Assembly (NCBI GenBank): GCA_937125135.1
Contig: CAKZLD010000074.1
Location: 1 to 57,114, forward strand
Direction: 5' to 3'
Source: an uncultured Ignavibacterium sp.
Lineage (GTDB): Bacteria > Bacteroidota > Ignavibacteria > Ignavibacteriales > Ignavibacteriaceae
DNA length: 57,114 nt
The notes below the pieces were generated by a model. It was given only the letters and a program-made list of their open reading frames with translations. It ran no database searches and was not told the origin of the DNA. Position numbers and translations under genes: made by a program. Shown here piece after piece: positions 1 to 57,114 of the stretch. Within the stretch, counting starts at the first letter, position 1. Every line of letters starts with the position of its first letter.

Positions 1-2
1 GG

Positions 3-158
3 TAATTCACTAACTTGATATTGTTTAAGTGATTTGATAAATCTTTTCGCAATCTGAACATTAGTTTGTAAAGGGATATTCAAATCAACAGCTTTTCTTC
101 TGATAATATAATCACTATCTAGTTCAACTTTCTCGGCAGTTTTGGGAATGCTAATTAC
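3..158 (-). pseudogene. carB: CarB C-terminal fragment (carbamoyl-phosphate synthase large subunit, MGS-like domain)
   Basis: Reading the minus strand from 158 to 3 gives 52 open codons with no start codon. They match the allosteric MGS-like end of CarB: a VISIPK strand, then DSDYIIRRKAVDLNIPLQTN, then a helix with IAKRF. The frame is closed by TAA at 159-161, immediately before the homology begins, and the left edge cuts the end. CarB makes carbamoyl phosphate from ammonia, bicarbonate and ATP for pyrimidine and arginine synthesis; this segment is its regulatory domain. The whole catalytic part (roughly 1000 residues) is missing between this piece and the CarA N-terminus. I infer either a real deletion or an assembly misjoin. 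Confidence 0.75.
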
Positions 159-402
159 TTAATAAGCAATTTTCTTTTTCTTTGGAAGGGACACCATAAT
201 TTCCTATTAAAGTATAAGTGCAAACAAGAATTTGTCCGCGATAGGAAGGATCAGTCAGAGTTTCTGGATAACCAACCATTCCAGTATTGAATACCACTTC
301 ACCACTTGCGCTGGTTTCAGAACCAAAGCTGTATCCGTAGAACTCAGTTCCATCTTCGAGAATTAATTTTGATTTGGTTTTATGCTTATCAGACAGATTC
401 AA
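151..402 (-). CDS. carA: CarA N-terminal fragment (carbamoyl-phosphate synthase small subunit), truncated
   Basis: This is the first 83 residues of the glutamine-hydrolysing small subunit of carbamoyl-phosphate synthase. The family core is clear: [15 protein letters not shown], then [21 protein letters not shown], then [11 protein letters not shown] complete CarA has about 360-380 residues with a C-terminal amidotransferase domain, which is absent here; the frame hits TAG at 151-153. The start is TTG at 402, preceded by a purine-rich AAGAAG, 8 bases after the upstream protease stop. The downstream DNA continues in another frame as the CarB C-terminus, so no functional small subunit can be made from this locus as written. 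Confidence 0.85.
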
Positions 403-409
403 TAACGAT

Positions 410-2056
410 TTAATTCTTCTTGTTTAAAATTTGTGAATAAATATTTTCATTTGAAATTAATTTCAAGGCAGTTGCTATTTGATTATCACTTTTCAAAGAC
501 TCTTCAAGACTTTTCTTAGAATCAAAATATCTTCTTACCAATTCAATTTTAATTAAACTTAAAATTACAGATTTATTTTTCTCAAGAAGAGATGAGGTAT
601 AACTATCAAGCCTCTTCTTTAGATTTAATAACTCTTGGATGTAGGTTTCATTCAAAGAATCTTTCTTCATTTGAGTAATTAGTTCATTCAATTTTTTAGA
701 TGATTCTATTCTAATCTTTTCAGGATTGTTGGAAACAAAAGTTAAAAATTTATTAAAGATATTTTTCTCGTTATCTTTTTCAAATTCTGTTAATGTATTC
801 TCTGAACTATACTCATCAACAAATTCAAATATCAATCCTTGAGCTAATAATTCTTCTACCAAATTATTTTTTAAATAACTCTCAACTAATGTATCAGGAG
901 AAATTCCACCAGCACTGAATACTTTTCTATTATTGTCTGTAAAGAAATCTGAATTAGAATCTGAGTCGAGTCCTTTTATCACTTTATTATTTTTTGAATA
1001 ATCAATTTTCTGAATGCATCTTCCGCTTGGAGTATAATATTTCGCTGTCGTTATTTTTAATGATATTTCATTTGTGATGGGAGTAATTGTTTGAACAAGT
1101 CCTTTTCCAAATGATTGAGTTCCAAGAATAATCCCTCTATCATGGTCTTGAATCGCACCGGCTATAATTTCAGATGCTGAAGCACTATTCTCATTTATTA
1201 GAACAATTAATTTTTCACTTTTGAATAACGGTTCTTCGTTTGAGAAATATTTTTTTTCGGACGATTCATCTTTTCCACGAGTTGATACAATTAAAAGATT
1301 TTTTTGAAGAAACTTATCACTCACTTCAATTGCTGACTCTAAAAGTCCACCCGGATTTCCTCTTAAGTCCAGAATGATAGAATGAATTTCTTTTTCATTT
1401 CTGAGTTTTCTAATTGCACTTTGAATCTCCGCTCCAGCTGTTTTAGTAAAGCTGTTTAGTTTAAGATAGACATTGTTTGAGTTTGGAGGATAAAATCCGT
1501 AATAATATAAACTCTTAACTAATATCTCTTCTCTGATTAATTTGAAAGTCAAAGTATCATTTTGATTATTTCTTAAAATTTTAATTTCAAGTTGGGTTCC
1601 TGGCTCACCTTTAACACGTGGTGAAACTTCATCATAATTTTCAACTGAGACAGGAAAACCATCAACTTCATAAATTATATCACCGACTCTTAAACCTTGT
1701 CTTTGAGCAGGATATCCATCCATAATTTCAGTAATTTTAACTCTGTTATTCAGAACTCCAATTGAAACTCCAATCCCTCCATATTTACCATTTGTGATTA
1801 TATCTATATCAGATTTTTTTGACTCATCTATGAGAACAGTATATGGGTCAAGTTTCTCAAGCATTCCACGAATACCAGATTTTATAAACTCTGTTGAGTT
1901 GATTTCATCAACGTAATTAAAAGATATTTCTTTGTATATCTTCGCAAAGATGTCCAGATTCTTAGATATTTCGTAGTAAATATCACTTTTATTGACTAAT
2001 GAAAAACCTAATAATAAAAACGCTATAAAACTCAGACTAATTATTTTAATTTTCAT
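410..2056 (-). CDS. S41 family C-terminal processing peptidase (CtpA-like), paralog 1
   Basis: This is an exported or membrane-anchored serine protease of the C-terminal processing family, which trims C-termini of periplasmic proteins. An N-terminal hydrophobic segment (about residues 5-20) is followed by a PDZ domain (GGIGVSIG through [10 protein letters not shown]) and the S41 catalytic core. The Ser-Lys dyad is intact: SASASE and FGKGLVQ place the catalytic Ser and Lys 25 residues apart, as in E. coli Prc. The C-terminal 150 residues are charged and helical. I chose ATG at 2056, because AAGAAGGG lies about 8 bases upstream, over the adjacent TTG at 2059. The start overlaps the end of tmk by 11 bases. 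A paralog lies at 39468-41075. Confidence 0.88.
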
Positions 2057-2678
2057 CAATTAAGCCCTTCTTTATTAAAGATATTCTTTCAATTATAATT
2101 TTATGAATTTTTTCTATTGATTGAGTTCCATTTATAACAACAAATCTTTTTTCTTCATTAGCTAATTTCAAATATCCTTCTCTAACTTTTTGATAAAAAG
2201 TATTTGAAGAGATTTCTATTCTGTCCAATTCAATATTTGATCTTAGTGCTTTTCTCTTTAAGCATTCCTCTACTGAGATATCAATTAAAAAAGTTATATC
2301 CGGAATTACGTTAGAAATAGCAAAAGAGTTAATAACATTTATTTTTGAAATGTCCAATCCTCTTCCAAATCCCTGATATGCTGTTGAACTATCGTGAAAT
2401 CTATCTGAAATAACAACGATATTTTTTTCCAAGGCGGGTATAATAATTTCTCTGACTAACTGAGCTCTGCTAGAAGAGAATAAAAGAAACTCTGTTTCCA
2501 TTTTCATTTCCGAATTTTTTCGATCAAGTAGAATGTCTCTTATTCTTTCTGAGATTAAAGTTCCCCCCGGTTCTCTTATAACTTTTACCTCCCTACCTTT
2601 ATTAATGAAAAATTTTTGCAGCAATTCTACTTGGGTGGATTTTCCACAAAAATCTATCCCTTCAAAAGTTATGAACAT
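2046..2678 (-). CDS. tmk: Thymidylate kinase
   Basis: Phosphorylates dTMP to dTDP with ATP in the cytoplasm, the last dedicated step toward dTTP. At 210 residues it has the usual length. The P-loop is at residues 7-15 (GIDFCGKST, with Phe-Cys replacing the more usual Gly-Ser). It is followed by REPGGT, the DRFHDSSTAYQG substrate-binding motif and an acidic/basic LID region near residues 140-155. It follows the YbbR-like gene by 11 bases and overlaps the protease gene downstream, so all are probably co-transcribed. Confidence 0.95.
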   Translation of the reverse strand: MFITFEGIDFCGKSTQVELLQKFFINKGREVKVIREPGGTLISERIRDILLDRKNSEMKMETEFLLFSSSRAQLVREIIIPALEKNIVVISDRFHDSSTAYQGFGRGLDISKINVINSFAISNVIPDITFLIDISVEECLKRKALRSNIELDRIEISSNTFYQKVREGYLKLANEEKRFVVINGTQSIEKIHKIIIERISLIKKGLIDEN

Positions 2679-2689
2679 ATTTAACCAAT

Positions 2690-3607
2690 TCAGTATTTTT
2701 TAATTATGTATTTAATTATATCAGGTTTGACAGAAATAAGACTCAAATTTTTGGGTAAATGAATCTCTGGTTTTAGATAACCTAAAGTATCAGAAATGAT
2801 TTCTTTATAATCTATTTTTGCTAATATATCGTTATTGTCATATTTTGAAAAATAATCAATTCCGCCTCGTAATATAATATTAACAGTTTTTGGATTAAGA
2901 ATAACTTCAGTATTTGGTGGGATATTTTCCACAATAATTTGAACATCATTTATTGTATTATTAATAATTCTCTGTATATCAAGATAAATTTTTACACTGT
3001 GCAGATTCGTTTCAAATCCTTTTGGACTTTTCAATTCCGTAAAAACTTCTACTGACTTATCAAGTTTTTTTAATTCGATTGGTAAAGTTTCCACTTCGTT
3101 AATTAGATTGATTTCATTAGCTGGACCGCGAAGAGAAATACTGTCAGGTTCTAAAATTATTTCAGAAGCTAAGCCGAATCCCCTCTTGAATTCAAGATTT
3201 AATAAAGGTTTAATCGGAATTCTTTTTTCTACTTTCGGTAAAAGGTTTACTGAAATATTTTTAGGTGTTATCTCTATTATATTCATTTTATTGTTATACC
3301 AGTGATTCAATTCAATTGAGTTTAAAAGATTTTCACTAAAATTTGCTGAGTCTTTTTTAGCAGATATAACAAAATTTTTCTTTGCACCAAACTCAAAAGG
3401 TAATAAAGTCCAACCGTCTGCTTTAATTTTTAAGGTAACAAACGCAGGCATTTTTGAGGATGGAGTAAAATTATCTGGTAAGTCAATAACTTCTAATGGA
3501 AGAACATATGATGAATAATAATAATCCGATAATGCAATGCTTATCCAAATGGTGAAGGAGAAGAATATCGAAACGATTAAGTAAAATTTTTTATTCAATT
3601 TATTCAA
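2690..3607 (-). CDS. YbbR-like domain protein (CdaR-like)
   Basis: A 305-residue protein with one N-terminal transmembrane segment (about residues 7-27) and a long extracytoplasmic part built from YbbR-like beta modules. The pattern of a VTLKIKADGW-type strand followed by repeats with SLRGP near the middle and IILRGG near residue 245 fits this family. In Firmicutes the homologous CdaR regulates the diadenylate cyclase CdaA, but no cyclase gene is nearby. The start is TTG at 3607, whose last bases form the TGA stop of ruvX (a 4-base overlap). The family call is by pattern; the function is not established from this sequence. Confidence 0.7.
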   Translation of the reverse strand: MNKLNKKFYLIVSIFFSFTIWISIALSDYYYSSYVLPLEVIDLPDNFTPSSKMPAFVTLKIKADGWTLLPFEFGAKKNFVISAKKDSANFSENLLNSIELNHWYNNKMNIIEITPKNISVNLLPKVEKRIPIKPLLNLEFKRGFGLASEIILEPDSISLRGPANEINLINEVETLPIELKKLDKSVEVFTELKSPKGFETNLHSVKIYLDIQRIINNTINDVQIIVENIPPNTEVILNPKTVNIILRGGIDYFSKYDNNDILAKIDYKEIISDTLGYLKPEIHLPKNLSLISVKPDIIKYIIKKY

Positions 3608-4035
3608 TTAAAATTTTGTTCTAGATATTCAGATAAAATTATTGCTGCTGAGTGCATATCTAATAGCGATTTATTTCTTCTGGCTTTTTTCTTCGTTACT
3701 GATTCTAAAATTTTTTGATGTGCAATTTTCGAAGAAAAACTTTCATCCCAAAATATTATTTCAATCTTAGTTTTTTCAAATAGATTATCTCTAAACTCGT
3801 AAATCTTGTCAGATAAAGAATTTTTATTCGTCTTCTCATCATTAGGAAGACCTAAAACAATTAACGAAATATCCATCTCATTTATAATTTTAATGATATT
3901 TGTCATCAAGCTTTTATCATTTTCAAGAGTATTAAAAGGATATGCAAATTTTTTTAGGGGATCACTAAGTGCTATTCCAACTCTTTTCAATCCGTAATCA
4001 ATTGCCATGATTCTGTCATTAACTACTTTGTTCAT
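3604..4035 (-). CDS. ruvX: RuvX/YqgF family Holliday junction resolvase-like nuclease
   Basis: A small RNase H-fold protein of 143 residues, the usual length. The first acidic residue lies in MAIDYGLKRVGIALSDP (residues 10-26). A central VLGLPN strand and the C-terminal DMHSAAIIL acidic motif follow. Members of this family act as putative Holliday junction resolvases and in 5' processing of 16S pre-rRNA. ATG at 4035 overlaps the TGA of the upstream stringent-response gene by 4 bases, and the gene ends inside the YbbR start. This implies translational coupling. Confidence 0.88.
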   Translation of the reverse strand: MNKVVNDRIMAIDYGLKRVGIALSDPLKKFAYPFNTLENDKSLMTNIIKIINEMDISLIVLGLPNDEKTNKNSLSDKIYEFRDNLFEKTKIEIIFWDESFSSKIAHQKILESVTKKKARRNKSLLDMHSAAIILSEYLEQNFN

Positions 4036-6209
4036 TGTAAAGCACTTTCAAATCTTTCGACAGAAGTCACACCTGAAATTTTCTTTAATCTTTCGATTAT
4101 TCTGTTTAAGTGTTCCAGATTTTGAACATAGAAAGCAACGTTGCCTTCAAAGGAAGAATCCTGAGTGTTAATGTTAATTGATTTAATATTAGTATTCTGA
4201 TATGTTACGATTGAGTGTGAGATATCATTTAATAATCCGGGGCGATCTTGTCCACGAATCAAAATCCCCACCACGAAAAGATTATTTTCAGTTTCAGGCC
4301 ATTGAACATTTACTAATTTAGAAGAGTCACTAATTGAAAGATTAATTAGATTATTACAATTTTTCCTATGAATTTTAATTCCTTCTCCTACCGTTATAAA
4401 TCCAATAACAGGATCACCTGGGATCGGATTACAACATTTAGCATAAGTATATAAAATACTTGACTTCTTGCCATCTACTAAAATGCCTCCAATTTCTCCA
4501 CGTAGAGAATTAGCAAATTTATTAAACTGAATTTCCTTCTGTTTTTCTTTGTCTTCTTTTTCCTGTTTTACAGTGAGTATATCATCAATGTTTAATAAAC
4601 CTTGTGCAATTGCCTTGAAGAACTGTTTAGAATTATCATATTTATGAGTGTGAATAATTTTCATCAAATCTTCGTTAGAAAAATTGAGTTTTAATTTTTT
4701 GAGTTTCCTTTCCCAAATTTCTTTCCCTTTCTGAATAAGATTCTGTTCTTCTTTATTAATCCATTTCTTAATTTCATTTTTTGCTTTTGAAGTTTTAACA
4801 AATTTTAACCAGTTCTTATTTGGATGATGATTTTTTGATGTGATGATTTCTACCTGATCACCGGATTTTAATTGAGTATCCAAAGGAACTATTTTGCCAT
4901 CTATCTTAGCACCAATGCAATGTTCACCAATTTTACTATGAATTTCAAACGCAAAATCTACAGGAGTGGAACCCTGAGGCAATCTTTTCAAATCGCCTTT
5001 CGGAGTAAAAACATAAACCTCGTTCTGATATAAATTAAGTTTAAAATTATCAATCAAATCTCTTCGTTGATCATCACGATTTGTATTTTCAAAAATCTCT
5101 CTTATCCAATTAACCCAATTTTCAACGTCTTTATCTGTAGTAGTTTTGTTTTCTTTATATTTCCAGTGTGCAGCAAATCCTTTTTCAGCGACTTCGTGCA
5201 TTTTTTTAGTTCGAATCTGTACTTCAACTAACCTCCCTTCAGGACCAACAACTGTAGTGTGTATGGATTGATAGTTATTTGTTTTTGGCAGAGCAATATA
5301 ATCTTTGAATCTGTCCTGAACAGGAAGATAAATAAGATTGATAATACCCAATACAGTGTAACAACTACTCGGATCATCTGAATCAATTATAATTCTTACA
5401 GCAAATAAATCATAAATCTCTTCGAAAGGTTTATTTCTTTTTATCATCTTTAAGTATATGCTGTAGAAATGTTTCGGTCTTCCACTCAACTCATATTTAA
5501 TGTTGTACTCTTTTAATTTTTCAATAATTGGTGCTGAAAATTTTTTAATGTAATTCTCCCTATCTTTTCTCTTGGATTGTAATTTTCTCGCTAAATCCTC
5601 GTAAGCTTCACGGTTAAGAAATTTGAAAGCGAGATCTTCGAGTTCCCATTTAATTTTCCCAAGACCGAACCTATGAGCTAAAGGTGCATAAATTTCTAAA
5701 GTTTCCAATGCTATTCTTCTTTGTTTATCAGGATTGACATATTCAAGCGTATTCATATTATGCAATCTGTCTGCAAACTTCACTAGTATCACACGTATAT
5801 CTTTTATGATTGAAAGCAAAAATTTATGATAATTTTCTGCCTTTGTAATTTCGTGTCCTCTGAAAATATCGCTGATTTTTGTTACTCCATCCACTATTTC
5901 TGCAATTTCATTCCCAAATTCTTTTTTGATAGTATCTATTTTGAAATCAGTATCTTCAGCAACATCGTGAAGTAATGCGCTGGCAACTGTTACATCATCA
6001 ACCGGAAATTCTTCTGCAACAATTAGTGCAACTTCATAAGGATGAGTAATATAAGGCTCACCAGATGCTCTTATTTCATTTTTGTGTGCTTCAAGACTGT
6101 AATAAAATGCCCGTGAAATCAAATCCTCATCAACCTTGGGCAGATTTTTTTTCGCTTCATCAATCAAGTTCTTAAGCATTTTTTGAAATTTATTACTGTC
6201 GTAATCCAT
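4032..6209 (-). CDS. spoT: RelA/SpoT family (p)ppGpp synthetase/hydrolase
   Basis: A long bifunctional alarmone enzyme of 725 residues. The HD hydrolase domain has H56, H81-D82, E85-D86 and D147 (in FADRLHNM), so hydrolysis looks intact. The synthetase domain has GRPKHFYSIYLKM from residue 243, D267 in DLFAVRI and EVQIRT at 329-334. A TGS domain follows near 395-460, then a region with CCNPIPGDP and a C-terminal ACT domain near 650-720. The protein sets (p)ppGpp levels in response to starvation. It is the first gene of an overlapping run with ruvX, the YbbR-like gene, tmk and the protease. Confidence 0.95.
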   Translation of the reverse strand: MDYDSNKFQKMLKNLIDEAKKNLPKVDEDLISRAFYYSLEAHKNEIRASGEPYITHPYEVALIVAEEFPVDDVTVASALLHDVAEDTDFKIDTIKKEFGNEIAEIVDGVTKISDIFRGHEITKAENYHKFLLSIIKDIRVILVKFADRLHNMNTLEYVNPDKQRRIALETLEIYAPLAHRFGLGKIKWELEDLAFKFLNREAYEDLARKLQSKRKDRENYIKKFSAPIIEKLKEYNIKYELSGRPKHFYSIYLKMIKRNKPFEEIYDLFAVRIIIDSDDPSSCYTVLGIINLIYLPVQDRFKDYIALPKTNNYQSIHTTVVGPEGRLVEVQIRTKKMHEVAEKGFAAHWKYKENKTTTDKDVENWVNWIREIFENTNRDDQRRDLIDNFKLNLYQNEVYVFTPKGDLKRLPQGSTPVDFAFEIHSKIGEHCIGAKIDGKIVPLDTQLKSGDQVEIITSKNHHPNKNWLKFVKTSKAKNEIKKWINKEEQNLIQKGKEIWERKLKKLKLNFSNEDLMKIIHTHKYDNSKQFFKAIAQGLLNIDDILTVKQEKEDKEKQKEIQFNKFANSLRGEIGGILVDGKKSSILYTYAKCCNPIPGDPVIGFITVGEGIKIHRKNCNNLINLSISDSSKLVNVQWPETENNLFVVGILIRGQDRPGLLNDISHSIVTYQNTNIKSININTQDSSFEGNVAFYVQNLEHLNRIIERLKKISGVTSVERFESALQ

Positions 6210-6285
6210 CTTTATCGTCTTATTTACTCTTCTTTAATTTAATGAATTTTTCTTTCTACTTAAAGAGAACATTTAGGTGTATATA

Positions 6286-6322
6286 AAAAAACAGGAATCC
6301 CATTTCTGAGATTCCTGTTTTG
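6286..6322 (-). terminator. Rho-independent terminator of the six-gene secretion operon
   Basis: ACAGGAATC at 6291-6299 pairs with GATTCCTGT at 6310-6318, with extra A-T pairs at the base and a 10-base loop. On the minus strand the stem is followed by a run of seven T. It lies just after the stop of the T9SS propeller gene at 6342 and before the stringent-response gene, so it separates the two transcription units. The A-run on the other side would let it work in both directions. Confidence 0.88.
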
Positions 6323-6341
6323 TAAACAACATTTAATGATA

Positions 6342-7631
6342 TTATTTCATTAGGGTCATTTTGTTAGAAATTCTTACTCCATTTACATTAAGTTGATAAA
6401 CATAAATTCCTGAAGAAAGCTTGGATGCATCAAAATTAACTGAATGCTCTCCTGCCATTTTTTCGCCGTCAACTAAAGTCGCGACTTCATTTCCAAGCAT
6501 GTCATAAACTTTAAGAGTTACATATCCATTTGCGACTAATGAATAATTTATTTTAGTTGAAGGATTAAATGGATTGGGATAATTTTGAGATAATGTATAA
6601 CCATTAACGACAAGCTGTCCCTCATCTTTTATCCCTACTGTTTTTTGTGCTCTTTGCATCAATGGTAAGCCTGACCCACCAAAGCAACCGAAATATGCAA
6701 TATTTCCATCAGGGCTAAAATCAATTCCTCGCGGTCTCTCATTTGGACTTAATGGTGTTACAAATTCCCATTTCAAACTATCGGTAATTTGATTAGTTGT
6801 TAAATCATATTCATACCAAGTATTTACTGAATATGGATAGAAACTTGAATCAGGACGATCATTCATTGAACCAGCAGCAACCCAAAGCCTTCCGGTTGCT
6901 CTATTTCTGGTAATTGATTCACAAGCAACTCCATTCATTATTGTTCCGACTGAGTCAAATGGAGCAAATTCATTTGGTCTCTTATAAACTAAGATTAATT
7001 TTCTAGTGTATGAAGGAAAATAAACTGTATTTCCATCAGGACTACATTCAATACTTCTTGAGAAACCAGTAGGGAGCAAAGTAGTAACATTACCAACAAA
7101 ATTGAATTCAGAATCAAATTCTTTAATTGGTGCACCAGCATTAACAACAGGACCAACAAAAATTTGTCCAGTATTGCTAACTGCAGGAGCAGTTGGTGAA
7201 GTTCCTATTGCAACATTAACTTTCTTCATCCCTGCACCAGTTTGGTAGTTAACTCTATACATTAATTGGTTTCCGAATACCATAAGAATATTACCATTAT
7301 GGTCTGTTCTCATTCCTCTCATATTGGAACCCTTTAGAGTATCATTAAAATCAGGACCTGTTAATCTCCAAATTGGAGAAAATGAAGCTGGAGTTCCGTC
7401 AGGATTATAAACTCTGATTAAATTAGCTGTAACAGAATCAGTAGGACCTCCTCCGGGAGGAAGGAATCTTTCAGGGCTAAAATTACCTGCCCACACTTTT
7501 CCAGCTGGATCAACAGCAATTCCGTGAAGTTGCCCTAATACTGTATTGTTTGGCCAGGCACCAGTATTAACCCATTGACCGAAGGCAAATGAGGTTAAAA
7601 GTACAGAAAAAACAAATAATTTTTTTAGCAT
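6342..7631 (-). CDS. Secreted beta-propeller protein with T9SS type A sorting domain
   Basis: A 429-residue secreted protein. It has a signal peptide (about residues 1-18, ending SFAFG), then propeller-like repeats with blade motifs such as DHNGNIL, SPDGNTVYFP and SPDGNIAYFG. After a linker comes a C-terminal T9SS type A sorting domain of about 80 residues beginning NYPNPFNPSTKINYSL and ending SGIYVYQL through KMTLMK. The sorting domain means export across the outer membrane by T9SS and probably surface attachment. The AAGGAG ribosome site precedes ATG at 7631. It is the last gene of the TonB-receptor operon. The propeller ligand is unknown. Confidence 0.85.
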   Translation of the reverse strand: MLKKLFVFSVLLTSFAFGQWVNTGAWPNNTVLGQLHGIAVDPAGKVWAGNFSPERFLPPGGGPTDSVTANLIRVYNPDGTPASFSPIWRLTGPDFNDTLKGSNMRGMRTDHNGNILMVFGNQLMYRVNYQTGAGMKKVNVAIGTSPTAPAVSNTGQIFVGPVVNAGAPIKEFDSEFNFVGNVTTLLPTGFSRSIECSPDGNTVYFPSYTRKLILVYKRPNEFAPFDSVGTIMNGVACESITRNRATGRLWVAAGSMNDRPDSSFYPYSVNTWYEYDLTTNQITDSLKWEFVTPLSPNERPRGIDFSPDGNIAYFGCFGGSGLPLMQRAQKTVGIKDEGQLVVNGYTLSQNYPNPFNPSTKINYSLVANGYVTLKVYDMLGNEVATLVDGEKMAGEHSVNFDASKLSSGIYVYQLNVNGVRISNKMTLMK

Positions 7632-7662
7632 AGCGTTCTCCTTAATTTATTGAAGTAATTAG

Positions 7663-8868
7663 TTAGTTGCCATAATTTGGTGCTCCGTTTTTGAGCATAT
7701 TTAAACGTATAACTGTCTGCTCCATATTTGTATCAGCTTTTCTGATAAAGTAAAGGAACTGTCCCTGAGGCCAATAAAAAGATAGAACATCAGTTGCAGG
7801 AACTACCCCTGGATAAAAATCAGATGCAGTTCTATCAGGTTTAATTTCTATGATTGGATCTTTCTTTTTATTTGTACCCAAATATAAAAATCCATCTGCA
7901 CTAATTGTCATAGTATTAATTGTTACAGCAGGATTTCTTGCAGAAAGATTGAAATACTCCTCTTCTGCTCCTAAATTACCATTTGAATCAACCACAAACC
8001 TCCAAACTTTTTCAAGATTATCTCTGGCTCCTGCAACATACAAATATCCATTAAAATATCTCACTGCCCTAAGATTACCGACAAAATTGTAGGTGGATGA
8101 AGTTAAATCAGGTTTAACTTTTATGATAACATTATTATTGCCAACTGCCCAAACATTCAAATTTTGATCCCAGTCAAAATCCCAGACTCTTGTCCCAGTT
8201 GGAGTAATTGCCCAAGGAGCGACTGAAGGAGGAGTATTTTGTAACATTTTCCAAACACCTCGTAGATTCCTTGCTCCATAAACATCACCATTTGAAGTCA
8301 ATTTAATGGTATTCCAATAAGATTCTGCTCCTTTGGGAATATAATCCGACATTACTCTTGAGGAAATCTTTTTAATTCCTTTCCCATCCAATGATACTAA
8401 AAGATCACCATTATTGAAGGCTGTAACAGCCCATGGAATATCTCCCACTTTAGGATCAAAAGGATATGGAATATTTATTGGATTCTGGATAGCATAAATG
8501 AATGTGTTACTTATATTCTCATTTTTGTGAACAGTAACTCTAACTTTTACACTGTCTCCAAAAACACTTGAAGGTGGGATAACATCTATCTTCGTATTTG
8601 AAGAACTCAGAACAGAACCCTTAACTCCGTTGAAATAAACAAAATTCTCATTCGCATTTGGAGAAAAATTACTTCCATTTATTGTTAAAGTAGAAAAACC
8701 TGCTAATGGAGTCGAAGTAGAGGATGTAATTGAAGTAATTGTAGGAGATGCTCCTGCTGGAGTAACTAAATTATATAAGCTCGGCTCTGGATCTTCGGAA
8801 CAACCAATTAAGAATGTTATAAACACAAAGCCAAGTATTATAATCAGTGAATTGTATATTTTTTTCAT
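7663..8868 (-). CDS. Lipoprotein with IPT/TIG domain and propeller-like region
   Basis: A lipoprotein signal ends in the lipobox LIGC with Cys23, counted from ATG at 8868. An IPT/TIG immunoglobulin-like domain follows (about residues 43-120, with ITINGSNFSP-like spacing in TLTINGSNFSP and VYFNGVKG). The rest (about 140-400) has repeated short beta motifs, such as SNGDVYGA and SADGFLYLG, typical of a propeller. I prefer ATG at 8868 because GAGAG lies about 9 bases upstream and the Lys-rich signal starts there; the in-frame ATG at 8883 is an alternative. There is no catalytic motif. It is co-transcribed with the PorV-like gene and the T9SS cargo, so a surface or outer-membrane partner role is likely. 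Confidence 0.8.
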   Translation of the reverse strand: MKKIYNSLIIILGFVFITFLIGCSEDPEPSLYNLVTPAGASPTITSITSSTSTPLAGFSTLTINGSNFSPNANENFVYFNGVKGSVLSSSNTKIDVIPPSSVFGDSVKVRVTVHKNENISNTFIYAIQNPINIPYPFDPKVGDIPWAVTAFNNGDLLVSLDGKGIKKISSRVMSDYIPKGAESYWNTIKLTSNGDVYGARNLRGVWKMLQNTPPSVAPWAITPTGTRVWDFDWDQNLNVWAVGNNNVIIKVKPDLTSSTYNFVGNLRAVRYFNGYLYVAGARDNLEKVWRFVVDSNGNLGAEEEYFNLSARNPAVTINTMTISADGFLYLGTNKKKDPIIEIKPDRTASDFYPGVVPATDVLSFYWPQGQFLYFIRKADTNMEQTVIRLNMLKNGAPNYGN

Positions 8869-8886
8869 AAAATTTACTCTCATTTT

Positions 8887-9900
8887 TTAATATCCAATAT
8901 TGATTGATACACGATGCACTTTATTAAATATTCCAAAAGGAGTATAAGAATAATCCACTGCAAATTTTATATCTGCTAATGACTGCATAAATCCAACTCC
9001 TGCACTGAACTCTTGTTCATCGGTAGGATATGTATATCCTGCACGAAGCGAAATTGATTTTAGAAAAGTATATTCCATTCCAAATGAAATTTGCTCAGGA
9101 TAATCTCGTGGGTGTGATGCATCAGCAGAAAGAATTAGTGAATGCATATTCTTATCAATTTCTACCAAATCAAGCACATCCATTGATAAACCAATTTTGA
9201 ATATTAACGGAAGTTGAAATGATTCCTGAACATATTTCAATTCTTTTGAGAAGTTTCGGATATTCATACCAAAGTTCAAACTCTTAAAACCTGTTTGATA
9301 TAAAATACCAAAATCGAAGGCTAAAACATCAAGTTTATATTCTTTTACAATTCCATCACCCAGAGGATTAAAACCAACTACTGCAGTACCCATAGATTGA
9401 CGGACATATTTGATATTTCCACCAACATAAAATTTTTCTGATAGAGCTTTCGCATAACCAAGTCCCAGAGCAATGGCAGTAGGTTTATATGTACCCACAT
9501 CAATATAACCATCATCGTTATTAGCTAAGATTGTTCCATTAAACTCGCCATAATCAACTGCGACAAGCGATAAACCAAAAACTCCATATTGACCATCCAT
9601 AAAATTCAATGCTGCGGTTCCATAAATGTAATTGATATCTGCAATCCATTTAGTAGTACCAAAAGAATAATCAACAGATCTATCCATTTTTGCCATCGTA
9701 GAGGGATTATACAACATTGATGCAGATGCATTTGAGAGTGAAGTAACAGCATCGCTCAAACCAGATGAGCGAGGGTCGAGTGATACACTCAGAAACTTCA
9801 TTCCGGTTTGCGCCAATTTCTTTCTTTCCTGAGCAAAAGATGAATCAATAGCTGAAAGAAATAGTAAGCAAACCAACGTTAATAATGCTATTTTTTTCAT
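8887..9900 (-). CDS. PorV/PorQ family outer-membrane beta-barrel protein
   Basis: A 337-residue outer-membrane barrel. A signal peptide ends at FAQ (about residue 23). The family start LAQTGMKFLSVSLDPRSSGL and the SASMLYNPSTMAK segment, characteristic of PorV/PorQ and related FadL-like proteins, follow. The rest is alternating beta strands and the protein ends in a short aromatic strand (VSINIGY). In well-studied T9SS, PorV carries cargo from the translocon to the attachment complex on the surface. Its place between two lipoproteins and next to a T9SS cargo gene suggests a cargo-specific version; that is inference. Confidence 0.85.
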   Translation of the reverse strand: MKKIALLTLVCLLFLSAIDSSFAQERKKLAQTGMKFLSVSLDPRSSGLSDAVTSLSNASASMLYNPSTMAKMDRSVDYSFGTTKWIADINYIYGTAALNFMDGQYGVFGLSLVAVDYGEFNGTILANNDDGYIDVGTYKPTAIALGLGYAKALSEKFYVGGNIKYVRQSMGTAVVGFNPLGDGIVKEYKLDVLAFDFGILYQTGFKSLNFGMNIRNFSKELKYVQESFQLPLIFKIGLSMDVLDLVEIDKNMHSLILSADASHPRDYPEQISFGMEYTFLKSISLRAGYTYPTDEQEFSAGVGFMQSLADIKFAVDYSYTPFGIFNKVHRVSINIGY

Positions 9901-9931
9901 TTTATACCTATAAGTTTACAAAATTTTAATT

Positions 9932-10840
9932 CTATTTAACTAAATCAACTTTAATTACTGCTGATCCCTTTGGATAGCTTACATTTTTAAGTGTCATTGA
10001 ATATGATTTCTGACTAACTGCATCAGCAGGAATATTTGCTTCATACAAAACTAAACCAGGAGTATTACCTCTTGTACTACCATCATTAATTTCCAAACTA
10101 ACAAAAGATTTTGCTCCTCTTAAATTAAGTGGGAAAGTAAATCCACTTGGGGCATTGTTAATGAAATCTTCTCCAGGGAAAGGAATTGAAGCAGCAGTAG
10201 CAGAATAACCGTTAAATAAATCAGCTGCTTTAGGATTTCTAAATCTTCCAGTAGAAAGTTTATTACCATTGACTTCTATCCAACCTTCATAAATCCAACC
10301 AGCAAATAATAATGGAATATTTAATCCTGCGACAGTTTTATTCACATCCACTGAATCAACAAACCAGATTCCGCCATACGGATTAGAGGCTAAATTTCCA
10401 TCCGTCGGAGTATAAAGAGTATATTTTGCAGAAGTCTGACTAAAATCTTTGAAAGTTTCTCCTAGCGAAAGATTGCATAATCCATTAACAAATCTACCGG
10501 ATAACACAATTCTACTACTTGCAGTAAAATTAGTTGCAGTCAACTGACTTTTACGTTCAACAGTAACTAAAAAAATCTGAGCACTATCTAAATAAGCAAG
10601 TTTCTGTTCCTCTTTGAAAAATACATCTCCCTGAGAATTCGGCGATAATTGTTTGATAAAAACAGGAGGTCTGTCGTCTGTATCAAACCATGCAACGTAT
10701 GTTAAAGTGTCATTTAACTTGGGTAATCCAGTTATATTTAATTCTAATGAGGATGAATTAATAGTAGTACTATTTTCAAAATACTCGCATCCCCAAAAAG
10801 AAATCATTGATACTGCAAGAATTAAAAATAATTTTTTCAT
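9932..10840 (-). CDS. Lipoprotein with duplicated beta module (unknown function)
   Basis: I do not recognise a named family. The signal peptide ends in SFWGC (Cys18), suggesting a lipoprotein. Two similar modules follow: one around residues 48-95 (W51, ending IFLVTVE) and one around 181-252 (W187, NGNKLSTGRF, ending SFVSLEIND). Both resemble, in pattern only, the C-terminal domain of anti-sigma-K-like proteins. ATG at 10840 is the likely start, because AGGAAGG lies about 8 bases upstream; a longer in-frame extension to 10873 would overlap the preceding gene. It does not resemble SusD. It sits between a large secreted protein and the PorV-like barrel. Confidence 0.7.
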   Translation of the reverse strand: MKKLFLILAVSMISFWGCEYFENSTTINSSSLELNITGLPKLNDTLTYVAWFDTDDRPPVFIKQLSPNSQGDVFFKEEQKLAYLDSAQIFLVTVERKSQLTATNFTASSRIVLSGRFVNGLCNLSLGETFKDFSQTSAKYTLYTPTDGNLASNPYGGIWFVDSVDVNKTVAGLNIPLLFAGWIYEGWIEVNGNKLSTGRFRNPKAADLFNGYSATAASIPFPGEDFINNAPSGFTFPLNLRGAKSFVSLEINDGSTRGNTPGLVLYEANIPADAVSQKSYSMTLKNVSYPKGSAVIKVDLVK

Positions 10841-10856
10841 CTGTATTGCCTTCCTG

Positions 10857-12929
10857 TTATCTAATGATTGCAAATTTTTCTATGACTGTTTCACCAGTGT
10901 TGTTGTCAGTTATAACTGCGAGATAAATACCACTGACAACTATCTGATTAGAGGAAGTTACATTGTACCAATAAGCATCTCCACTTCCCTTGTGTTCAAT
11001 TGTATTAATTAATTCACCCAATTCAGTATAAATTCTGATTGTACAATTAGAAGGTAGATTGTAGAACGAAATTTTATCATCATCATACCTTCCGTAATAT
11101 CTGAATTTAGAATCAATCACGTAAGGATTGGGCACAATTCGCACATTCTTCAAATTACTAGCTGGTGGTCTTTTTAACGTAACAGGACTATAAGTTTGAG
11201 TATAAACTCGATGACTTTCAAGTTTTCCTGCAGGTGTTCCAGGACCACCTGGTTGATCGGCACCAACAGCAGTTATGAAGTAAAAATAACTGAAGCCGCG
11301 AATAGGAGTTACATCATCAAAGCTTCTTGCTGAACCGGGTAGTTCGGCAATGAGTACAGGATCTTTATAAAAATCTTCCTGCTGTCTGTAAATTCTGAAA
11401 CTCTGTGGAGGATTTGGATCAGAACCATCAATGGTCCAAGAAAGAGAAATTCTATCTCCCAAACCTTGAACGGCAAATGTTTGTGGTGGTCTTGGAGGCT
11501 TTGGGATATTATAACCGGATTGGAAATTTTCTTTCGCTCTTTGGAATGTTTGGAATAGTTTAATTCTTCCACTGTCAATAACTGCTTTATTTTTATCATA
11601 AGCAGAAATTACGCCAGCCTTGAATAATCTTCCAATTCTTATTTGTTCTGAGCGACTCAAACCATTAGCTCCCTCTACCAATACGATTCTTATGCTTTGA
11701 CCAGGAGCTAATGTGTAAGGGCCATAACCATTATTAAAAGAAAATCCACCAGTATTTCCAAGATTTGGATTTGTCCTTTGATTTGCAAAATCACCGCTTG
11801 GTTCAACAAGATCTGCATGACGTGGGCTTTGATGACCACTTTTCATATATAAGTATTGGTCTGTCATTCTTGGAATATTAAATGCATTATCTGATCCACC
11901 CTTAAATAAAATATCATCTGAATCTAAATAATTAGTAGTTGAAGGTTGAGAAGGATCATCTGATTTATCTGTAGCAGATTTATCAGCGTGTAAGGTAGCT
12001 ACACCGATAAATTGAGTTCCCCCTAATCTTCCAATAGTATCGTCAGGTGTATTAAACCTAAGGGAATTTGCATTAAGTGTCCAAATGGGTGCACCAATGT
12101 TATCATAAGTAACATCTTTCTCGCCTGTAAATCCATGCCAAGAAAATTGAGCTCGGAATTGCTCTCCAACTGGATCGGGTTTTACACCATCACCACGAGC
12201 GTCATTCATTGTATTTTTTCCCCAACCAGTAGAATTACCAATTACAAATCTTGTTGAGGCATTTATAGCGTTTCTGTAAGTCCAGAAAACATACAAATCT
12301 TTTACTGTATTATTAGGAAGCTCAATATCAGGATCACCATCTGTATTTCCAGTATTAGTAAATTTATATTCATAAATGAAGTAATTGTCGTGATATTGTT
12401 GAGAGAATTGTAGTATTCTTCTCTCCATAGTAACACCAAGTTGAGTATTGACAACATTTAAGAGCATTCTATCTGCTTTTAAAGTGTCAGTAACAACATC
12501 AACATTAACAGGTTTATCATACGTCAGATTACCATCAACTGTTACTAAAGGTACATCGAATTGACTATACATTACCATTTTAATTGGGTAGGCTGCGTAG
12601 AATACAGGGCTTCTTGGACCAACAGTAACAACTTTGTATGGGAATGAATTTCCATTTTCATCCGTAAAGTCTTTACATCCAATCCACCAACCTCTTGCAG
12701 CTTGCATATCCTGATCTTTATAAATTGCAGGCCATTGCATTCCGTATTGTTGTCGTCTGACAAAGCCTTCTTCAATTTCGCTCCCTATTTCAGAAAACCA
12801 GCTGTGAATATTACTTGCAGACATCCACACATTTGTAAACTGAGCATTAACTTTATAGCTTGAGATAAATAAAAACAAAATTAAGAGGATCGGATAACTT
12901 AAATTGATTTTTGATAAGTGCATTCTCAT
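10857..12929 (-). CDS. Large secreted protein with fibronectin-like region and T9SS-like C-terminus
   Basis: A 690-residue secreted protein. The signal peptide (about residues 1-29) ends at VNAQ. The long N-terminal region is rich in aromatic and Asn/Gly residues with no recognised enzyme motif. Around 480-570 there is a fibronectin type III-like domain (ISLSWTIDGSDPN, SFRIYRQQ, YFYFITAVG). The C-terminal 90 residues have VRIVPNPYVIDS, a beta-sandwich with TIRIYTELGELI, and SGIYLAVITD near the end. This resembles T9SS sorting domains but diverges from the NYPNPFNP type. GAGGAAAAA precedes ATG at 12929. It directly follows the TonB receptor gene, so it may be its surface partner or a cargo. 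Confidence 0.75.
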   Translation of the reverse strand: MRMHLSKINLSYPILLILFLFISSYKVNAQFTNVWMSASNIHSWFSEIGSEIEEGFVRRQQYGMQWPAIYKDQDMQAARGWWIGCKDFTDENGNSFPYKVVTVGPRSPVFYAAYPIKMVMYSQFDVPLVTVDGNLTYDKPVNVDVVTDTLKADRMLLNVVNTQLGVTMERRILQFSQQYHDNYFIYEYKFTNTGNTDGDPDIELPNNTVKDLYVFWTYRNAINASTRFVIGNSTGWGKNTMNDARGDGVKPDPVGEQFRAQFSWHGFTGEKDVTYDNIGAPIWTLNANSLRFNTPDDTIGRLGGTQFIGVATLHADKSATDKSDDPSQPSTTNYLDSDDILFKGGSDNAFNIPRMTDQYLYMKSGHQSPRHADLVEPSGDFANQRTNPNLGNTGGFSFNNGYGPYTLAPGQSIRIVLVEGANGLSRSEQIRIGRLFKAGVISAYDKNKAVIDSGRIKLFQTFQRAKENFQSGYNIPKPPRPPQTFAVQGLGDRISLSWTIDGSDPNPPQSFRIYRQQEDFYKDPVLIAELPGSARSFDDVTPIRGFSYFYFITAVGADQPGGPGTPAGKLESHRVYTQTYSPVTLKRPPASNLKNVRIVPNPYVIDSKFRYYGRYDDDKISFYNLPSNCTIRIYTELGELINTIEHKGSGDAYWYNVTSSNQIVVSGIYLAVITDNNTGETVIEKFAIIR

Positions 12930-12960
12930 TTTTTCCTCATTATTAAATTCTTTTCGATGA

Positions 12961-15900
12961 CTAAAGATTAATGTTTAATTTAAATCCAAAGAAAATATTT
13001 CTGGGATTTAAAAATGCTGTATAATGTAAATTTGGATTATCTATATATGCTTTTTTATCTAAAGCATCTTTGACTTTATCGTTGCTAACTCTATTCCAAT
13101 TACTACCATTCCACTGATAGAATAATCCTGTTTCAGCATCATAATACCAAGCACGAGTATTTGGATTTTTAACTTCATATATCTTGGCAGCGTATTCCAT
13201 AGGCTGATATCCAATACCAAAATCCCTGAAATCACCAGGCTTATCATTCCCTGGAATATTTCCATAATTGAAATCTTTAACTTTGTCTGCTGGTAAATGC
13301 AATGAAGCCATATAATCATAATAATCCTGTGCATCAGCAAAGCCTGCCTGAAAACCCATATATTTTATATTTAATGCATTATAAACATCCATAAAAAATT
13401 CTAATTCTACACGACCGAGATTAATTGTTTTTGAGAATCTTAAATCAAGATTAACAAAATCTCTCCATTGAATATTGTTCTCATAACCAGCTTTCACAGG
13501 TCCAGGACCCGTCCAGCTAAAATATGAACCAGAACTCCAGCTACCTAGAAGATTCAATCTCCAATTTTCTAAAATTTTAAAGCCACCTAACTCTGGTCCC
13601 CAACCTTTAGGTGTAAAAATATCAATATTAGCTCTAGCATAAGGAGCAGGAACAGGTTTATTTTGGTAAAGAAGTTTTGTATCTCTTTTTTCTTGCTGAG
13701 CTCTTTGTGGATCTTCATAATAATTTGCCAAACCGAAGAAACCAGTAGTTCTAACCATATAAGTATAGTTTAGAAATCCTGTAATCCATTCCCCTCTGTT
13801 TTTCCTTATTTCAATTTCAAATCCTCTGATGTCTTCATAGCTGTTAGGTTCAGGAATCAGATAGTTTACGTCTCCAGCTCGGCTTAGATATCTCACAAGT
13901 CTTGGCTGATCTGATACATCTTTATAATATCCTTTTAATGATAATAAAAACTGATCGAATAGATTTTGTTCGTAACCTAATTCATAAGCAATTGTGCGAG
14001 GTAAAGGATTTGATGGATTAGCAATTCTTTGTACTTCAAAAGTTGAAAGTGATCTTCTCAATAAGAAAAGATTTTCTGGAACCGGCATCGAGCGGAAATG
14101 TCCATAATTAAAGTACAATTTACTATTAATTGTGATTGGAAAAGCAATTCCAATTCTTGGAGAAATATTTAATTGCTTTTCAATTGGAACTTTTTCTAAT
14201 AATGTATCTATTCCACCGGCAAATTTGCCAGAAAGGGCTTTATTGTATGGATCAAATTCATACCATTCGCCACCAGGATCAGAATAGTCAAGTCTCAAAC
14301 CAAGATTTGCAATCATTCCTTCAAATTCAAGTTTATCCTGAGCATAAACTGCTAATTTTTTAGGAAATGTATGCCAGGATGATATTGCATTATTGGAAGG
14401 AAGAGATGGTTCAATCAAACCGTAATTGACATTATTATCTGTGTAGATGAATTCAAATCCTGTTTTAATATAATTGTATTTATCTAACTGACTAGCATAA
14501 TCAAACTTAAAAGTATAAGTAGCTAATCTACTTGTATCTCGTGAATTACTGAATCCAAGTCCCATATTCATAGCAGAACCGATTCCGGAACTGGCACCGC
14601 TAAAATATCCGAAAGGAGATTCATCGTAAAAGTTACCACCGATTTTGTATTTTTTTGTGGTATCTCTCCGAGTTCCGGTATTAGTGTTATATGCAAATGC
14701 AACTCTACTGCCTAAAACTTCATAAAAGGTTTGAGCACTTAGTACGTGAGTGAATTTAAATCCTTGCATATTAGTTTTTATTTCGCTTGGATTCCAATAT
14801 TCGGGGGCATAAATTCTTGAATCGAGGTAACTTGCACCACTTCTTGAGTCAAGTTGGCTTGCAATTCCAGAAGCGGATCTGAATAATCCAGGTCCTCCTG
14901 CTCTACTGCTATTTGTTCCGGTTTGTTTTCCCATTAAACCTTCAATGTTTAATTTCATCCCTGTCATCAAATCCATAGTAAGTCTAAGTTGACCGTTGTA
15001 ATCTTCATAAGCATCTCGTGAAAGAGGTATGTAATACATTTCTCTTGTAGTTCTGTACGAAGCAACGAACCTGAGATTTCCAAGATATTCTCCACCGGGA
15101 ATTGGACCGCTTAAACTCATATCAACATCGTAATCAGGTTTTTGAATATCTAATTGTCTCCTGTGTTGCCAAAGGAATAATTCCTGTGCACCTTTAGGAG
15201 AGAGATCATTATTTGGATCTGAATCACCTAACAGAGCTTCAGATACTTTATTCCAACCAGTAGGAAATTTCATATACTGCCTTTTAGTATAGATATCCCA
15301 ATTGCCATTATCTGTGCCTGTCCAAGCAACAGCATCATCAATAAAAGGTCTGATCCAATACGAATTTGGAGAATTAGCTGCATCACCAAAATGTTTACGA
15401 CCAGCCGGGCGATATCTTCCTATAAAAGAAAAATTGTATTTATCTTTTCTACCTTCCTTAGTAACAACATTTATCAATCCAGATCGAATATTTCCGTATT
15501 CAGCATTAAATCCACCGGTTTGAATCTGTAATTCTTCGATTGATGTAAAACTAATTCCAGTGTAAGGTGTATTATCTCTTTCATCTCTGAGAGTGATTCC
15601 ATTAACTACAAAAGCTGTTTGATCACTACCACCACCACGGATTGTTAATCCTTGCACTCCAGCTTGAAGGCCAATAATTCCGGTTACACTAACAACGGGT
15701 AAGCTTTTAACTTCATCAATGTTAAGATTCACAACGCTTGATGATACATCCCGGCGTACCACCGGTTGTTTTGCAACCACAACAATTTCTTCAGTCTGAA
15801 TACTTGATGATCTCAAACTGAAATTTATTTCGGTTGTAAGATTAATATTAACTCTAACGTCCTCTATTATTTGAGGAGCATAACCAACCATTGAAGCTCT

Positions 15901-16113
15901 TAGAGTGTAAGTTTTAGGAGGGACACTAGTTATTACATAATAACCGTCTATATTTGTCGCCGCACCTAAATTTGTTCCATCTATAATAATGTTTGCTCCA
16001 ATGAGTGCTTCTCCGGTTTCCGAATCACGAACAACACCATTTATTTTTCCTGTCTGTGAATGTGATATAGATGTAAAAAGGAGAAGAATTAGAAGCAGTA
16101 GAAGTTTTCTCAT
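12961..16113 (-). CDS. TonB-dependent receptor with N-terminal carboxypeptidase-like regulatory domain
   Basis: A 1050-residue outer-membrane receptor. The signal peptide (residues 1-20) is followed by a CarboxypepD_reg-like domain (about 22-110, GKINGVVRDSETGEALIGAN). A plug domain comes next (about 130-235, including GVQGLTIRGGGSDQTAFVVNG), then a 22-strand-type barrel ending in a typical terminal strand (FFGFKLNINL). The general architecture matches SusC-like and other Bacteroidota TonB receptors, but no SusD-like gene follows. AAGGAG lies 7 bases before ATG. It heads the six-gene operon and has a strong promoter upstream. The imported substrate cannot be told from the sequence. Confidence 0.9.
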   Translation of the reverse strand: MRKLLLLLILLLFTSISHSQTGKINGVVRDSETGEALIGANIIIDGTNLGAATNIDGYYVITSVPPKTYTLRASMVGYAPQIIEDVRVNINLTTEINFSLRSSSIQTEEIVVVAKQPVVRRDVSSSVVNLNIDEVKSLPVVSVTGIIGLQAGVQGLTIRGGGSDQTAFVVNGITLRDERDNTPYTGISFTSIEELQIQTGGFNAEYGNIRSGLINVVTKEGRKDKYNFSFIGRYRPAGRKHFGDAANSPNSYWIRPFIDDAVAWTGTDNGNWDIYTKRQYMKFPTGWNKVSEALLGDSDPNNDLSPKGAQELFLWQHRRQLDIQKPDYDVDMSLSGPIPGGEYLGNLRFVASYRTTREMYYIPLSRDAYEDYNGQLRLTMDLMTGMKLNIEGLMGKQTGTNSSRAGGPGLFRSASGIASQLDSRSGASYLDSRIYAPEYWNPSEIKTNMQGFKFTHVLSAQTFYEVLGSRVAFAYNTNTGTRRDTTKKYKIGGNFYDESPFGYFSGASSGIGSAMNMGLGFSNSRDTSRLATYTFKFDYASQLDKYNYIKTGFEFIYTDNNVNYGLIEPSLPSNNAISSWHTFPKKLAVYAQDKLEFEGMIANLGLRLDYSDPGGEWYEFDPYNKALSGKFAGGIDTLLEKVPIEKQLNISPRIGIAFPITINSKLYFNYGHFRSMPVPENLFLLRRSLSTFEVQRIANPSNPLPRTIAYELGYEQNLFDQFLLSLKGYYKDVSDQPRLVRYLSRAGDVNYLIPEPNSYEDIRGFEIEIRKNRGEWITGFLNYTYMVRTTGFFGLANYYEDPQRAQQEKRDTKLLYQNKPVPAPYARANIDIFTPKGWGPELGGFKILENWRLNLLGSWSSGSYFSWTGPGPVKAGYENNIQWRDFVNLDLRFSKTINLGRVELEFFMDVYNALNIKYMGFQAGFADAQDYYDYMASLHLPADKVKDFNYGNIPGNDKPGDFRDFGIGYQPMEYAAKIYEVKNPNTRAWYYDAETGLFYQWNGSNWNRVSNDKVKDALDKKAYIDNPNLHYTAFLNPRNIFFGFKLNINL

Positions 16114-16206
16114 ATTTTAACTCCTTTAGAAAGATTAGAAATGCGATGATTGCAAATTAGTTTATATATCATTTTCAATTGATATTTTAAAAATCTTTAT
16201 ATAAAA

Positions 16207-16234
16207 AGTATATAATATTAAAATAATTGTCAAT
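16207..16234 (-). promoter_or_regulatory. Predicted promoter of the TonB-receptor operon
   Basis: On the minus strand TTGACA (16229-16234) and TATACT (16207-16212) are separated by 16 bases, about 95 bases upstream of the receptor start at 16113. The same stretch also contains TACTTTTT with a TTG about 20 bases before it, which fits the TTTG/TAnnTTTG pattern of Bacteroidota promoters. The intergenic region 16114-16258 holds nothing else recognisable apart from the ribosome site. Confidence 0.6.
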
Positions 16235-16258
16235 ATATATTATCAAGCTAAGTAATAT

Positions 16259-17710
16259 TTATACTTTGTTTTTTCTCGCTAATAATTCAATTGTTCGGAT
16301 TTTATCTTTGTAAAAATTGTTTTGATTTATCCTTTCGATATCAAGTTTAGCATCTGAATTATCTTCCCATCTTCTGCATAAATATAATGACTCATAAATC
16401 CTACCTATTTTATATTTTCTGCTAATCTCTAAACCGACAGCATAATCTTCTCCATAACTAACATTCGGTAAATTAATTTTTCTCAATAAAGGCGTGAAGA
16501 ATGCTCGCGGAGCACCAAGTCCATTTATTCTCAAAGCATTATTCGCTCCATTATCCGGAGTCCATTCTCTATGGTCAATCAAACCCGGAGGTAGTTCATT
16601 GAGATTAAAATCTGTAATTTGATAAGACCCAACTACCATTGCACATTTTTCTTTATAAAATGTATCAACTATAGATTGAACTGTATTTTCGTCTTTATAG
16701 ATATCATCACTATCAAGTTGAATTGCAAATTTCCCACAATGCTCACTGTGAATCGCTTCATTCCAGCAGCCGCCAATTCCTAAATCAAATCTTTCAGGAA
16801 TTATATGAATAACTCTTGAATCTTGATTTTTATAATTTTCAATTACATCCGAAGTGCCATCGTTTGAATGGTTATCTACAATTATCAAATTGAATTTAAA
16901 GTTTGCTTTTTGGTTCAATACAGATTTAATTGCATCACCAATAGTTTTAACTCTATTTCTTACCGGAATTATCACAGACGCTTCGTACTCAAAATCATAA
17001 TCATTAAAGTCAACCGAATTAAATTCAGGTCCTACCAATGCACCAATTTCAGATAAATATTTTGTACAAACTTTTTCATATTCGATCTGAACGTTTCGAT
17101 TTTTCGGATCGACATAACTGAAATGACTTTCTTCACTTCCAATATCTTCACTTGTACTGATTGTATAAAGAAATTCTGGAATGTGGAATAAACTTCCGAG
17201 CTGAGAAACTTTTAATCTTAAATCATAGAATGCGGAAAACTCATAATCAATATTCATTCGATTAACTGCTTCTTTAAAAGCAGAAGTTTTTATCAAAACA
17301 ATTTCTCCAAAATCGAAATCATCTCTTAAACTTCCTTGCTGGTACTCAATAGTCGGATGTTTTTTCAGATGATTATTCTCTGTTTCATAAAAATCTGAAT
17401 AGACAAAAACAGATTTAGTATTTTCAGCAATCTTAATAAATCTTTGAATCATAAATTGAGATGGTAAAACTGGCTTCCCATTTAACAGGAATAGGATGTA
17501 GTCTGATTGAACATAATCTACTATCTTTTTTAATGTAAAAGTATTTTTAAGATTTGAAGAAACTATTGTGATGTCCTGATTTAATTTTATTTCCTCTTCA
17601 GATAATAAAATTATTTTATCAACTAAATTTTCGTTTCTAAATATCTGAATATTTCGGAGAGCATCATTTTTGTAAATGAGAGGAATGATAACCGTAACTT
17701 TACTGTTCAT
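16259..17710 (-). CDS. Family 2 glycosyltransferase with two tandem GT-A domains
   Basis: A 483-residue cytoplasmic glycosyltransferase. The second half (about residues 235-480) is a canonical GT2 domain: [29 protein letters not shown] and a metal-binding LDSDD, then a conserved [12 protein letters not shown] segment. The first half (1-220) starts [12 protein letters not shown] and has the same fold pattern but lacks a clear DXD; LLNGKP stands at the expected place. It may therefore be inactive or regulatory. The donor and acceptor sugars are unknown. AGGG precedes ATG at 17710. It lies between two units transcribed away from it and downstream of a divergent intergenic region. Confidence 0.85.
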
Positions 17711-17836
17711 AAAATATCCCTGAAATGTTTACTTAAATTTATATATAATGTTTACAAAAAAATATATTTATTTATTTAAAAATTTTAATATCTTAATTCA
17801 TAAAGAAAATTTCAAAATTTATTCGAGGGCGTTTTT
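17711..17836. other. Divergent intergenic region
   Basis: This AT-rich gap separates the minus-strand glycosyltransferase and the plus-strand propeller gene, so it should contain promoters for both. I see several A/T runs and partial -35-like and -10-like elements, but none good enough to name with confidence. The plus-strand gene has GAGGGCG upstream of its ATG. Confidence 0.5.
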
Positions 17837-18769
17837 ATGAAAATACTTCTCTGTCTAATCGCATTTCTGATTTTTCAGTGTCTTCTTTTCCCGCAACAAA
17901 ATCCCGTTAAATTATTTGGTGATGAAAATGACCCGATTCTCGGTCCTACTTTCTCTCCCGATGGACGATTCATCGCTTTCTCAAAATCAAATTATATCGG
18001 AATATATGTTTATGACATCGAAAACAAATCAATCAAACAAATAACAGACGAATTAGCGGCTGGCTTTGGTATTCAGTGGTCTTCTGATTCTCGATACATC
18101 CTTAGCAGACCGGCTTATTACGAGGATAAAATCAGATATAATGCTGTTAAGATTTATGATATTCATACAGGAGAAGTAAATCAATTAACTGATTACAGAA
18201 CAAAGATGCCATCAATGCCCTATTGGTCACCAAGTAATGATGAAGTAATTATTGCTTCAAAAGGTAAAGTAGAGTCATTTGAATCAGGCATTGAAACAAC
18301 ATCAGGACAAACTAAAGCAAAAAACGATAATGTAATTTTTTTAATTGATGACAAAATAGCAGTTAAAAATTCAAGTAACGGTGAAGTTAAAATTTTTGAA
18401 CCCTTAAAAGGTAAAAAATGTATGAATTTAGCTGTCTCTCCGGACAATCAAAGAGTTGTTTTTGAAATTTATGGCGGAGATTTGTATTCAATGAAAACTG
18501 ATGGGACTGAACTAGTTAATTTAGGTAAAGGCTACAAAGGTAAATGGTTAAAAGACTCTGAAACAATTGTGTATATGATTTGTGAAGATGATGGATATAC
18601 ATTCACTTATTCTGATATCTTCTCAATCAGATATGACGGTACGAACAAAAAGAATCTTACTAATACTCTCGATCTTCACGAAATGAGTCCATCAGCTTCT
18701 TATGCGGACAATACAATAGTTTTTGAAGTTCTGAACGAAGGATCAATCTACTTAATGAAAATAGATTAA
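17837..18769 (+). CDS. Exported TolB-like/PD40 beta-propeller protein
   Basis: A 310-residue protein with a signal peptide (about residues 1-20, ending FPQQ). A propeller of WD40-like PD40 repeats follows: FSPDGRFIAFSKS, WSSDSRYILS, YWSPSNDEVIIASK, VSPDNQRVVFEI and a final blade with SPSASYADNTIVFEV. Such propellers bind proteins or glycans and are common in periplasmic partner proteins such as TolB. The gene lies 11 bases before the amidase gene and on the same strand, so they probably form an operon. It may help locate or recognise cell-wall material for the amidase, which is inference. Confidence 0.82.
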   Translation: MKILLCLIAFLIFQCLLFPQQNPVKLFGDENDPILGPTFSPDGRFIAFSKSNYIGIYVYDIENKSIKQITDELAAGFGIQWSSDSRYILSRPAYYEDKIRYNAVKIYDIHTGEVNQLTDYRTKMPSMPYWSPSNDEVIIASKGKVESFESGIETTSGQTKAKNDNVIFLIDDKIAVKNSSNGEVKIFEPLKGKKCMNLAVSPDNQRVVFEIYGGDLYSMKTDGTELVNLGKGYKGKWLKDSETIVYMICEDDGYTFTYSDIFSIRYDGTNKKNLTNTLDLHEMSPSASYADNTIVFEVLNEGSIYLMKID

Positions 18770-18780
18770 TAGGAGTTTTT

Positions 18781-21249
18781 ATGAAATACATTATTAATTT
18801 ATTGTTCTTCTTTGTTCTCACATTATCATTAAATGCACAACAAGTTACCGGTCTATCAAATTGGAATATCTATCTTGATCCCGGACATAGTCAAAAAGAA
18901 AATATGGGTGCATATGGATATTCCGAAGCAGAAAAAGTTTTAAGAGTCGGACTTAATCTCAGACAAATGCTTTTGGATTGGACAGATATTGACACAGTAT
19001 ATATTTGCAGAGAAGATGACTTTGTTCAGGTTTCTTTGGCTCAAAGAACAAGTCAGGCAAATGCGCTTGGTGCAGCTCACTATCACTCAATTCATAGTGA
19101 TGCCTCTTCATCTCCGGAGCCGAATAGTACTTTACTTCTCTGGGGTCAATTGGGTATTAATGGTCCGGAAAAATTTCCTCCTGGTGGTAAAGCAATGAGT
19201 GATATTATGATAGTTTTATTAACGGCAGGTTACAGAACTACATCCCGTGGTTCTGTCGGAGATAGGACTTTTTATGGCGTACCAGGAAATACTCCATACT
19301 TATGGGTTAATCGAGAAACAAACATGGCTTCTCAATTAAGTGAAGCAGGATTTCATACGAACCCTACTCAGAATCAATTGAATATGAATGCAAAGTGGAA
19401 AAGACTTGAAGCACTCACTTTCTACTGGTCAATTCTAAAATATAAAAATGTTCCCAGACCATATGCTGGAACTGTTGCCGGGATTATAAGAGATTTCGAA
19501 TCCAACAAAGCTATTAATGGTGCAGTCATTTCGATTAACGGACAAATAGATACTACCGATACTTGGGAACGATTATTTCACCTTTACTCAAATGACCCTG
19601 AATTGTTAAGAAACGGATTTTATTATTTTGAAAATATTCCACCTGGAACTCATCAAATAAAATATTGGGGTCCCTGGTATGATACATTAACAACAACAGT
19701 TACTATGAGAGACACATTTATAACTTTCAAAGATGTAACATTAATTTCTCGGCGTCCACCAACCGTTGCTTCAACAGTGCCGGTTAATAACGATAGCTTA
19801 TATCCCGGTAATGACCCCATAATTATAAATTTCACAAGACAAATGGATAGAAATTCAGTTCAGAATGCTTTGCAGATTTCTCCAAATGTTAATTATACTG
19901 TTTCGTGGTCAAACAATGATCAAAGACTCACAATTACTACAAATAATTTTTCATTTAATACTCAATATCAAATTACAATTCTCGGAACTGCTTTAGGAAA
20001 ATTTGGACATCAATTTGATGGAAATGGTGATGGTACTCCTGGTGATCCATATACTTTTAATATTAGAACAAAATTTCCGGACACCACTCCTCCAATGCTT
20101 GTAGGAATTTATCCAACACCAAATTCAAATAACGTTGAACTAAGACCTATCATTAATTTTGCTTTTAATGAACAAGTTAATACCTCTACGTTATCGGGTA
20201 AATTTAATCTGATTCGAAATTCAAATAACACTAACGCTAATGGAATTTTGAGACACTATGTAGTAAATAATCGAAGTGTCATTAATTTCTTTGTTACAAC
20301 ACCATTAGTTGAAAATGAAACTTATACAATGAACTTACTACCCGGCGTTCAAGATATTTTTGGAAATCAAATCACTAATTCAATTAATCATATTTTTACT
20401 ACAGGAGTAAACACATATAATCAGGTTAATCTAATTGACAATTTTGAAAATGGAATCACTAACTGGCTACAACCTACTGGTTCCGGTTCAACTGTTGGTG
20501 TAATTCCCGGACAGACAAATGCTGCTCTATCAACAACAGTATTAAATGTTAATACTGCCAGTACAAGATCAATGCAATTAAACTATGCTTGGGAAACAAG
20601 TGCTTCATCTTGGTTATTAAGACAATTTTTTAATCCTGTTACTCCAACGTTTAATAATGATGTAATTCTTCAGGCATTCATTTTTGGTGATGGTTCGAAT
20701 AATAAATTCAGATTCTGTGTCAACGATGCTGGTCCCGGTGGACACGAAGTTAGTCCATGGTATAACATAGATTGGATTGGATGGAAATTGGTAAATTGGA
20801 ATTTATCTCAAGGGCAAACAGGAAACTGGATTGGGAACAATATTCTCGAGCCTCCTTTGAGTTTTGACAGTTTTCAATTAACATATACGCCAGGAGGAAA
20901 TTCAACCGGGACAGTTTACTTTGATGATTTAAGAACTGCTACTTTTTCACCAGTTGGAGTTGAGAAAGAACCTTATGAAGTTCCGACAATATTTGCATTA
21001 GAACAAAATTACCCCAATCCTTTCAATCCAAGCACGAAAATAAGATTTTCAATTCCCGAAGAAACACACACAAAAATTATTGTAAGTGATATTTTGGGAA
21101 GAATCATCAGAACTCTGGTTGATGAAAATCTCTCAGCAGGGACTTATAACATTGATTTCGATGCAAGTAATCTGCCAAGTGGTGTATATTTTTATTCAAT
21201 CATTACAGATAAATTTAAAAGCAGCCGCAAAATGATGTTAGTCAGATAA
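18781..21249 (+). CDS. N-acetylmuramoyl-L-alanine amidase with T9SS sorting domain
   Basis: An 822-residue exported peptidoglycan amidase. The signal peptide ends at NAQ (residue 20). The Amidase_3 domain (about 28-220) keeps the zinc ligands H36 (in DPGH), E51 and H105 (SIHSD) and the catalytic E188 (SEAGF), so it should cleave the bond between muramic acid and L-alanine. After it come a carboxypeptidase-regulatory-like domain (about 228-320), two Big_5/SbsA-like Ig domains (about 325-545) and a beta-sandwich (about 550-720). A T9SS type A sorting domain (NYPNPFNPSTKI to KMMLVR) closes the protein. The sorting signal sends it to the cell surface or medium. GGAG precedes ATG. Confidence 0.88.
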   Translation: MKYIINLLFFFVLTLSLNAQQVTGLSNWNIYLDPGHSQKENMGAYGYSEAEKVLRVGLNLRQMLLDWTDIDTVYICREDDFVQVSLAQRTSQANALGAAHYHSIHSDASSSPEPNSTLLLWGQLGINGPEKFPPGGKAMSDIMIVLLTAGYRTTSRGSVGDRTFYGVPGNTPYLWVNRETNMASQLSEAGFHTNPTQNQLNMNAKWKRLEALTFYWSILKYKNVPRPYAGTVAGIIRDFESNKAINGAVISINGQIDTTDTWERLFHLYSNDPELLRNGFYYFENIPPGTHQIKYWGPWYDTLTTTVTMRDTFITFKDVTLISRRPPTVASTVPVNNDSLYPGNDPIIINFTRQMDRNSVQNALQISPNVNYTVSWSNNDQRLTITTNNFSFNTQYQITILGTALGKFGHQFDGNGDGTPGDPYTFNIRTKFPDTTPPMLVGIYPTPNSNNVELRPIINFAFNEQVNTSTLSGKFNLIRNSNNTNANGILRHYVVNNRSVINFFVTTPLVENETYTMNLLPGVQDIFGNQITNSINHIFTTGVNTYNQVNLIDNFENGITNWLQPTGSGSTVGVIPGQTNAALSTTVLNVNTASTRSMQLNYAWETSASSWLLRQFFNPVTPTFNNDVILQAFIFGDGSNNKFRFCVNDAGPGGHEVSPWYNIDWIGWKLVNWNLSQGQTGNWIGNNILEPPLSFDSFQLTYTPGGNSTGTVYFDDLRTATFSPVGVEKEPYEVPTIFALEQNYPNPFNPSTKIRFSIPEETHTKIIVSDILGRIIRTLVDENLSAGTYNIDFDASNLPSGVYFYSIITDKFKSSRKMMLVR

Positions 21250-21254
21250 TAGTT

Positions 21255-21305
21255 AAAGGCTGTCTTGTTAATCAACATCAATTATAAAATTACAAGACAG
21301 CTTTT
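21255..21305 (+). terminator. Rho-independent terminator after the amidase gene
   Basis: GCTGTCTTGT at 21259-21268 pairs with ACAAGACAGC at 21292-21301 across a 23-base AT-rich loop, and TTTT follows. It lies 9 bases after the amidase stop and before etfB, so it separates the two plus-strand units. The short T-tail and long loop make it moderate in strength. Confidence 0.72.
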
Positions 21306-21390
21306 CGCTTTATTATCACTTTCAAAATGATTAAAGTTTTCAATTCATTTTATATTTTAGCAATAAGTTTTTGAAAATTTAGGAGGAATA

Positions 21391-22143
21391 ATGAAAATTG
21401 CTGTTTGTGTAAGTCACGTTCCAGACACAGCTACAAAAATTAAAATCGGACAAGATAGAAAGTCTATTGACAATGCGGGTGTTACCTATGTTATAAATCC
21501 TTATGATGAATTTGCAATTGAAGAAGCACTCAAGACAAAAGAGAAATTTGGTGGAGATAGCACAACTTACTCCATTACAGTTGGAGATGATTCTGCAAAA
21601 GAGACCATTCGAAAAGTACTCGCTTTAGGGATTGATGAAGCTGTTTTATTGAAGCCAGACAAAAATCCAGATTCTATGAATGTTGCAAAAGCTCTCGCTG
21701 AAGAAATTAAGTCTTTAGGTTGTGAAATTGTTTTTTTCGGGAAACAATCAGTTGATTATGATAGCGGAATTATGGGTCAATTAGTAGCAGAATTACTTGG
21801 ATTTAATTGTATATCTGTTGTTGTTGATTTAAAAATTGAAGGAGATAAAGTTATTGCAGAGAGAGAAATCGAAGGCGGAAGAGAAGTTGTTGAATCGAAT
21901 TTACCTATTGTAATAACTACTCAAAAAGGATTGAACGAGCCGAGATACGCTTCTCTTAAAGGAATAATGGCTGCAAAGAAGAAGAATATTAATGAAAAAC
22001 AAATTCAGATAAATGAAAATTTATTAGAGGTAATCGAAATGAATTTACCTCCTTCAAAACAACCCGGAAGAATAATTGGTACCGATGCAACAGCAGTTCC
22101 TGAATTAGTTCGTTTACTCAGAGAAGAAGCAAAAGTAATATAG
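21391..22143 (+). CDS. etfB: Electron transfer flavoprotein, beta subunit
   Basis: The 250-residue small subunit of electron transfer flavoprotein, which passes electrons from acyl-CoA and other dehydrogenases to the quinone pool via ETF-quinone oxidoreductase. Family features are the start MKIAVCVSHVPDT, NPYDEFAIEEAL, the nucleotide-binding GKQSVDYDSG segment (around 125) and the C-terminal LPPSKQPGRIIG recognition loop. A strong AGGAGGA site precedes ATG. It is 8 bases upstream of etfA. Confidence 0.95.
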   Translation: MKIAVCVSHVPDTATKIKIGQDRKSIDNAGVTYVINPYDEFAIEEALKTKEKFGGDSTTYSITVGDDSAKETIRKVLALGIDEAVLLKPDKNPDSMNVAKALAEEIKSLGCEIVFFGKQSVDYDSGIMGQLVAELLGFNCISVVVDLKIEGDKVIAEREIEGGREVVESNLPIVITTQKGLNEPRYASLKGIMAAKKKNINEKQIQINENLLEVIEMNLPPSKQPGRIIGTDATAVPELVRLLREEAKVI

Positions 22144-22151
22144 GGAGAATT

Positions 22152-23120
22152 ATGCAAGAAAAAATTTTAGCAGTATTGGAACAAAGAGAAGGGAATCTTA
22201 AAAAAGTTTCTTTTGAAGTTTTATCGCTTACTAACAAATTAGCTCAACAATTAGCCTGTGAATCAGAAGCGATAATTATTGGCGATGAAATTTCAAATAT
22301 CTCTGAACTCAAAAAGTATTCATCCAATAAAATAGTACACTTCAAGAATTCCAATTTGAATTATTATTCATCAAGTGCTTATTCTAAAATTTTATCTGAT
22401 TACATAAATGAAAATAATTTTTCAATTGTAATTTTACCTAACACTGCAATGGGTTTAGATCTTGCACCTCGAGTTGCAGTTAAAACAAATTCAGCAGTTG
22501 CAACAGATTGTGTCAAGATTGATTTTACAGAAGGTAATTTAGATTTTACTAAACCTGTTTACGCCGGAAAATCTTTGATTAAATTCAAAATAAATTCTGA
22601 TAGAAAAGTTTTTACCATCAGACCAAATATTTTCAAAGCAGAAATGACTGATAACGCAAATGGAAATATTGAAGTCAGAGAAATTTCAGATTTAGATTTA
22701 ACTACCAAAGTAACTTCATACAAAAAATCTGAAGGTAAACTGGATGTTGCCGAAGCTGATATTATTGTTTCTGGTGGAAGAGGAATGAAAGGCCCGGAAA
22801 ATTTCTATTTAATTGAAGAATTAGCTGAAGCCTTAGGTGCTGCAGTTGGTGCTTCAAGAGCTGTAGTGGATGCTGGTTGGAGACCTCATCGTGAGCAAGT
22901 TGGTCAAACTGGAAAAACAGTATCACCAACTTTATATGTAGCTTGTGGAATTTCAGGAGCAATTCAGCATTTGGCTGGAATGTCTTCTTCAAAATATATT
23001 GTTGCTATAAATAAAGATAAAGATGCTCCGATTTTTAATGTAGCTGATTATGGAATTGCTGGCGATATTTTTGAAATTATACCAGCACTAACTCAGGAAA
23101 TAAAAAAATTAAAATCTTAA
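22152..23120 (+). CDS. etfA: Electron transfer flavoprotein, alpha subunit
   Basis: The 322-residue large subunit that carries FAD. The C-terminal FAD domain (from about residue 200) has the family signature: VSGGRGMKGPENF, GASRAVVDAGWRPHREQVGQTGKTVSP and YVACGISGAIQHLAGM. It forms a heterodimer with the etfB product. The preceding GGGAG is a good ribosome site. The next gene starts 6 bases after the stop. Confidence 0.95.
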   Translation: MQEKILAVLEQREGNLKKVSFEVLSLTNKLAQQLACESEAIIIGDEISNISELKKYSSNKIVHFKNSNLNYYSSSAYSKILSDYINENNFSIVILPNTAMGLDLAPRVAVKTNSAVATDCVKIDFTEGNLDFTKPVYAGKSLIKFKINSDRKVFTIRPNIFKAEMTDNANGNIEVREISDLDLTTKVTSYKKSEGKLDVAEADIIVSGGRGMKGPENFYLIEELAEALGAAVGASRAVVDAGWRPHREQVGQTGKTVSPTLYVACGISGAIQHLAGMSSSKYIVAINKDKDAPIFNVADYGIAGDIFEIIPALTQEIKKLKS

Positions 23121-23126
23121 ATTGAT

Positions 23127-23726
23127 GTGGATAAAGTACAGTGTGAAATAGTAGGAATCTCAGCAGGACCTTCTTCAAGTGGTTCGTATGCTTTACTGTT
23201 AAAAGAAATTGATGGTAATAGGCGAATCCCTATAATCATAGGACAATTTGAAGCTCAGGCAATTGCATTCGAAATGGAAGGTGTAAAACCTCCAAGACCT
23301 TTAACTCACGATTTGGCAAAAAGTATTATTGATAACCTTGGTGCGACTTTAGTTGAAGTTGTAATTACTGAATTAAGAGAGAATACTTTTTACGCCAAAA
23401 TTGTATTAGAAACTTCAGGCTTTACAAATGATGTTGACTCCAGACCGAGTGATGCAATTGCCTTAGCTGTTCGAGCTGATGCACCAATTTATGTTTCTGA
23501 ACTAGTTATGCAGGAAGCTTCTTTTGTACCTACTGAAGAACAAGGACCAGAAAAAAGAAGTAAATCAAATATTGAAGAGTTCGAAAGCGACTATTCAAAT
23601 CCAAAAAGCAAAGAAGCTAAAATTGCAGCGCTTCAAGATAAATTAAGAGAAGCTGTTGAGAAAGAGGATTATGAAAGAGCTGCAAAAATAAGAGATGAAA
23701 TTAAAAAGCTAATGCATAATAATTAG
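23127..23726 (+). CDS. Bifunctional nuclease (BFN/DUF151) domain protein with UVR domain
   Basis: A 199-residue protein. The N-terminal DUF151 domain (about residues 1-135) has GNRRIPIIIGQFEAQAIAFE, PRPLTHDL and SRPSDAIALAVRADAPIYV. Plant and bacterial relatives show DNase/RNase activity. The C-terminus (about 165-199) is a UVR helical hairpin (AALQDKLREAVEKEDYERAA) as found in UvrB and McsA. The best start is GTG at 23127; no good ribosome site is seen, so translation may be coupled to etfA, which ends 6 bases earlier. The stop TAG overlaps the opposing gene's stop. Confidence 0.85.
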   Translation: MDKVQCEIVGISAGPSSSGSYALLLKEIDGNRRIPIIIGQFEAQAIAFEMEGVKPPRPLTHDLAKSIIDNLGATLVEVVITELRENTFYAKIVLETSGFTNDVDSRPSDAIALAVRADAPIYVSELVMQEASFVPTEEQGPEKRSKSNIEEFESDYSNPKSKEAKIAALQDKLREAVEKEDYERAAKIRDEIKKLMHNN

Positions 23727-25189
23727 TTGAATACCTTTTGTCCAATTTCGCACTCTAAACATTTATTTTTAATACAATAGTTTCTGAACAATTCCAACAT
23801 TCCTTGATAGTAAACGCTTCTTAATCTTTTATCATAGAGTTTAAGATTAGTACTCACTTTATCAATAAGATTATTTCCCTCTTTTTGATAATAATTAACG
23901 TAAATCTCAAGTACACGTTGAGTTTCTATTTTCTTATCAAAAATTTCAAAATGAACGGAAAGAATCGGAAGAATGCAATTAGTAATAATTTCGTCCACTC
24001 TGCTCAATCCGAGGAAATACTTAATATCAGATCTAACTTCTTTTGAGAAGTTATAATGTTTAGCCCAGTAGCCATCTGCTTTGATGATCAGATTATCAAT
24101 TAAAAATGAGTTAATTTTTTGTCTGTCCTTTATTTTGGAGAAAGAGTTTGTCAATCTGTTGAAAAGGTTTTGATGAAAGATTTTGTACAACATTCTTGCA
24201 CCTGCTGCCAATCTAACAGTCGGGAAGTTTTGAGGTCGCAATTTGAAAAAGTGCCAGTTATTTATAGTGAAATAATTATTATTGTATTGAGTTTTTAATT
24301 CAGACCAATGAGTCATTAATTCTCTAATATACTCAAGTGTTTTTTCATCCTTACTCTTGTTTATATCCGGGATAAGGCCACTTATATTAAATAGCACACT
24401 CTCCATTTTGATAATGAAATTATTTGCTTCGATTTTACTGATGAAATCATATTCCAAACTTCGTCCTACCTTTGCCATAATTTCTTTATTTTTTGTATAA
24501 CCAAGTGCTTCGAAAATTTCTTCATAAAAAATTTGATTCCACAAAGCCGGACTTTCAAATTCCTTTGAGAAGAATTTTCTCTCTTTGATAATTTTATGAA
24601 AATTATGATCTATTTTCGGTTCTCCAATCTTATGTTCTTTCAAAACAATTAATTCTTTTAATCTATCAAGAACCCGAACGCATTTTTTCTTATATCTTAA
24701 CAGACCAAGTTGTCTTAAATATTTTTGCTTATCATCAGTGCTTATCTGTTCGTTTATTTGCGTGCAAGGCATAATCACTTCATTATCCTGCTGTGGAATT
24801 TCTTCGATTTCTTTTCTAAAATTTTCTCCTAATATGCTTCGAAGTTCGAGAATTGGAATATGACGTCCACTAACATTTGTTGAATGAATCTGATTAGAGT
24901 TGTTTTTTAAAACAACGTGAAGAATAGTTTTATTATATCGAGAATTAAGATGGTGACCGTGCGCTTTCCAATCAGTTGAATAATTATCAATTTCAACATC
25001 TCCATTAAATGTGAGGTTACCCAACAATATTCTTGCATTGTGGAAGTCTGGACCTGCAAAGTCATTATTTCTAATTCCAGGGTCTAAAATCTCAATTACT
25101 TTACCATCAACAGTTGTTAGATTAGAAGGCAATCGTTTATTCAACCATAAGTCATAAATAATTTCTTCAGGAATTCGAAAATGTTTCAT
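23723..25189 (-). CDS. DUF2851 family protein
   Basis: A 488-residue protein of a family typical of Bacteroidota and Chlorobi; its function is unknown. The conserved N-terminal part has EEIIYDLWLNKR, DPGIRNNDFAGPDFHNA, then GDVEIDNYSTDWKAHGHH, and HVVLKNN. The middle has RLAAGARMLYKIF. Its C-terminus has a Cys cluster (CIKNKCLECEIG) that could bind a metal. GAGG precedes ATG at 25189. It lies 70 bases downstream of pyrF. Confidence 0.85.
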   Translation of the reverse strand: MKHFRIPEEIIYDLWLNKRLPSNLTTVDGKVIEILDPGIRNNDFAGPDFHNARILLGNLTFNGDVEIDNYSTDWKAHGHHLNSRYNKTILHVVLKNNSNQIHSTNVSGRHIPILELRSILGENFRKEIEEIPQQDNEVIMPCTQINEQISTDDKQKYLRQLGLLRYKKKCVRVLDRLKELIVLKEHKIGEPKIDHNFHKIIKERKFFSKEFESPALWNQIFYEEIFEALGYTKNKEIMAKVGRSLEYDFISKIEANNFIIKMESVLFNISGLIPDINKSKDEKTLEYIRELMTHWSELKTQYNNNYFTINNWHFFKLRPQNFPTVRLAAGARMLYKIFHQNLFNRLTNSFSKIKDRQKINSFLIDNLIIKADGYWAKHYNFSKEVRSDIKYFLGLSRVDEIITNCILPILSVHFEIFDKKIETQRVLEIYVNYYQKEGNNLIDKVSTNLKLYDKRLRSVYYQGMLELFRNYCIKNKCLECEIGQKVFN

Positions 25190-25259
25190 TTGGGACCTCG
25201 CTATTTAAAAGCTTGGATTTTTGCAGATCAAAATTAAATTGATTTATTCAATAATGAAA

Positions 25260-26084
25260 CTAATTATTGTAAATGAATCTTGCCTGTTGATTTAGTTTAA
25301 TAATTTCTTCCTCTGCTGATTTATCAAAAAGTGTGGTTTCATTTGAATAAATTATTGAACGTGACATATTTACCAGAAAGTCTTTTCTTTGAAATGCATA
25401 GAATATTTTTACAATTTCTTCGAAACTTCCACCTTGTTTTCCAGCACCTGGCAATAGAACAAAACAATTCTTCATCCTTGAAATATTTTGATTTAATTCT
25501 ACTGAATTTGTGGCTCCGAAAACTATTCCACAATTATTATTTATTCTATTCCATTCTAAAATTTTATCAATTACCATTTGGAATATTTTTCTACCATCTT
25601 TTAATTCAACTTTCTCGATATCATTTGCTCCAGGATTGGAAGTTAAACCCAAAATGAAATTTAATTTATCTTTATAATTAATAAATGGTTCAAGAGAATC
25701 AAATCCCATATACGGATTTAAAGTAACAGAATCAAATCTGAAATGCTCATAGATAGACTTTGCATACATTTCAGAAGTATTCCCAATGTCGCCTCTTTTT
25801 GCGTCTGCTATGATCAGAATATCGTCAGGAATCTCTTCAAGAGTTTTTCGGATCATCTCAAATCCATAAGAGCCAAAAACCTCATAGAATGCAAAATTAA
25901 TTTTATATGCTGCTGTATGCTCTCTAGTTGCTTCAATTATTTTTTTATTAAAAAAATATATCGGGTCTTTTTCTTGAAGAATGAATTGTGGAATTTTTTT
26001 TATGTCTGTGTCTAAACCAACACATACAAACTTTAATTCATCATTTTTCCGCTTAATCTTTGTTTGTGCATTCATTTCAATCAA
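25260..26084 (-). CDS. pyrF: Orotidine 5'-phosphate decarboxylase (type 2)
   Basis: Converts OMP to UMP, the last step of de novo pyrimidine synthesis. The 274-residue length and [10 protein letters not shown] motif (around residue 95, with the catalytic Lys), [15 protein letters not shown] and [10 protein letters not shown] identify the type 2 form common in Bacteroidota and actinobacteria. The start overlaps the end of rodA by 4 bases, so pyrF is transcribed with the cell-shape genes. The second methionine, three codons in, is an alternative start. Confidence 0.93.
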
Positions 26085-27310
26085 ATATAGTTTTTTCGTG
26101 TTCTGTAAATATTAGATACGATAGCAATCATTATTACATTGACAACAAGAGAACTTCCACCATAGCTAACAAATGGTAATGGAATACCAATTATAGGAAT
26201 CAAGCCTATCACCATTCCAACATTTATTAGAAAATGAATGAATAAGACTGAAAAAATTCCAATCTGAGTAAGACTTAAAAATTCATCTCTGGAGTTTGAA
26301 GCGTTTTTCAATATTCTTCCTAATAAAATCAGAAATAAAATTACAACTGAGATAGAGCCAATAAATCCAAATTCTTCACTAATAGCACAGAAAATAAAAT
26401 CTGTCCATTGTTCAGGGATATATTGTAATTGTGTCTGATTACCACTCATAAATCCTTTCCCGAATATACCACCACTACCCACTGCGACCATTGCCTGAAT
26501 TGAATTATATCCGGTTCCTAAAGGATCACTTGATGGATCTATAAATGAATTTATTCGTGCTTGTTGGTGAGGACTTAACATATGATAAATATAATCTGCA
26601 AAAAATCCTGCAGCAAGATTCAATGCAAAAACAGAACCATTAAAAAATAAATCTCTGTTAAGTAAAAAAAGAATACCAAGCAGAACTACTAATGATATGA
26701 TGAATGTTGTAATTCCGAAAATAGCTGATAAAGCAATTACACCAGGCGAGATGACTACAACCAACCAGAGAATGCTCAAACCTTTCCAAAAAAGTAATAT
26801 GAAAATGAAAAACATGAATACAATTGATGTCCCCATATCAGGTTCAAGAAGAATAAGTGCAACAGGGATTAATCCAATTCCTAATGCAAAGATTATATCT
26901 TTAAATGAATCAATATTATTATTGTTTCTCGATAGGAAATTTGAAAGCGCAAGTATTGTAGCAATTTTAGCAAACTCAGAAGGTTGAAAACCAAATGTTC
27001 CTAATGCAATCCAGCTTTTTGCTCCAGAAACTTTTTTACCAATAACTAAGACAAGTAGTAATAACAATAAACCAAAAATGTATGATGGAACTGAAAGTAT
27101 TTTAAATGTATTTGTCGGTAAGAAATGAATAATTAAAAAAATGAAAAATGAAACTATCACAAAGTAAAGTTGTTTTTCAAAATTATTCTGAGCAAGTGAA
27201 TTGTTATAAGTTGAACTAAAAATAGATATCAGCCCAATACAAATTAAAAGAATGACAGGTATAACGATATAAAAATCAATTTTATCTTTTATGTTATAAT
27301 CAATGCGCAA
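26081..27310 (-). CDS. rodA: Rod-shape SEDS peptidoglycan glycosyltransferase RodA
   Basis: An inner-membrane protein of 409 residues with about ten hydrophobic segments. It belongs to the SEDS family that polymerises lipid II during elongation together with PBP2. Marks include [20 protein letters not shown] (around 105), LEPDMGTSI (around 155) and the C-terminal [14 protein letters not shown]. The gene order mreB-mreC-mreD-mrdA-rodA is the classical elongasome cluster, and it overlaps mrdA by 11 bases. Confidence 0.95.
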
Positions 27311-29114
27311 TTTCTTCTCCGTTCTGAATTACCTGAGTGATCATTTGATTTTGTTGATTTCTACTTTTGCCTTTCGTCAAATAAGATTCAATTACTCTTT
27401 TTGCTATTGGAGCAGCGTGAGTGCCACCATAACCAACATTCTCTACAACAACAGCAATTGCAATTTTCGGATTTTCATAAGGTGCAAATCCTATAAATAA
27501 AGCGTGATCTTTCCCGTGAGGATTTTGAGCCGTGCCTGTTTTTCCAGCAATCTTGAATTCATCGGAGCGAATGTGAGTAGCTGTACCATGACCATTAACC
27601 ACCAAAAACATTCCTTCCTTGACTATATCAAAAACTTCTTTTTTAACTGATGTCTTTGTAACAGGGAAATTATAATTAATAATTTCACGAGTGTTGTTAT
27701 CTAAATATCCTTTGACTACATGTGGTTTGTATGATATTCCATTATTAGCAGTGATAGCCGTGAAATAAGCTAATTGAAGAGGAGTTACACTTATCTCACC
27801 TTGCCCTATGCCTAAACTTGCCATAATACTCCTCGGCCAATTTTTACCATAAATTTTTTCATAATAACTTTCATCTGTAATAAGACCTGCTGATTCTTCT
27901 CCAATATCAATACCTGTTTTATTTGAAAAACCGAATTCGAGAGCATAACTCTTAAGATTATTTAATCCAATTTTATAAATAAGATTATAGAAAAATGTAT
28001 TACACGATTTTTCTATTGCGTGAGTAACATTTATAGAGCCGTGCGATCCGTGACATTTGAAGAATCTTCCGAATGTAAAACCTCCACCGCAATAAATAGT
28101 AGTATTTGCATTTATCACACCCATATCTAAAGCAGCTATTGCAGCTAATATCTTAAATGTAGAACCTGGAGGCTTTAAAGACATAGTCGCCCGATTGAAC
28201 AAAGGATTATTTGGATCATTGTAAATCTTATCAAGGAATTCTTTAGTCGTAACGTATGAAAACTGATTCAAATCAAATTCAGGAGAGCTAACTAATGCAA
28301 GTATCTCACCCGTTGCAGGTTCAATTGCAACAACCGCTCCCCTTTTACCTTTCATTTCCTCTTCGGCTGTTTTTTGAGCATATCCATCTATTGATAAAAC
28401 AAGATCTCTACCTTTTATTGATTCTCTGTCAACAGACCCATTTTTATATCTTCCTATCTCTTTACGTTTTGAATCAACTAAAACATACTTAAATCCTTTT
28501 TTACCTCTGAGTTCTAACTCATAAGCTTTTTCGATTCCAGTATGGCCGACATAGTCTCCAGGTCTATAATAGTCTTTCTCTTGCTGATATTGTTTTGGAG
28601 AAATCTCTTTTGAATATCCAAACAAATGAGAACCCATAACTCCAAAAGGATAACCTCTCTGCATTTCAACTATATAATCTACACCTGATAAATAGTTTGA
28701 ATTTTCCTCTAACCAACTAACTACTTTAAAATCAATTCCTCGCTTTATTCTAATAGGAACATATTTAGAGTAAATTCTATTTTTCTTTAAAATGTTTGAA
28801 ATAGTACCTTCATCAAAATCTAATACGGCGTCGAGAATTTTATTCAGATTTGTGTCGTAATCAGCAGGAGTAATTTGTAAAGTATATGCAGGAATATTAT
28901 CTACGAGAAGATTGAGATTTCTATCATAAAAAACTCCTCTGAAAGGGATTTGTTCAATTGCTTTTATACTGTTCCCAGCAGATTTTTCATCGTACATCTT
29001 TTGATTGATGATTTGCATTTGAAATAATCTAACTGAGAATATTAAAGCAACAATAGTTAAAGCTCCAAACAGAATTGCTTTTCGATTTACCGAAGCAAAA
29101 CTAATTTTATTCAA
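27300..29114 (-). CDS. mrdA: Penicillin-binding protein 2 (elongation transpeptidase)
   Basis: A 604-residue class B PBP that cross-links peptidoglycan during side-wall growth. It has one N-terminal membrane segment (about residues 12-30), a pedestal/dimerisation domain and the transpeptidase domain. All three active-site motifs are present: S318-x-x-K321 (PPGSTFK), S370-C-N372 and K525-T-G (AGKTGTAQ). It works with the RodA protein encoded immediately downstream. It overlaps mreD by 8 bases. Confidence 0.95.
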
Positions 29115-29598
29115 ACATCCTCCTCTTAGGAATAACGATAATCATTAAAATACTTAAAACAGAAGTATAAACGGATTTCAAGATTGTATTCGTCAAAAGT
29201 GAGGAGATGAAATTTTCAGACAAATCAAAAGATGAAAAAAAGGCAAAAATTGAATTATCAATTATTCCTATTAAAAAAATTATCAAGCCAAAATTTATTG
29301 GAGTTAAATATTCATCTCTTTTATTTTCTGATGAAAAATATCCTGCAATAAAACCTGAGACTGTTTTGGCAATCATTGAACTGCCTAAAATTGTTCCAAA
29401 TACTAGATCACTTATTCCTCCGAAAATAAATCCTGTAATAGTTCCATACATTTGATTATTTCTGATAGTGTAAAAAACAAGAAGTATTAAAACTAAATCA
29501 GGACTTATTCCATTGAGTGAAAGAAACGGAATTAATGACACTTGTAATATTAAAACGGGAACTAAAAATAAAAATGGAATTAAGCTAGTATTTTTCAT
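29107..29598 (-). CDS. mreD: Rod shape-determining protein MreD
   Basis: A 163-residue integral membrane protein with about five hydrophobic helices, in the MreD position between mreC and mrdA. A motif consistent with the family is SPDLVLILLVFYTIR, where the first cytoplasmic residues are conserved, followed by GFIFGGISDLVFG. It joins MreC and the cytoskeletal MreB to the elongasome. Its start overlaps the end of mreC by 4 bases. Confidence 0.88.
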   Translation of the reverse strand: MKNTSLIPFLFLVPVLILQVSLIPFLSLNGISPDLVLILLVFYTIRNNQMYGTITGFIFGGISDLVFGTILGSSMIAKTVSGFIAGYFSSENKRDEYLTPINFGLIIFLIGIIDNSIFAFFSSFDLSENFISSLLTNTILKSVYTSVLSILMIIVIPKRRMFE

Positions 29599-30431
29599 TT
29601 AAACTTTTTTAGAAGATTTAATTCTAAATTTCTTATTTCTTTTGAAGCAACTACAGGTATAACAAAAACATATTCTACCTTATTAAAATCAACATAAGGA
29701 ATAACAACAATTTCATTAAAAATTCCTGTTTCAAGATTTTCCATCGAATGTGCAACACCAACAGGAACAATCACAGGAATGATTGAACTCAATTCTGAAA
29801 TTACAATTCTATCACCCTTTTTTATTTGATAAGTTTTTGGAACATTGATAATTCTTAAACTATTCGATTTCCATTTGAGAACACCGTGCTCACCAGTCCT
29901 TTCGGCTTTAACGGTAAGATTTAGAGAATTATTTCTCAGTGTTTTAACTATTGCAAAATCATCTGAAACTGAAAAAACAATTCCTACAAGTCCTTTATCA
30001 CTTATAACAGGCATTCCAATTTCAACACCATCACTTTTTCCCAAATCAATAGTAACTGTTTCCTGAAGATTATTTATGAATCTTGATACAACCCGAGAAC
30101 TTAAGAGTTGAAGTTTTGAAGTGTCTTTTAATGCGAGTGAATTTTTTAATTGCTCAATTAACAAAGCGTCTTTTCTCAATTTACTCAATTGAAGCATTAG
30201 CTCTGCGTTAGTTTCCCTCAATCTTTCATTATCTTCTTTCAAGTCTTCTGAATCAAAAATGTCAGATAAAACTGAATTGACAATAGCTAAACTGCTGAAA
30301 ACCATCGCACGAAGCTTTTGAGTTTTTGCGGAAGAATCTAAAGTGATTAAGTAAAGACTAACTATTATTAAAAAAATTAGGACTAGAAATTCTTTAAAGT
30401 TTTGCCAAAAGTGATAGAAAAATTTTGACAT
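29595..30431 (-). CDS. mreC: Rod shape-determining protein MreC
   Basis: A bitopic membrane protein of 278 residues. It has a membrane segment (about residues 12-29), a coiled coil (about 62-100) and the periplasmic beta-rich MreC core with VTIDLGKSDGVEIGMPVI and KGLVGIV. It scaffolds PBP2 and RodA on the periplasmic side. It starts at the last base of mreB and overlaps mreD by 4 bases. Confidence 0.93.
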   Translation of the reverse strand: MSKFFYHFWQNFKEFLVLIFLIIVSLYLITLDSSAKTQKLRAMVFSSLAIVNSVLSDIFDSEDLKEDNERLRETNAELMLQLSKLRKDALLIEQLKNSLALKDTSKLQLLSSRVVSRFINNLQETVTIDLGKSDGVEIGMPVISDKGLVGIVFSVSDDFAIVKTLRNNSLNLTVKAERTGEHGVLKWKSNSLRIINVPKTYQIKKGDRIVISELSSIIPVIVPVGVAHSMENLETGIFNEIVVIPYVDFNKVEYVFVIPVVASKEIRNLELNLLKKFK

Positions 30432-31456
30432 TAAAATCTTCTATTACGAATTAGCACTTTTGAATAGCTATTGAGATTTTCGATTACTTTGCCTGCTCCT
30501 CTTGCAACTGCAGTAAGTGGATCTTCAGCTACGTGAACAGGGAGATTGGTTTCCATCCTGATTCTCTCATCCAATCCTTTTAACAATGCACCACCGCCTG
30601 TTAACATTACTCCTCTGTCAAGAATATCAGCAGATAATTCTGGTGGGGTTCTTTCCAAAGTCTGTTTAACTGCATCAACTATCTGAATAACTGCTTCATT
30701 CAGTGCTTCACGAATTTCAACAGAACTTACTTCTGTTGTTTTGGGCACACCACCGACCAAATCTCTACCTTTAACTTGAATCGTTACTTCTTCTTTCAAT
30801 GGAACAGCAGAACCTACTTCACATTTTATTGCTTCTGCTGTTCGCTCACCGATTAAAATATTATGATTCTTCTTGAAGTATTGAGCGATTGCATAATTCA
30901 TTTCATCGCCAGCAATTCTTATTGATTCTTCATTTACAATACCGGATAAAGCTATCACAGCTATTTCGGTTGTTCCGCCTCCGATATCTATAATCATATT
31001 TCCCACTGGAGCATTAACATCAATTCCGATTCCTATTGCTGCAGCCATCGGTTCAGCTATTAAATGAACTTCTTTTGCACCTGCGTGCTCTGCACTATCT
31101 CGCACAGCTCTTTTTTCAACTTCGGTAATTCCACTTGGAACAGCCACGATTATTCTTTTGCTAAGAACTGAATTTCCTCTAACTTTTTTTATGAATGCTC
31201 TTATCATTCCTTCAGCAATTTCAAAGTCTGCAATAACACCATCTCTGATTGGTCGAGTAACTTTTATTTCTTTATGTTCACGACCTTGCATTTCTTTTGC
31301 TGTGTTACCAAGTGCTATAATTTTTTTAGTATTTCTATCGAAAGCAACAATCGAAGGTTCGTTTAGTACAATTCCTTTTCCTTTCATATAAATCAGCGTA
31401 TTTGCTGTTCCTAAATCCATAGCAATATCGCTTGAAAAAAAATCTAAAAGGCCCAT
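30431..31456 (-). CDS. mreB: Rod shape-determining actin homolog MreB
   Basis: A 341-residue actin-like ATPase that forms membrane-associated filaments guiding cell-wall elongation. Conserved features are MDLGTANTLIY near the N-terminus (phosphate 1), VAVPSGITEVEKRAV, IAEPMAAAIGIG, MIIDIGGGTTEIAVI (phosphate 2) and MLTGGGALLKGLD (adenosine motif). An AGGAG site lies just upstream of ATG. It is the first gene of the mre cluster and lies 8 bases after purH. Confidence 0.97.
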   Translation of the reverse strand: MGLLDFFSSDIAMDLGTANTLIYMKGKGIVLNEPSIVAFDRNTKKIIALGNTAKEMQGREHKEIKVTRPIRDGVIADFEIAEGMIRAFIKKVRGNSVLSKRIIVAVPSGITEVEKRAVRDSAEHAGAKEVHLIAEPMAAAIGIGIDVNAPVGNMIIDIGGGTTEIAVIALSGIVNEESIRIAGDEMNYAIAQYFKKNHNILIGERTAEAIKCEVGSAVPLKEEVTIQVKGRDLVGGVPKTTEVSSVEIREALNEAVIQIVDAVKQTLERTPPELSADILDRGVMLTGGGALLKGLDERIRMETNLPVHVAEDPLTAVARGAGKVIENLNSYSKVLIRNRRF

Positions 31457-31464
31457 AACTCCTC

Positions 31465-32976
31465 TTAATGTTTAAAGTGTCTTATACCTGTAAATAACAT
31501 TGATAATTTATATTTATTTGCCGCCTGAATTACTTCTTCATCGCGGACAGAACCACCTGGTTGAATTATCGAAGTAACTCCTGCTTCAGCAAGTTTGATT
31601 ACTCCATCTGCAAATGGGAAAAAAGCATCGGAGGCAGCAACTGAATTTGACAAGTCAAAACCAAATTCTTTAGCTTTTGATATTGCTATTTTAACTGAAT
31701 CGAATCTTGATGTTTGACCTGCACCGATACCTAACGTAACTTTATTTTTGGCTATGATGATTGAATTTGATTTGGTATGCTTTGCAATACTCCACGCAAA
31801 TATTAAATCACCAACTTCTCTGCTCGAGGGTTTATTTTCAGTAGCAAATTTAAGATTAGAAATATTTAAAGTTGCGATATCTTTATCCTGAACTAAAAAT
31901 CCTCCGGGGATGGATTTTATTGAAATTCCTTCGGTATTAATATTCTTCAATTTTTTAATAAGTCTTCTATCCTTCTTTTTTTTGAGGATATCCAGAGCTT
32001 TAGGAGAATAATCCGGAGCAACAATTACTTCCAGAAAAATTTCATTTAATTTGTTTGCAAGAACTTCATTAACTTCTTCACCAAAAACTACAATGCCACC
32101 AAAAGCCGAAATCGGATCTGATTTTAAAGCTTGAACGTATGAATTGAAAGGACTATCCAAGGAAGCAACGCCACAAGGATTATTATGTTTTATGATTACA
32201 CAAGCAGCTGAATTTAATTCTTCGGAGAGTTCAACTCCAGCAATCAAATCAAGAATATTGTTATATGAAACTTCTTTACCATGTAATATTTCAAAATAAG
32301 AATAGAAATCACCAAATATACTAGCTCTTTGATGAGGGTTTTCGCCGTAACGTAAGTTGGCAACTAATTTTTCACTGATTCTTAGATTAAATTTTTCAAA
32401 GTTAAATTTATTCTCAAAATAATTTGAGATTGCTGTATCATAATCTGCAGTATGTGAGAATGCTTTATAAGCTAAATTCAATCTGTAGTTTTCATTAACA
32501 GAATTACTTTTTAGTTTTTCTATAAAATCAGAATATTGTTCAGGAGAAGTTAGAACAGAAACATACTTAAAATTTTTTGCTGCGGCTCTAATCAAACTTG
32601 GTCCACCAATATCAATATTTTCTATCACCTCTTCAAAAGAAACATCTTCTTTTTGTATTGTTTGTTTGAATGGATAAAGATTAACACAAACTATATCAAT
32701 CGGATTTATTTTGTTCTGTTCTGCCTGAACTAAGTCCTTCTCTTCATTTCTCATTAAAATACCACCAAAAACTTTTGGATGAAGAGTTTTAACTCGACCT
32801 TCAAATATTTCAGGGAAGCCAGTAAAACTTGAAATATCAGTATTTGGAATTTTGTTCTCGCTTAACAGCTTGGCTGTTTTTCCTGTTGCTAAAATATTGT
32901 AACCAATATCCACCAATGATTTGGAAAACTCGATAATATTTGTTTTATCAAAAACACTTATTAAAGCATATTTCAT
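31465..32976 (-). CDS. purH: Bifunctional AICAR formyltransferase/IMP cyclohydrolase
   Basis: Carries out the last two steps of IMP synthesis. The N-terminal MGS-like cyclohydrolase domain (about residues 1-150) has FDKTNIIEFSKSL and GRVKTLHPKV. The larger C-terminal formyltransferase part has LRYGENPHQ, the catalytic KHNNPCG and SDAFFPFADG. At 503 residues it is slightly shorter than E. coli PurH. It follows purN by 15 bases. Confidence 0.95.
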   Translation of the reverse strand: MKYALISVFDKTNIIEFSKSLVDIGYNILATGKTAKLLSENKIPNTDISSFTGFPEIFEGRVKTLHPKVFGGILMRNEEKDLVQAEQNKINPIDIVCVNLYPFKQTIQKEDVSFEEVIENIDIGGPSLIRAAAKNFKYVSVLTSPEQYSDFIEKLKSNSVNENYRLNLAYKAFSHTADYDTAISNYFENKFNFEKFNLRISEKLVANLRYGENPHQRASIFGDFYSYFEILHGKEVSYNNILDLIAGVELSEELNSAACVIIKHNNPCGVASLDSPFNSYVQALKSDPISAFGGIVVFGEEVNEVLANKLNEIFLEVIVAPDYSPKALDILKKKKDRRLIKKLKNINTEGISIKSIPGGFLVQDKDIATLNISNLKFATENKPSSREVGDLIFAWSIAKHTKSNSIIIAKNKVTLGIGAGQTSRFDSVKIAISKAKEFGFDLSNSVAASDAFFPFADGVIKLAEAGVTSIIQPGGSVRDEEVIQAANKYKLSMLFTGIRHFKH

Positions 32977-32991
32977 TTATTAAAGCCTAAT

Positions 32992-33597
32992 TTAATCCAG
33001 AATAAAAACTCTGTTACCTTTTATTTCAATTTTATTCAATGCAAATTTCCCGATAACAAATGGTAAAAGATTATGTTCAATACTTAAAACTCTCTCAGCT
33101 ATTTCTTCAGGAGACTTGACATCACTAATATCAACACACCTCTGAGCAATTATTTTTCCTTTATCATATTCCTTATTCACAAAATGAACTGTAGCTCCAC
33201 TAACTTTTGCAGATGACTCAAAAACTGCTTTATGTACATTCATACCATACATACCTTTACCACCAAAAGAAGGTAAAAGCGCAGGATGAATGTTAATTAT
33301 TTTATTTTCAAATTTATCAACCAATGAAGGAGGAATTAACTTTAAGTAACCAGCTAACACAATCAGTTCTATATTTCGTTTTTCTAAAAAAGAAATTAGC
33401 TCATCAACTAATTTTTCATCCTGAATTTTTGGAATAATAAAAGTATCGATCTTTTTTGATTCAGCAAGCTTTATTGCGTTACATTCTGAATCATTCGAAC
33501 ACACAACTTTAACTGCAATTAAACTTTTTAATTCCTGATTATCTAAAATAGCTTTGAGGTTAGAACCACGGCCCGATACAAAAACAGCTAAATTCAA
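32992..33597 (-). CDS. purN: Phosphoribosylglycinamide formyltransferase
   Basis: Transfers a formyl group from 10-formyl-THF to GAR in purine synthesis. The 201-residue protein shows VFVSGRGSNL near the start, VLAGYLKLIP, the catalytic INIHPALLPSF and GATVHFVN. The start is TTG at 33597; it is needed to keep the first beta strand, and a weak AAGG precedes it. It leads the purN-purH pair. The 78-base gap to pyrG could contain its promoter, but I see no clear one. Confidence 0.93.
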   Translation of the reverse strand: MNLAVFVSGRGSNLKAILDNQELKSLIAVKVVCSNDSECNAIKLAESKKIDTFIIPKIQDEKLVDELISFLEKRNIELIVLAGYLKLIPPSLVDKFENKIINIHPALLPSFGGKGMYGMNVHKAVFESSAKVSGATVHFVNKEYDKGKIIAQRCVDISDVKSPEEIAERVLSIEHNLLPFVIGKFALNKIEIKGNRVFILD

Positions 33598-33675
33598 AAG
33601 AAAATTTACCTTTTTGATTACGAAAATAATATAATCAGTTAAAATTAGTAAGCTAAGGAAGACAGAATGTAAAAA

Positions 33676-35361
<1,686 letters not shown>

Positions 35362-35414
35362 TTATAATCCCTTAAATATAAATTCTTTTTCGAGTGGCTG
35401 AAGCAAAATAATAT

Positions 35415-35433
35415 GAGTAGAAAAAATCTACTC
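35415..35433 (-). terminator. Possible weak terminator hairpin at the end of hprK
   Basis: GAGTAGA (35415-35421) pairs with TCTACTC (35427-35433) around a short A-rich loop. The hprK stop codon lies inside the hairpin. No proper T-run follows on the minus strand, so it may be only a stabilising or attenuating hairpin. It is the only structure visible in the gap between hprK and pyrG. Confidence 0.3.
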
Positions 35434-36438
35434 AAAATCGTGTTCAAAGTAGTTTACTGCTCTATCATCAATATTTTGATTGTTTAGTTTAGAGTTTAAT
35501 CGTTCCTGAAACACTTTAGCAGAATCATAACCATAATGTTTCAAAAGATAATTCAATGCAATTACTTCTGATATTACTGTAATATTTTTTCCGGGTATGA
35601 TGGGTAATTTGACATAAGGGATTTCTACATCCATTATTGAAAAAGTTTTGTTCTCTAAACCAGTTCTGGTATAATCGCTATCTTCTTTCCAGATCTCAAG
35701 CTCAACAATTATTTCGAGACGCTTTTGATATCTGATTGCACGTATCCCAAACATTTTAGCAACATTTATTAAACCCAATCCTCTGATCTCCATAAAATGT
35801 TTAGAAAGTTCTACTCCAGAGCCCATCAAAATACCTTCACCTTTTTTTGTTAATATGATTACATCATCAGCTACAAGACGATGACCACGTTCTATCAAAT
35901 CTAAAGTTACTTCGCTTTTACCAATGCCTGAACTTCCCATAAATAAAATTCCAATACCATAAACATCAACAAAAGAACCGTGAACTGATAATCTCGGAGC
36001 AAACTGATCATCTAAAAAATCGCTCAATAAATAGACTAATTTCGTAGTTGAAAATTCAGTTTGGAAAATTGGGACAGAAGCATCTTCCGCAGCTGATAAT
36101 AATTCATCATTTATTTTATTACCATTAGTAACTATGATGCAAGGAATTTCAAATCTGAAAATATTTTCTAAAGATTTCTTTCTATCTTCAGTCGAAAGTT
36201 TTTCTAAGTATTTCAGTTCGGTATTTCCAAATACCTGAACTCTTTTGTAAGAGAATAGATCAACAAACCCGGCTAATGCTAAGCCGGGTCTGTGTAAATT
36301 CTGATCAATTATTTTTCTTTCGAGATCGTGATTCTTCGTTACAAGACAAAGTTTACAAATTTTAGCTGCATTTTCATACAAGAAATTTATTGTAATGCAA
36401 TCTTTTCGAAAAATATTATTCTCATTAATTCTAATCAT
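35428..36438 (-). CDS. hprK: HPr kinase/phosphorylase
   Basis: A 336-residue enzyme that phosphorylates or dephosphorylates a Ser on HPr or a related phosphocarrier. The N-terminal domain (1-130) includes the family PGLALAGF. The C-terminal kinase domain has H153 in VHGSFV, the P-loop GSSGIGKS at 168-175, a conserved LVADD near 188-192 and the signature MEIRGLGLINVAKMFG. It overlaps raiA by 4 bases. No ptsH or ptsI gene is in the window, so its partner is not visible here. Confidence 0.92.
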   Translation of the reverse strand: MIRINENNIFRKDCITINFLYENAAKICKLCLVTKNHDLERKIIDQNLHRPGLALAGFVDLFSYKRVQVFGNTELKYLEKLSTEDRKKSLENIFRFEIPCIIVTNGNKINDELLSAAEDASVPIFQTEFSTTKLVYLLSDFLDDQFAPRLSVHGSFVDVYGIGILFMGSSGIGKSEVTLDLIERGHRLVADDVIILTKKGEGILMGSGVELSKHFMEIRGLGLINVAKMFGIRAIRYQKRLEIIVELEIWKEDSDYTRTGLENKTFSIMDVEIPYVKLPIIPGKNITVISEVIALNYLLKHYGYDSAKVFQERLNSKLNNQNIDDRAVNYFEHDFE

Positions 36439-36737
36439 CTTGCTTTATTCACCCTTTTTGATTTAATAGTTTGAAGTTGAGCCCTCATTTTTTCAACAGC
36501 ACTGCTTACTGATTTTTTAAAGTCATCGGATTCTACTTTTGAGGTTAAAGTTTGACCGGGAATTTTTAATATTACCTCAGCAATTTTAAGACTATTAACA
36601 GCGTTCTGATAACTCAATATAACATCGGCTTTAAGTAAATCATCACTAAATCGTTCAAGAGACATTAACTCATCTTTGATGTAGTCTTTAAGACTATCGT
36701 GAGCTTTGAATTTGCGTGCTGTGATCTTGATATTCAT
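36435..36737 (-). CDS. raiA: Ribosome hibernation promoting factor (short form)
   Basis: A 100-residue protein of the HPF/RaiA family, which binds the 30S decoding region in stationary phase and blocks translation. The start MNIKITARKFKAHDSLKDYI and the pattern of two helices and four strands fit the family. The length is that of the short form without the dimerisation tail. CAGGAGGT precedes ATG. Its stop overlaps the start of hprK by 4 bases, linking ribosome hibernation to carbon-state control. Confidence 0.9.
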   Translation of the reverse strand: MNIKITARKFKAHDSLKDYIKDELMSLERFSDDLLKADVILSYQNAVNSLKIAEVILKIPGQTLTSKVESDDFKKSVSSAVEKMRAQLQTIKSKRVNKAR

Positions 36738-36757
36738 ACTAACCTCCTGTTTATAAG

Positions 36758-37645
36758 TTATGATTTAGGATGCGATTTTTTATAAATCGCTTTGAGTCTT
36801 TCAACGCTAACTTGTGTATAAATTTGAGTTGTAGATAAATTCTCGTGTCCAAGTATTTCTTTTACAACTCTTAGATCAGCACCATTGTCGAGCATATGAG
36901 TAGCTGCACTATGCCTGAGTGTGTGAGGACTTTTCTTTTTGACATCACTTACCTGTGATAAATTTTTTGTAACTATTCTATGTACAAATCTTGGATTGAT
37001 TTTTCTATTGAATTTATTTCTTATTAGATAATCATCATGACTTTCGGGTGGAAATTGATTCAAATATTCTCTTAAAATTATCTCTGATTTTTCACCAATC
37101 GGAACAATCCTTGTTTTATTTCCTTTACCTAATACTTTTAATGTATGATTAGAAAAATCAACGTCTTTAATCTTTAAATTACATAGCTCACTGACTCTGA
37201 GCGCACAACCATATAAAATTTCAATAATAACTATTTTAATTATTGGATATTTTTCTCTCGAACTTTGAATTTTATAAGTCTCGATAATTGATTCCGAATC
37301 AATCACTGATGGCAATTTTTTTTCTGCTTTCGGATTTGAAATTAGGGTCAAAGGATTTTTCTGAATATAGCCATTATTAAAAGAGAAATTAAACAAGCTT
37401 CTAACAGCAGAAAGTTTTCTGGCAATACTTTTATTATCAAGATTGTTATTTGATAAATGAAACAAAAATCTTCTTATAAATTTGTCTGTTATTTCAGTGA
37501 TATTGGTTTTGTTATTTTCAGCACAAAACTTATCGAAGGTAATTAAATCATTTTTATAAGACCTTATCGTATTTGGGGAGTATCTTCTCACCGAAGATAA
37601 TTCTGATAAGAATTTTTGAATTATATGACTAATCAAATTATTCAT
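36758..37645 (-). CDS. Tyrosine recombinase XerC/XerD
   Basis: A 295-residue site-specific recombinase. It has the SAM-like N-terminal DNA-binding domain (1-95) and the catalytic domain with R150, K174, H241-x-x-R244, H267 and Y276, so all active-site residues are present. The size and the housekeeping neighbours fit chromosome dimer resolution at dif rather than a phage integrase. I cannot decide between XerC and XerD. It follows ybeY by 11 bases. Confidence 0.92.
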   Translation of the reverse strand: MNNLISHIIQKFLSELSSVRRYSPNTIRSYKNDLITFDKFCAENNKTNITEITDKFIRRFLFHLSNNNLDNKSIARKLSAVRSLFNFSFNNGYIQKNPLTLISNPKAEKKLPSVIDSESIIETYKIQSSREKYPIIKIVIIEILYGCALRVSELCNLKIKDVDFSNHTLKVLGKGNKTRIVPIGEKSEIILREYLNQFPPESHDDYLIRNKFNRKINPRFVHRIVTKNLSQVSDVKKKSPHTLRHSAATHMLDNGADLRVVKEILGHENLSTTQIYTQVSVERLKAIYKKSHPKS

Positions 37646-37656
37646 TTAAGTAATTT

Positions 37657-38088
37657 CTATTTAATAATCGACAAATTCTTAAATGACTTTAATATATTAT
37701 TCTCCACTTTGGACATTTCCTTTTTTTCAGCTTTAGTTGAATCGTTATAACCTATCAAATGTAGAATTCCGTGGACGATCAAACGCTTTAATTCTTCATT
37801 AAGATTATTTTTGAATCTTTGGGAATTATTTTTAGCATCTTCGAGAGATATAAAGATTTCTCCTTCAAGATTAGAGTTACTTTCTGAATAGTTAAAAGTT
37901 AAAATGTCGGTATTGTAATTGTGCTTTAAATATTTTTTATTCAATTCTAAAACTATTTCACTACTTACAATATTAACTTCCAAAGAGATAATCTGCAAGC
38001 CAAAATATTTAGAGAGAGCTGTAACAATTTTGTGAACATTTTTTTTCGCAATAGATTTATTGCTTGAGAATACTCTCAGATTCTTCAT
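37657..38088 (-). CDS. ybeY: YbeY-type rRNA maturation endoribonuclease
   Basis: A 143-residue protein of the UPF0054 family needed for 16S rRNA 3' maturation and ribosome quality control. It has NKKYLKHNYNTDILTF and GEIFISLEDA. The metal motif is HGILHLIGYND, with H106 and H110 intact. The third ligand position, usually His in GYDH, is Asp116 here; I recall similar changes in Bacteroidota homologs. It follows the carbonic-anhydrase-like gene by only 1 base. Confidence 0.9.
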   Translation of the reverse strand: MKNLRVFSSNKSIAKKNVHKIVTALSKYFGLQIISLEVNIVSSEIVLELNKKYLKHNYNTDILTFNYSESNSNLEGEIFISLEDAKNNSQRFKNNLNEELKRLIVHGILHLIGYNDSTKAEKKEMSKVENNILKSFKNLSIIK

Positions 38089-38089
38089 T

Positions 38090-38653
38090 TTATAAGATAT
38101 TCTTTAATGATTCCATTGTTATTTCAGAGTATTTTTTGTATCTGAAAGCTGAAGCCTCCAAATCGTCAATTTCATCTTTAGTTAAATCCCGGATAATTTT
38201 TGCAGGAACACCAGCAACTAATTTTCCGCTTGGTACTATAAAATTTGGTCTTACAACCGATCCTGCAGCAACCATTGAGTTTTCTTCAACGACAGCACCA
38301 TCAAGAACAATTGCACCAATCCCAATCAAACAAAGATTTTGAAGTGTGCAACCGTGCAATTTTACAGAATGACCAATCGTAACCTTGTCACCAATATTCA
38401 ATGGATATTTTCCATTTGTAACGTGAAGCATCGAACAATCCTGTATGTTTGTCATTGAACCAATTTTGACATAATGTACATCACCTCTGATTACAGTATT
38501 GTACCAAACGCTTGAATATTCACCAATTTCAACATCTCCAACAATCCTAACTCCATCAGCAAGAAAGACGGAGCTGTGAATTTTTGGAAAAAGATTTTCG
38601 TAAGGATATAATTTTCTGCTATCTTCTATTTTTTGAATCTGGGAGGTTGCCAT
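38090..38653 (-). CDS. Gamma-class carbonic anhydrase-like hexapeptide repeat protein
   Basis: A left-handed beta-helix protein of about 187 residues. The repeats run from GVRIVGDVEIGEYSSVWYN through VEENSMVAAGSVV. The three His at the expected zinc positions (MLHVTNG, IGHSVKLHGC) are present, so metal binding is likely; true carbonic anhydrase activity is not certain in this YrdA/PaaY-type group. ATG at 38653 is preceded by GGAAG at suitable distance. It overlaps the DUF3108 gene by 28 bases. Confidence 0.88.
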   Translation of the reverse strand: MATSQIQKIEDSRKLYPYENLFPKIHSSVFLADGVRIVGDVEIGEYSSVWYNTVIRGDVHYVKIGSMTNIQDCSMLHVTNGKYPLNIGDKVTIGHSVKLHGCTLQNLCLIGIGAIVLDGAVVEENSMVAAGSVVRPNFIVPSGKLVAGVPAKIIRDLTKDEIDDLEASAFRYKKYSEITMESLKNIL

Positions 38654-39468
38654 TCTGATTTCTTCCATTTTTTTAATTCTACTGTTACGTTTCCAATGAT
38701 GACTTTTAATTTTGCATAAATTGGTACTGCGTGTTTGTCGTTACTGAACCATCCTTCAAACGCACCTGTCAATCCGAAAATACCTTTAAATTCCGTTTCA
38801 CCCAAAAGATAAACACAATCAATTGGATAATCAACAGAATTGATAGAAATATCTTCAGATTTATCATAACAATTAAAAGTTGTTCTTTCAGGTTTTTCAT
38901 TTATGAATACTGGTGTGTTGTAAGTGCCTTTAATACCTGTCCTCATTCTCGCAAAATAAAAAAGTGATAAACCATCAAGATACTCTCTGTCTAATGATGC
39001 TGTTGAATCTGTCCAGATTTCATTTTTAGTTTTACTTCCCTTCAGGACATGAACCTTTCTTTTTCGATAATCAAAATTATAAATCGTGTAAGTGGTATCT
39101 TTTCCTAAAATAGTTCCTTTAAAATAAATTGGTATCTGATTTTTATTAAACTTTGTTTCGTAAATCTGATGCAAATCAACAAAAGGCAAACCACTATAAG
39201 AATCAATAAAAGCAATTGCAGAATAAATTGAATCAGATTCATTAAAAGAATTCACTTTAAGTTTAATTTCTCCAATGGGAATAAATAAATATTTGACTAC
39301 ATATACAATCTCTTCACCGACATCTATTTCTCTTTGAGGCTTTTCAAATAAGGAATTTTTCTGATCGTTTTTAACTTCAATTTCAGGAAAGTAAATACTA
39401 ATTTCAGTAACTAAAAAACTTAAATAAGAAACAAAAAAAGCTGAGAATAAGATCAAAGATTTTATCAT
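38626..39468 (-). CDS. DUF3108 domain protein, exported
   Basis: A 280-residue protein with an N-terminal hydrophobic segment (1-22), probably a signal peptide or anchor. The rest fits DUF3108: DVGEEIVYVVKYLFIPIGEIK near residues 50-70, SYSGLPFVDLHQIYET, LDGLSLFYFAR and a final AKLKVIIGNVTVELK. These proteins are periplasmic or membrane-associated with no known function. It begins at the stop of the upstream protease gene and may work with it in the envelope. Confidence 0.8.
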   Translation of the reverse strand: MIKSLILFSAFFVSYLSFLVTEISIYFPEIEVKNDQKNSLFEKPQREIDVGEEIVYVVKYLFIPIGEIKLKVNSFNESDSIYSAIAFIDSYSGLPFVDLHQIYETKFNKNQIPIYFKGTILGKDTTYTIYNFDYRKRKVHVLKGSKTKNEIWTDSTASLDREYLDGLSLFYFARMRTGIKGTYNTPVFINEKPERTTFNCYDKSEDISINSVDYPIDCVYLLGETEFKGIFGLTGAFEGWFSNDKHAVPIYAKLKVIIGNVTVELKKWKKSEWQPPRFKK

Positions 39469-41075
39469 TATCTAATCAAAGATTCTGCAGCATTAAACAA
39501 AGTTATTGCCTTTTTAAACTGATTATCTTCTTCAAGTAGAACCGCAAACCATCCATCATTTTTCCAATAGTTTCGGGCAATCTGAGCTTTTAATCTTGAT
39601 TTGATGTATGAAGAATCTTTAATCAGCTCATCTTCTTTAATGTTAATTCCTTTAGATTTTGCATAGTTCAGAAATGAATTCAGCAATTTGTCATCTACGA
39701 AAAATTCTTTTCTGAACTTATTCAAATCATTTTCAAATTCTGATTTAATTTTATTTCCATAAGTATCGAGATAGCTTAGAATGAATGAATAGAAGACATT
39801 TTCTTTAAGCAGATTTTGAGATAATTCTGTTAGTTCTTCGTTTTTTACAATATAATCAGGAGTCACTCCACCTCCACCATAAACTTTTCTTTTTTTGATT
39901 AGAGTATAAAAAACTGGTTTGGATGTATCTTTCTCACTTTGATGGAAATAATTATCTCCCTCAGCATCTTCTCTCTCAATAGTTTCAATAAAATAATCTT
40001 TTTTACTTTTTTTGTTACTATATGGTCTTTGAATATTTCTTCCAGACGGAGTGAAGTATTCTGATATTGTCAATCTCAAAGCAGAATTATCAGAAAGTTC
40101 GAATTGTCTTTGAACTAAGCCTTTACCAAAAGAAGTTTCTCCAACAATCAAACCTCTATCCCAATCCTGAATTGCTCCGGCAACAATTTCACTTGCAGAA
40201 GCACTACCTCTGTTAATCAAAATGATAATTGGAATTTTTTCATATGTGTAAGATTCTCCAGCAAAATATTCTTCGTTAAAATCTTTTAATCTTCCTAAAG
40301 TATAAACTATTTTCTTCCTTCCGTCCAAAAATAAATCTGAAATTTTAACTGCTTGATTTAAGTATCCTCCGGGATTTCCTCGAAAATCAATTACGAGTTT
40401 TTTCATTCCGCTATTTTGTAACTTTTTCAGAGCCTGAAAAAGCTCCTCAAAAGTAGTTTCAGAAAATCTTGAGATGCTGATATATCCAATAGAATTATCA
40501 ACCATTAGCGATGCTTCGACAGAATACAAAGGAATTTTATCACGAACTATCTCATACTTTATTTTCTTTCCTGAGCTAGGTCGCATAATGGTTACGGAAA
40601 CTTTTGTCCCAGCCTTGCCACGCAGTTTCTGTCTTACTTCATCATTAGTAATTCCAATGACAGATTTATTTTCAATTTCTATAATTCTATCCCCTGGCAA
40701 AATTCCTAATTGTTCGCTTGGTCCTCCTGATATTGGTGAAACAACAGTAAGTGTATCATTAACAACTTGGAATTCTATTCCAATGCCTTCAAAATCACCT
40801 CTGAAAGATTCTTCAACTTCAGAAAATTCTTTGGAAGAGATGTAAACTGAATGCGGGTCTAATTCTTCCATCATTCCTTTAATTGCAGATTCAACAAGTT
40901 TCTGTGAATCAACTTCTTCGATATAATATTTTCCGGTTAACGTCATTACATCACTAAATTTTTCAATGCTGTCCCTCATGTTATCACCTGAAAATATTTT
41001 TTCAACTTGAATTCCGATGAAGACTCCAATTATTAACAACAAAGCAAACAATGGTAAATTGATTTTTGTTTTCAT
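39468..41075 (-). CDS. S41 family C-terminal processing peptidase (CtpA-like), paralog 2
   Basis: A 535-residue membrane-anchored serine protease. It has an N-terminal hydrophobic segment (about residues 5-22), then FEGIGIEFQVVND of the PDZ domain (about 90-175) and the S41 core. The dyad is intact, SASASE plus FGKGLVQ. The GGVTPDYIV segment is typical of Bacteroidota CtpA. Compared with the paralog at 410-2056, the PDZ region is more standard and the C-terminus differs. It follows lysS by 16 bases. Confidence 0.92.
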   Translation of the reverse strand: MKTKINLPLFALLLIIGVFIGIQVEKIFSGDNMRDSIEKFSDVMTLTGKYYIEEVDSQKLVESAIKGMMEELDPHSVYISSKEFSEVEESFRGDFEGIGIEFQVVNDTLTVVSPISGGPSEQLGILPGDRIIEIENKSVIGITNDEVRQKLRGKAGTKVSVTIMRPSSGKKIKYEIVRDKIPLYSVEASLMVDNSIGYISISRFSETTFEELFQALKKLQNSGMKKLVIDFRGNPGGYLNQAVKISDLFLDGRKKIVYTLGRLKDFNEEYFAGESYTYEKIPIIILINRGSASASEIVAGAIQDWDRGLIVGETSFGKGLVQRQFELSDNSALRLTISEYFTPSGRNIQRPYSNKKSKKDYFIETIEREDAEGDNYFHQSEKDTSKPVFYTLIKKRKVYGGGGVTPDYIVKNEELTELSQNLLKENVFYSFILSYLDTYGNKIKSEFENDLNKFRKEFFVDDKLLNSFLNYAKSKGINIKEDELIKDSSYIKSRLKAQIARNYWKNDGWFAVLLEEDNQFKKAITLFNAAESLIR

Positions 41076-41091
41076 TGTAACTCCGATAAAA

Positions 41092-42606
41092 TCAGGACTT
41101 TGAAATTTCAGGTTTCATTTGTGGGAAAAATATTACATCACGAATTGATGGTTGATTTGTCAGAATCATAGTAAGTCTGTCAATACCAATTCCCAAGCCT
41201 GCAGTTGGCGGCATTCCATATTCTAAAGCTCTTAGAAAATCTTCATCGATCTGATGAGCTTCTTCATCACCTGATTCTTTCATTTTCAATTGTTCTTCAA
41301 ATCTCTGCCGCTGATCAATCGGATCATTCAATTCTGAAAAGGCATTACAAATTTCCTTACCAACAACATAGGCTTCAAATCTTTCAACTACTCCGTTTTT
41401 AGTTCTGTGTTTTTTAGCCAAAGGCGAAAGTTCTATCGGATAGTCAATTACAAATGTCGGTTGAATTAAATCTAATTCTACACAAGCGGAAAATATTTCA
41501 TCAATAGCTTTAGCTTTGCTTGTAAGTTTAGATAAATCAACGTGTAATTTTTTTGCTACATCAATTAGCTGCTCTAAAGAAGCATCAATTACATTCAAGC
41601 CTGTTTTTTCCTGAATTATTTCCACCATTGAAACCCGTTTCCAAGGTTTTGCAAAATTTATTTTATTATTCTCGTATTCAAATTCAAGAGTGTTGAAAAC
41701 CTTTAGGCAAACATATTCAAACATATCTTCAACAAAACCCATCATCCAATTATAATCTTTATAAGGGACATAAAGTTCGAGCATAGTAAATTCAGGATTA
41801 TGCGATCTGTCCATTCCTTCATTTCTGAAATCCTTAGAAATTTCGTAAACGCCATTGAAACCACCAACTATAAGTCTTTTTAAGTATAATTCATCAGCAA
41901 TTCTTAAGTATAAATCTATATCAAGAGTATTGTGATGAGTTATAAATGGTCTCGCCGCTGCTCCTCCATATAAAGGTTGGAGAATTGGAGTTTCAACTTC
42001 AAGGTAATTTTTAGAATCCAGAAAACTTCTAATCGTAGAAATAATTTTTGATCTTTTGATAAAAACATCTTTTATATCTGGATTAACAATCAGATCAACA
42101 TATCTCTGCCTGTATCTTAATTCTTTATCTGAGAATTGATCATAAATTATTTTATTTCCATTCTCATCAATTACTTCTTTAGGAATTGGAATTGGTCTTA
42201 AACCTTTTGCAAGGAGTTCAAATTTTTGAGTGTGAACAGAAATTTCACCGGTTTTAGTTTTAAATACAAATCCGACAACTCCTATAATATCACCAATATC
42301 CAAAAGTTTGAAAGTATCATAAATGTCGCCGAGTTCATCCTTCTTCAAATATATCTGTATTCTTCCATTATGATCTTGAATATGTGCAAAAGAAGCTTTA
42401 CCCATCCTTCGAATAGCCATAATTCGACCAGCAATTTTTACAACTTTATTTTCAAAACTCTCAAAATTAGATTTAATAGTTTCCGAATCAGAATCAACCT
42501 CAAATTGGTAAGCAAACGGATTTATTCCTTTTGACTTGAGTTCTTCCAATTCCTCGAATCTTCTTTTAATAAGGTCATTAATGTCTTCTATAGGCAAATT
42601 GTGCAT
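41092..42606 (-). CDS. lysS: Lysyl-tRNA synthetase (class II)
   Basis: Charges tRNA-Lys. It has an N-terminal OB-fold anticodon-binding domain (about residues 55-145) and the class II catalytic core with motif 2 [18 protein letters not shown] and motif 3 [11 protein letters not shown]. At 504 residues it has the standard length. ATG at 42606 is preceded by AGGAAT at suitable distance. The start lies 3 bases after the dacB stop. Confidence 0.97.
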
Positions 42607-42609
42607 CAA

Positions 42610-44121
42610 TTATTCCTTTCTACTGATACTTGCAATTAAGTTACAAATATTATCCTGTAAATTTTCGACAAGCTTTACAGGAACGTTAAAATTATTAACT
42701 AAAATACTGAAAGCAACATCTTCATTGTCAAATGTTTTAGCATATCCGCTAAGATTTCTTGCAAACGCGATGAATCCAGTCTTTGCTCTGATTTTATTTT
42801 CTGCAGAAGTATTTTTCATTCTTCGTGAAAGTGTGCCATCAATTCCTGCAATCGGTAATGAATTATAAAAGAACGGGAAATTTTTAGATTTATACATTAT
42901 TTCAAGCAAGTTTAAAATTTGAGTTGGAGTAACTTTATTTAAGTGTGATAATCCACTTCCATCATACATTAAAATACATTCAGGATCAAGTCCAACTAAT
43001 GAAAACCATTCCTTACAAGCACTAACTCCATTTTCAATGCTACCAATTCCTTTTTTTTCTGCGCCCAAAACTCGTAAAAGTTGCTCAGCATAAAAATTCT
43101 GTGAGCCTTTATTTATAACTTTTACAATTTCATGTAAAGATGGTGAATGGTAAGAAAAAAGTAGAGTTGCGTTATCGTAATCAATGATTTTATTATAATC
43201 ATCAATATCAACAGTGTAACCGATAACTTTAATACCTCTTGACTCTAATCTATTTTTGAAAACGTTAATAGTATATTGAGTAGGATTATAAATAGAAGCG
43301 TAAGTTCTAAGAGTATCACTTGTTCTGCTGAATGTCCCGAAGATTTTAATTTTATTTGAATTTCGTTCTCTATAGATATCAATGTTTGTTGACGCCTCAC
43401 CGGGAGAAACTGGGATGACTTCGTTAATGATATTTATACCTCTGACCTCCGGCGAATGCCGAACAATAACAGAATCATAAAATTCATTGTAAAAAATAGT
43501 TATATCAACACAGTTATCATTGAATGACAACGAACCTGAAGGTGCAGCATACCAATAACTTTCATAATCTCTTGACCAACCGATTCCGTAATGAGTATCA
43601 TCAAAAAGATTATCATCGCCAACAATATTACCACGAATATTTGTGATTCCCATATCTATTAGTGAATCAACCCAATCATCAAAAGTTTTGAAAATGTCAC
43701 CGTTATAGAATCTTCCCGAGAAGGTAGGATCTCCGCTCCCTCTAATAATCAAATCTCCATAAATAGTAGAGTAGCTTATCTCTCCATTCGTGTAAAGACT
43801 TGTATTAAATCTGTATCTGCTGCCCAATAATTCTAAACTGGCAGCGGTTGTGAATAACTTCAGGTTTGAAGCGGGAATAAATAATTTCTCCTCGTTAGTT
43901 GAGTAAAAAATTTCTCCATCTTTTAGAGATTTTATGATTATTCCAATGTTTGCATTAAGAAAATTTTTATCCTGAATTAACTTATTAACTTCTTTTTTAA
44001 ACTCGATAATTGTATAAGTCTTGAAGTATTTAACAGTATCTGGCTGAATGGTTCGAATAGTATCCTGAGCTAAAGCAATAAAAGAAATTGATAAGATTAA
44101 AAATGGAACGATTTTAAACAT
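42610..44121 (-). CDS. dacB: D-alanyl-D-alanine carboxypeptidase/endopeptidase (PBP4, S13 family)
   Basis: An exported 503-residue peptidoglycan hydrolase that trims D-Ala or cuts cross-links. The signal peptide ends near residue 18. The active-site motifs are S85-N-L-K88 (in PASNLK), YDGSGLSHLN (SxN) and RAKTGFIA (KTG). Between the first two motifs lie the extra domains usual in S13 enzymes. The start overlaps the end of the pseudouridine synthase gene by 8 bases. Confidence 0.93.
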   Translation of the reverse strand: MFKIVPFLILSISFIALAQDTIRTIQPDTVKYFKTYTIIEFKKEVNKLIQDKNFLNANIGIIIKSLKDGEIFYSTNEEKLFIPASNLKLFTTAASLELLGSRYRFNTSLYTNGEISYSTIYGDLIIRGSGDPTFSGRFYNGDIFKTFDDWVDSLIDMGITNIRGNIVGDDNLFDDTHYGIGWSRDYESYWYAAPSGSLSFNDNCVDITIFYNEFYDSVIVRHSPEVRGINIINEVIPVSPGEASTNIDIYRERNSNKIKIFGTFSRTSDTLRTYASIYNPTQYTINVFKNRLESRGIKVIGYTVDIDDYNKIIDYDNATLLFSYHSPSLHEIVKVINKGSQNFYAEQLLRVLGAEKKGIGSIENGVSACKEWFSLVGLDPECILMYDGSGLSHLNKVTPTQILNLLEIMYKSKNFPFFYNSLPIAGIDGTLSRRMKNTSAENKIRAKTGFIAFARNLSGYAKTFDNEDVAFSILVNNFNVPVKLVENLQDNICNLIASISRKE

Positions 44122-44827
44122 ATAATGACTTTACTTTCCTAACCTCATTTTCAGTAATATATCTGTAAGCTCCAATAGGAATATCATCTTTGAAAATAGC
44201 AAAACTTTCTCGGTGAAGCTTTAAAACTCTAAATCCAATTTTTTGAAACATATTTTTTACAAAGTGATTTCTGCCTTCAATACATTCAACATAAAAATTG
44301 ATTTTATCCGATCTCGAAACGGGGTAAATTTTTTCAAATTTTGATTTTTTGTTGTTTAAAGTTATTCCACGTTCAAGTTGTTTCAAAGTATCCAAGTCTG
44401 CTGATTTGTCCAATCTCACTTTATAAACTCGGGGAATTTTATTTTTGGGATGAAGTAATAAATTAGCAAAATCGCCATCATTAGTTAATAAAATTACCCC
44501 TGTTGAGTCGTAGTCTAATCTTCCAACAGGATAAATTCTTTGTTTTACTTTAATTAAGTCGAGTACGGTCTTTCTATTTTTCTCGTCACTTGTAGTAGAA
44601 ACATATCCTGAAGGTTTGTTGAGAAGAATATAGATCTTTGACTTTAGTTTGAGAGTTTCACCATCAACTTCAACGATATCATTATCGAGATCTACAAGAG
44701 TTGCAAGAGAATTTACTGTATTCCCATTGAGAGTTACTCTTTTTTGTGAAATTAGTTCTTCCGCTTTTCTTCTGGAACAAAATCCACAATCGGAAATAGC
44801 TTTATTAATCCTGATTTTCTTTCCCAT
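44114..44827 (-). CDS. rluB: Pseudouridine synthase, RluB/RsuA family
   Basis: Modifies uridine in rRNA. It has an N-terminal S4 RNA-binding domain (IRINKAISDCGFCSRRKAEE), then the catalytic domain with VGRLDYDSTGVILLTNDG carrying the nucleophile Asp, and the C-terminal EGRNHFVKNMF. The closest group is RluB (23S U2605), by the long domain order; RsuA cannot be excluded. I chose ATG at 44827; a TTG at 44851 with AGAAG before it would add eight residues. Confidence 0.87.
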   Translation of the reverse strand: MGKKIRINKAISDCGFCSRRKAEELISQKRVTLNGNTVNSLATLVDLDNDIVEVDGETLKLKSKIYILLNKPSGYVSTTSDEKNRKTVLDLIKVKQRIYPVGRLDYDSTGVILLTNDGDFANLLLHPKNKIPRVYKVRLDKSADLDTLKQLERGITLNNKKSKFEKIYPVSRSDKINFYVECIEGRNHFVKNMFQKIGFRVLKLHRESFAIFKDDIPIGAYRYITENEVRKVKSLYV

Positions 44828-45452
44828 TTTTTGATTCTTGATTTTCAACAATTTCTTCTATCGCATTCATCATAATTCTATTTTTTTGTTCAATAAAATC
44901 TTCATCCTGCATAATTTCTTCTATTTCTCTTGGCTTTGGTAAATCTTTTATATCGCTCAAACCAAAGTAGATAAGAAATTCTTTAGTAGTCGAATAAAGC
45001 AAAGGACGGCCGATCGTTTCTGCTCTTCCACTAATGGTTATCAGATTTTTATCAAGTAGTGAAGCAATCACGTAATCAGAATTAACTCCGCGAATTGATT
45101 CGATTTCAGGTTTAGTGATAGGTTGTTTATAAGCTATAATAGCAAGTGTTTCCAAAGCTGCCTGACTCAATCTTCTTTTTGATTTTTCAGTTGACAAAAA
45201 TCCGATGTATTTGGAATATTCTTCCTTTGTAGCGAAAAGATAACCTCCGGCAATGTTCACTATTCTGATTGATCTTCCGGAATCTGAATATTCAGAATTC
45301 AATTCACTTATTATCTCAGAAACATTTTGATTGTTTATTTCCGAATCTTCTCCGTCAATACCTTTAATGGTTCGAATAATTTCTGCTTCACTTAAAGGTT
45401 CTTCAGATGAGAATATCAGTGCTTCGACAATACTTTTATAAAAACTACTCAT
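44805..45452 (-). CDS. scpB: Segregation and condensation protein B
   Basis: A 215-residue kleisin-interacting subunit of the Smc-ScpAB condensin. It is composed of two winged-helix domains, with the conserved LSQAALETLAIIAYKQPITKPEIESIRGV pattern (around residues 95-122) and GRPLLYSTTKEFL. It starts at the end of scpA, as in most bacteria. The tail is acidic. Confidence 0.93.
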   Translation of the reverse strand: MSSFYKSIVEALIFSSEEPLSEAEIIRTIKGIDGEDSEINNQNVSEIISELNSEYSDSGRSIRIVNIAGGYLFATKEEYSKYIGFLSTEKSKRRLSQAALETLAIIAYKQPITKPEIESIRGVNSDYVIASLLDKNLITISGRAETIGRPLLYSTTKEFLIYFGLSDIKDLPKPREIEEIMQDEDFIEQKNRIMMNAIEEIVENQESKNGKENQD

Positions 45453-46162
45453 TATACTTTGACTATTAAAAAATCGTTGTAAGTATTATAAAATTTTATT
45501 ATAATTTTTTTTGATTTAACCAATTCAAGAATAGCAATGAAAGTTATAATAACTATAATCTTTTGCTTTATTCCTTCGACAAGCGATAGAAAATGTATTT
45601 GTGAGAACTGTTCAAGTTTATTCAAAATAAAATCAATCTGATCAGAGATTGAAATATTTATCTTTCTAACATGATGCACAGGTTTATTTTTAATCCCTTC
45701 GATAATTCGTTTAAAGACTTTAGCTATGTCATAAACAGTAACATTTCCTAAAAGAGTTTCAAAATCATCAGGAGGATTACTAACATCCTGAGAAAAATTA
45801 CCTCTGAAACTAATTTTTCTTTGAGCGGATTCAAAAAAAGATAGTTCCTCTGACATTTCTTTATATCTTTTATATTCTAATAAAGCTTTTACTAAATCAG
45901 CACGTGGATCAATTTCTTCACCTTTCTCATCATATTCCTTTGGAAGCAACATTCTGGCTTTAATGTGCATCAGAGTTGAAGCCATCAGAATAAACTCTCC
46001 GGCAGTTTCCAAATCAAGAAATTTAATGAAATTGACATAGTCTAAAAATTCTTTTGTAATCTTTGAAATAGGAATATCATAGATATTGATTTCATCTCTT
46101 TTGATAAAAAAGAGCAATAAATCCAAAGGTCCTTCAAAATGTTCTAATTTAATTTTATACAT
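45452..46162 (-). CDS. scpA: Segregation and condensation protein A (kleisin)
   Basis: A 236-residue kleisin bridging the two Smc heads. It shows the conserved N-terminal FEGPLDLLLFFIKRDEINIYDIPI, then EFILMASTLMHIKARMLLP and the C-terminal winged helix with IITFIAILELVKSKKI. The start overlaps the trpS stop by one base and is followed immediately by scpB. Confidence 0.93.
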   Translation of the reverse strand: MYKIKLEHFEGPLDLLLFFIKRDEINIYDIPISKITKEFLDYVNFIKFLDLETAGEFILMASTLMHIKARMLLPKEYDEKGEEIDPRADLVKALLEYKRYKEMSEELSFFESAQRKISFRGNFSQDVSNPPDDFETLLGNVTVYDIAKVFKRIIEGIKNKPVHHVRKINISISDQIDFILNKLEQFSQIHFLSLVEGIKQKIIVIITFIAILELVKSKKIIIKFYNTYNDFLIVKV

Positions 46163-47142
46163 CAGCCAAGATTCATTTTTTGATGAACTTCATTCATAGT
46201 TTTTTCTGCTACAGTTTTTGCAGCATTCTCTCCATTAGCCAAAATATCCAAAACTTCCTGATAATTACTTTCATAATAATTTCTTTTCTCTCTTAAAGGC
46301 GAGAAAAAGTCAGAAATTCTAAGTGTGCATTTTGCTTTGCAATCAGCACAACCCAGCGCACCGCTTTTACAATTCTGATAAATTTCTTCTGTCTCTAAAG
46401 AATTAAACTTCTTGTGATATGAATAAATCAAACAAATATCTGGATTGCCGGGATCACCTTTTCTAATCTTATTTTTATCGGTAACAGCTTTTCGGATTTT
46501 GGACTTAATTTCATCTGGAGAGTCTGAAAGTAAAATTGTGTTATTCAACGATTTGCTCATTTTGGCATTACCATCTAAACCGGGAAGTCGTGGAAAAGTA
46601 GTAAGTAAAGGTTCAGGTTCAGGGAAAACAATTCCGTATTGATTATTAAATCTTCTGGCAATCTCTCTCGAGATTTCTACGTGAGGAACTTGGTCTTCAC
46701 CAACAGGCACAAAATCACCTTTGTAAAGCAATATATCAGCGGCTTGTAAAACAGGATAACCAAGATGTCCATAAATAACATTATCAAGATTTAAATCTCT
46801 AACTTGATCTTTCAAAGTCGGGTTTCTTTCAAGTCTGTTTGCCGTAATGAACATACTGAAAATCAGAAACAATTCTGCGTGTTGTTTGATTTGCGATTGT
46901 CTAAACATTAAACACTTATTGGGATCTAAACCTGCAGAAAGCCAATCAATCAGCATCTTAATGGAATTATTATAAATATCTTTTGTATCCAAATCAGTAG
47001 TCAGCACGTGATAATCGGCTATAAGAAAATAACATTCATATTGATTCTGTAACTCAATCCAATTTTCTAATGCACCGACGTAATGCCCAATATGCAATAG
47101 CCCTGTTGGTCTCATTCCACTTAAAATTCTTTTTTGATTCAT
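46162..47142 (-). CDS. trpS: Tryptophanyl-tRNA synthetase with predicted [4Fe-4S] motif
   Basis: Charges tRNA-Trp. Class I motifs are HIGH at 17-20 and KMSKS at 194-198. A four-Cys motif, C237-x20-C258-x6-C265-x2-C268, lies in the anticodon-binding region with an extra C272. It corresponds closely to the Thermotoga maritima enzyme, where a [4Fe-4S] cluster sits there and contacts the tRNA anticodon. At 326 residues the length is normal. Confidence 0.95.
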   Translation of the reverse strand: MNQKRILSGMRPTGLLHIGHYVGALENWIELQNQYECYFLIADYHVLTTDLDTKDIYNNSIKMLIDWLSAGLDPNKCLMFRQSQIKQHAELFLIFSMFITANRLERNPTLKDQVRDLNLDNVIYGHLGYPVLQAADILLYKGDFVPVGEDQVPHVEISREIARRFNNQYGIVFPEPEPLLTTFPRLPGLDGNAKMSKSLNNTILLSDSPDEIKSKIRKAVTDKNKIRKGDPGNPDICLIYSYHKKFNSLETEEIYQNCKSGALGCADCKAKCTLRISDFFSPLREKRNYYESNYQEVLDILANGENAAKTVAEKTMNEVHQKMNLG

Positions 47143-47169
47143 AAGATTTGAAAAAAAATTTAGTTTAAT

Positions 47170-47691
47170 TTAAGATAAATAAAGGTATGGTTTCCATTTT
47201 TCATCAATTTTGCTAACGATGTTTTTTATAAAAATTACGTGACTTGGTTTATATGGACGTGTTAAAAGTTTCATATTCGCTTCATCTGGAGTTCTATCGC
47301 CTTTGATGTTATTACATTTTGTGCAAGCAGTAATAAGATTCTCCCACGAATCATTACCCCCTTTTGATTTTGGAATAATATGATCAACGGTTAACATCAA
47401 ATCTGACCTTCCACAATAAGCACACTTATAATTATCTCTTCTTAAAATATTTTTTCTCGACAAAATAACTTTTTTGTATGGCACTTTGATAAATTTACTT
47501 ATTCTAATAACACTTGGCCAGGGGAAATTCATTCTAACTGTTCTAATAGATTTCTTTTCATCCTTGTGAACTATCTCTGCTTTCCCTAAAAAAATCAACA
47601 ACACAGCCTTTTTGATTGTGCATATTGTAAGAGGTTCATAACTTTGATTGAGAACCAAAACTTTTGCATTTAATTTTCCGTTTGTTGAAAT
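47170..47691 (-). CDS. HNH endonuclease family protein
   Basis: A single-domain HNH protein of about 165-174 residues. The core has a CAYCG zinc knuckle, LTVDHIIPKSKGG and WENLITACTKCNNIKGDRTP. This stand-alone family is widespread, and its cellular role is unclear. The reading frame is open to a TAA just after AAGGAG near 47706. The family's conserved NAKVLVLNQSYEPL begins upstream of the first TTG (47658). The start may thus be a non-standard ATT at 47691 (given here) or the TTG. No ATG or GTG is available. Confidence 0.8.
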   Translation of the reverse strand: MSTNGKLNAKVLVLNQSYEPLTICTIKKAVLLIFLGKAEIVHKDEKKSIRTVRMNFPWPSVIRISKFIKVPYKKVILSRKNILRRDNYKCAYCGRSDLMLTVDHIIPKSKGGNDSWENLITACTKCNNIKGDRTPDEANMKLLTRPYKPSHVIFIKNIVSKIDEKWKPYLYLS

Positions 47692-47706
47692 AGTTCGTTC
47701 GAAGAT

Positions 47707-47898
47707 TTACTCCTTGTTTTTATATTTGCTGATAATAATAGCTCTAACTATTATCCTCAAGATGAAAATGAATATTGTTATGTATAAAAATGCTTTATAA
47801 TATTCTATTCCAACCGATTTAGTAAAAATCAGAAGCGCTAAAATTGCAACGAGTAAAATCGTTCCATAATTAAAATATTTATACCAATTTTGATTCAT
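47707..47898 (-). CDS. Small membrane protein of unknown function
   Basis: A 63-residue protein with two hydrophobic segments (about residues 10-26 and 35-54) separated by a short loop with KSVGIEYYK, and a basic C-terminus. I recognise no family. ATG at 47898 lies 65 bases after acpS; the preceding bases are AT-rich and contain only a weak purine stretch. It may be a small inner-membrane protein, or the ORF may not be expressed. Confidence 0.5.
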   Translation of the reverse strand: MNQNWYKYFNYGTILLVAILALLIFTKSVGIEYYKAFLYITIFIFILRIIVRAIIISKYKNKE

Positions 47899-47963
47899 AA
47901 AGAATTTTGATTGTTAACTTATCAATACATTTTTATTATTACAATGCATAAACATTATGACAA

Positions 47964-48338
47964 TTACAGTTTATTTAAGATTGCAAAACAAACTACATAA
48001 TTTTCCGAATGGCTGATTGACAATTTAATCTCCTTATCATCAGAAAGATACTCTTTTAATTTTCCAGAAGTTTTAACAATTGGTAATCCATTTTTTTGAT
48101 TAAAAACTTCAATATTCTTCCAATTAGCGATTTTCTGTTCTGCTTCACTTAGCGCTTTGTAAATTGCTTCTTTGGCTGCAAACCTTGCTGCAAAATGCTG
48201 ATATTTATTCACCTTATTGATACAATATTCAATCTCATTTTCAGTATAAATTTTATTAAGGAATCTGAAATCAAATCTGTCAATAACTTTTTTGATTCTA
48301 TCAATTTCTATGATGTCAACACCAATTCCCAAAATCAT
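47964..48338 (-). CDS. acpS: Holo-[acyl-carrier-protein] synthase
   Basis: Transfers 4'-phosphopantetheine from CoA to acyl carrier protein for fatty acid synthesis. The 124-residue length is normal. It has GIGVDIIEIDRI (with the magnesium-binding Asp8), FAAKEAIYKAL (with the catalytic Glu) and LSISHSENYVVCFA. The start lies one base after the ggt stop. Confidence 0.94.
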   Translation of the reverse strand: MILGIGVDIIEIDRIKKVIDRFDFRFLNKIYTENEIEYCINKVNKYQHFAARFAAKEAIYKALSEAEQKIANWKNIEVFNQKNGLPIVKTSGKLKEYLSDDKEIKLSISHSENYVVCFAILNKL

Positions 48339-48339
48339 T

Positions 48340-50022
48340 TTAGTAACCTACAGCTCCTCCATAACCTCTTGGATCAGTTGCACCATAAAAAATTCCGTTT
48401 TCAATTGCTATTGCTTCGACTCTTCCTAAGATTCTTTTCTCACCAATTACGTGATTTTTCTTAATTAAATTTTCTTTCACATCATAAAGGATGGCTTGGT
48501 CTTCAAAATCAATTCGGTCAGGCAACCATTGATGATGAATTCGGGGAGAATTAACTGCTGCCTGAACTTGCATTCCAAAGACTAAATAATTCAATACTAC
48601 TTGAAGAACCGCAGTTGGAATTGTTGAACCGCCGGGAGATCCAAGAATCAGAACAGCTTTATCGTCCTTTAAAACTATTGTTGGAGTCATTGAACTCAAC
48701 ATTCTTTTCCCCGGCTCAATTTTATTCGCTTCACTACCTGTTAATCCAAATTGATTAGGCTCGCCAGGTTTAGCACTGAAATCATCCATTTCATTATTCA
48801 GCAAAAAGCCCGCACCATCAACAACCACTTTTGCTCCATAGGCTGAATTTATCGTCGTAGTAACACTAACAGCATTTCCGAATTTATCAATCACTGAGTA
48901 ATGAGTTGTTTCCTGACTCTCATCATATTTTGGAAATTCAGTTGGTGAGATTTGAGAAGATGGAGTTGCGTATTCACCAATTTGTGCAAAAATTCGTTGA
49001 GCATAATCCTTATTCAATAATTCAATTAGTGGGACTGGATAAAAATCTGAATCACCTAAGTGCTTCGATCTATCTGCATAAGCATATTTGAAAGTTTCTA
49101 CAAGTTTATGAATGTATGAAGAGCTATTCCATTCATCTTTATTGAATTCAAAATTCTCAAGTAAGTTCAATGATTGAAGAAGAATCACACCGCCACCACT
49201 TGGAGGACCCATTGTTACAACTTTATATCCTTTGAATGTAGAAATAATTGGCTCTCTTTCCACAACTTTATAATTTTCTAAATCTTCGTAAGTGATTAAC
49301 CCACCGCTATTCCGCATTTGATTTACTATTTTATCAGCAACTTCACCTTTATAAAAACCATCTCTGCCTTTTTTAGAAATTAGTTTCAAAGTTTTAGCAA
49401 GGTCTTTTTGGATAAATCTATCACCCTCTTCAAACTTGCTACCATTCTTGGTAAAAATTTTCATCGAAGAAGGATATTTTATAAAATCAGAATAAAATGC
49501 GTTGATGGATTGAGCTAATCTGTAATCGAGTATAAATCCTTTTTCTGCTAATTTGATAGCTGGTTTGATGACTTCCCTTAAAGGTAAAGTCCCGTATTTT
49601 TCCAAAGCATAAATTAATCCAGCCACGCTTCCAGGAACTCCGGATGAAGTCTCACCTTCCTGACTTAGATGAGGTAAAAAATTTCCATTTGAATCAAGAT
49701 ACATTTTTTCGTGAGAATACATTGGGGCTTTTTCCCTGAAATCAATAGAGGTACTTTTACCATTGTTGAAGTGAATAACCATAAAACCACCGCCACCAAT
49801 ATTTCCAGCTGCGGGATAAGTAACAGCTAATGCAAATCCAACTGCTACTGCAGCATCGATCGCGTTACCACCTTTTTTAAGAATTTGAATCCCAACTTCC
49901 GATGCAATCTTACTCGCTGAGACTATCATTCCATTTTTCCCTCTGACCGGATCAGGATGCTGAGTAAAAACAAAAGAAGAGAAAAGAAGAACGAAAAAAA
50001 CTCCTCTAAAAAATATGTGCAT
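48340..50022 (-). CDS. ggt: Gamma-glutamyltransferase
   Basis: An exported Ntn-hydrolase of 560 residues that cleaves gamma-glutamyl bonds such as in glutathione. The signal peptide ends at about residue 20. The precursor should self-cleave before T372 in ETTHYSVID, which becomes the catalytic N-terminus of the small subunit. GPPSGGG and PGGSTIPTAV line the substrate site. It overlaps the MlaD-like gene by 17 bases. Its local partners do not reveal a glutathione pathway. Confidence 0.93.
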   Translation of the reverse strand: MHIFFRGVFFVLLFSSFVFTQHPDPVRGKNGMIVSASKIASEVGIQILKKGGNAIDAAVAVGFALAVTYPAAGNIGGGGFMVIHFNNGKSTSIDFREKAPMYSHEKMYLDSNGNFLPHLSQEGETSSGVPGSVAGLIYALEKYGTLPLREVIKPAIKLAEKGFILDYRLAQSINAFYSDFIKYPSSMKIFTKNGSKFEEGDRFIQKDLAKTLKLISKKGRDGFYKGEVADKIVNQMRNSGGLITYEDLENYKVVEREPIISTFKGYKVVTMGPPSGGGVILLQSLNLLENFEFNKDEWNSSSYIHKLVETFKYAYADRSKHLGDSDFYPVPLIELLNKDYAQRIFAQIGEYATPSSQISPTEFPKYDESQETTHYSVIDKFGNAVSVTTTINSAYGAKVVVDGAGFLLNNEMDDFSAKPGEPNQFGLTGSEANKIEPGKRMLSSMTPTIVLKDDKAVLILGSPGGSTIPTAVLQVVLNYLVFGMQVQAAVNSPRIHHQWLPDRIDFEDQAILYDVKENLIKKNHVIGEKRILGRVEAIAIENGIFYGATDPRGYGGAVGY

Positions 50023-50914
50023 CTACTTTTATTCCTTTTGAATTTAGCTGTTCAACTAAAATTTTTGTCAAAGTTTCAAGTTGTTGAATTGATGATTTTA
50101 AATTATTGAGCAATTCATCATCATAAAGAATTTTTCCTAAATTATTTTCTCGTTTATTTATCTCATCTGTAAATGAATTCATCTTTTGAACTAATTCCCT
50201 CGTTTCATTACTTAAAACATTAAAATTATTAATCAGCTCTGTAACAGATTCCTTATTATCCTTTATAAGATTATTTGTATTTTCTGTTAATTCATTTGCA
50301 TTTTGAGTTAATTTATTAATTTCTGCTCTATTTTCTGAAATAAGTTTATTCATCTGATTTGATAAATCATTCACATTATTGACAAGCAATCTCAATTCTT
50401 TGATGAAATTTTCATCTGATACAACTTTATTTAATGATGAAAGAACAGTTTTAACATCTTTCAGAACCGTAACAAGATCATCTTGCACAGAGCCAAGCAG
50501 TGCTATTACCGAAGGGATATCAGATTGGAATTGACCAGTATGGATTTTATTAAAGTCAATTTCGTTTTCAGAAAATCCTGGCTCTATGTCCACTTTTTTC
50601 CCACCCATCAAATCAAGCATAACAATAGAGAACTTTGCATCCTCCTTTATTTTAACGTCATTATCAATTGCTGCTTCGACGATCAAATGATTATTCCTTA
50701 TAACAATATCATTAACATATCCTTTCCTGAAGCCATTAATTGTAACTGGGTCTCCAATTTCAAGTCCAGATACATTCTTAAATTTTATCTTTAGAAAATT
50801 TTCAGAACTTCTAATAGATAAATTTTTAGCCCAGCCAAAAATCCACAGGAATATCAGTATTCCGAATATAACTGTTAATCCAACTTTAATTTCAGTTTTT
50901 CTTTGTTCTTTCAT
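50006..50914 (-). CDS. MlaD/MCE domain protein
   Basis: A 302-residue inner-membrane-anchored protein with an N-terminal membrane helix (about residues 11-29) and one MCE domain (about 38-115), seen in VSGLEIGDPVTINGFRKGYV and LDLMGGKKVDIEPG. A long helical, Asn-rich coiled coil follows (about 140-290). MCE proteins form hexameric rings carrying lipids between membranes with an MlaE permease and an MlaF ATPase. Neither is adjacent, so they may be encoded elsewhere. Confidence 0.88.
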   Translation of the reverse strand: MKEQRKTEIKVGLTVIFGILIFLWIFGWAKNLSIRSSENFLKIKFKNVSGLEIGDPVTINGFRKGYVNDIVIRNNHLIVEAAIDNDVKIKEDAKFSIVMLDLMGGKKVDIEPGFSENEIDFNKIHTGQFQSDIPSVIALLGSVQDDLVTVLKDVKTVLSSLNKVVSDENFIKELRLLVNNVNDLSNQMNKLISENRAEINKLTQNANELTENTNNLIKDNKESVTELINNFNVLSNETRELVQKMNSFTDEINKRENNLGKILYDDELLNNLKSSIQQLETLTKILVEQLNSKGIKVDAHIF

Positions 50915-50939
50915 ATTATTCTCAATTTTACAATCAAAT

Positions 50940-52223
50940 TTAACTATTCAAAGTTTCTATTTTAACTTTTTTTATTCTCTTTTTAGCAACTTCAATTACC
51001 GTCATTTTTATATCAGAAATATCTAATGAAATTTGTTCACGAGGAATTTCACCAAAATGATTTAGTAAATAAGCCGCTATTGATTCATCTTTTGTTTTTT
51101 CATCTAATTTGAATTTTAATTTAGTCTTAGCTTCAATTTCCGAAAAAGTCAATTTTGCATTTACAATAAATTCGTATTCGGAAATCGGATTAATACTTAA
51201 TTCACTTCTGTCAAATTCATCCCAGATATCTCCAAGTACTTCCTCTATTATGTCTTCTAAAGTGATGATGCCTGCTGTACCACCGTATTCATCAACAACA
51301 ATTGCAATGTGATTTTTCTTCAACTGAAATTCATTCAACAAATCATCTATCTTTTTAGTTTCAGGGACAAACAGAGGTCGCTTCATTAATGATTTTAGAC
51401 TTGCTCCTGATTTAAGTTTTGGATTTATATTGAATTTAAATAAATCCTTAGCGTGCAATATTCCGACAATATTATCAATGCTTTTGTCATAGACAGGAAT
51501 TCTTGAATGACCAGATCTTGTAACTATCTCAATCGCAGTATCAATATTATCATTCATTGATAAAGCAACAATATCAACTCTCGGTGTCATAATCTCAAAA
51601 ACAGAAATATCCTTAAATTCTGTTAGACTTTCCAAAATTTGCTTTTCGCTTTGATTTAGCTTGATTTTATCTTCTGACAGGGACGAAATATCTGCAATTT
51701 CTTCAGAGTTTACTGCAAATTTCTTCATATCAAACTTAATTTTTGAGGTAGCAAATCTTATAAGTTCAGATATAATTTCTGAAATCGGGTAGATGATTAC
51801 TGTAAAAAAATAGAGTGGAATTGCAATTATTTTGAGTAAATGAATCTGATAATTTGTAGCAATCAACTTTGGAATAAGTTCCCCGAAAATTAATATCAAA
51901 GTGCTTATAACGACAATCTGAATCGCAACCATTAAATTGATATCAAGATTATACTTGTCAGAAAGTTCAGTTACAAGAATAACTGAAATTATTGAGATAG
52001 CAACATTAACCAGATTATTGCCGATTAGAATAGAGATTAGAAGTCTGCGTGGAGAAGATAATAAAATGTTTAAATACCTTTGAAGAGTATTATTTCCAGA
52101 AAAAAAATTGTTTATTTTTTTCTTATCTAATCCAAATAACGCGACTTCTGACCCGGAGAAAAAAGCTGAAACAAATAATAAAACAACTAAAAGAAATAAA
52201 TAAACTAACCGATCAACTTCCAA
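50940..52223 (-). CDS. CNNM/CorC-type transporter-associated protein (DUF21, CBS pair, CorC_HlyC)
   Basis: A 427-residue membrane protein. It has a DUF21 transmembrane domain (about residues 1-170, four helices), a pair of CBS domains (about 210-330, with VFEIMTPRVDIVALS and HIAIVVDEYGGTAGIITLED) and a C-terminal CorC_HlyC domain (about 345-420). These proteins are linked with magnesium or cobalt efflux and were formerly called hemolysins. The downstream MlaD-like gene is 25 bases away. Confidence 0.9.
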   Translation of the reverse strand: MEVDRLVYLFLLVVLLFVSAFFSGSEVALFGLDKKKINNFFSGNNTLQRYLNILLSSPRRLLISILIGNNLVNVAISIISVILVTELSDKYNLDINLMVAIQIVVISTLILIFGELIPKLIATNYQIHLLKIIAIPLYFFTVIIYPISEIISELIRFATSKIKFDMKKFAVNSEEIADISSLSEDKIKLNQSEKQILESLTEFKDISVFEIMTPRVDIVALSMNDNIDTAIEIVTRSGHSRIPVYDKSIDNIVGILHAKDLFKFNINPKLKSGASLKSLMKRPLFVPETKKIDDLLNEFQLKKNHIAIVVDEYGGTAGIITLEDIIEEVLGDIWDEFDRSELSINPISEYEFIVNAKLTFSEIEAKTKLKFKLDEKTKDESIAAYLLNHFGEIPREQISLDISDIKMTVIEVAKKRIKKVKIETLNS

Positions 52224-52246
52224 AATTTTTCTTTACTAATTATAAA

Positions 52247-52666
52247 TTAAAATGGTAAATCATCATCAGAAGCAACTTCACCGGAAATTTCAGCGCTTGA
52301 ATTATAATCTTCTGCTGGTTCTTTTGTTGCGTCAGCACTTGGCTCAAGCGGAATTATCTTATCAGCTCTTACTTCAGTTATTGTTCTTTTAACTTTATCC
52401 TTATCTTCATAACTGCGTGTTACAAGTCTTCCTTCAACATAAACTTTCTTACCTTTTTTAAGATAATCTTTAAAGAAGTCTGATAAATTGAATGCTACAA
52501 CATTATGCCATGTAGTTTCGTCTGTCCATTCTCCATTTTTATTTTTATAGCGATAATTTGTAGCAACTGAAAAACTTGTAATTGACAAATTATCAGTTGT
52601 AAATCTGTTCTCTGCATCCTTTCCCAAATTACCAATTAACATAATTTTATTTAATGAAAACGCCAT
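52247..52666 (-). CDS. ssb: Single-stranded DNA-binding protein
   Basis: A 139-residue OB-fold protein. It has MLIGNLGKDAENRFT, SVATNYRYKNKNGEW, TTWHNVVAF and KKGKKVYVEGRLVTRSY, then a short flexible linker and the acidic C-terminal tip DDDLPF, which recruits repair and replication proteins. It binds ssDNA as a tetramer. It is upstream of the CNNM gene. Confidence 0.96.
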   Translation of the reverse strand: MAFSLNKIMLIGNLGKDAENRFTTDNLSITSFSVATNYRYKNKNGEWTDETTWHNVVAFNLSDFFKDYLKKGKKVYVEGRLVTRSYEDKDKVKRTITEVRADKIIPLEPSADATKEPAEDYNSSAEISGEVASDDDLPF

Positions 52667-52697
52667 AAGATCCTCTCAATTTTTTTTATTGATTGAT

Positions 52698-53111
52698 TTA
52701 TTCGTTTATAGTTACAATCCATGCATCCTGAAACTCAGGGAATAATCTCAAATTATTCCGGACAATCTCAGCTTCAGATTTTCTTGAAAATCTTTTTTCT
52801 AATTGAACAAGATAGAGATTTACTTTGTCACTGAAAGAAATAATTATTTCCTCATTCAACATTTTTTTCGTTTTTTCAGCAAACTTTTTTGCTCTTTGCT
52901 CGGAAGTAAAAGCTCCGATTTGAACAAGATAGTAAGAATTAACTGCAACTGATTCTTCTGTTGATTCTGGAATAGACTGATTTATATCTTTATTGATTTC
53001 AAGAGAATCCAATTCAACTTGATCAAAAACGTAATTATCCTTTTCCTCCGTTATTTCTTTCGAAGAACAACTTATTAAAAATCCTAAAAACAGAAATAAA
53101 ATTAATTTCAT
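52698..53111 (-). CDS. SPOR domain lipoprotein
   Basis: A 137-residue lipoprotein. The lipobox FLISC has Cys15. An acidic linker (20-55) follows, then a SPOR domain (about 60-135: YYLVQIGAFTSEQRAKKFAEK and YLVQLEKRFSRKSEAE). SPOR domains bind denuded glycan strands at division sites and septal regions. It may therefore act in cell division or outer-membrane constriction. The hairpin at 53123-53150 lies just upstream. Confidence 0.87.
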   Translation of the reverse strand: MKLILFLFLGFLISCSSKEITEEKDNYVFDQVELDSLEINKDINQSIPESTEESVAVNSYYLVQIGAFTSEQRAKKFAEKTKKMLNEEIIISFSDKVNLYLVQLEKRFSRKSEAEIVRNNLRLFPEFQDAWIVTINE

Positions 53112-53122
53112 TTTTATAATTC

Positions 53123-53150
53123 AGGGTTGCCTTTTTAATTAGGCAACCCT
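53123..53150. other. Strong inverted repeat between the GDSL and SPOR lipoprotein genes
   Basis: AGGGTTGCC (53123-53131) pairs perfectly with GGCAACCCT (53142-53150) around a 10-base AT-rich loop. TTTT follows on the plus strand, but the only gene ending here is on the minus strand, where no T-run follows. It could be a terminator of the GDSL lipoprotein gene or a structure in the 5' leader of the SPOR gene. Confidence 0.55.
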
Positions 53151-53159
53151 TTTAATAAA

Positions 53160-54599
53160 TTAAAACAAAAGATTATTAAATGCTTCTATCGGAATAATTG
53201 GATAACCATTCTGATAACTTATCTTACCTGAAAAAATAAGACTTCCTGGAATTGCAGATACATTTACTAACGGGAATTTAGCATTGAACTTTGAGTTAAT
53301 CACTTTAATAAACTCATTTGCAATTATACCTTGTCCCTGACTTGATGGATGAACACCATCTAAACTAAATAAACCTCCTGTTACAAAAGTAGTAGTAAAT
53401 ACTCTGCCATTAAATACTGTTCCGCCAGTAAAATCATTCTGACGAATATCTTTGAACAATTTGTTTATATCAACTAGTCCGAAGTTTACCGTATTAGCAA
53501 AATTTGCAATAATTGTATTGAAACTATTTACAGCATTTGTCGCAATTTGAATTTCATCAGTATCAAGTATCAGTGCATTTGGCCAGGGATTTTGAGGATG
53601 GAATCCAAAAGGTTTCGAAGTATCAATACCAGCAGGGACAGCAATTCCCAAATCACGATAATATTTGGCAGTTGCTTGTCCTAATAAAGGTGCATACGAG
53701 CTTCCTCTCAAAGTTACCAGATTAGTACCCATAAGTAAACTAGCAGAATCAGCAAGTCCAACACCACTAGCTTTCTGATAAACTAATCCCATCACTCCAG
53801 CAGCTCTAAGTTGTTGCCATGGGGTGGATAATGCAATCTGAGGACCAACTGTAGTAAAAAACGGAATAGAAGTTACATTTGGAATGTTTGCTACTACTCC
53901 TTTCCCTTGCTTTCCTGCAGTTGATATTGCATCTGCAATACCATTAAATATAGCTTGAAAATTTGCTACTGGGGTAGGCGCAGATGGTGATACTCCTCCG
54001 CTAGTTGCATAGCCTAATACATCATTATTTCCAATCCATAAAGTAATCAAAGATGGATTTTGTTCTAACGCCAATTGAATTGGTGTTTTTGTACCAGTGG
54101 TTCCATTTCGTAAGATAATATCAAAAAACGGATTTGGGGTTCCTCCAAATAGAGCTGAAGCACAGTTTGTTGAACTTGTTGCCTGAAGTACATCATATGC
54201 TAATGCACCTGGAACTCCCAGATTTTGAAATGGTTTTGGATAAGTTGAATTTAAAATAGATCCTGTTTTTGTATTTGTGAATAAAGTAAATGGAGATAGA
54301 GATTTTATCTCTAATCTACCTCCTAAACCAGGATCAGAGACTGCAATACCCGACATTTCCACATCAGCTTGTTTTGCAATTAAGTATGGATATGCATACT
54401 GAGTAGCTGATATGTATAGCGTTCCATTCTGATATCCTGCAGTCAGGCTATTACCCAAGGATACCATTTTAGTTAAATTAGCTTCTCCGCTCACTCCATT
54501 TAATGAAGGTGGTGCTGTTAATTCTGACCTGTCTTCACAAGCATTAAAGAATAATATGAGTGAAACAGAAAAAACAATTAAAGCAAATAATTTTTTCAT
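53160..54599 (-). CDS. SGNH/GDSL hydrolase lipoprotein
   Basis: A 479-residue lipoprotein (lipobox FFNAC, Cys21) of the SGNH hydrolase superfamily. It has the four blocks: SLGNSLTAGY with the nucleophile S51, a glycine block around GVPGAL, LWIGNNDVLG with the Asn, and DGVHPSSQG with the catalytic Asp and His. It is probably an esterase or lipase on the outer membrane; the substrate is unknown. It lies downstream of the OmpP1/FadL gene by 11 bases. The two likely act together on fatty substrates, which is inference. Confidence 0.88.
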   Translation of the reverse strand: MKKLFALIVFSVSLILFFNACEDRSELTAPPSLNGVSGEANLTKMVSLGNSLTAGYQNGTLYISATQYAYPYLIAKQADVEMSGIAVSDPGLGGRLEIKSLSPFTLFTNTKTGSILNSTYPKPFQNLGVPGALAYDVLQATSSTNCASALFGGTPNPFFDIILRNGTTGTKTPIQLALEQNPSLITLWIGNNDVLGYATSGGVSPSAPTPVANFQAIFNGIADAISTAGKQGKGVVANIPNVTSIPFFTTVGPQIALSTPWQQLRAAGVMGLVYQKASGVGLADSASLLMGTNLVTLRGSSYAPLLGQATAKYYRDLGIAVPAGIDTSKPFGFHPQNPWPNALILDTDEIQIATNAVNSFNTIIANFANTVNFGLVDINKLFKDIRQNDFTGGTVFNGRVFTTTFVTGGLFSLDGVHPSSQGQGIIANEFIKVINSKFNAKFPLVNVSAIPGSLIFSGKISYQNGYPIIPIEAFNNLLF

Positions 54600-54610
54600 A
54601 TCATCTCCTC

Positions 54611-55849
54611 CTATAAACTATATAATAAGCCAATTGATAAAACAGTAGCATTTATATTGTAAACCCCATTGAAAGGAGTGTTCCCTGTTATATAATGTTT
54701 GGAGTTTTCAACTTTTAATTCATTTCCTCTTATGTAAAGAAATGAACCTCTCAATGAAAGATTATCCATTAACTTGTATTCTGCCCCAATAGTAAAACCA
54801 ATTCTATCTGTTTCCGGCAAAGATGGAGCGACCATATCATCATCAACAGGTTTTTTATCATAATAAACTCCACCACGAATGGAAAAATCATCTGATAATT
54901 TGTAATCCGTACCAAATCTGATAACAAAACTATTATGATAAGATCTCGGACTTGCAATATCCGGATATGCAGGATCAACAAAATCTACTTTCAAAGTATC
55001 ATAGCTTGACCAGCCGACATATTGAAAATCGGTACTAATTAACCAATCTTCTGTTACATGATAAGCTGCACCAATAGCAAGATTGAAAGGTGTTTTTAAT
55101 TTAGCAACTACATCACCCATAGGAAGTCTTTTTGCATCCAATAATTGCTTTGCTCCCTCAGTAGTTGCAGAACCATTGAAATCATAATCAATATTGCTTT
55201 GGAAAGCTGCACCCAAAGTTAAATCTTCAGTAGCTTTATACATCAATCCGAAGCTGAAACCGAAAGCTGATTTATCTTTTCCTTCTAATGAAATTTTCGC
55301 ATCACCCTCAAATGGAGTTTGAGAAACTTTTTGTCTGATGAGAACATTAGCGAAACTAAAGACAAAACCAGCACCAACAGAAAGATCATCAGTAATTCGG
55401 TATGAAACAGTTGGAGTTAGAGTGAAAATTTGAAGTTCTGTTTCAAGTGCCAAATATCTTCCGATCCAATTATCATCCCATTTAGTACCCAAACCAAACG
55501 GAACGGTAAATCCAATACCTGCTGCCCAATTCTCGTCGAAGCTATGAGAAGCAAAAAAGTTTGATGGATAAAAAGTCCTTTTTGCAACTTTGAATTCTTC
55601 AACACTTGGGCTAATGCCACGAAATCCTGTTGATGGAGAAACAAAATGTGAACTGAACATAAAGTTAGTTCCTTTAATGTAAGATAATCCGGCAGGATTC
55701 CAATATACTGCACTTGGATCATTCGCAACTGCAGTAAAAGCTCCGCTCATTCCTGATGCTTTGGCTCCATGTTGATTAAGTTGAAAACCACCAGCAAAAG
55801 TCAGAGAAGTGAAGCAAAGCAATAATGCGAAAAAAGTAATTTTTCTCAA
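54611..55849 (-). CDS. OmpP1/FadL/TodX family outer-membrane transporter
   Basis: A 412-residue barrel. The signal peptide ends at FAGGF; the mature protein starts GFQLNQHGAKASGMSGAF and continues with NDPSAVYWNPAGLSYI, the FadL family hallmark where the N-terminal hatch plugs the barrel. Strands continue to the C-terminal SIGLLYSL. FadL proteins take up long-chain fatty acids or hydrophobic compounds. The start is TTG at 55849, with a strong AGGAGGA site. A 14-base palindrome lies upstream at 55871-55884. Confidence 0.92.
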   Translation of the reverse strand: MRKITFFALLLCFTSLTFAGGFQLNQHGAKASGMSGAFTAVANDPSAVYWNPAGLSYIKGTNFMFSSHFVSPSTGFRGISPSVEEFKVAKRTFYPSNFFASHSFDENWAAGIGFTVPFGLGTKWDDNWIGRYLALETELQIFTLTPTVSYRITDDLSVGAGFVFSFANVLIRQKVSQTPFEGDAKISLEGKDKSAFGFSFGLMYKATEDLTLGAAFQSNIDYDFNGSATTEGAKQLLDAKRLPMGDVVAKLKTPFNLAIGAAYHVTEDWLISTDFQYVGWSSYDTLKVDFVDPAYPDIASPRSYHNSFVIRFGTDYKLSDDFSIRGGVYYDKKPVDDDMVAPSLPETDRIGFTIGAEYKLMDNLSLRGSFLYIRGNELKVENSKHYITGNTPFNGVYNINATVLSIGLLYSL

Positions 55850-55870
55850 AGTATCTCCTCCTAATTATTA

Positions 55871-55884
55871 GTTTGTTAACAAAC
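55871..55884. promoter_or_regulatory. Perfect 14-base palindrome upstream of the FadL-like gene (possible operator)
   Basis: GTTTGTTAACAAAC is its own reverse complement. It is centred in the 40-base gap between the biotin carrier gene and the TTG start of the FadL-like gene. Having no loop, it suits a dimeric DNA-binding protein better than an RNA hairpin. No regulator gene is nearby to name. Confidence 0.35.
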
Positions 55885-55889
55885 AAAAA

Positions 55890-56417
55890 TTAGTATTTTT
55901 TTTCAAATAACAAATTTTTGATTTCAAAAAGAATTGTGTTTTTTTCTATTGTATCCCCTTCTTTTATTCCTGAAAGAACTATCGAACCATCGCTTGGTGA
56001 TAGTATTTCATTTTCCATTTTCATTGCTTCTAAAATTAGAACAGGCTCTCCTTTCTTAATTATTTCTCCATCTTGCTTGAAAATCTTTAATATCAAGCCC
56101 GGCATTGGTGCATATATTCTAATATTTTTCTTACTTTCTGAATTTCCCTTTGCAGTAATCTCCTCTGCTATTTGTTCTATTTTAGTTTTACAATCAACAA
56201 GATAACAGGAGTTATTTAAGAAGATTTCAAATGTATTATTCGAATTTGATAAAATTTTACAAGCAAAAGATTTATCGTTAGTTGAAATGTTAAAGTAATT
56301 CTTATCAATTTCATTTATCGAAAATGAAAATGATTTATCATTAACGGATACTGTATTTTCATCTAAAAATTTGATTTTATTTTTTCTACCGTTAATGAAA
56401 CAATAAAATTCATTCAT
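55890..56417 (-). CDS. Biotin carboxyl carrier protein of an acyl-CoA carboxylase
   Basis: A 175-residue protein. The C-terminal biotinyl domain (about 102-170) has the biotinylation motif EAMKMEN with K133 and APMPGLILKI. The N-terminal 90 residues form a beta-rich region with no known motif. It carries the carboxyl group between biotin carboxylase and a carboxyltransferase. The start overlaps the biotin carboxylase gene by 8 bases. The layout fits propionyl/methylcrotonyl-type carboxylases more than the E. coli accBC pair. Confidence 0.9.
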   Translation of the reverse strand: MNEFYCFINGRKNKIKFLDENTVSVNDKSFSFSINEIDKNYFNISTNDKSFACKILSNSNNTFEIFLNNSCYLVDCKTKIEQIAEEITAKGNSESKKNIRIYAPMPGLILKIFKQDGEIIKKGEPVLILEAMKMENEILSPSDGSIVLSGIKEGDTIEKNTILFEIKNLLFEKKY

Positions 56418-57114
56418 AATTCTGCCTGAACCAATTATTATTTGATTTAGATTGAGGCTCCTTAATCTTAAAAACCGAATTCATTCTAATAAATGAAGCT
56501 AAAATTGAAACAACTTCTATTTCTGTTTGGTCAGTTAGTTCATCTGTTCCATTTATAAATTTATTCAAGAGGTCACTTTCAACTGTGTTAATATTATGTT
56601 CGCCTTTTATAAATTGTTCTGATTGCAGAATAAATTTTAAAAATTTAATGTTTGTCTCAACACCAGCAATTGAATATTCATTTAATGCTCTTAACAATCT
56701 GCTAATTGATTCCTCTCTATCTCTGCCCCAACAAATAAGTTTTGAAAGCATTGAATCATAGTTAATTGTTATTTCAGAATTTTCATTTACTCCTGAATCA
56801 ACCCTGACACCAAGACCACCCGGTTCTCTATAAAAAATAATCTTCCCGGTACTTGGTAAAAATCCGTTATATGTATCTTCTGCATAAATCCTGCATTCGA
56901 TTGCATAACCTTTTTGCTTAACTTCAGACTGTTCGAAAGAAATTTTATTACCAGATGCAATATTTATCTGCTCCTTGACCAAATCTATACCTGTAACTAA
57001 TTCTGTAACAGGATGTTCGACTTGTAATCTTGTATTCATTTCCAGAAAATAAAAATTATCATCCTTATCCTTAAGAAGTTCAACTGTTCCGGCATTCGTA
57101 TAATTACAAGCCTT
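56410..57114 (-). CDS. accC: Biotin carboxylase subunit of an acyl-CoA carboxylase, partial (C-terminal part)
   Basis: The right edge cuts the start; the frame is open from 57114. The visible 234 residues include the active-site MNTRLQVEHPVTE (about residues 26-38 of the fragment), then GYAIECRIYAED and the C-terminal half of the ATP-grasp/biotin-carboxylase fold, VDSGVNENSEITINYDSML. It carboxylates the carrier protein using ATP and bicarbonate. It is transcribed before the carrier gene. The symbol reflects the family; the acyl-CoA specificity cannot be told. Confidence 0.9.
   Translation of the reverse strand, partial: KACNYTNAGTVELLKDKDDNFYFLEMNTRLQVEHPVTELVTGIDLVKEQINIASGNKISFEQSEVKQKGYAIECRIYAEDTYNGFLPSTGKIIFYREPGGLGVRVDSGVNENSEITINYDSMLSKLICWGRDREESISRLLRALNEYSIAGVETNIKFLKFILQSEQFIKGEHNINTVESDLLNKFINGTDELTDQTEIEVVSILASFIRMNSVFKIKEPQSKSNNNWFRQNYE

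Follow-up and report, generated by a model that had tools for sequence, protein, structure and literature searches.

In SusC/SusD systems, which occur in many copies per genome, a TonB receptor carrying a CarbopepD_reg domain precedes a binding protein of the cell surface. Among surface proteins of the T9SS in P. gingivalis, PorZ is held by PorQ and PorU by PorV, with their C-terminal sorting domains (CTDs) left uncleaved (PMC5562754, PMC10202324). Cognate barrels have been proposed in a review to shield such CTDs from cleavage (PMC10202324), and what leaves some CTDs uncleaved is treated as an open question in the literature (PMC10202324, PMC11285876). Type A CTDs are reported to be all recognized by one PorV, with specialized shuttles assigned to type B substrates (PMC12618676). 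In the latter case, PorP/SprF barrels are reported to anchor the type B proteins (PMC9143113) and the shuttle gene lies directly 3′ of the type B gene (PMC12618676).

Here, we analyzed a six-gene operon (6342-16113, minus strand) of an uncultured Ignavibacterium sp. in a window of 57,114 nt, that is, the whole stretch of contig CAKZLD010000074.1 (assembly GCA_937125135.1) under study. Genes A to F are separated by 3-31 nt (Table 1), and their original prediction as one operon with one promoter and one terminator is borne out by these small gaps, the conserved putative promoter and the hairpin with its T-run. An ATG start was chosen for gene C, since the listed TTG start at 10873 results in an overlap with B. 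An Rfam scan of the window gave no matches.

Table 1. Features of the operon and its surroundings, in window positions.
Feature	Position	Strand	Basis or remark
Gene A, TonB-dependent receptor (TBDT)	12961..16113	-	CarbopepD_reg N-terminal domain and Plug
Gene B, 690-aa secreted protein	10857..12929	-	Fold model and PorZ-tail match
X-type C-terminal sorting domain of B	10860..11141	-	X profile comparisons
Gene C, optional lipoprotein	9932..10840	-	ATG start; two beta-sandwich regions in model
Gene D, PorV/PorQ-family outer-membrane barrel, cassette clade	8887..9900	-	NF033709 and tree
Gene E, lipoprotein, IPT/TIG domain and propeller-like repeats	7663..8883	-	Position after barrel conserved
Gene F, propeller-like secreted protein, canonical type A T9SS tail (6345-6581)	6342..7631	-	
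Intrinsic terminator	6288..6321	-	15-bp hairpin and T-run, 3′ of F
Putative promoter TTGACA-17-TACTTT, 5′ of TBDT gene	16205..16233	-	Position kept in window and six relatives
T9SS-tagged N-acetylmuramoyl-L-alanine amidase (Amidase_3), outside operon	18781..21249	+	Kept beside operon in genus

Every one of the 41 genomes surveyed first has a relative of B, which in about 28 of them is a full-length or near full-length orthologue, and in the loci that we read the arrangement A-B-D-E-F is shared by three families of this bacterial order. Scanning named genomes added Ignavibacterium, Stygiobacter electus, Melioribacteraceae, Rhodothermales, and Balneola sp. EhC07; two contigs labeled as Calditrichota/Caldithrix MAGs (L149, L169) also carry the unit, with mis-binning possible. 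When the neighbors of 87 distinct B genes were counted, A was found directly 5′ in 78/83 and D next in 76/86, with D and E after B in 67/83 and D, E, and F in 54/76, several of the misses being ORF-calling failures in G+C-rich contigs. Median intergenic gaps in the relatives were 15-53 nt. The A-B-D-E-F order is well above chance expectation, and its predicted conservation in Ignavibacteria was confirmed. Gene C is optional. Its position between B and D is confined to the window's genus and its close relatives; in other genomes its homologue adjoins the TBDT gene or is missing. S. electus and Balneola sp. EhC07 have the operon of B but no C in it. A fold search with the model of C, which has two beta-sandwich regions, returned no informative match. 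The variable presence of E, F, and C speaks for the alternative that the genes are merely co-regulated surface functions whose products form no complex. A strict order with small gaps across several classes, unlike that of loosely kept neighbors, makes this alternative very unlikely.

The six-gene operon itself, originally put forward as the system, did not prove to be the unit. Rather, the unit is a trio, or cassette, of a TBDT, a secreted protein with an X-type CTD (described below) and a PorV-like barrel, which recurs up to nine or more times in a single genome and is spread over many of the phylum's classes. The trio is widespread, and the operon is one member of a larger family. This family is apparently undescribed; in the open-access literature on PorV, T9SS, and paralogues (subscription papers being outside its scope), our search met no title or abstract describing the trio.

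The secreted proteins of the trio are alike mainly over their last ~100 residues, which we term the X-CTD, with the consensus VRVVPNPY...F.NLP..C.I.IYT..G.L..TI.H..GSG...W....S.Q.V.SG.Y.........KF.II(K/R). At the same loci, ordinary T9SS cargo has a tail with the type A consensus QNYPNPFNP...KVYD.LG.EVATLV...SGVY.Y...KKM.L(M/L)K. Measured from the PNP motif, X tails exceed type A tails in length (median 94 vs. 78 residues, p 3e-19). For P. gingivalis, lengths of 67-88 residues are given for cleaved CTDs and of 96-108 residues for uncleaved CTDs (PMC11285876), from start points that differ from those of our X and type A measurement. A barrel gene was found at most two genes after an X tail in 65/75 cases and after a type A tail in 0/109 (Fisher 1.7e-39), and the exceptions include sets with the barrel 5′ of A, or with X a few genes off within the operon. 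In a complete relative genome (G005) with at least 150 type A tails, the X profile gave nine strong matches (71-127 bits), all of them in the nine trios, and the next match scored 47 bits. In a further genome (G012), every X match of at least 84 bits belonged either to a barrel cluster or to a tandem run of X genes at even spacing behind one, and one weaker match (54 bits) was located in a cassette operon. The tandem X-CTD gene arrays of G012 stand behind a single barrel (L128, L130), and three of the four copies around L130 have identical profile scores. Separately, an exception to the X-barrel rule is conserved between genera: a subtilase-like protein of ~1400 aa (L233:7741-11943, L234:7658-11878) that ends in an X-like tail although a PorV-family barrel does not adjoin it.

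Because genes next to barrels served to train the X profile, its link with the barrel is partly by construction. Therefore, 20 strong matches were drawn from genomes of other classes outside the training set, and TBDT-X-barrel was present at 20/20 of these X loci, six of which also had E and F. Furthermore, NCBI models that are independent of the X profile assign a PorZ-like tail to X proteins from five different cassettes. This sample and the PorZ-tail matches are less exposed to the training bias. Of 198 genomes sampled from the phylum, 103 carry X-CTD tails (E <= 1e-12). One X protein (L106) also passes the type A model TIGR04183 (28 bits, cut-off 23).

Mirror-tree distances show that receptor, X protein, and barrel co-diversify (r 0.85-0.96, in all cassettes and in non-B cassettes). 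By partial correlation, the barrel-CTD pair (0.27) is no tighter than the receptor-CTD pair (0.39), so specific barrel-CTD recognition is unsupported by this comparison. The tightest correlation among the three pairs was that of receptor and barrel, as would suit a barrel that acts as an import channel working with the receptor, without a secretion role, while B is exported by the general PorV. PorV and FadL do share a fold, and D matches FadL (Toluene_X) weakly, but its match to the PorV family is far higher. Moreover, the barrel follows the CTD subtype in the counts given above, and receptor-barrel pairs without an adjacent X keep X in the operon (L045, L099, L112, L121). With these observations in mind, we regard the channel role as unlikely.

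D is a member of the PorV/PorQ family (NF033709, 206.5 bits vs. cut-off 90). To that extent it is the PorV/PorQ barrel that was predicted, but by NCBI cut-offs it is neither PorV (NF033710, 82 bits vs. 250) nor PorQ (NF033711, 81 bits vs. 220). The possibility that D is the genome's general PorV was rejected. Five other cassette barrels, from G005, reached 61-91 bits on NF033710 (cut-off 250), and the positive examples of that genome scored 267 bits (true PorV, L098; NF033710) and 260 bits (true PorQ, L104; NF033711). The closest solved structure to D is entry 6h3i, which we take to be F. johnsoniae PorV. G005 has one SprA-bearing gene and 13 barrels above the family cut-off, comprising nine cassette barrels, one true PorV, one true PorQ, one PorV2-like barrel, and one from a tandem pair. 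Its cassette barrels are encoded downstream of a TBDT gene and of one for a large secreted protein, or in the same operon as the latter, and its true PorV adjoins a 1331-aa CTD protein, presumed to be PorU, whose tail score falls between the X and type A classes. More generally, PorV-family matches numbered 10-41 per genome, and SprA_N gave a single match in 38 of the 39 genomes having it, the remaining genome adding a second, weak match. In the source genome, whose assembly is 92% complete, 7 of the 10 above-cut-off barrels sit in trios and the true PorV was not found. In a maximum-likelihood tree with weak deepest branches, the cassette barrels form a clade separate from PorV, PorQ, and PorV2, and one group of pair barrels falls inside or beside the cassette clade. 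Tandem pairs of divergent PorV-family barrels were observed behind a ~520-aa CTD protein and without a TonB receptor (L052, L108, L117, L129). A FadL/TodX-family barrel at 54611-55849 of the window, a separate porin, is a weak PorV-family match.

B also carries a sorting domain, of a different type from that of F. In the AlphaFold2 model of B (pLDDT 86, pTM 0.83), residues ~27-475 are predicted to form a GH94/GH116-like, sugar-phosphorylase-like beta-supersandwich, followed by FN3 (~484-560) and the X-type sorting domain (~597-690). Fold matches reached Z ~18 over 250-285 residues at an rmsd of 3-4.5 A. Enzymes such as GH94 phosphorylases and GH116 have a beta-supersandwich at the N-terminus; B lacks their catalytic (alpha/alpha)6 barrel. 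The periplasmic domain of YidC has a beta-supersandwich fold as well, and fold likeness alone is no proof that B binds sugar. A Pfam scan of B gave no family match, nor did Pfam find named domains in the other X proteins, so a sequence-based common substrate theme does not emerge among them. Foldseek matches of the B model include the PorZ structure 5m11, and the tail of B resembles that of PorZ (NF052228, E 2e-9, NCBIfam). Nevertheless, B fails PorZ membership, with 36 bits over the tail only vs. a cut-off of 260 and a supersandwich instead of two propellers, and it is under the type A threshold (TIGR04183, 17 bits vs. cut-off 23). Type B/PorP membership was likewise rejected because neither B nor D matches the type B tail TIGR04131 or a PorP/SprF barrel in NCBIfam up to E 1. 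Two B homologues (L200:5636-8977, L206:42-3458) carry an additional domain at the N-terminus, which by eye resembles a sialidase, and end in a canonical type A tail in place of the X tail; the former has no adjacent receptor or barrel, and the latter is contig-truncated. With n = 1 to 2, these homologues hint at a natural swap of tail type.

The tail of F meets the type A model (TIGR04183, 37 bits, cut-off 23). Because it is of this type, and type A tails precede cassette barrels in none of the 109 cases, F is probably exported via the general PorV, and D is best read as serving B alone. The comparative data support the prediction of a dedicated PorV-like barrel tied to an uptake receptor, with the difference that the barrel would serve B and not F.

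Receptor A has a Plug domain (PF07715, 25.1 bits, cut-off 23.9) and is below the SusC threshold (TIGR04056, 87 bits vs. 368). As anticipated for a TonB receptor without a SusD partner, no SusD is encoded in the operon. PF07980, the one SusD model used, found SusD in 0/4 genomes searched and detected the Bacteroides positive control. With the receptor under the cut-off and SusD not found, SusC/SusD membership was rejected. In G005, 9/22 Plug-bearing receptors (about 40%) are inside trios.

Wall enzymes are often encoded near the operon. T9SS-tagged GHL10 genes lie near it at 34/87 loci and Amidase_3 at 10/87, the window included. Genomes have 0-10 GHL10 genes, and GHL10 was found within ~10 kb of B in 12 of about 24 B-bearing relatives vs. 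roughly 2% expected (binomial about 1e-13, hand count). The window's amidase belongs to a divergent pair (17837-21249) with a PD40/DPPIV-like propeller protein, and this pair stays beside the operon in the genus. Elsewhere, 2-3 consecutive GHL10 genes come after a second TBDT-X-barrel cassette with an X protein distantly related to B (L051 [G000:C99], L105, L126), and a third cassette type has a T9SS-tailed M23 peptidase directly 3′ of the barrel (L102:10013-11101). We take the DigH protein of E. coli to be a member of the GHL10 family. DigH digests denuded peptidoglycan strands at division (PMC12288456). These data are consistent with an alternative in which the cassettes build or remodel the envelope (peptidoglycan, division, or surface layer) and the receptor senses or recycles wall fragments. 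However, the enzymes are T9SS-tailed and so presumably act extracellularly, on foreign walls or debris, most cassettes lack a wall enzyme, and gene content varies; an envelope role therefore seems improbable to us. Since GHL10 and Amidase_3 genes often lie near the operon, peptidoglycan debris is a candidate ligand, albeit a rather doubtful one.

By analogy with PorQ-PorZ and PorP/SprF-type B pairs, the cassette barrel could be the shuttle and anchor of its upstream neighbor. We consider it reasonably probable that D is a private shuttle and anchor of B's X-CTD in an outer-membrane uptake unit that works without SusD. B would be exported by the single SprA translocon via its X-type CTD. D, rather than the general PorV, would receive this domain and leave it uncleaved, so that B would stay fixed to the surface via the barrel. 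Adjacent to receptor A, B may bind or present a ligand, possibly a glycan, which A would import. E and F would be accessory surface proteins, F being exported by the ordinary PorV route. The genes and their conserved order, the one-to-one association of the X-CTD with the cassette barrels and the receptor, the lack of PF07980 in four genomes, and the predicted fold of B are observations. We infer barrel-CTD binding, lack of cleavage, receptor contact, import, and ligand alike, and hold the import function and the ligand with less confidence than the mechanism. A broader and more tentative proposal is that of a TonB machine with a private barrel, where a T9SS-exported lid or binding protein replaces SusD, many sets per genome depend on one SprA, and type A-like CTDs, rather than all using one PorV, are split into a general class that is cleaved and a private class that is not. 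If true, the trio would be a third way to build a TonB uptake machine and a possible replacement of SusC/SusD, which suggests that SusD-poor Bacteroidota/Ignavibacteriota may import surface material via trios. Since the trio offers many PorV-like barrels with PorZ-like CTDs against ordinary cargo in the same cell, the questions of PorV exclusivity and CTD retention are directly testable on it.

Compared with known systems, the trio shares with SusC/SusD (RagAB) a CarbopepD_reg TonB receptor followed by a surface protein and many genomic copies, but it has no SusD, its receptor is paired instead with a T9SS-tagged protein and a barrel, and this receptor is under the SusC cut-off. Like PorV-handled type A cargo (PMC10994853), the X-CTD has a lysine near the C-terminus, and F is ordinary cargo of this kind; unlike such cargo, the X-CTD is longer and tied to its own barrel clade, and B is under the TIGR04183 cut-off. 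As in PorP/SprF-type B pairs, the barrel gene is directly 3′ of the CTD gene, paralogous pairs are many, and the barrel would serve as anchor (PMC12618676, PMC9143113). In contrast, the CTD and barrel families of those pairs are different, and their CTD proteins are adhesins with no upstream receptor gene reported. Finally, the trio resembles PorQ-PorZ and PorV-PorU (PMC5562754) in pairing a family barrel with a CTD protein that would remain on the surface with an uncleaved CTD, and B's tail resembles that of PorZ. Those pairs, however, are single-copy sortase machinery with no link to a TonB receptor, whereas B lacks the PorZ propellers and D is under both the PorV and PorQ cut-offs.
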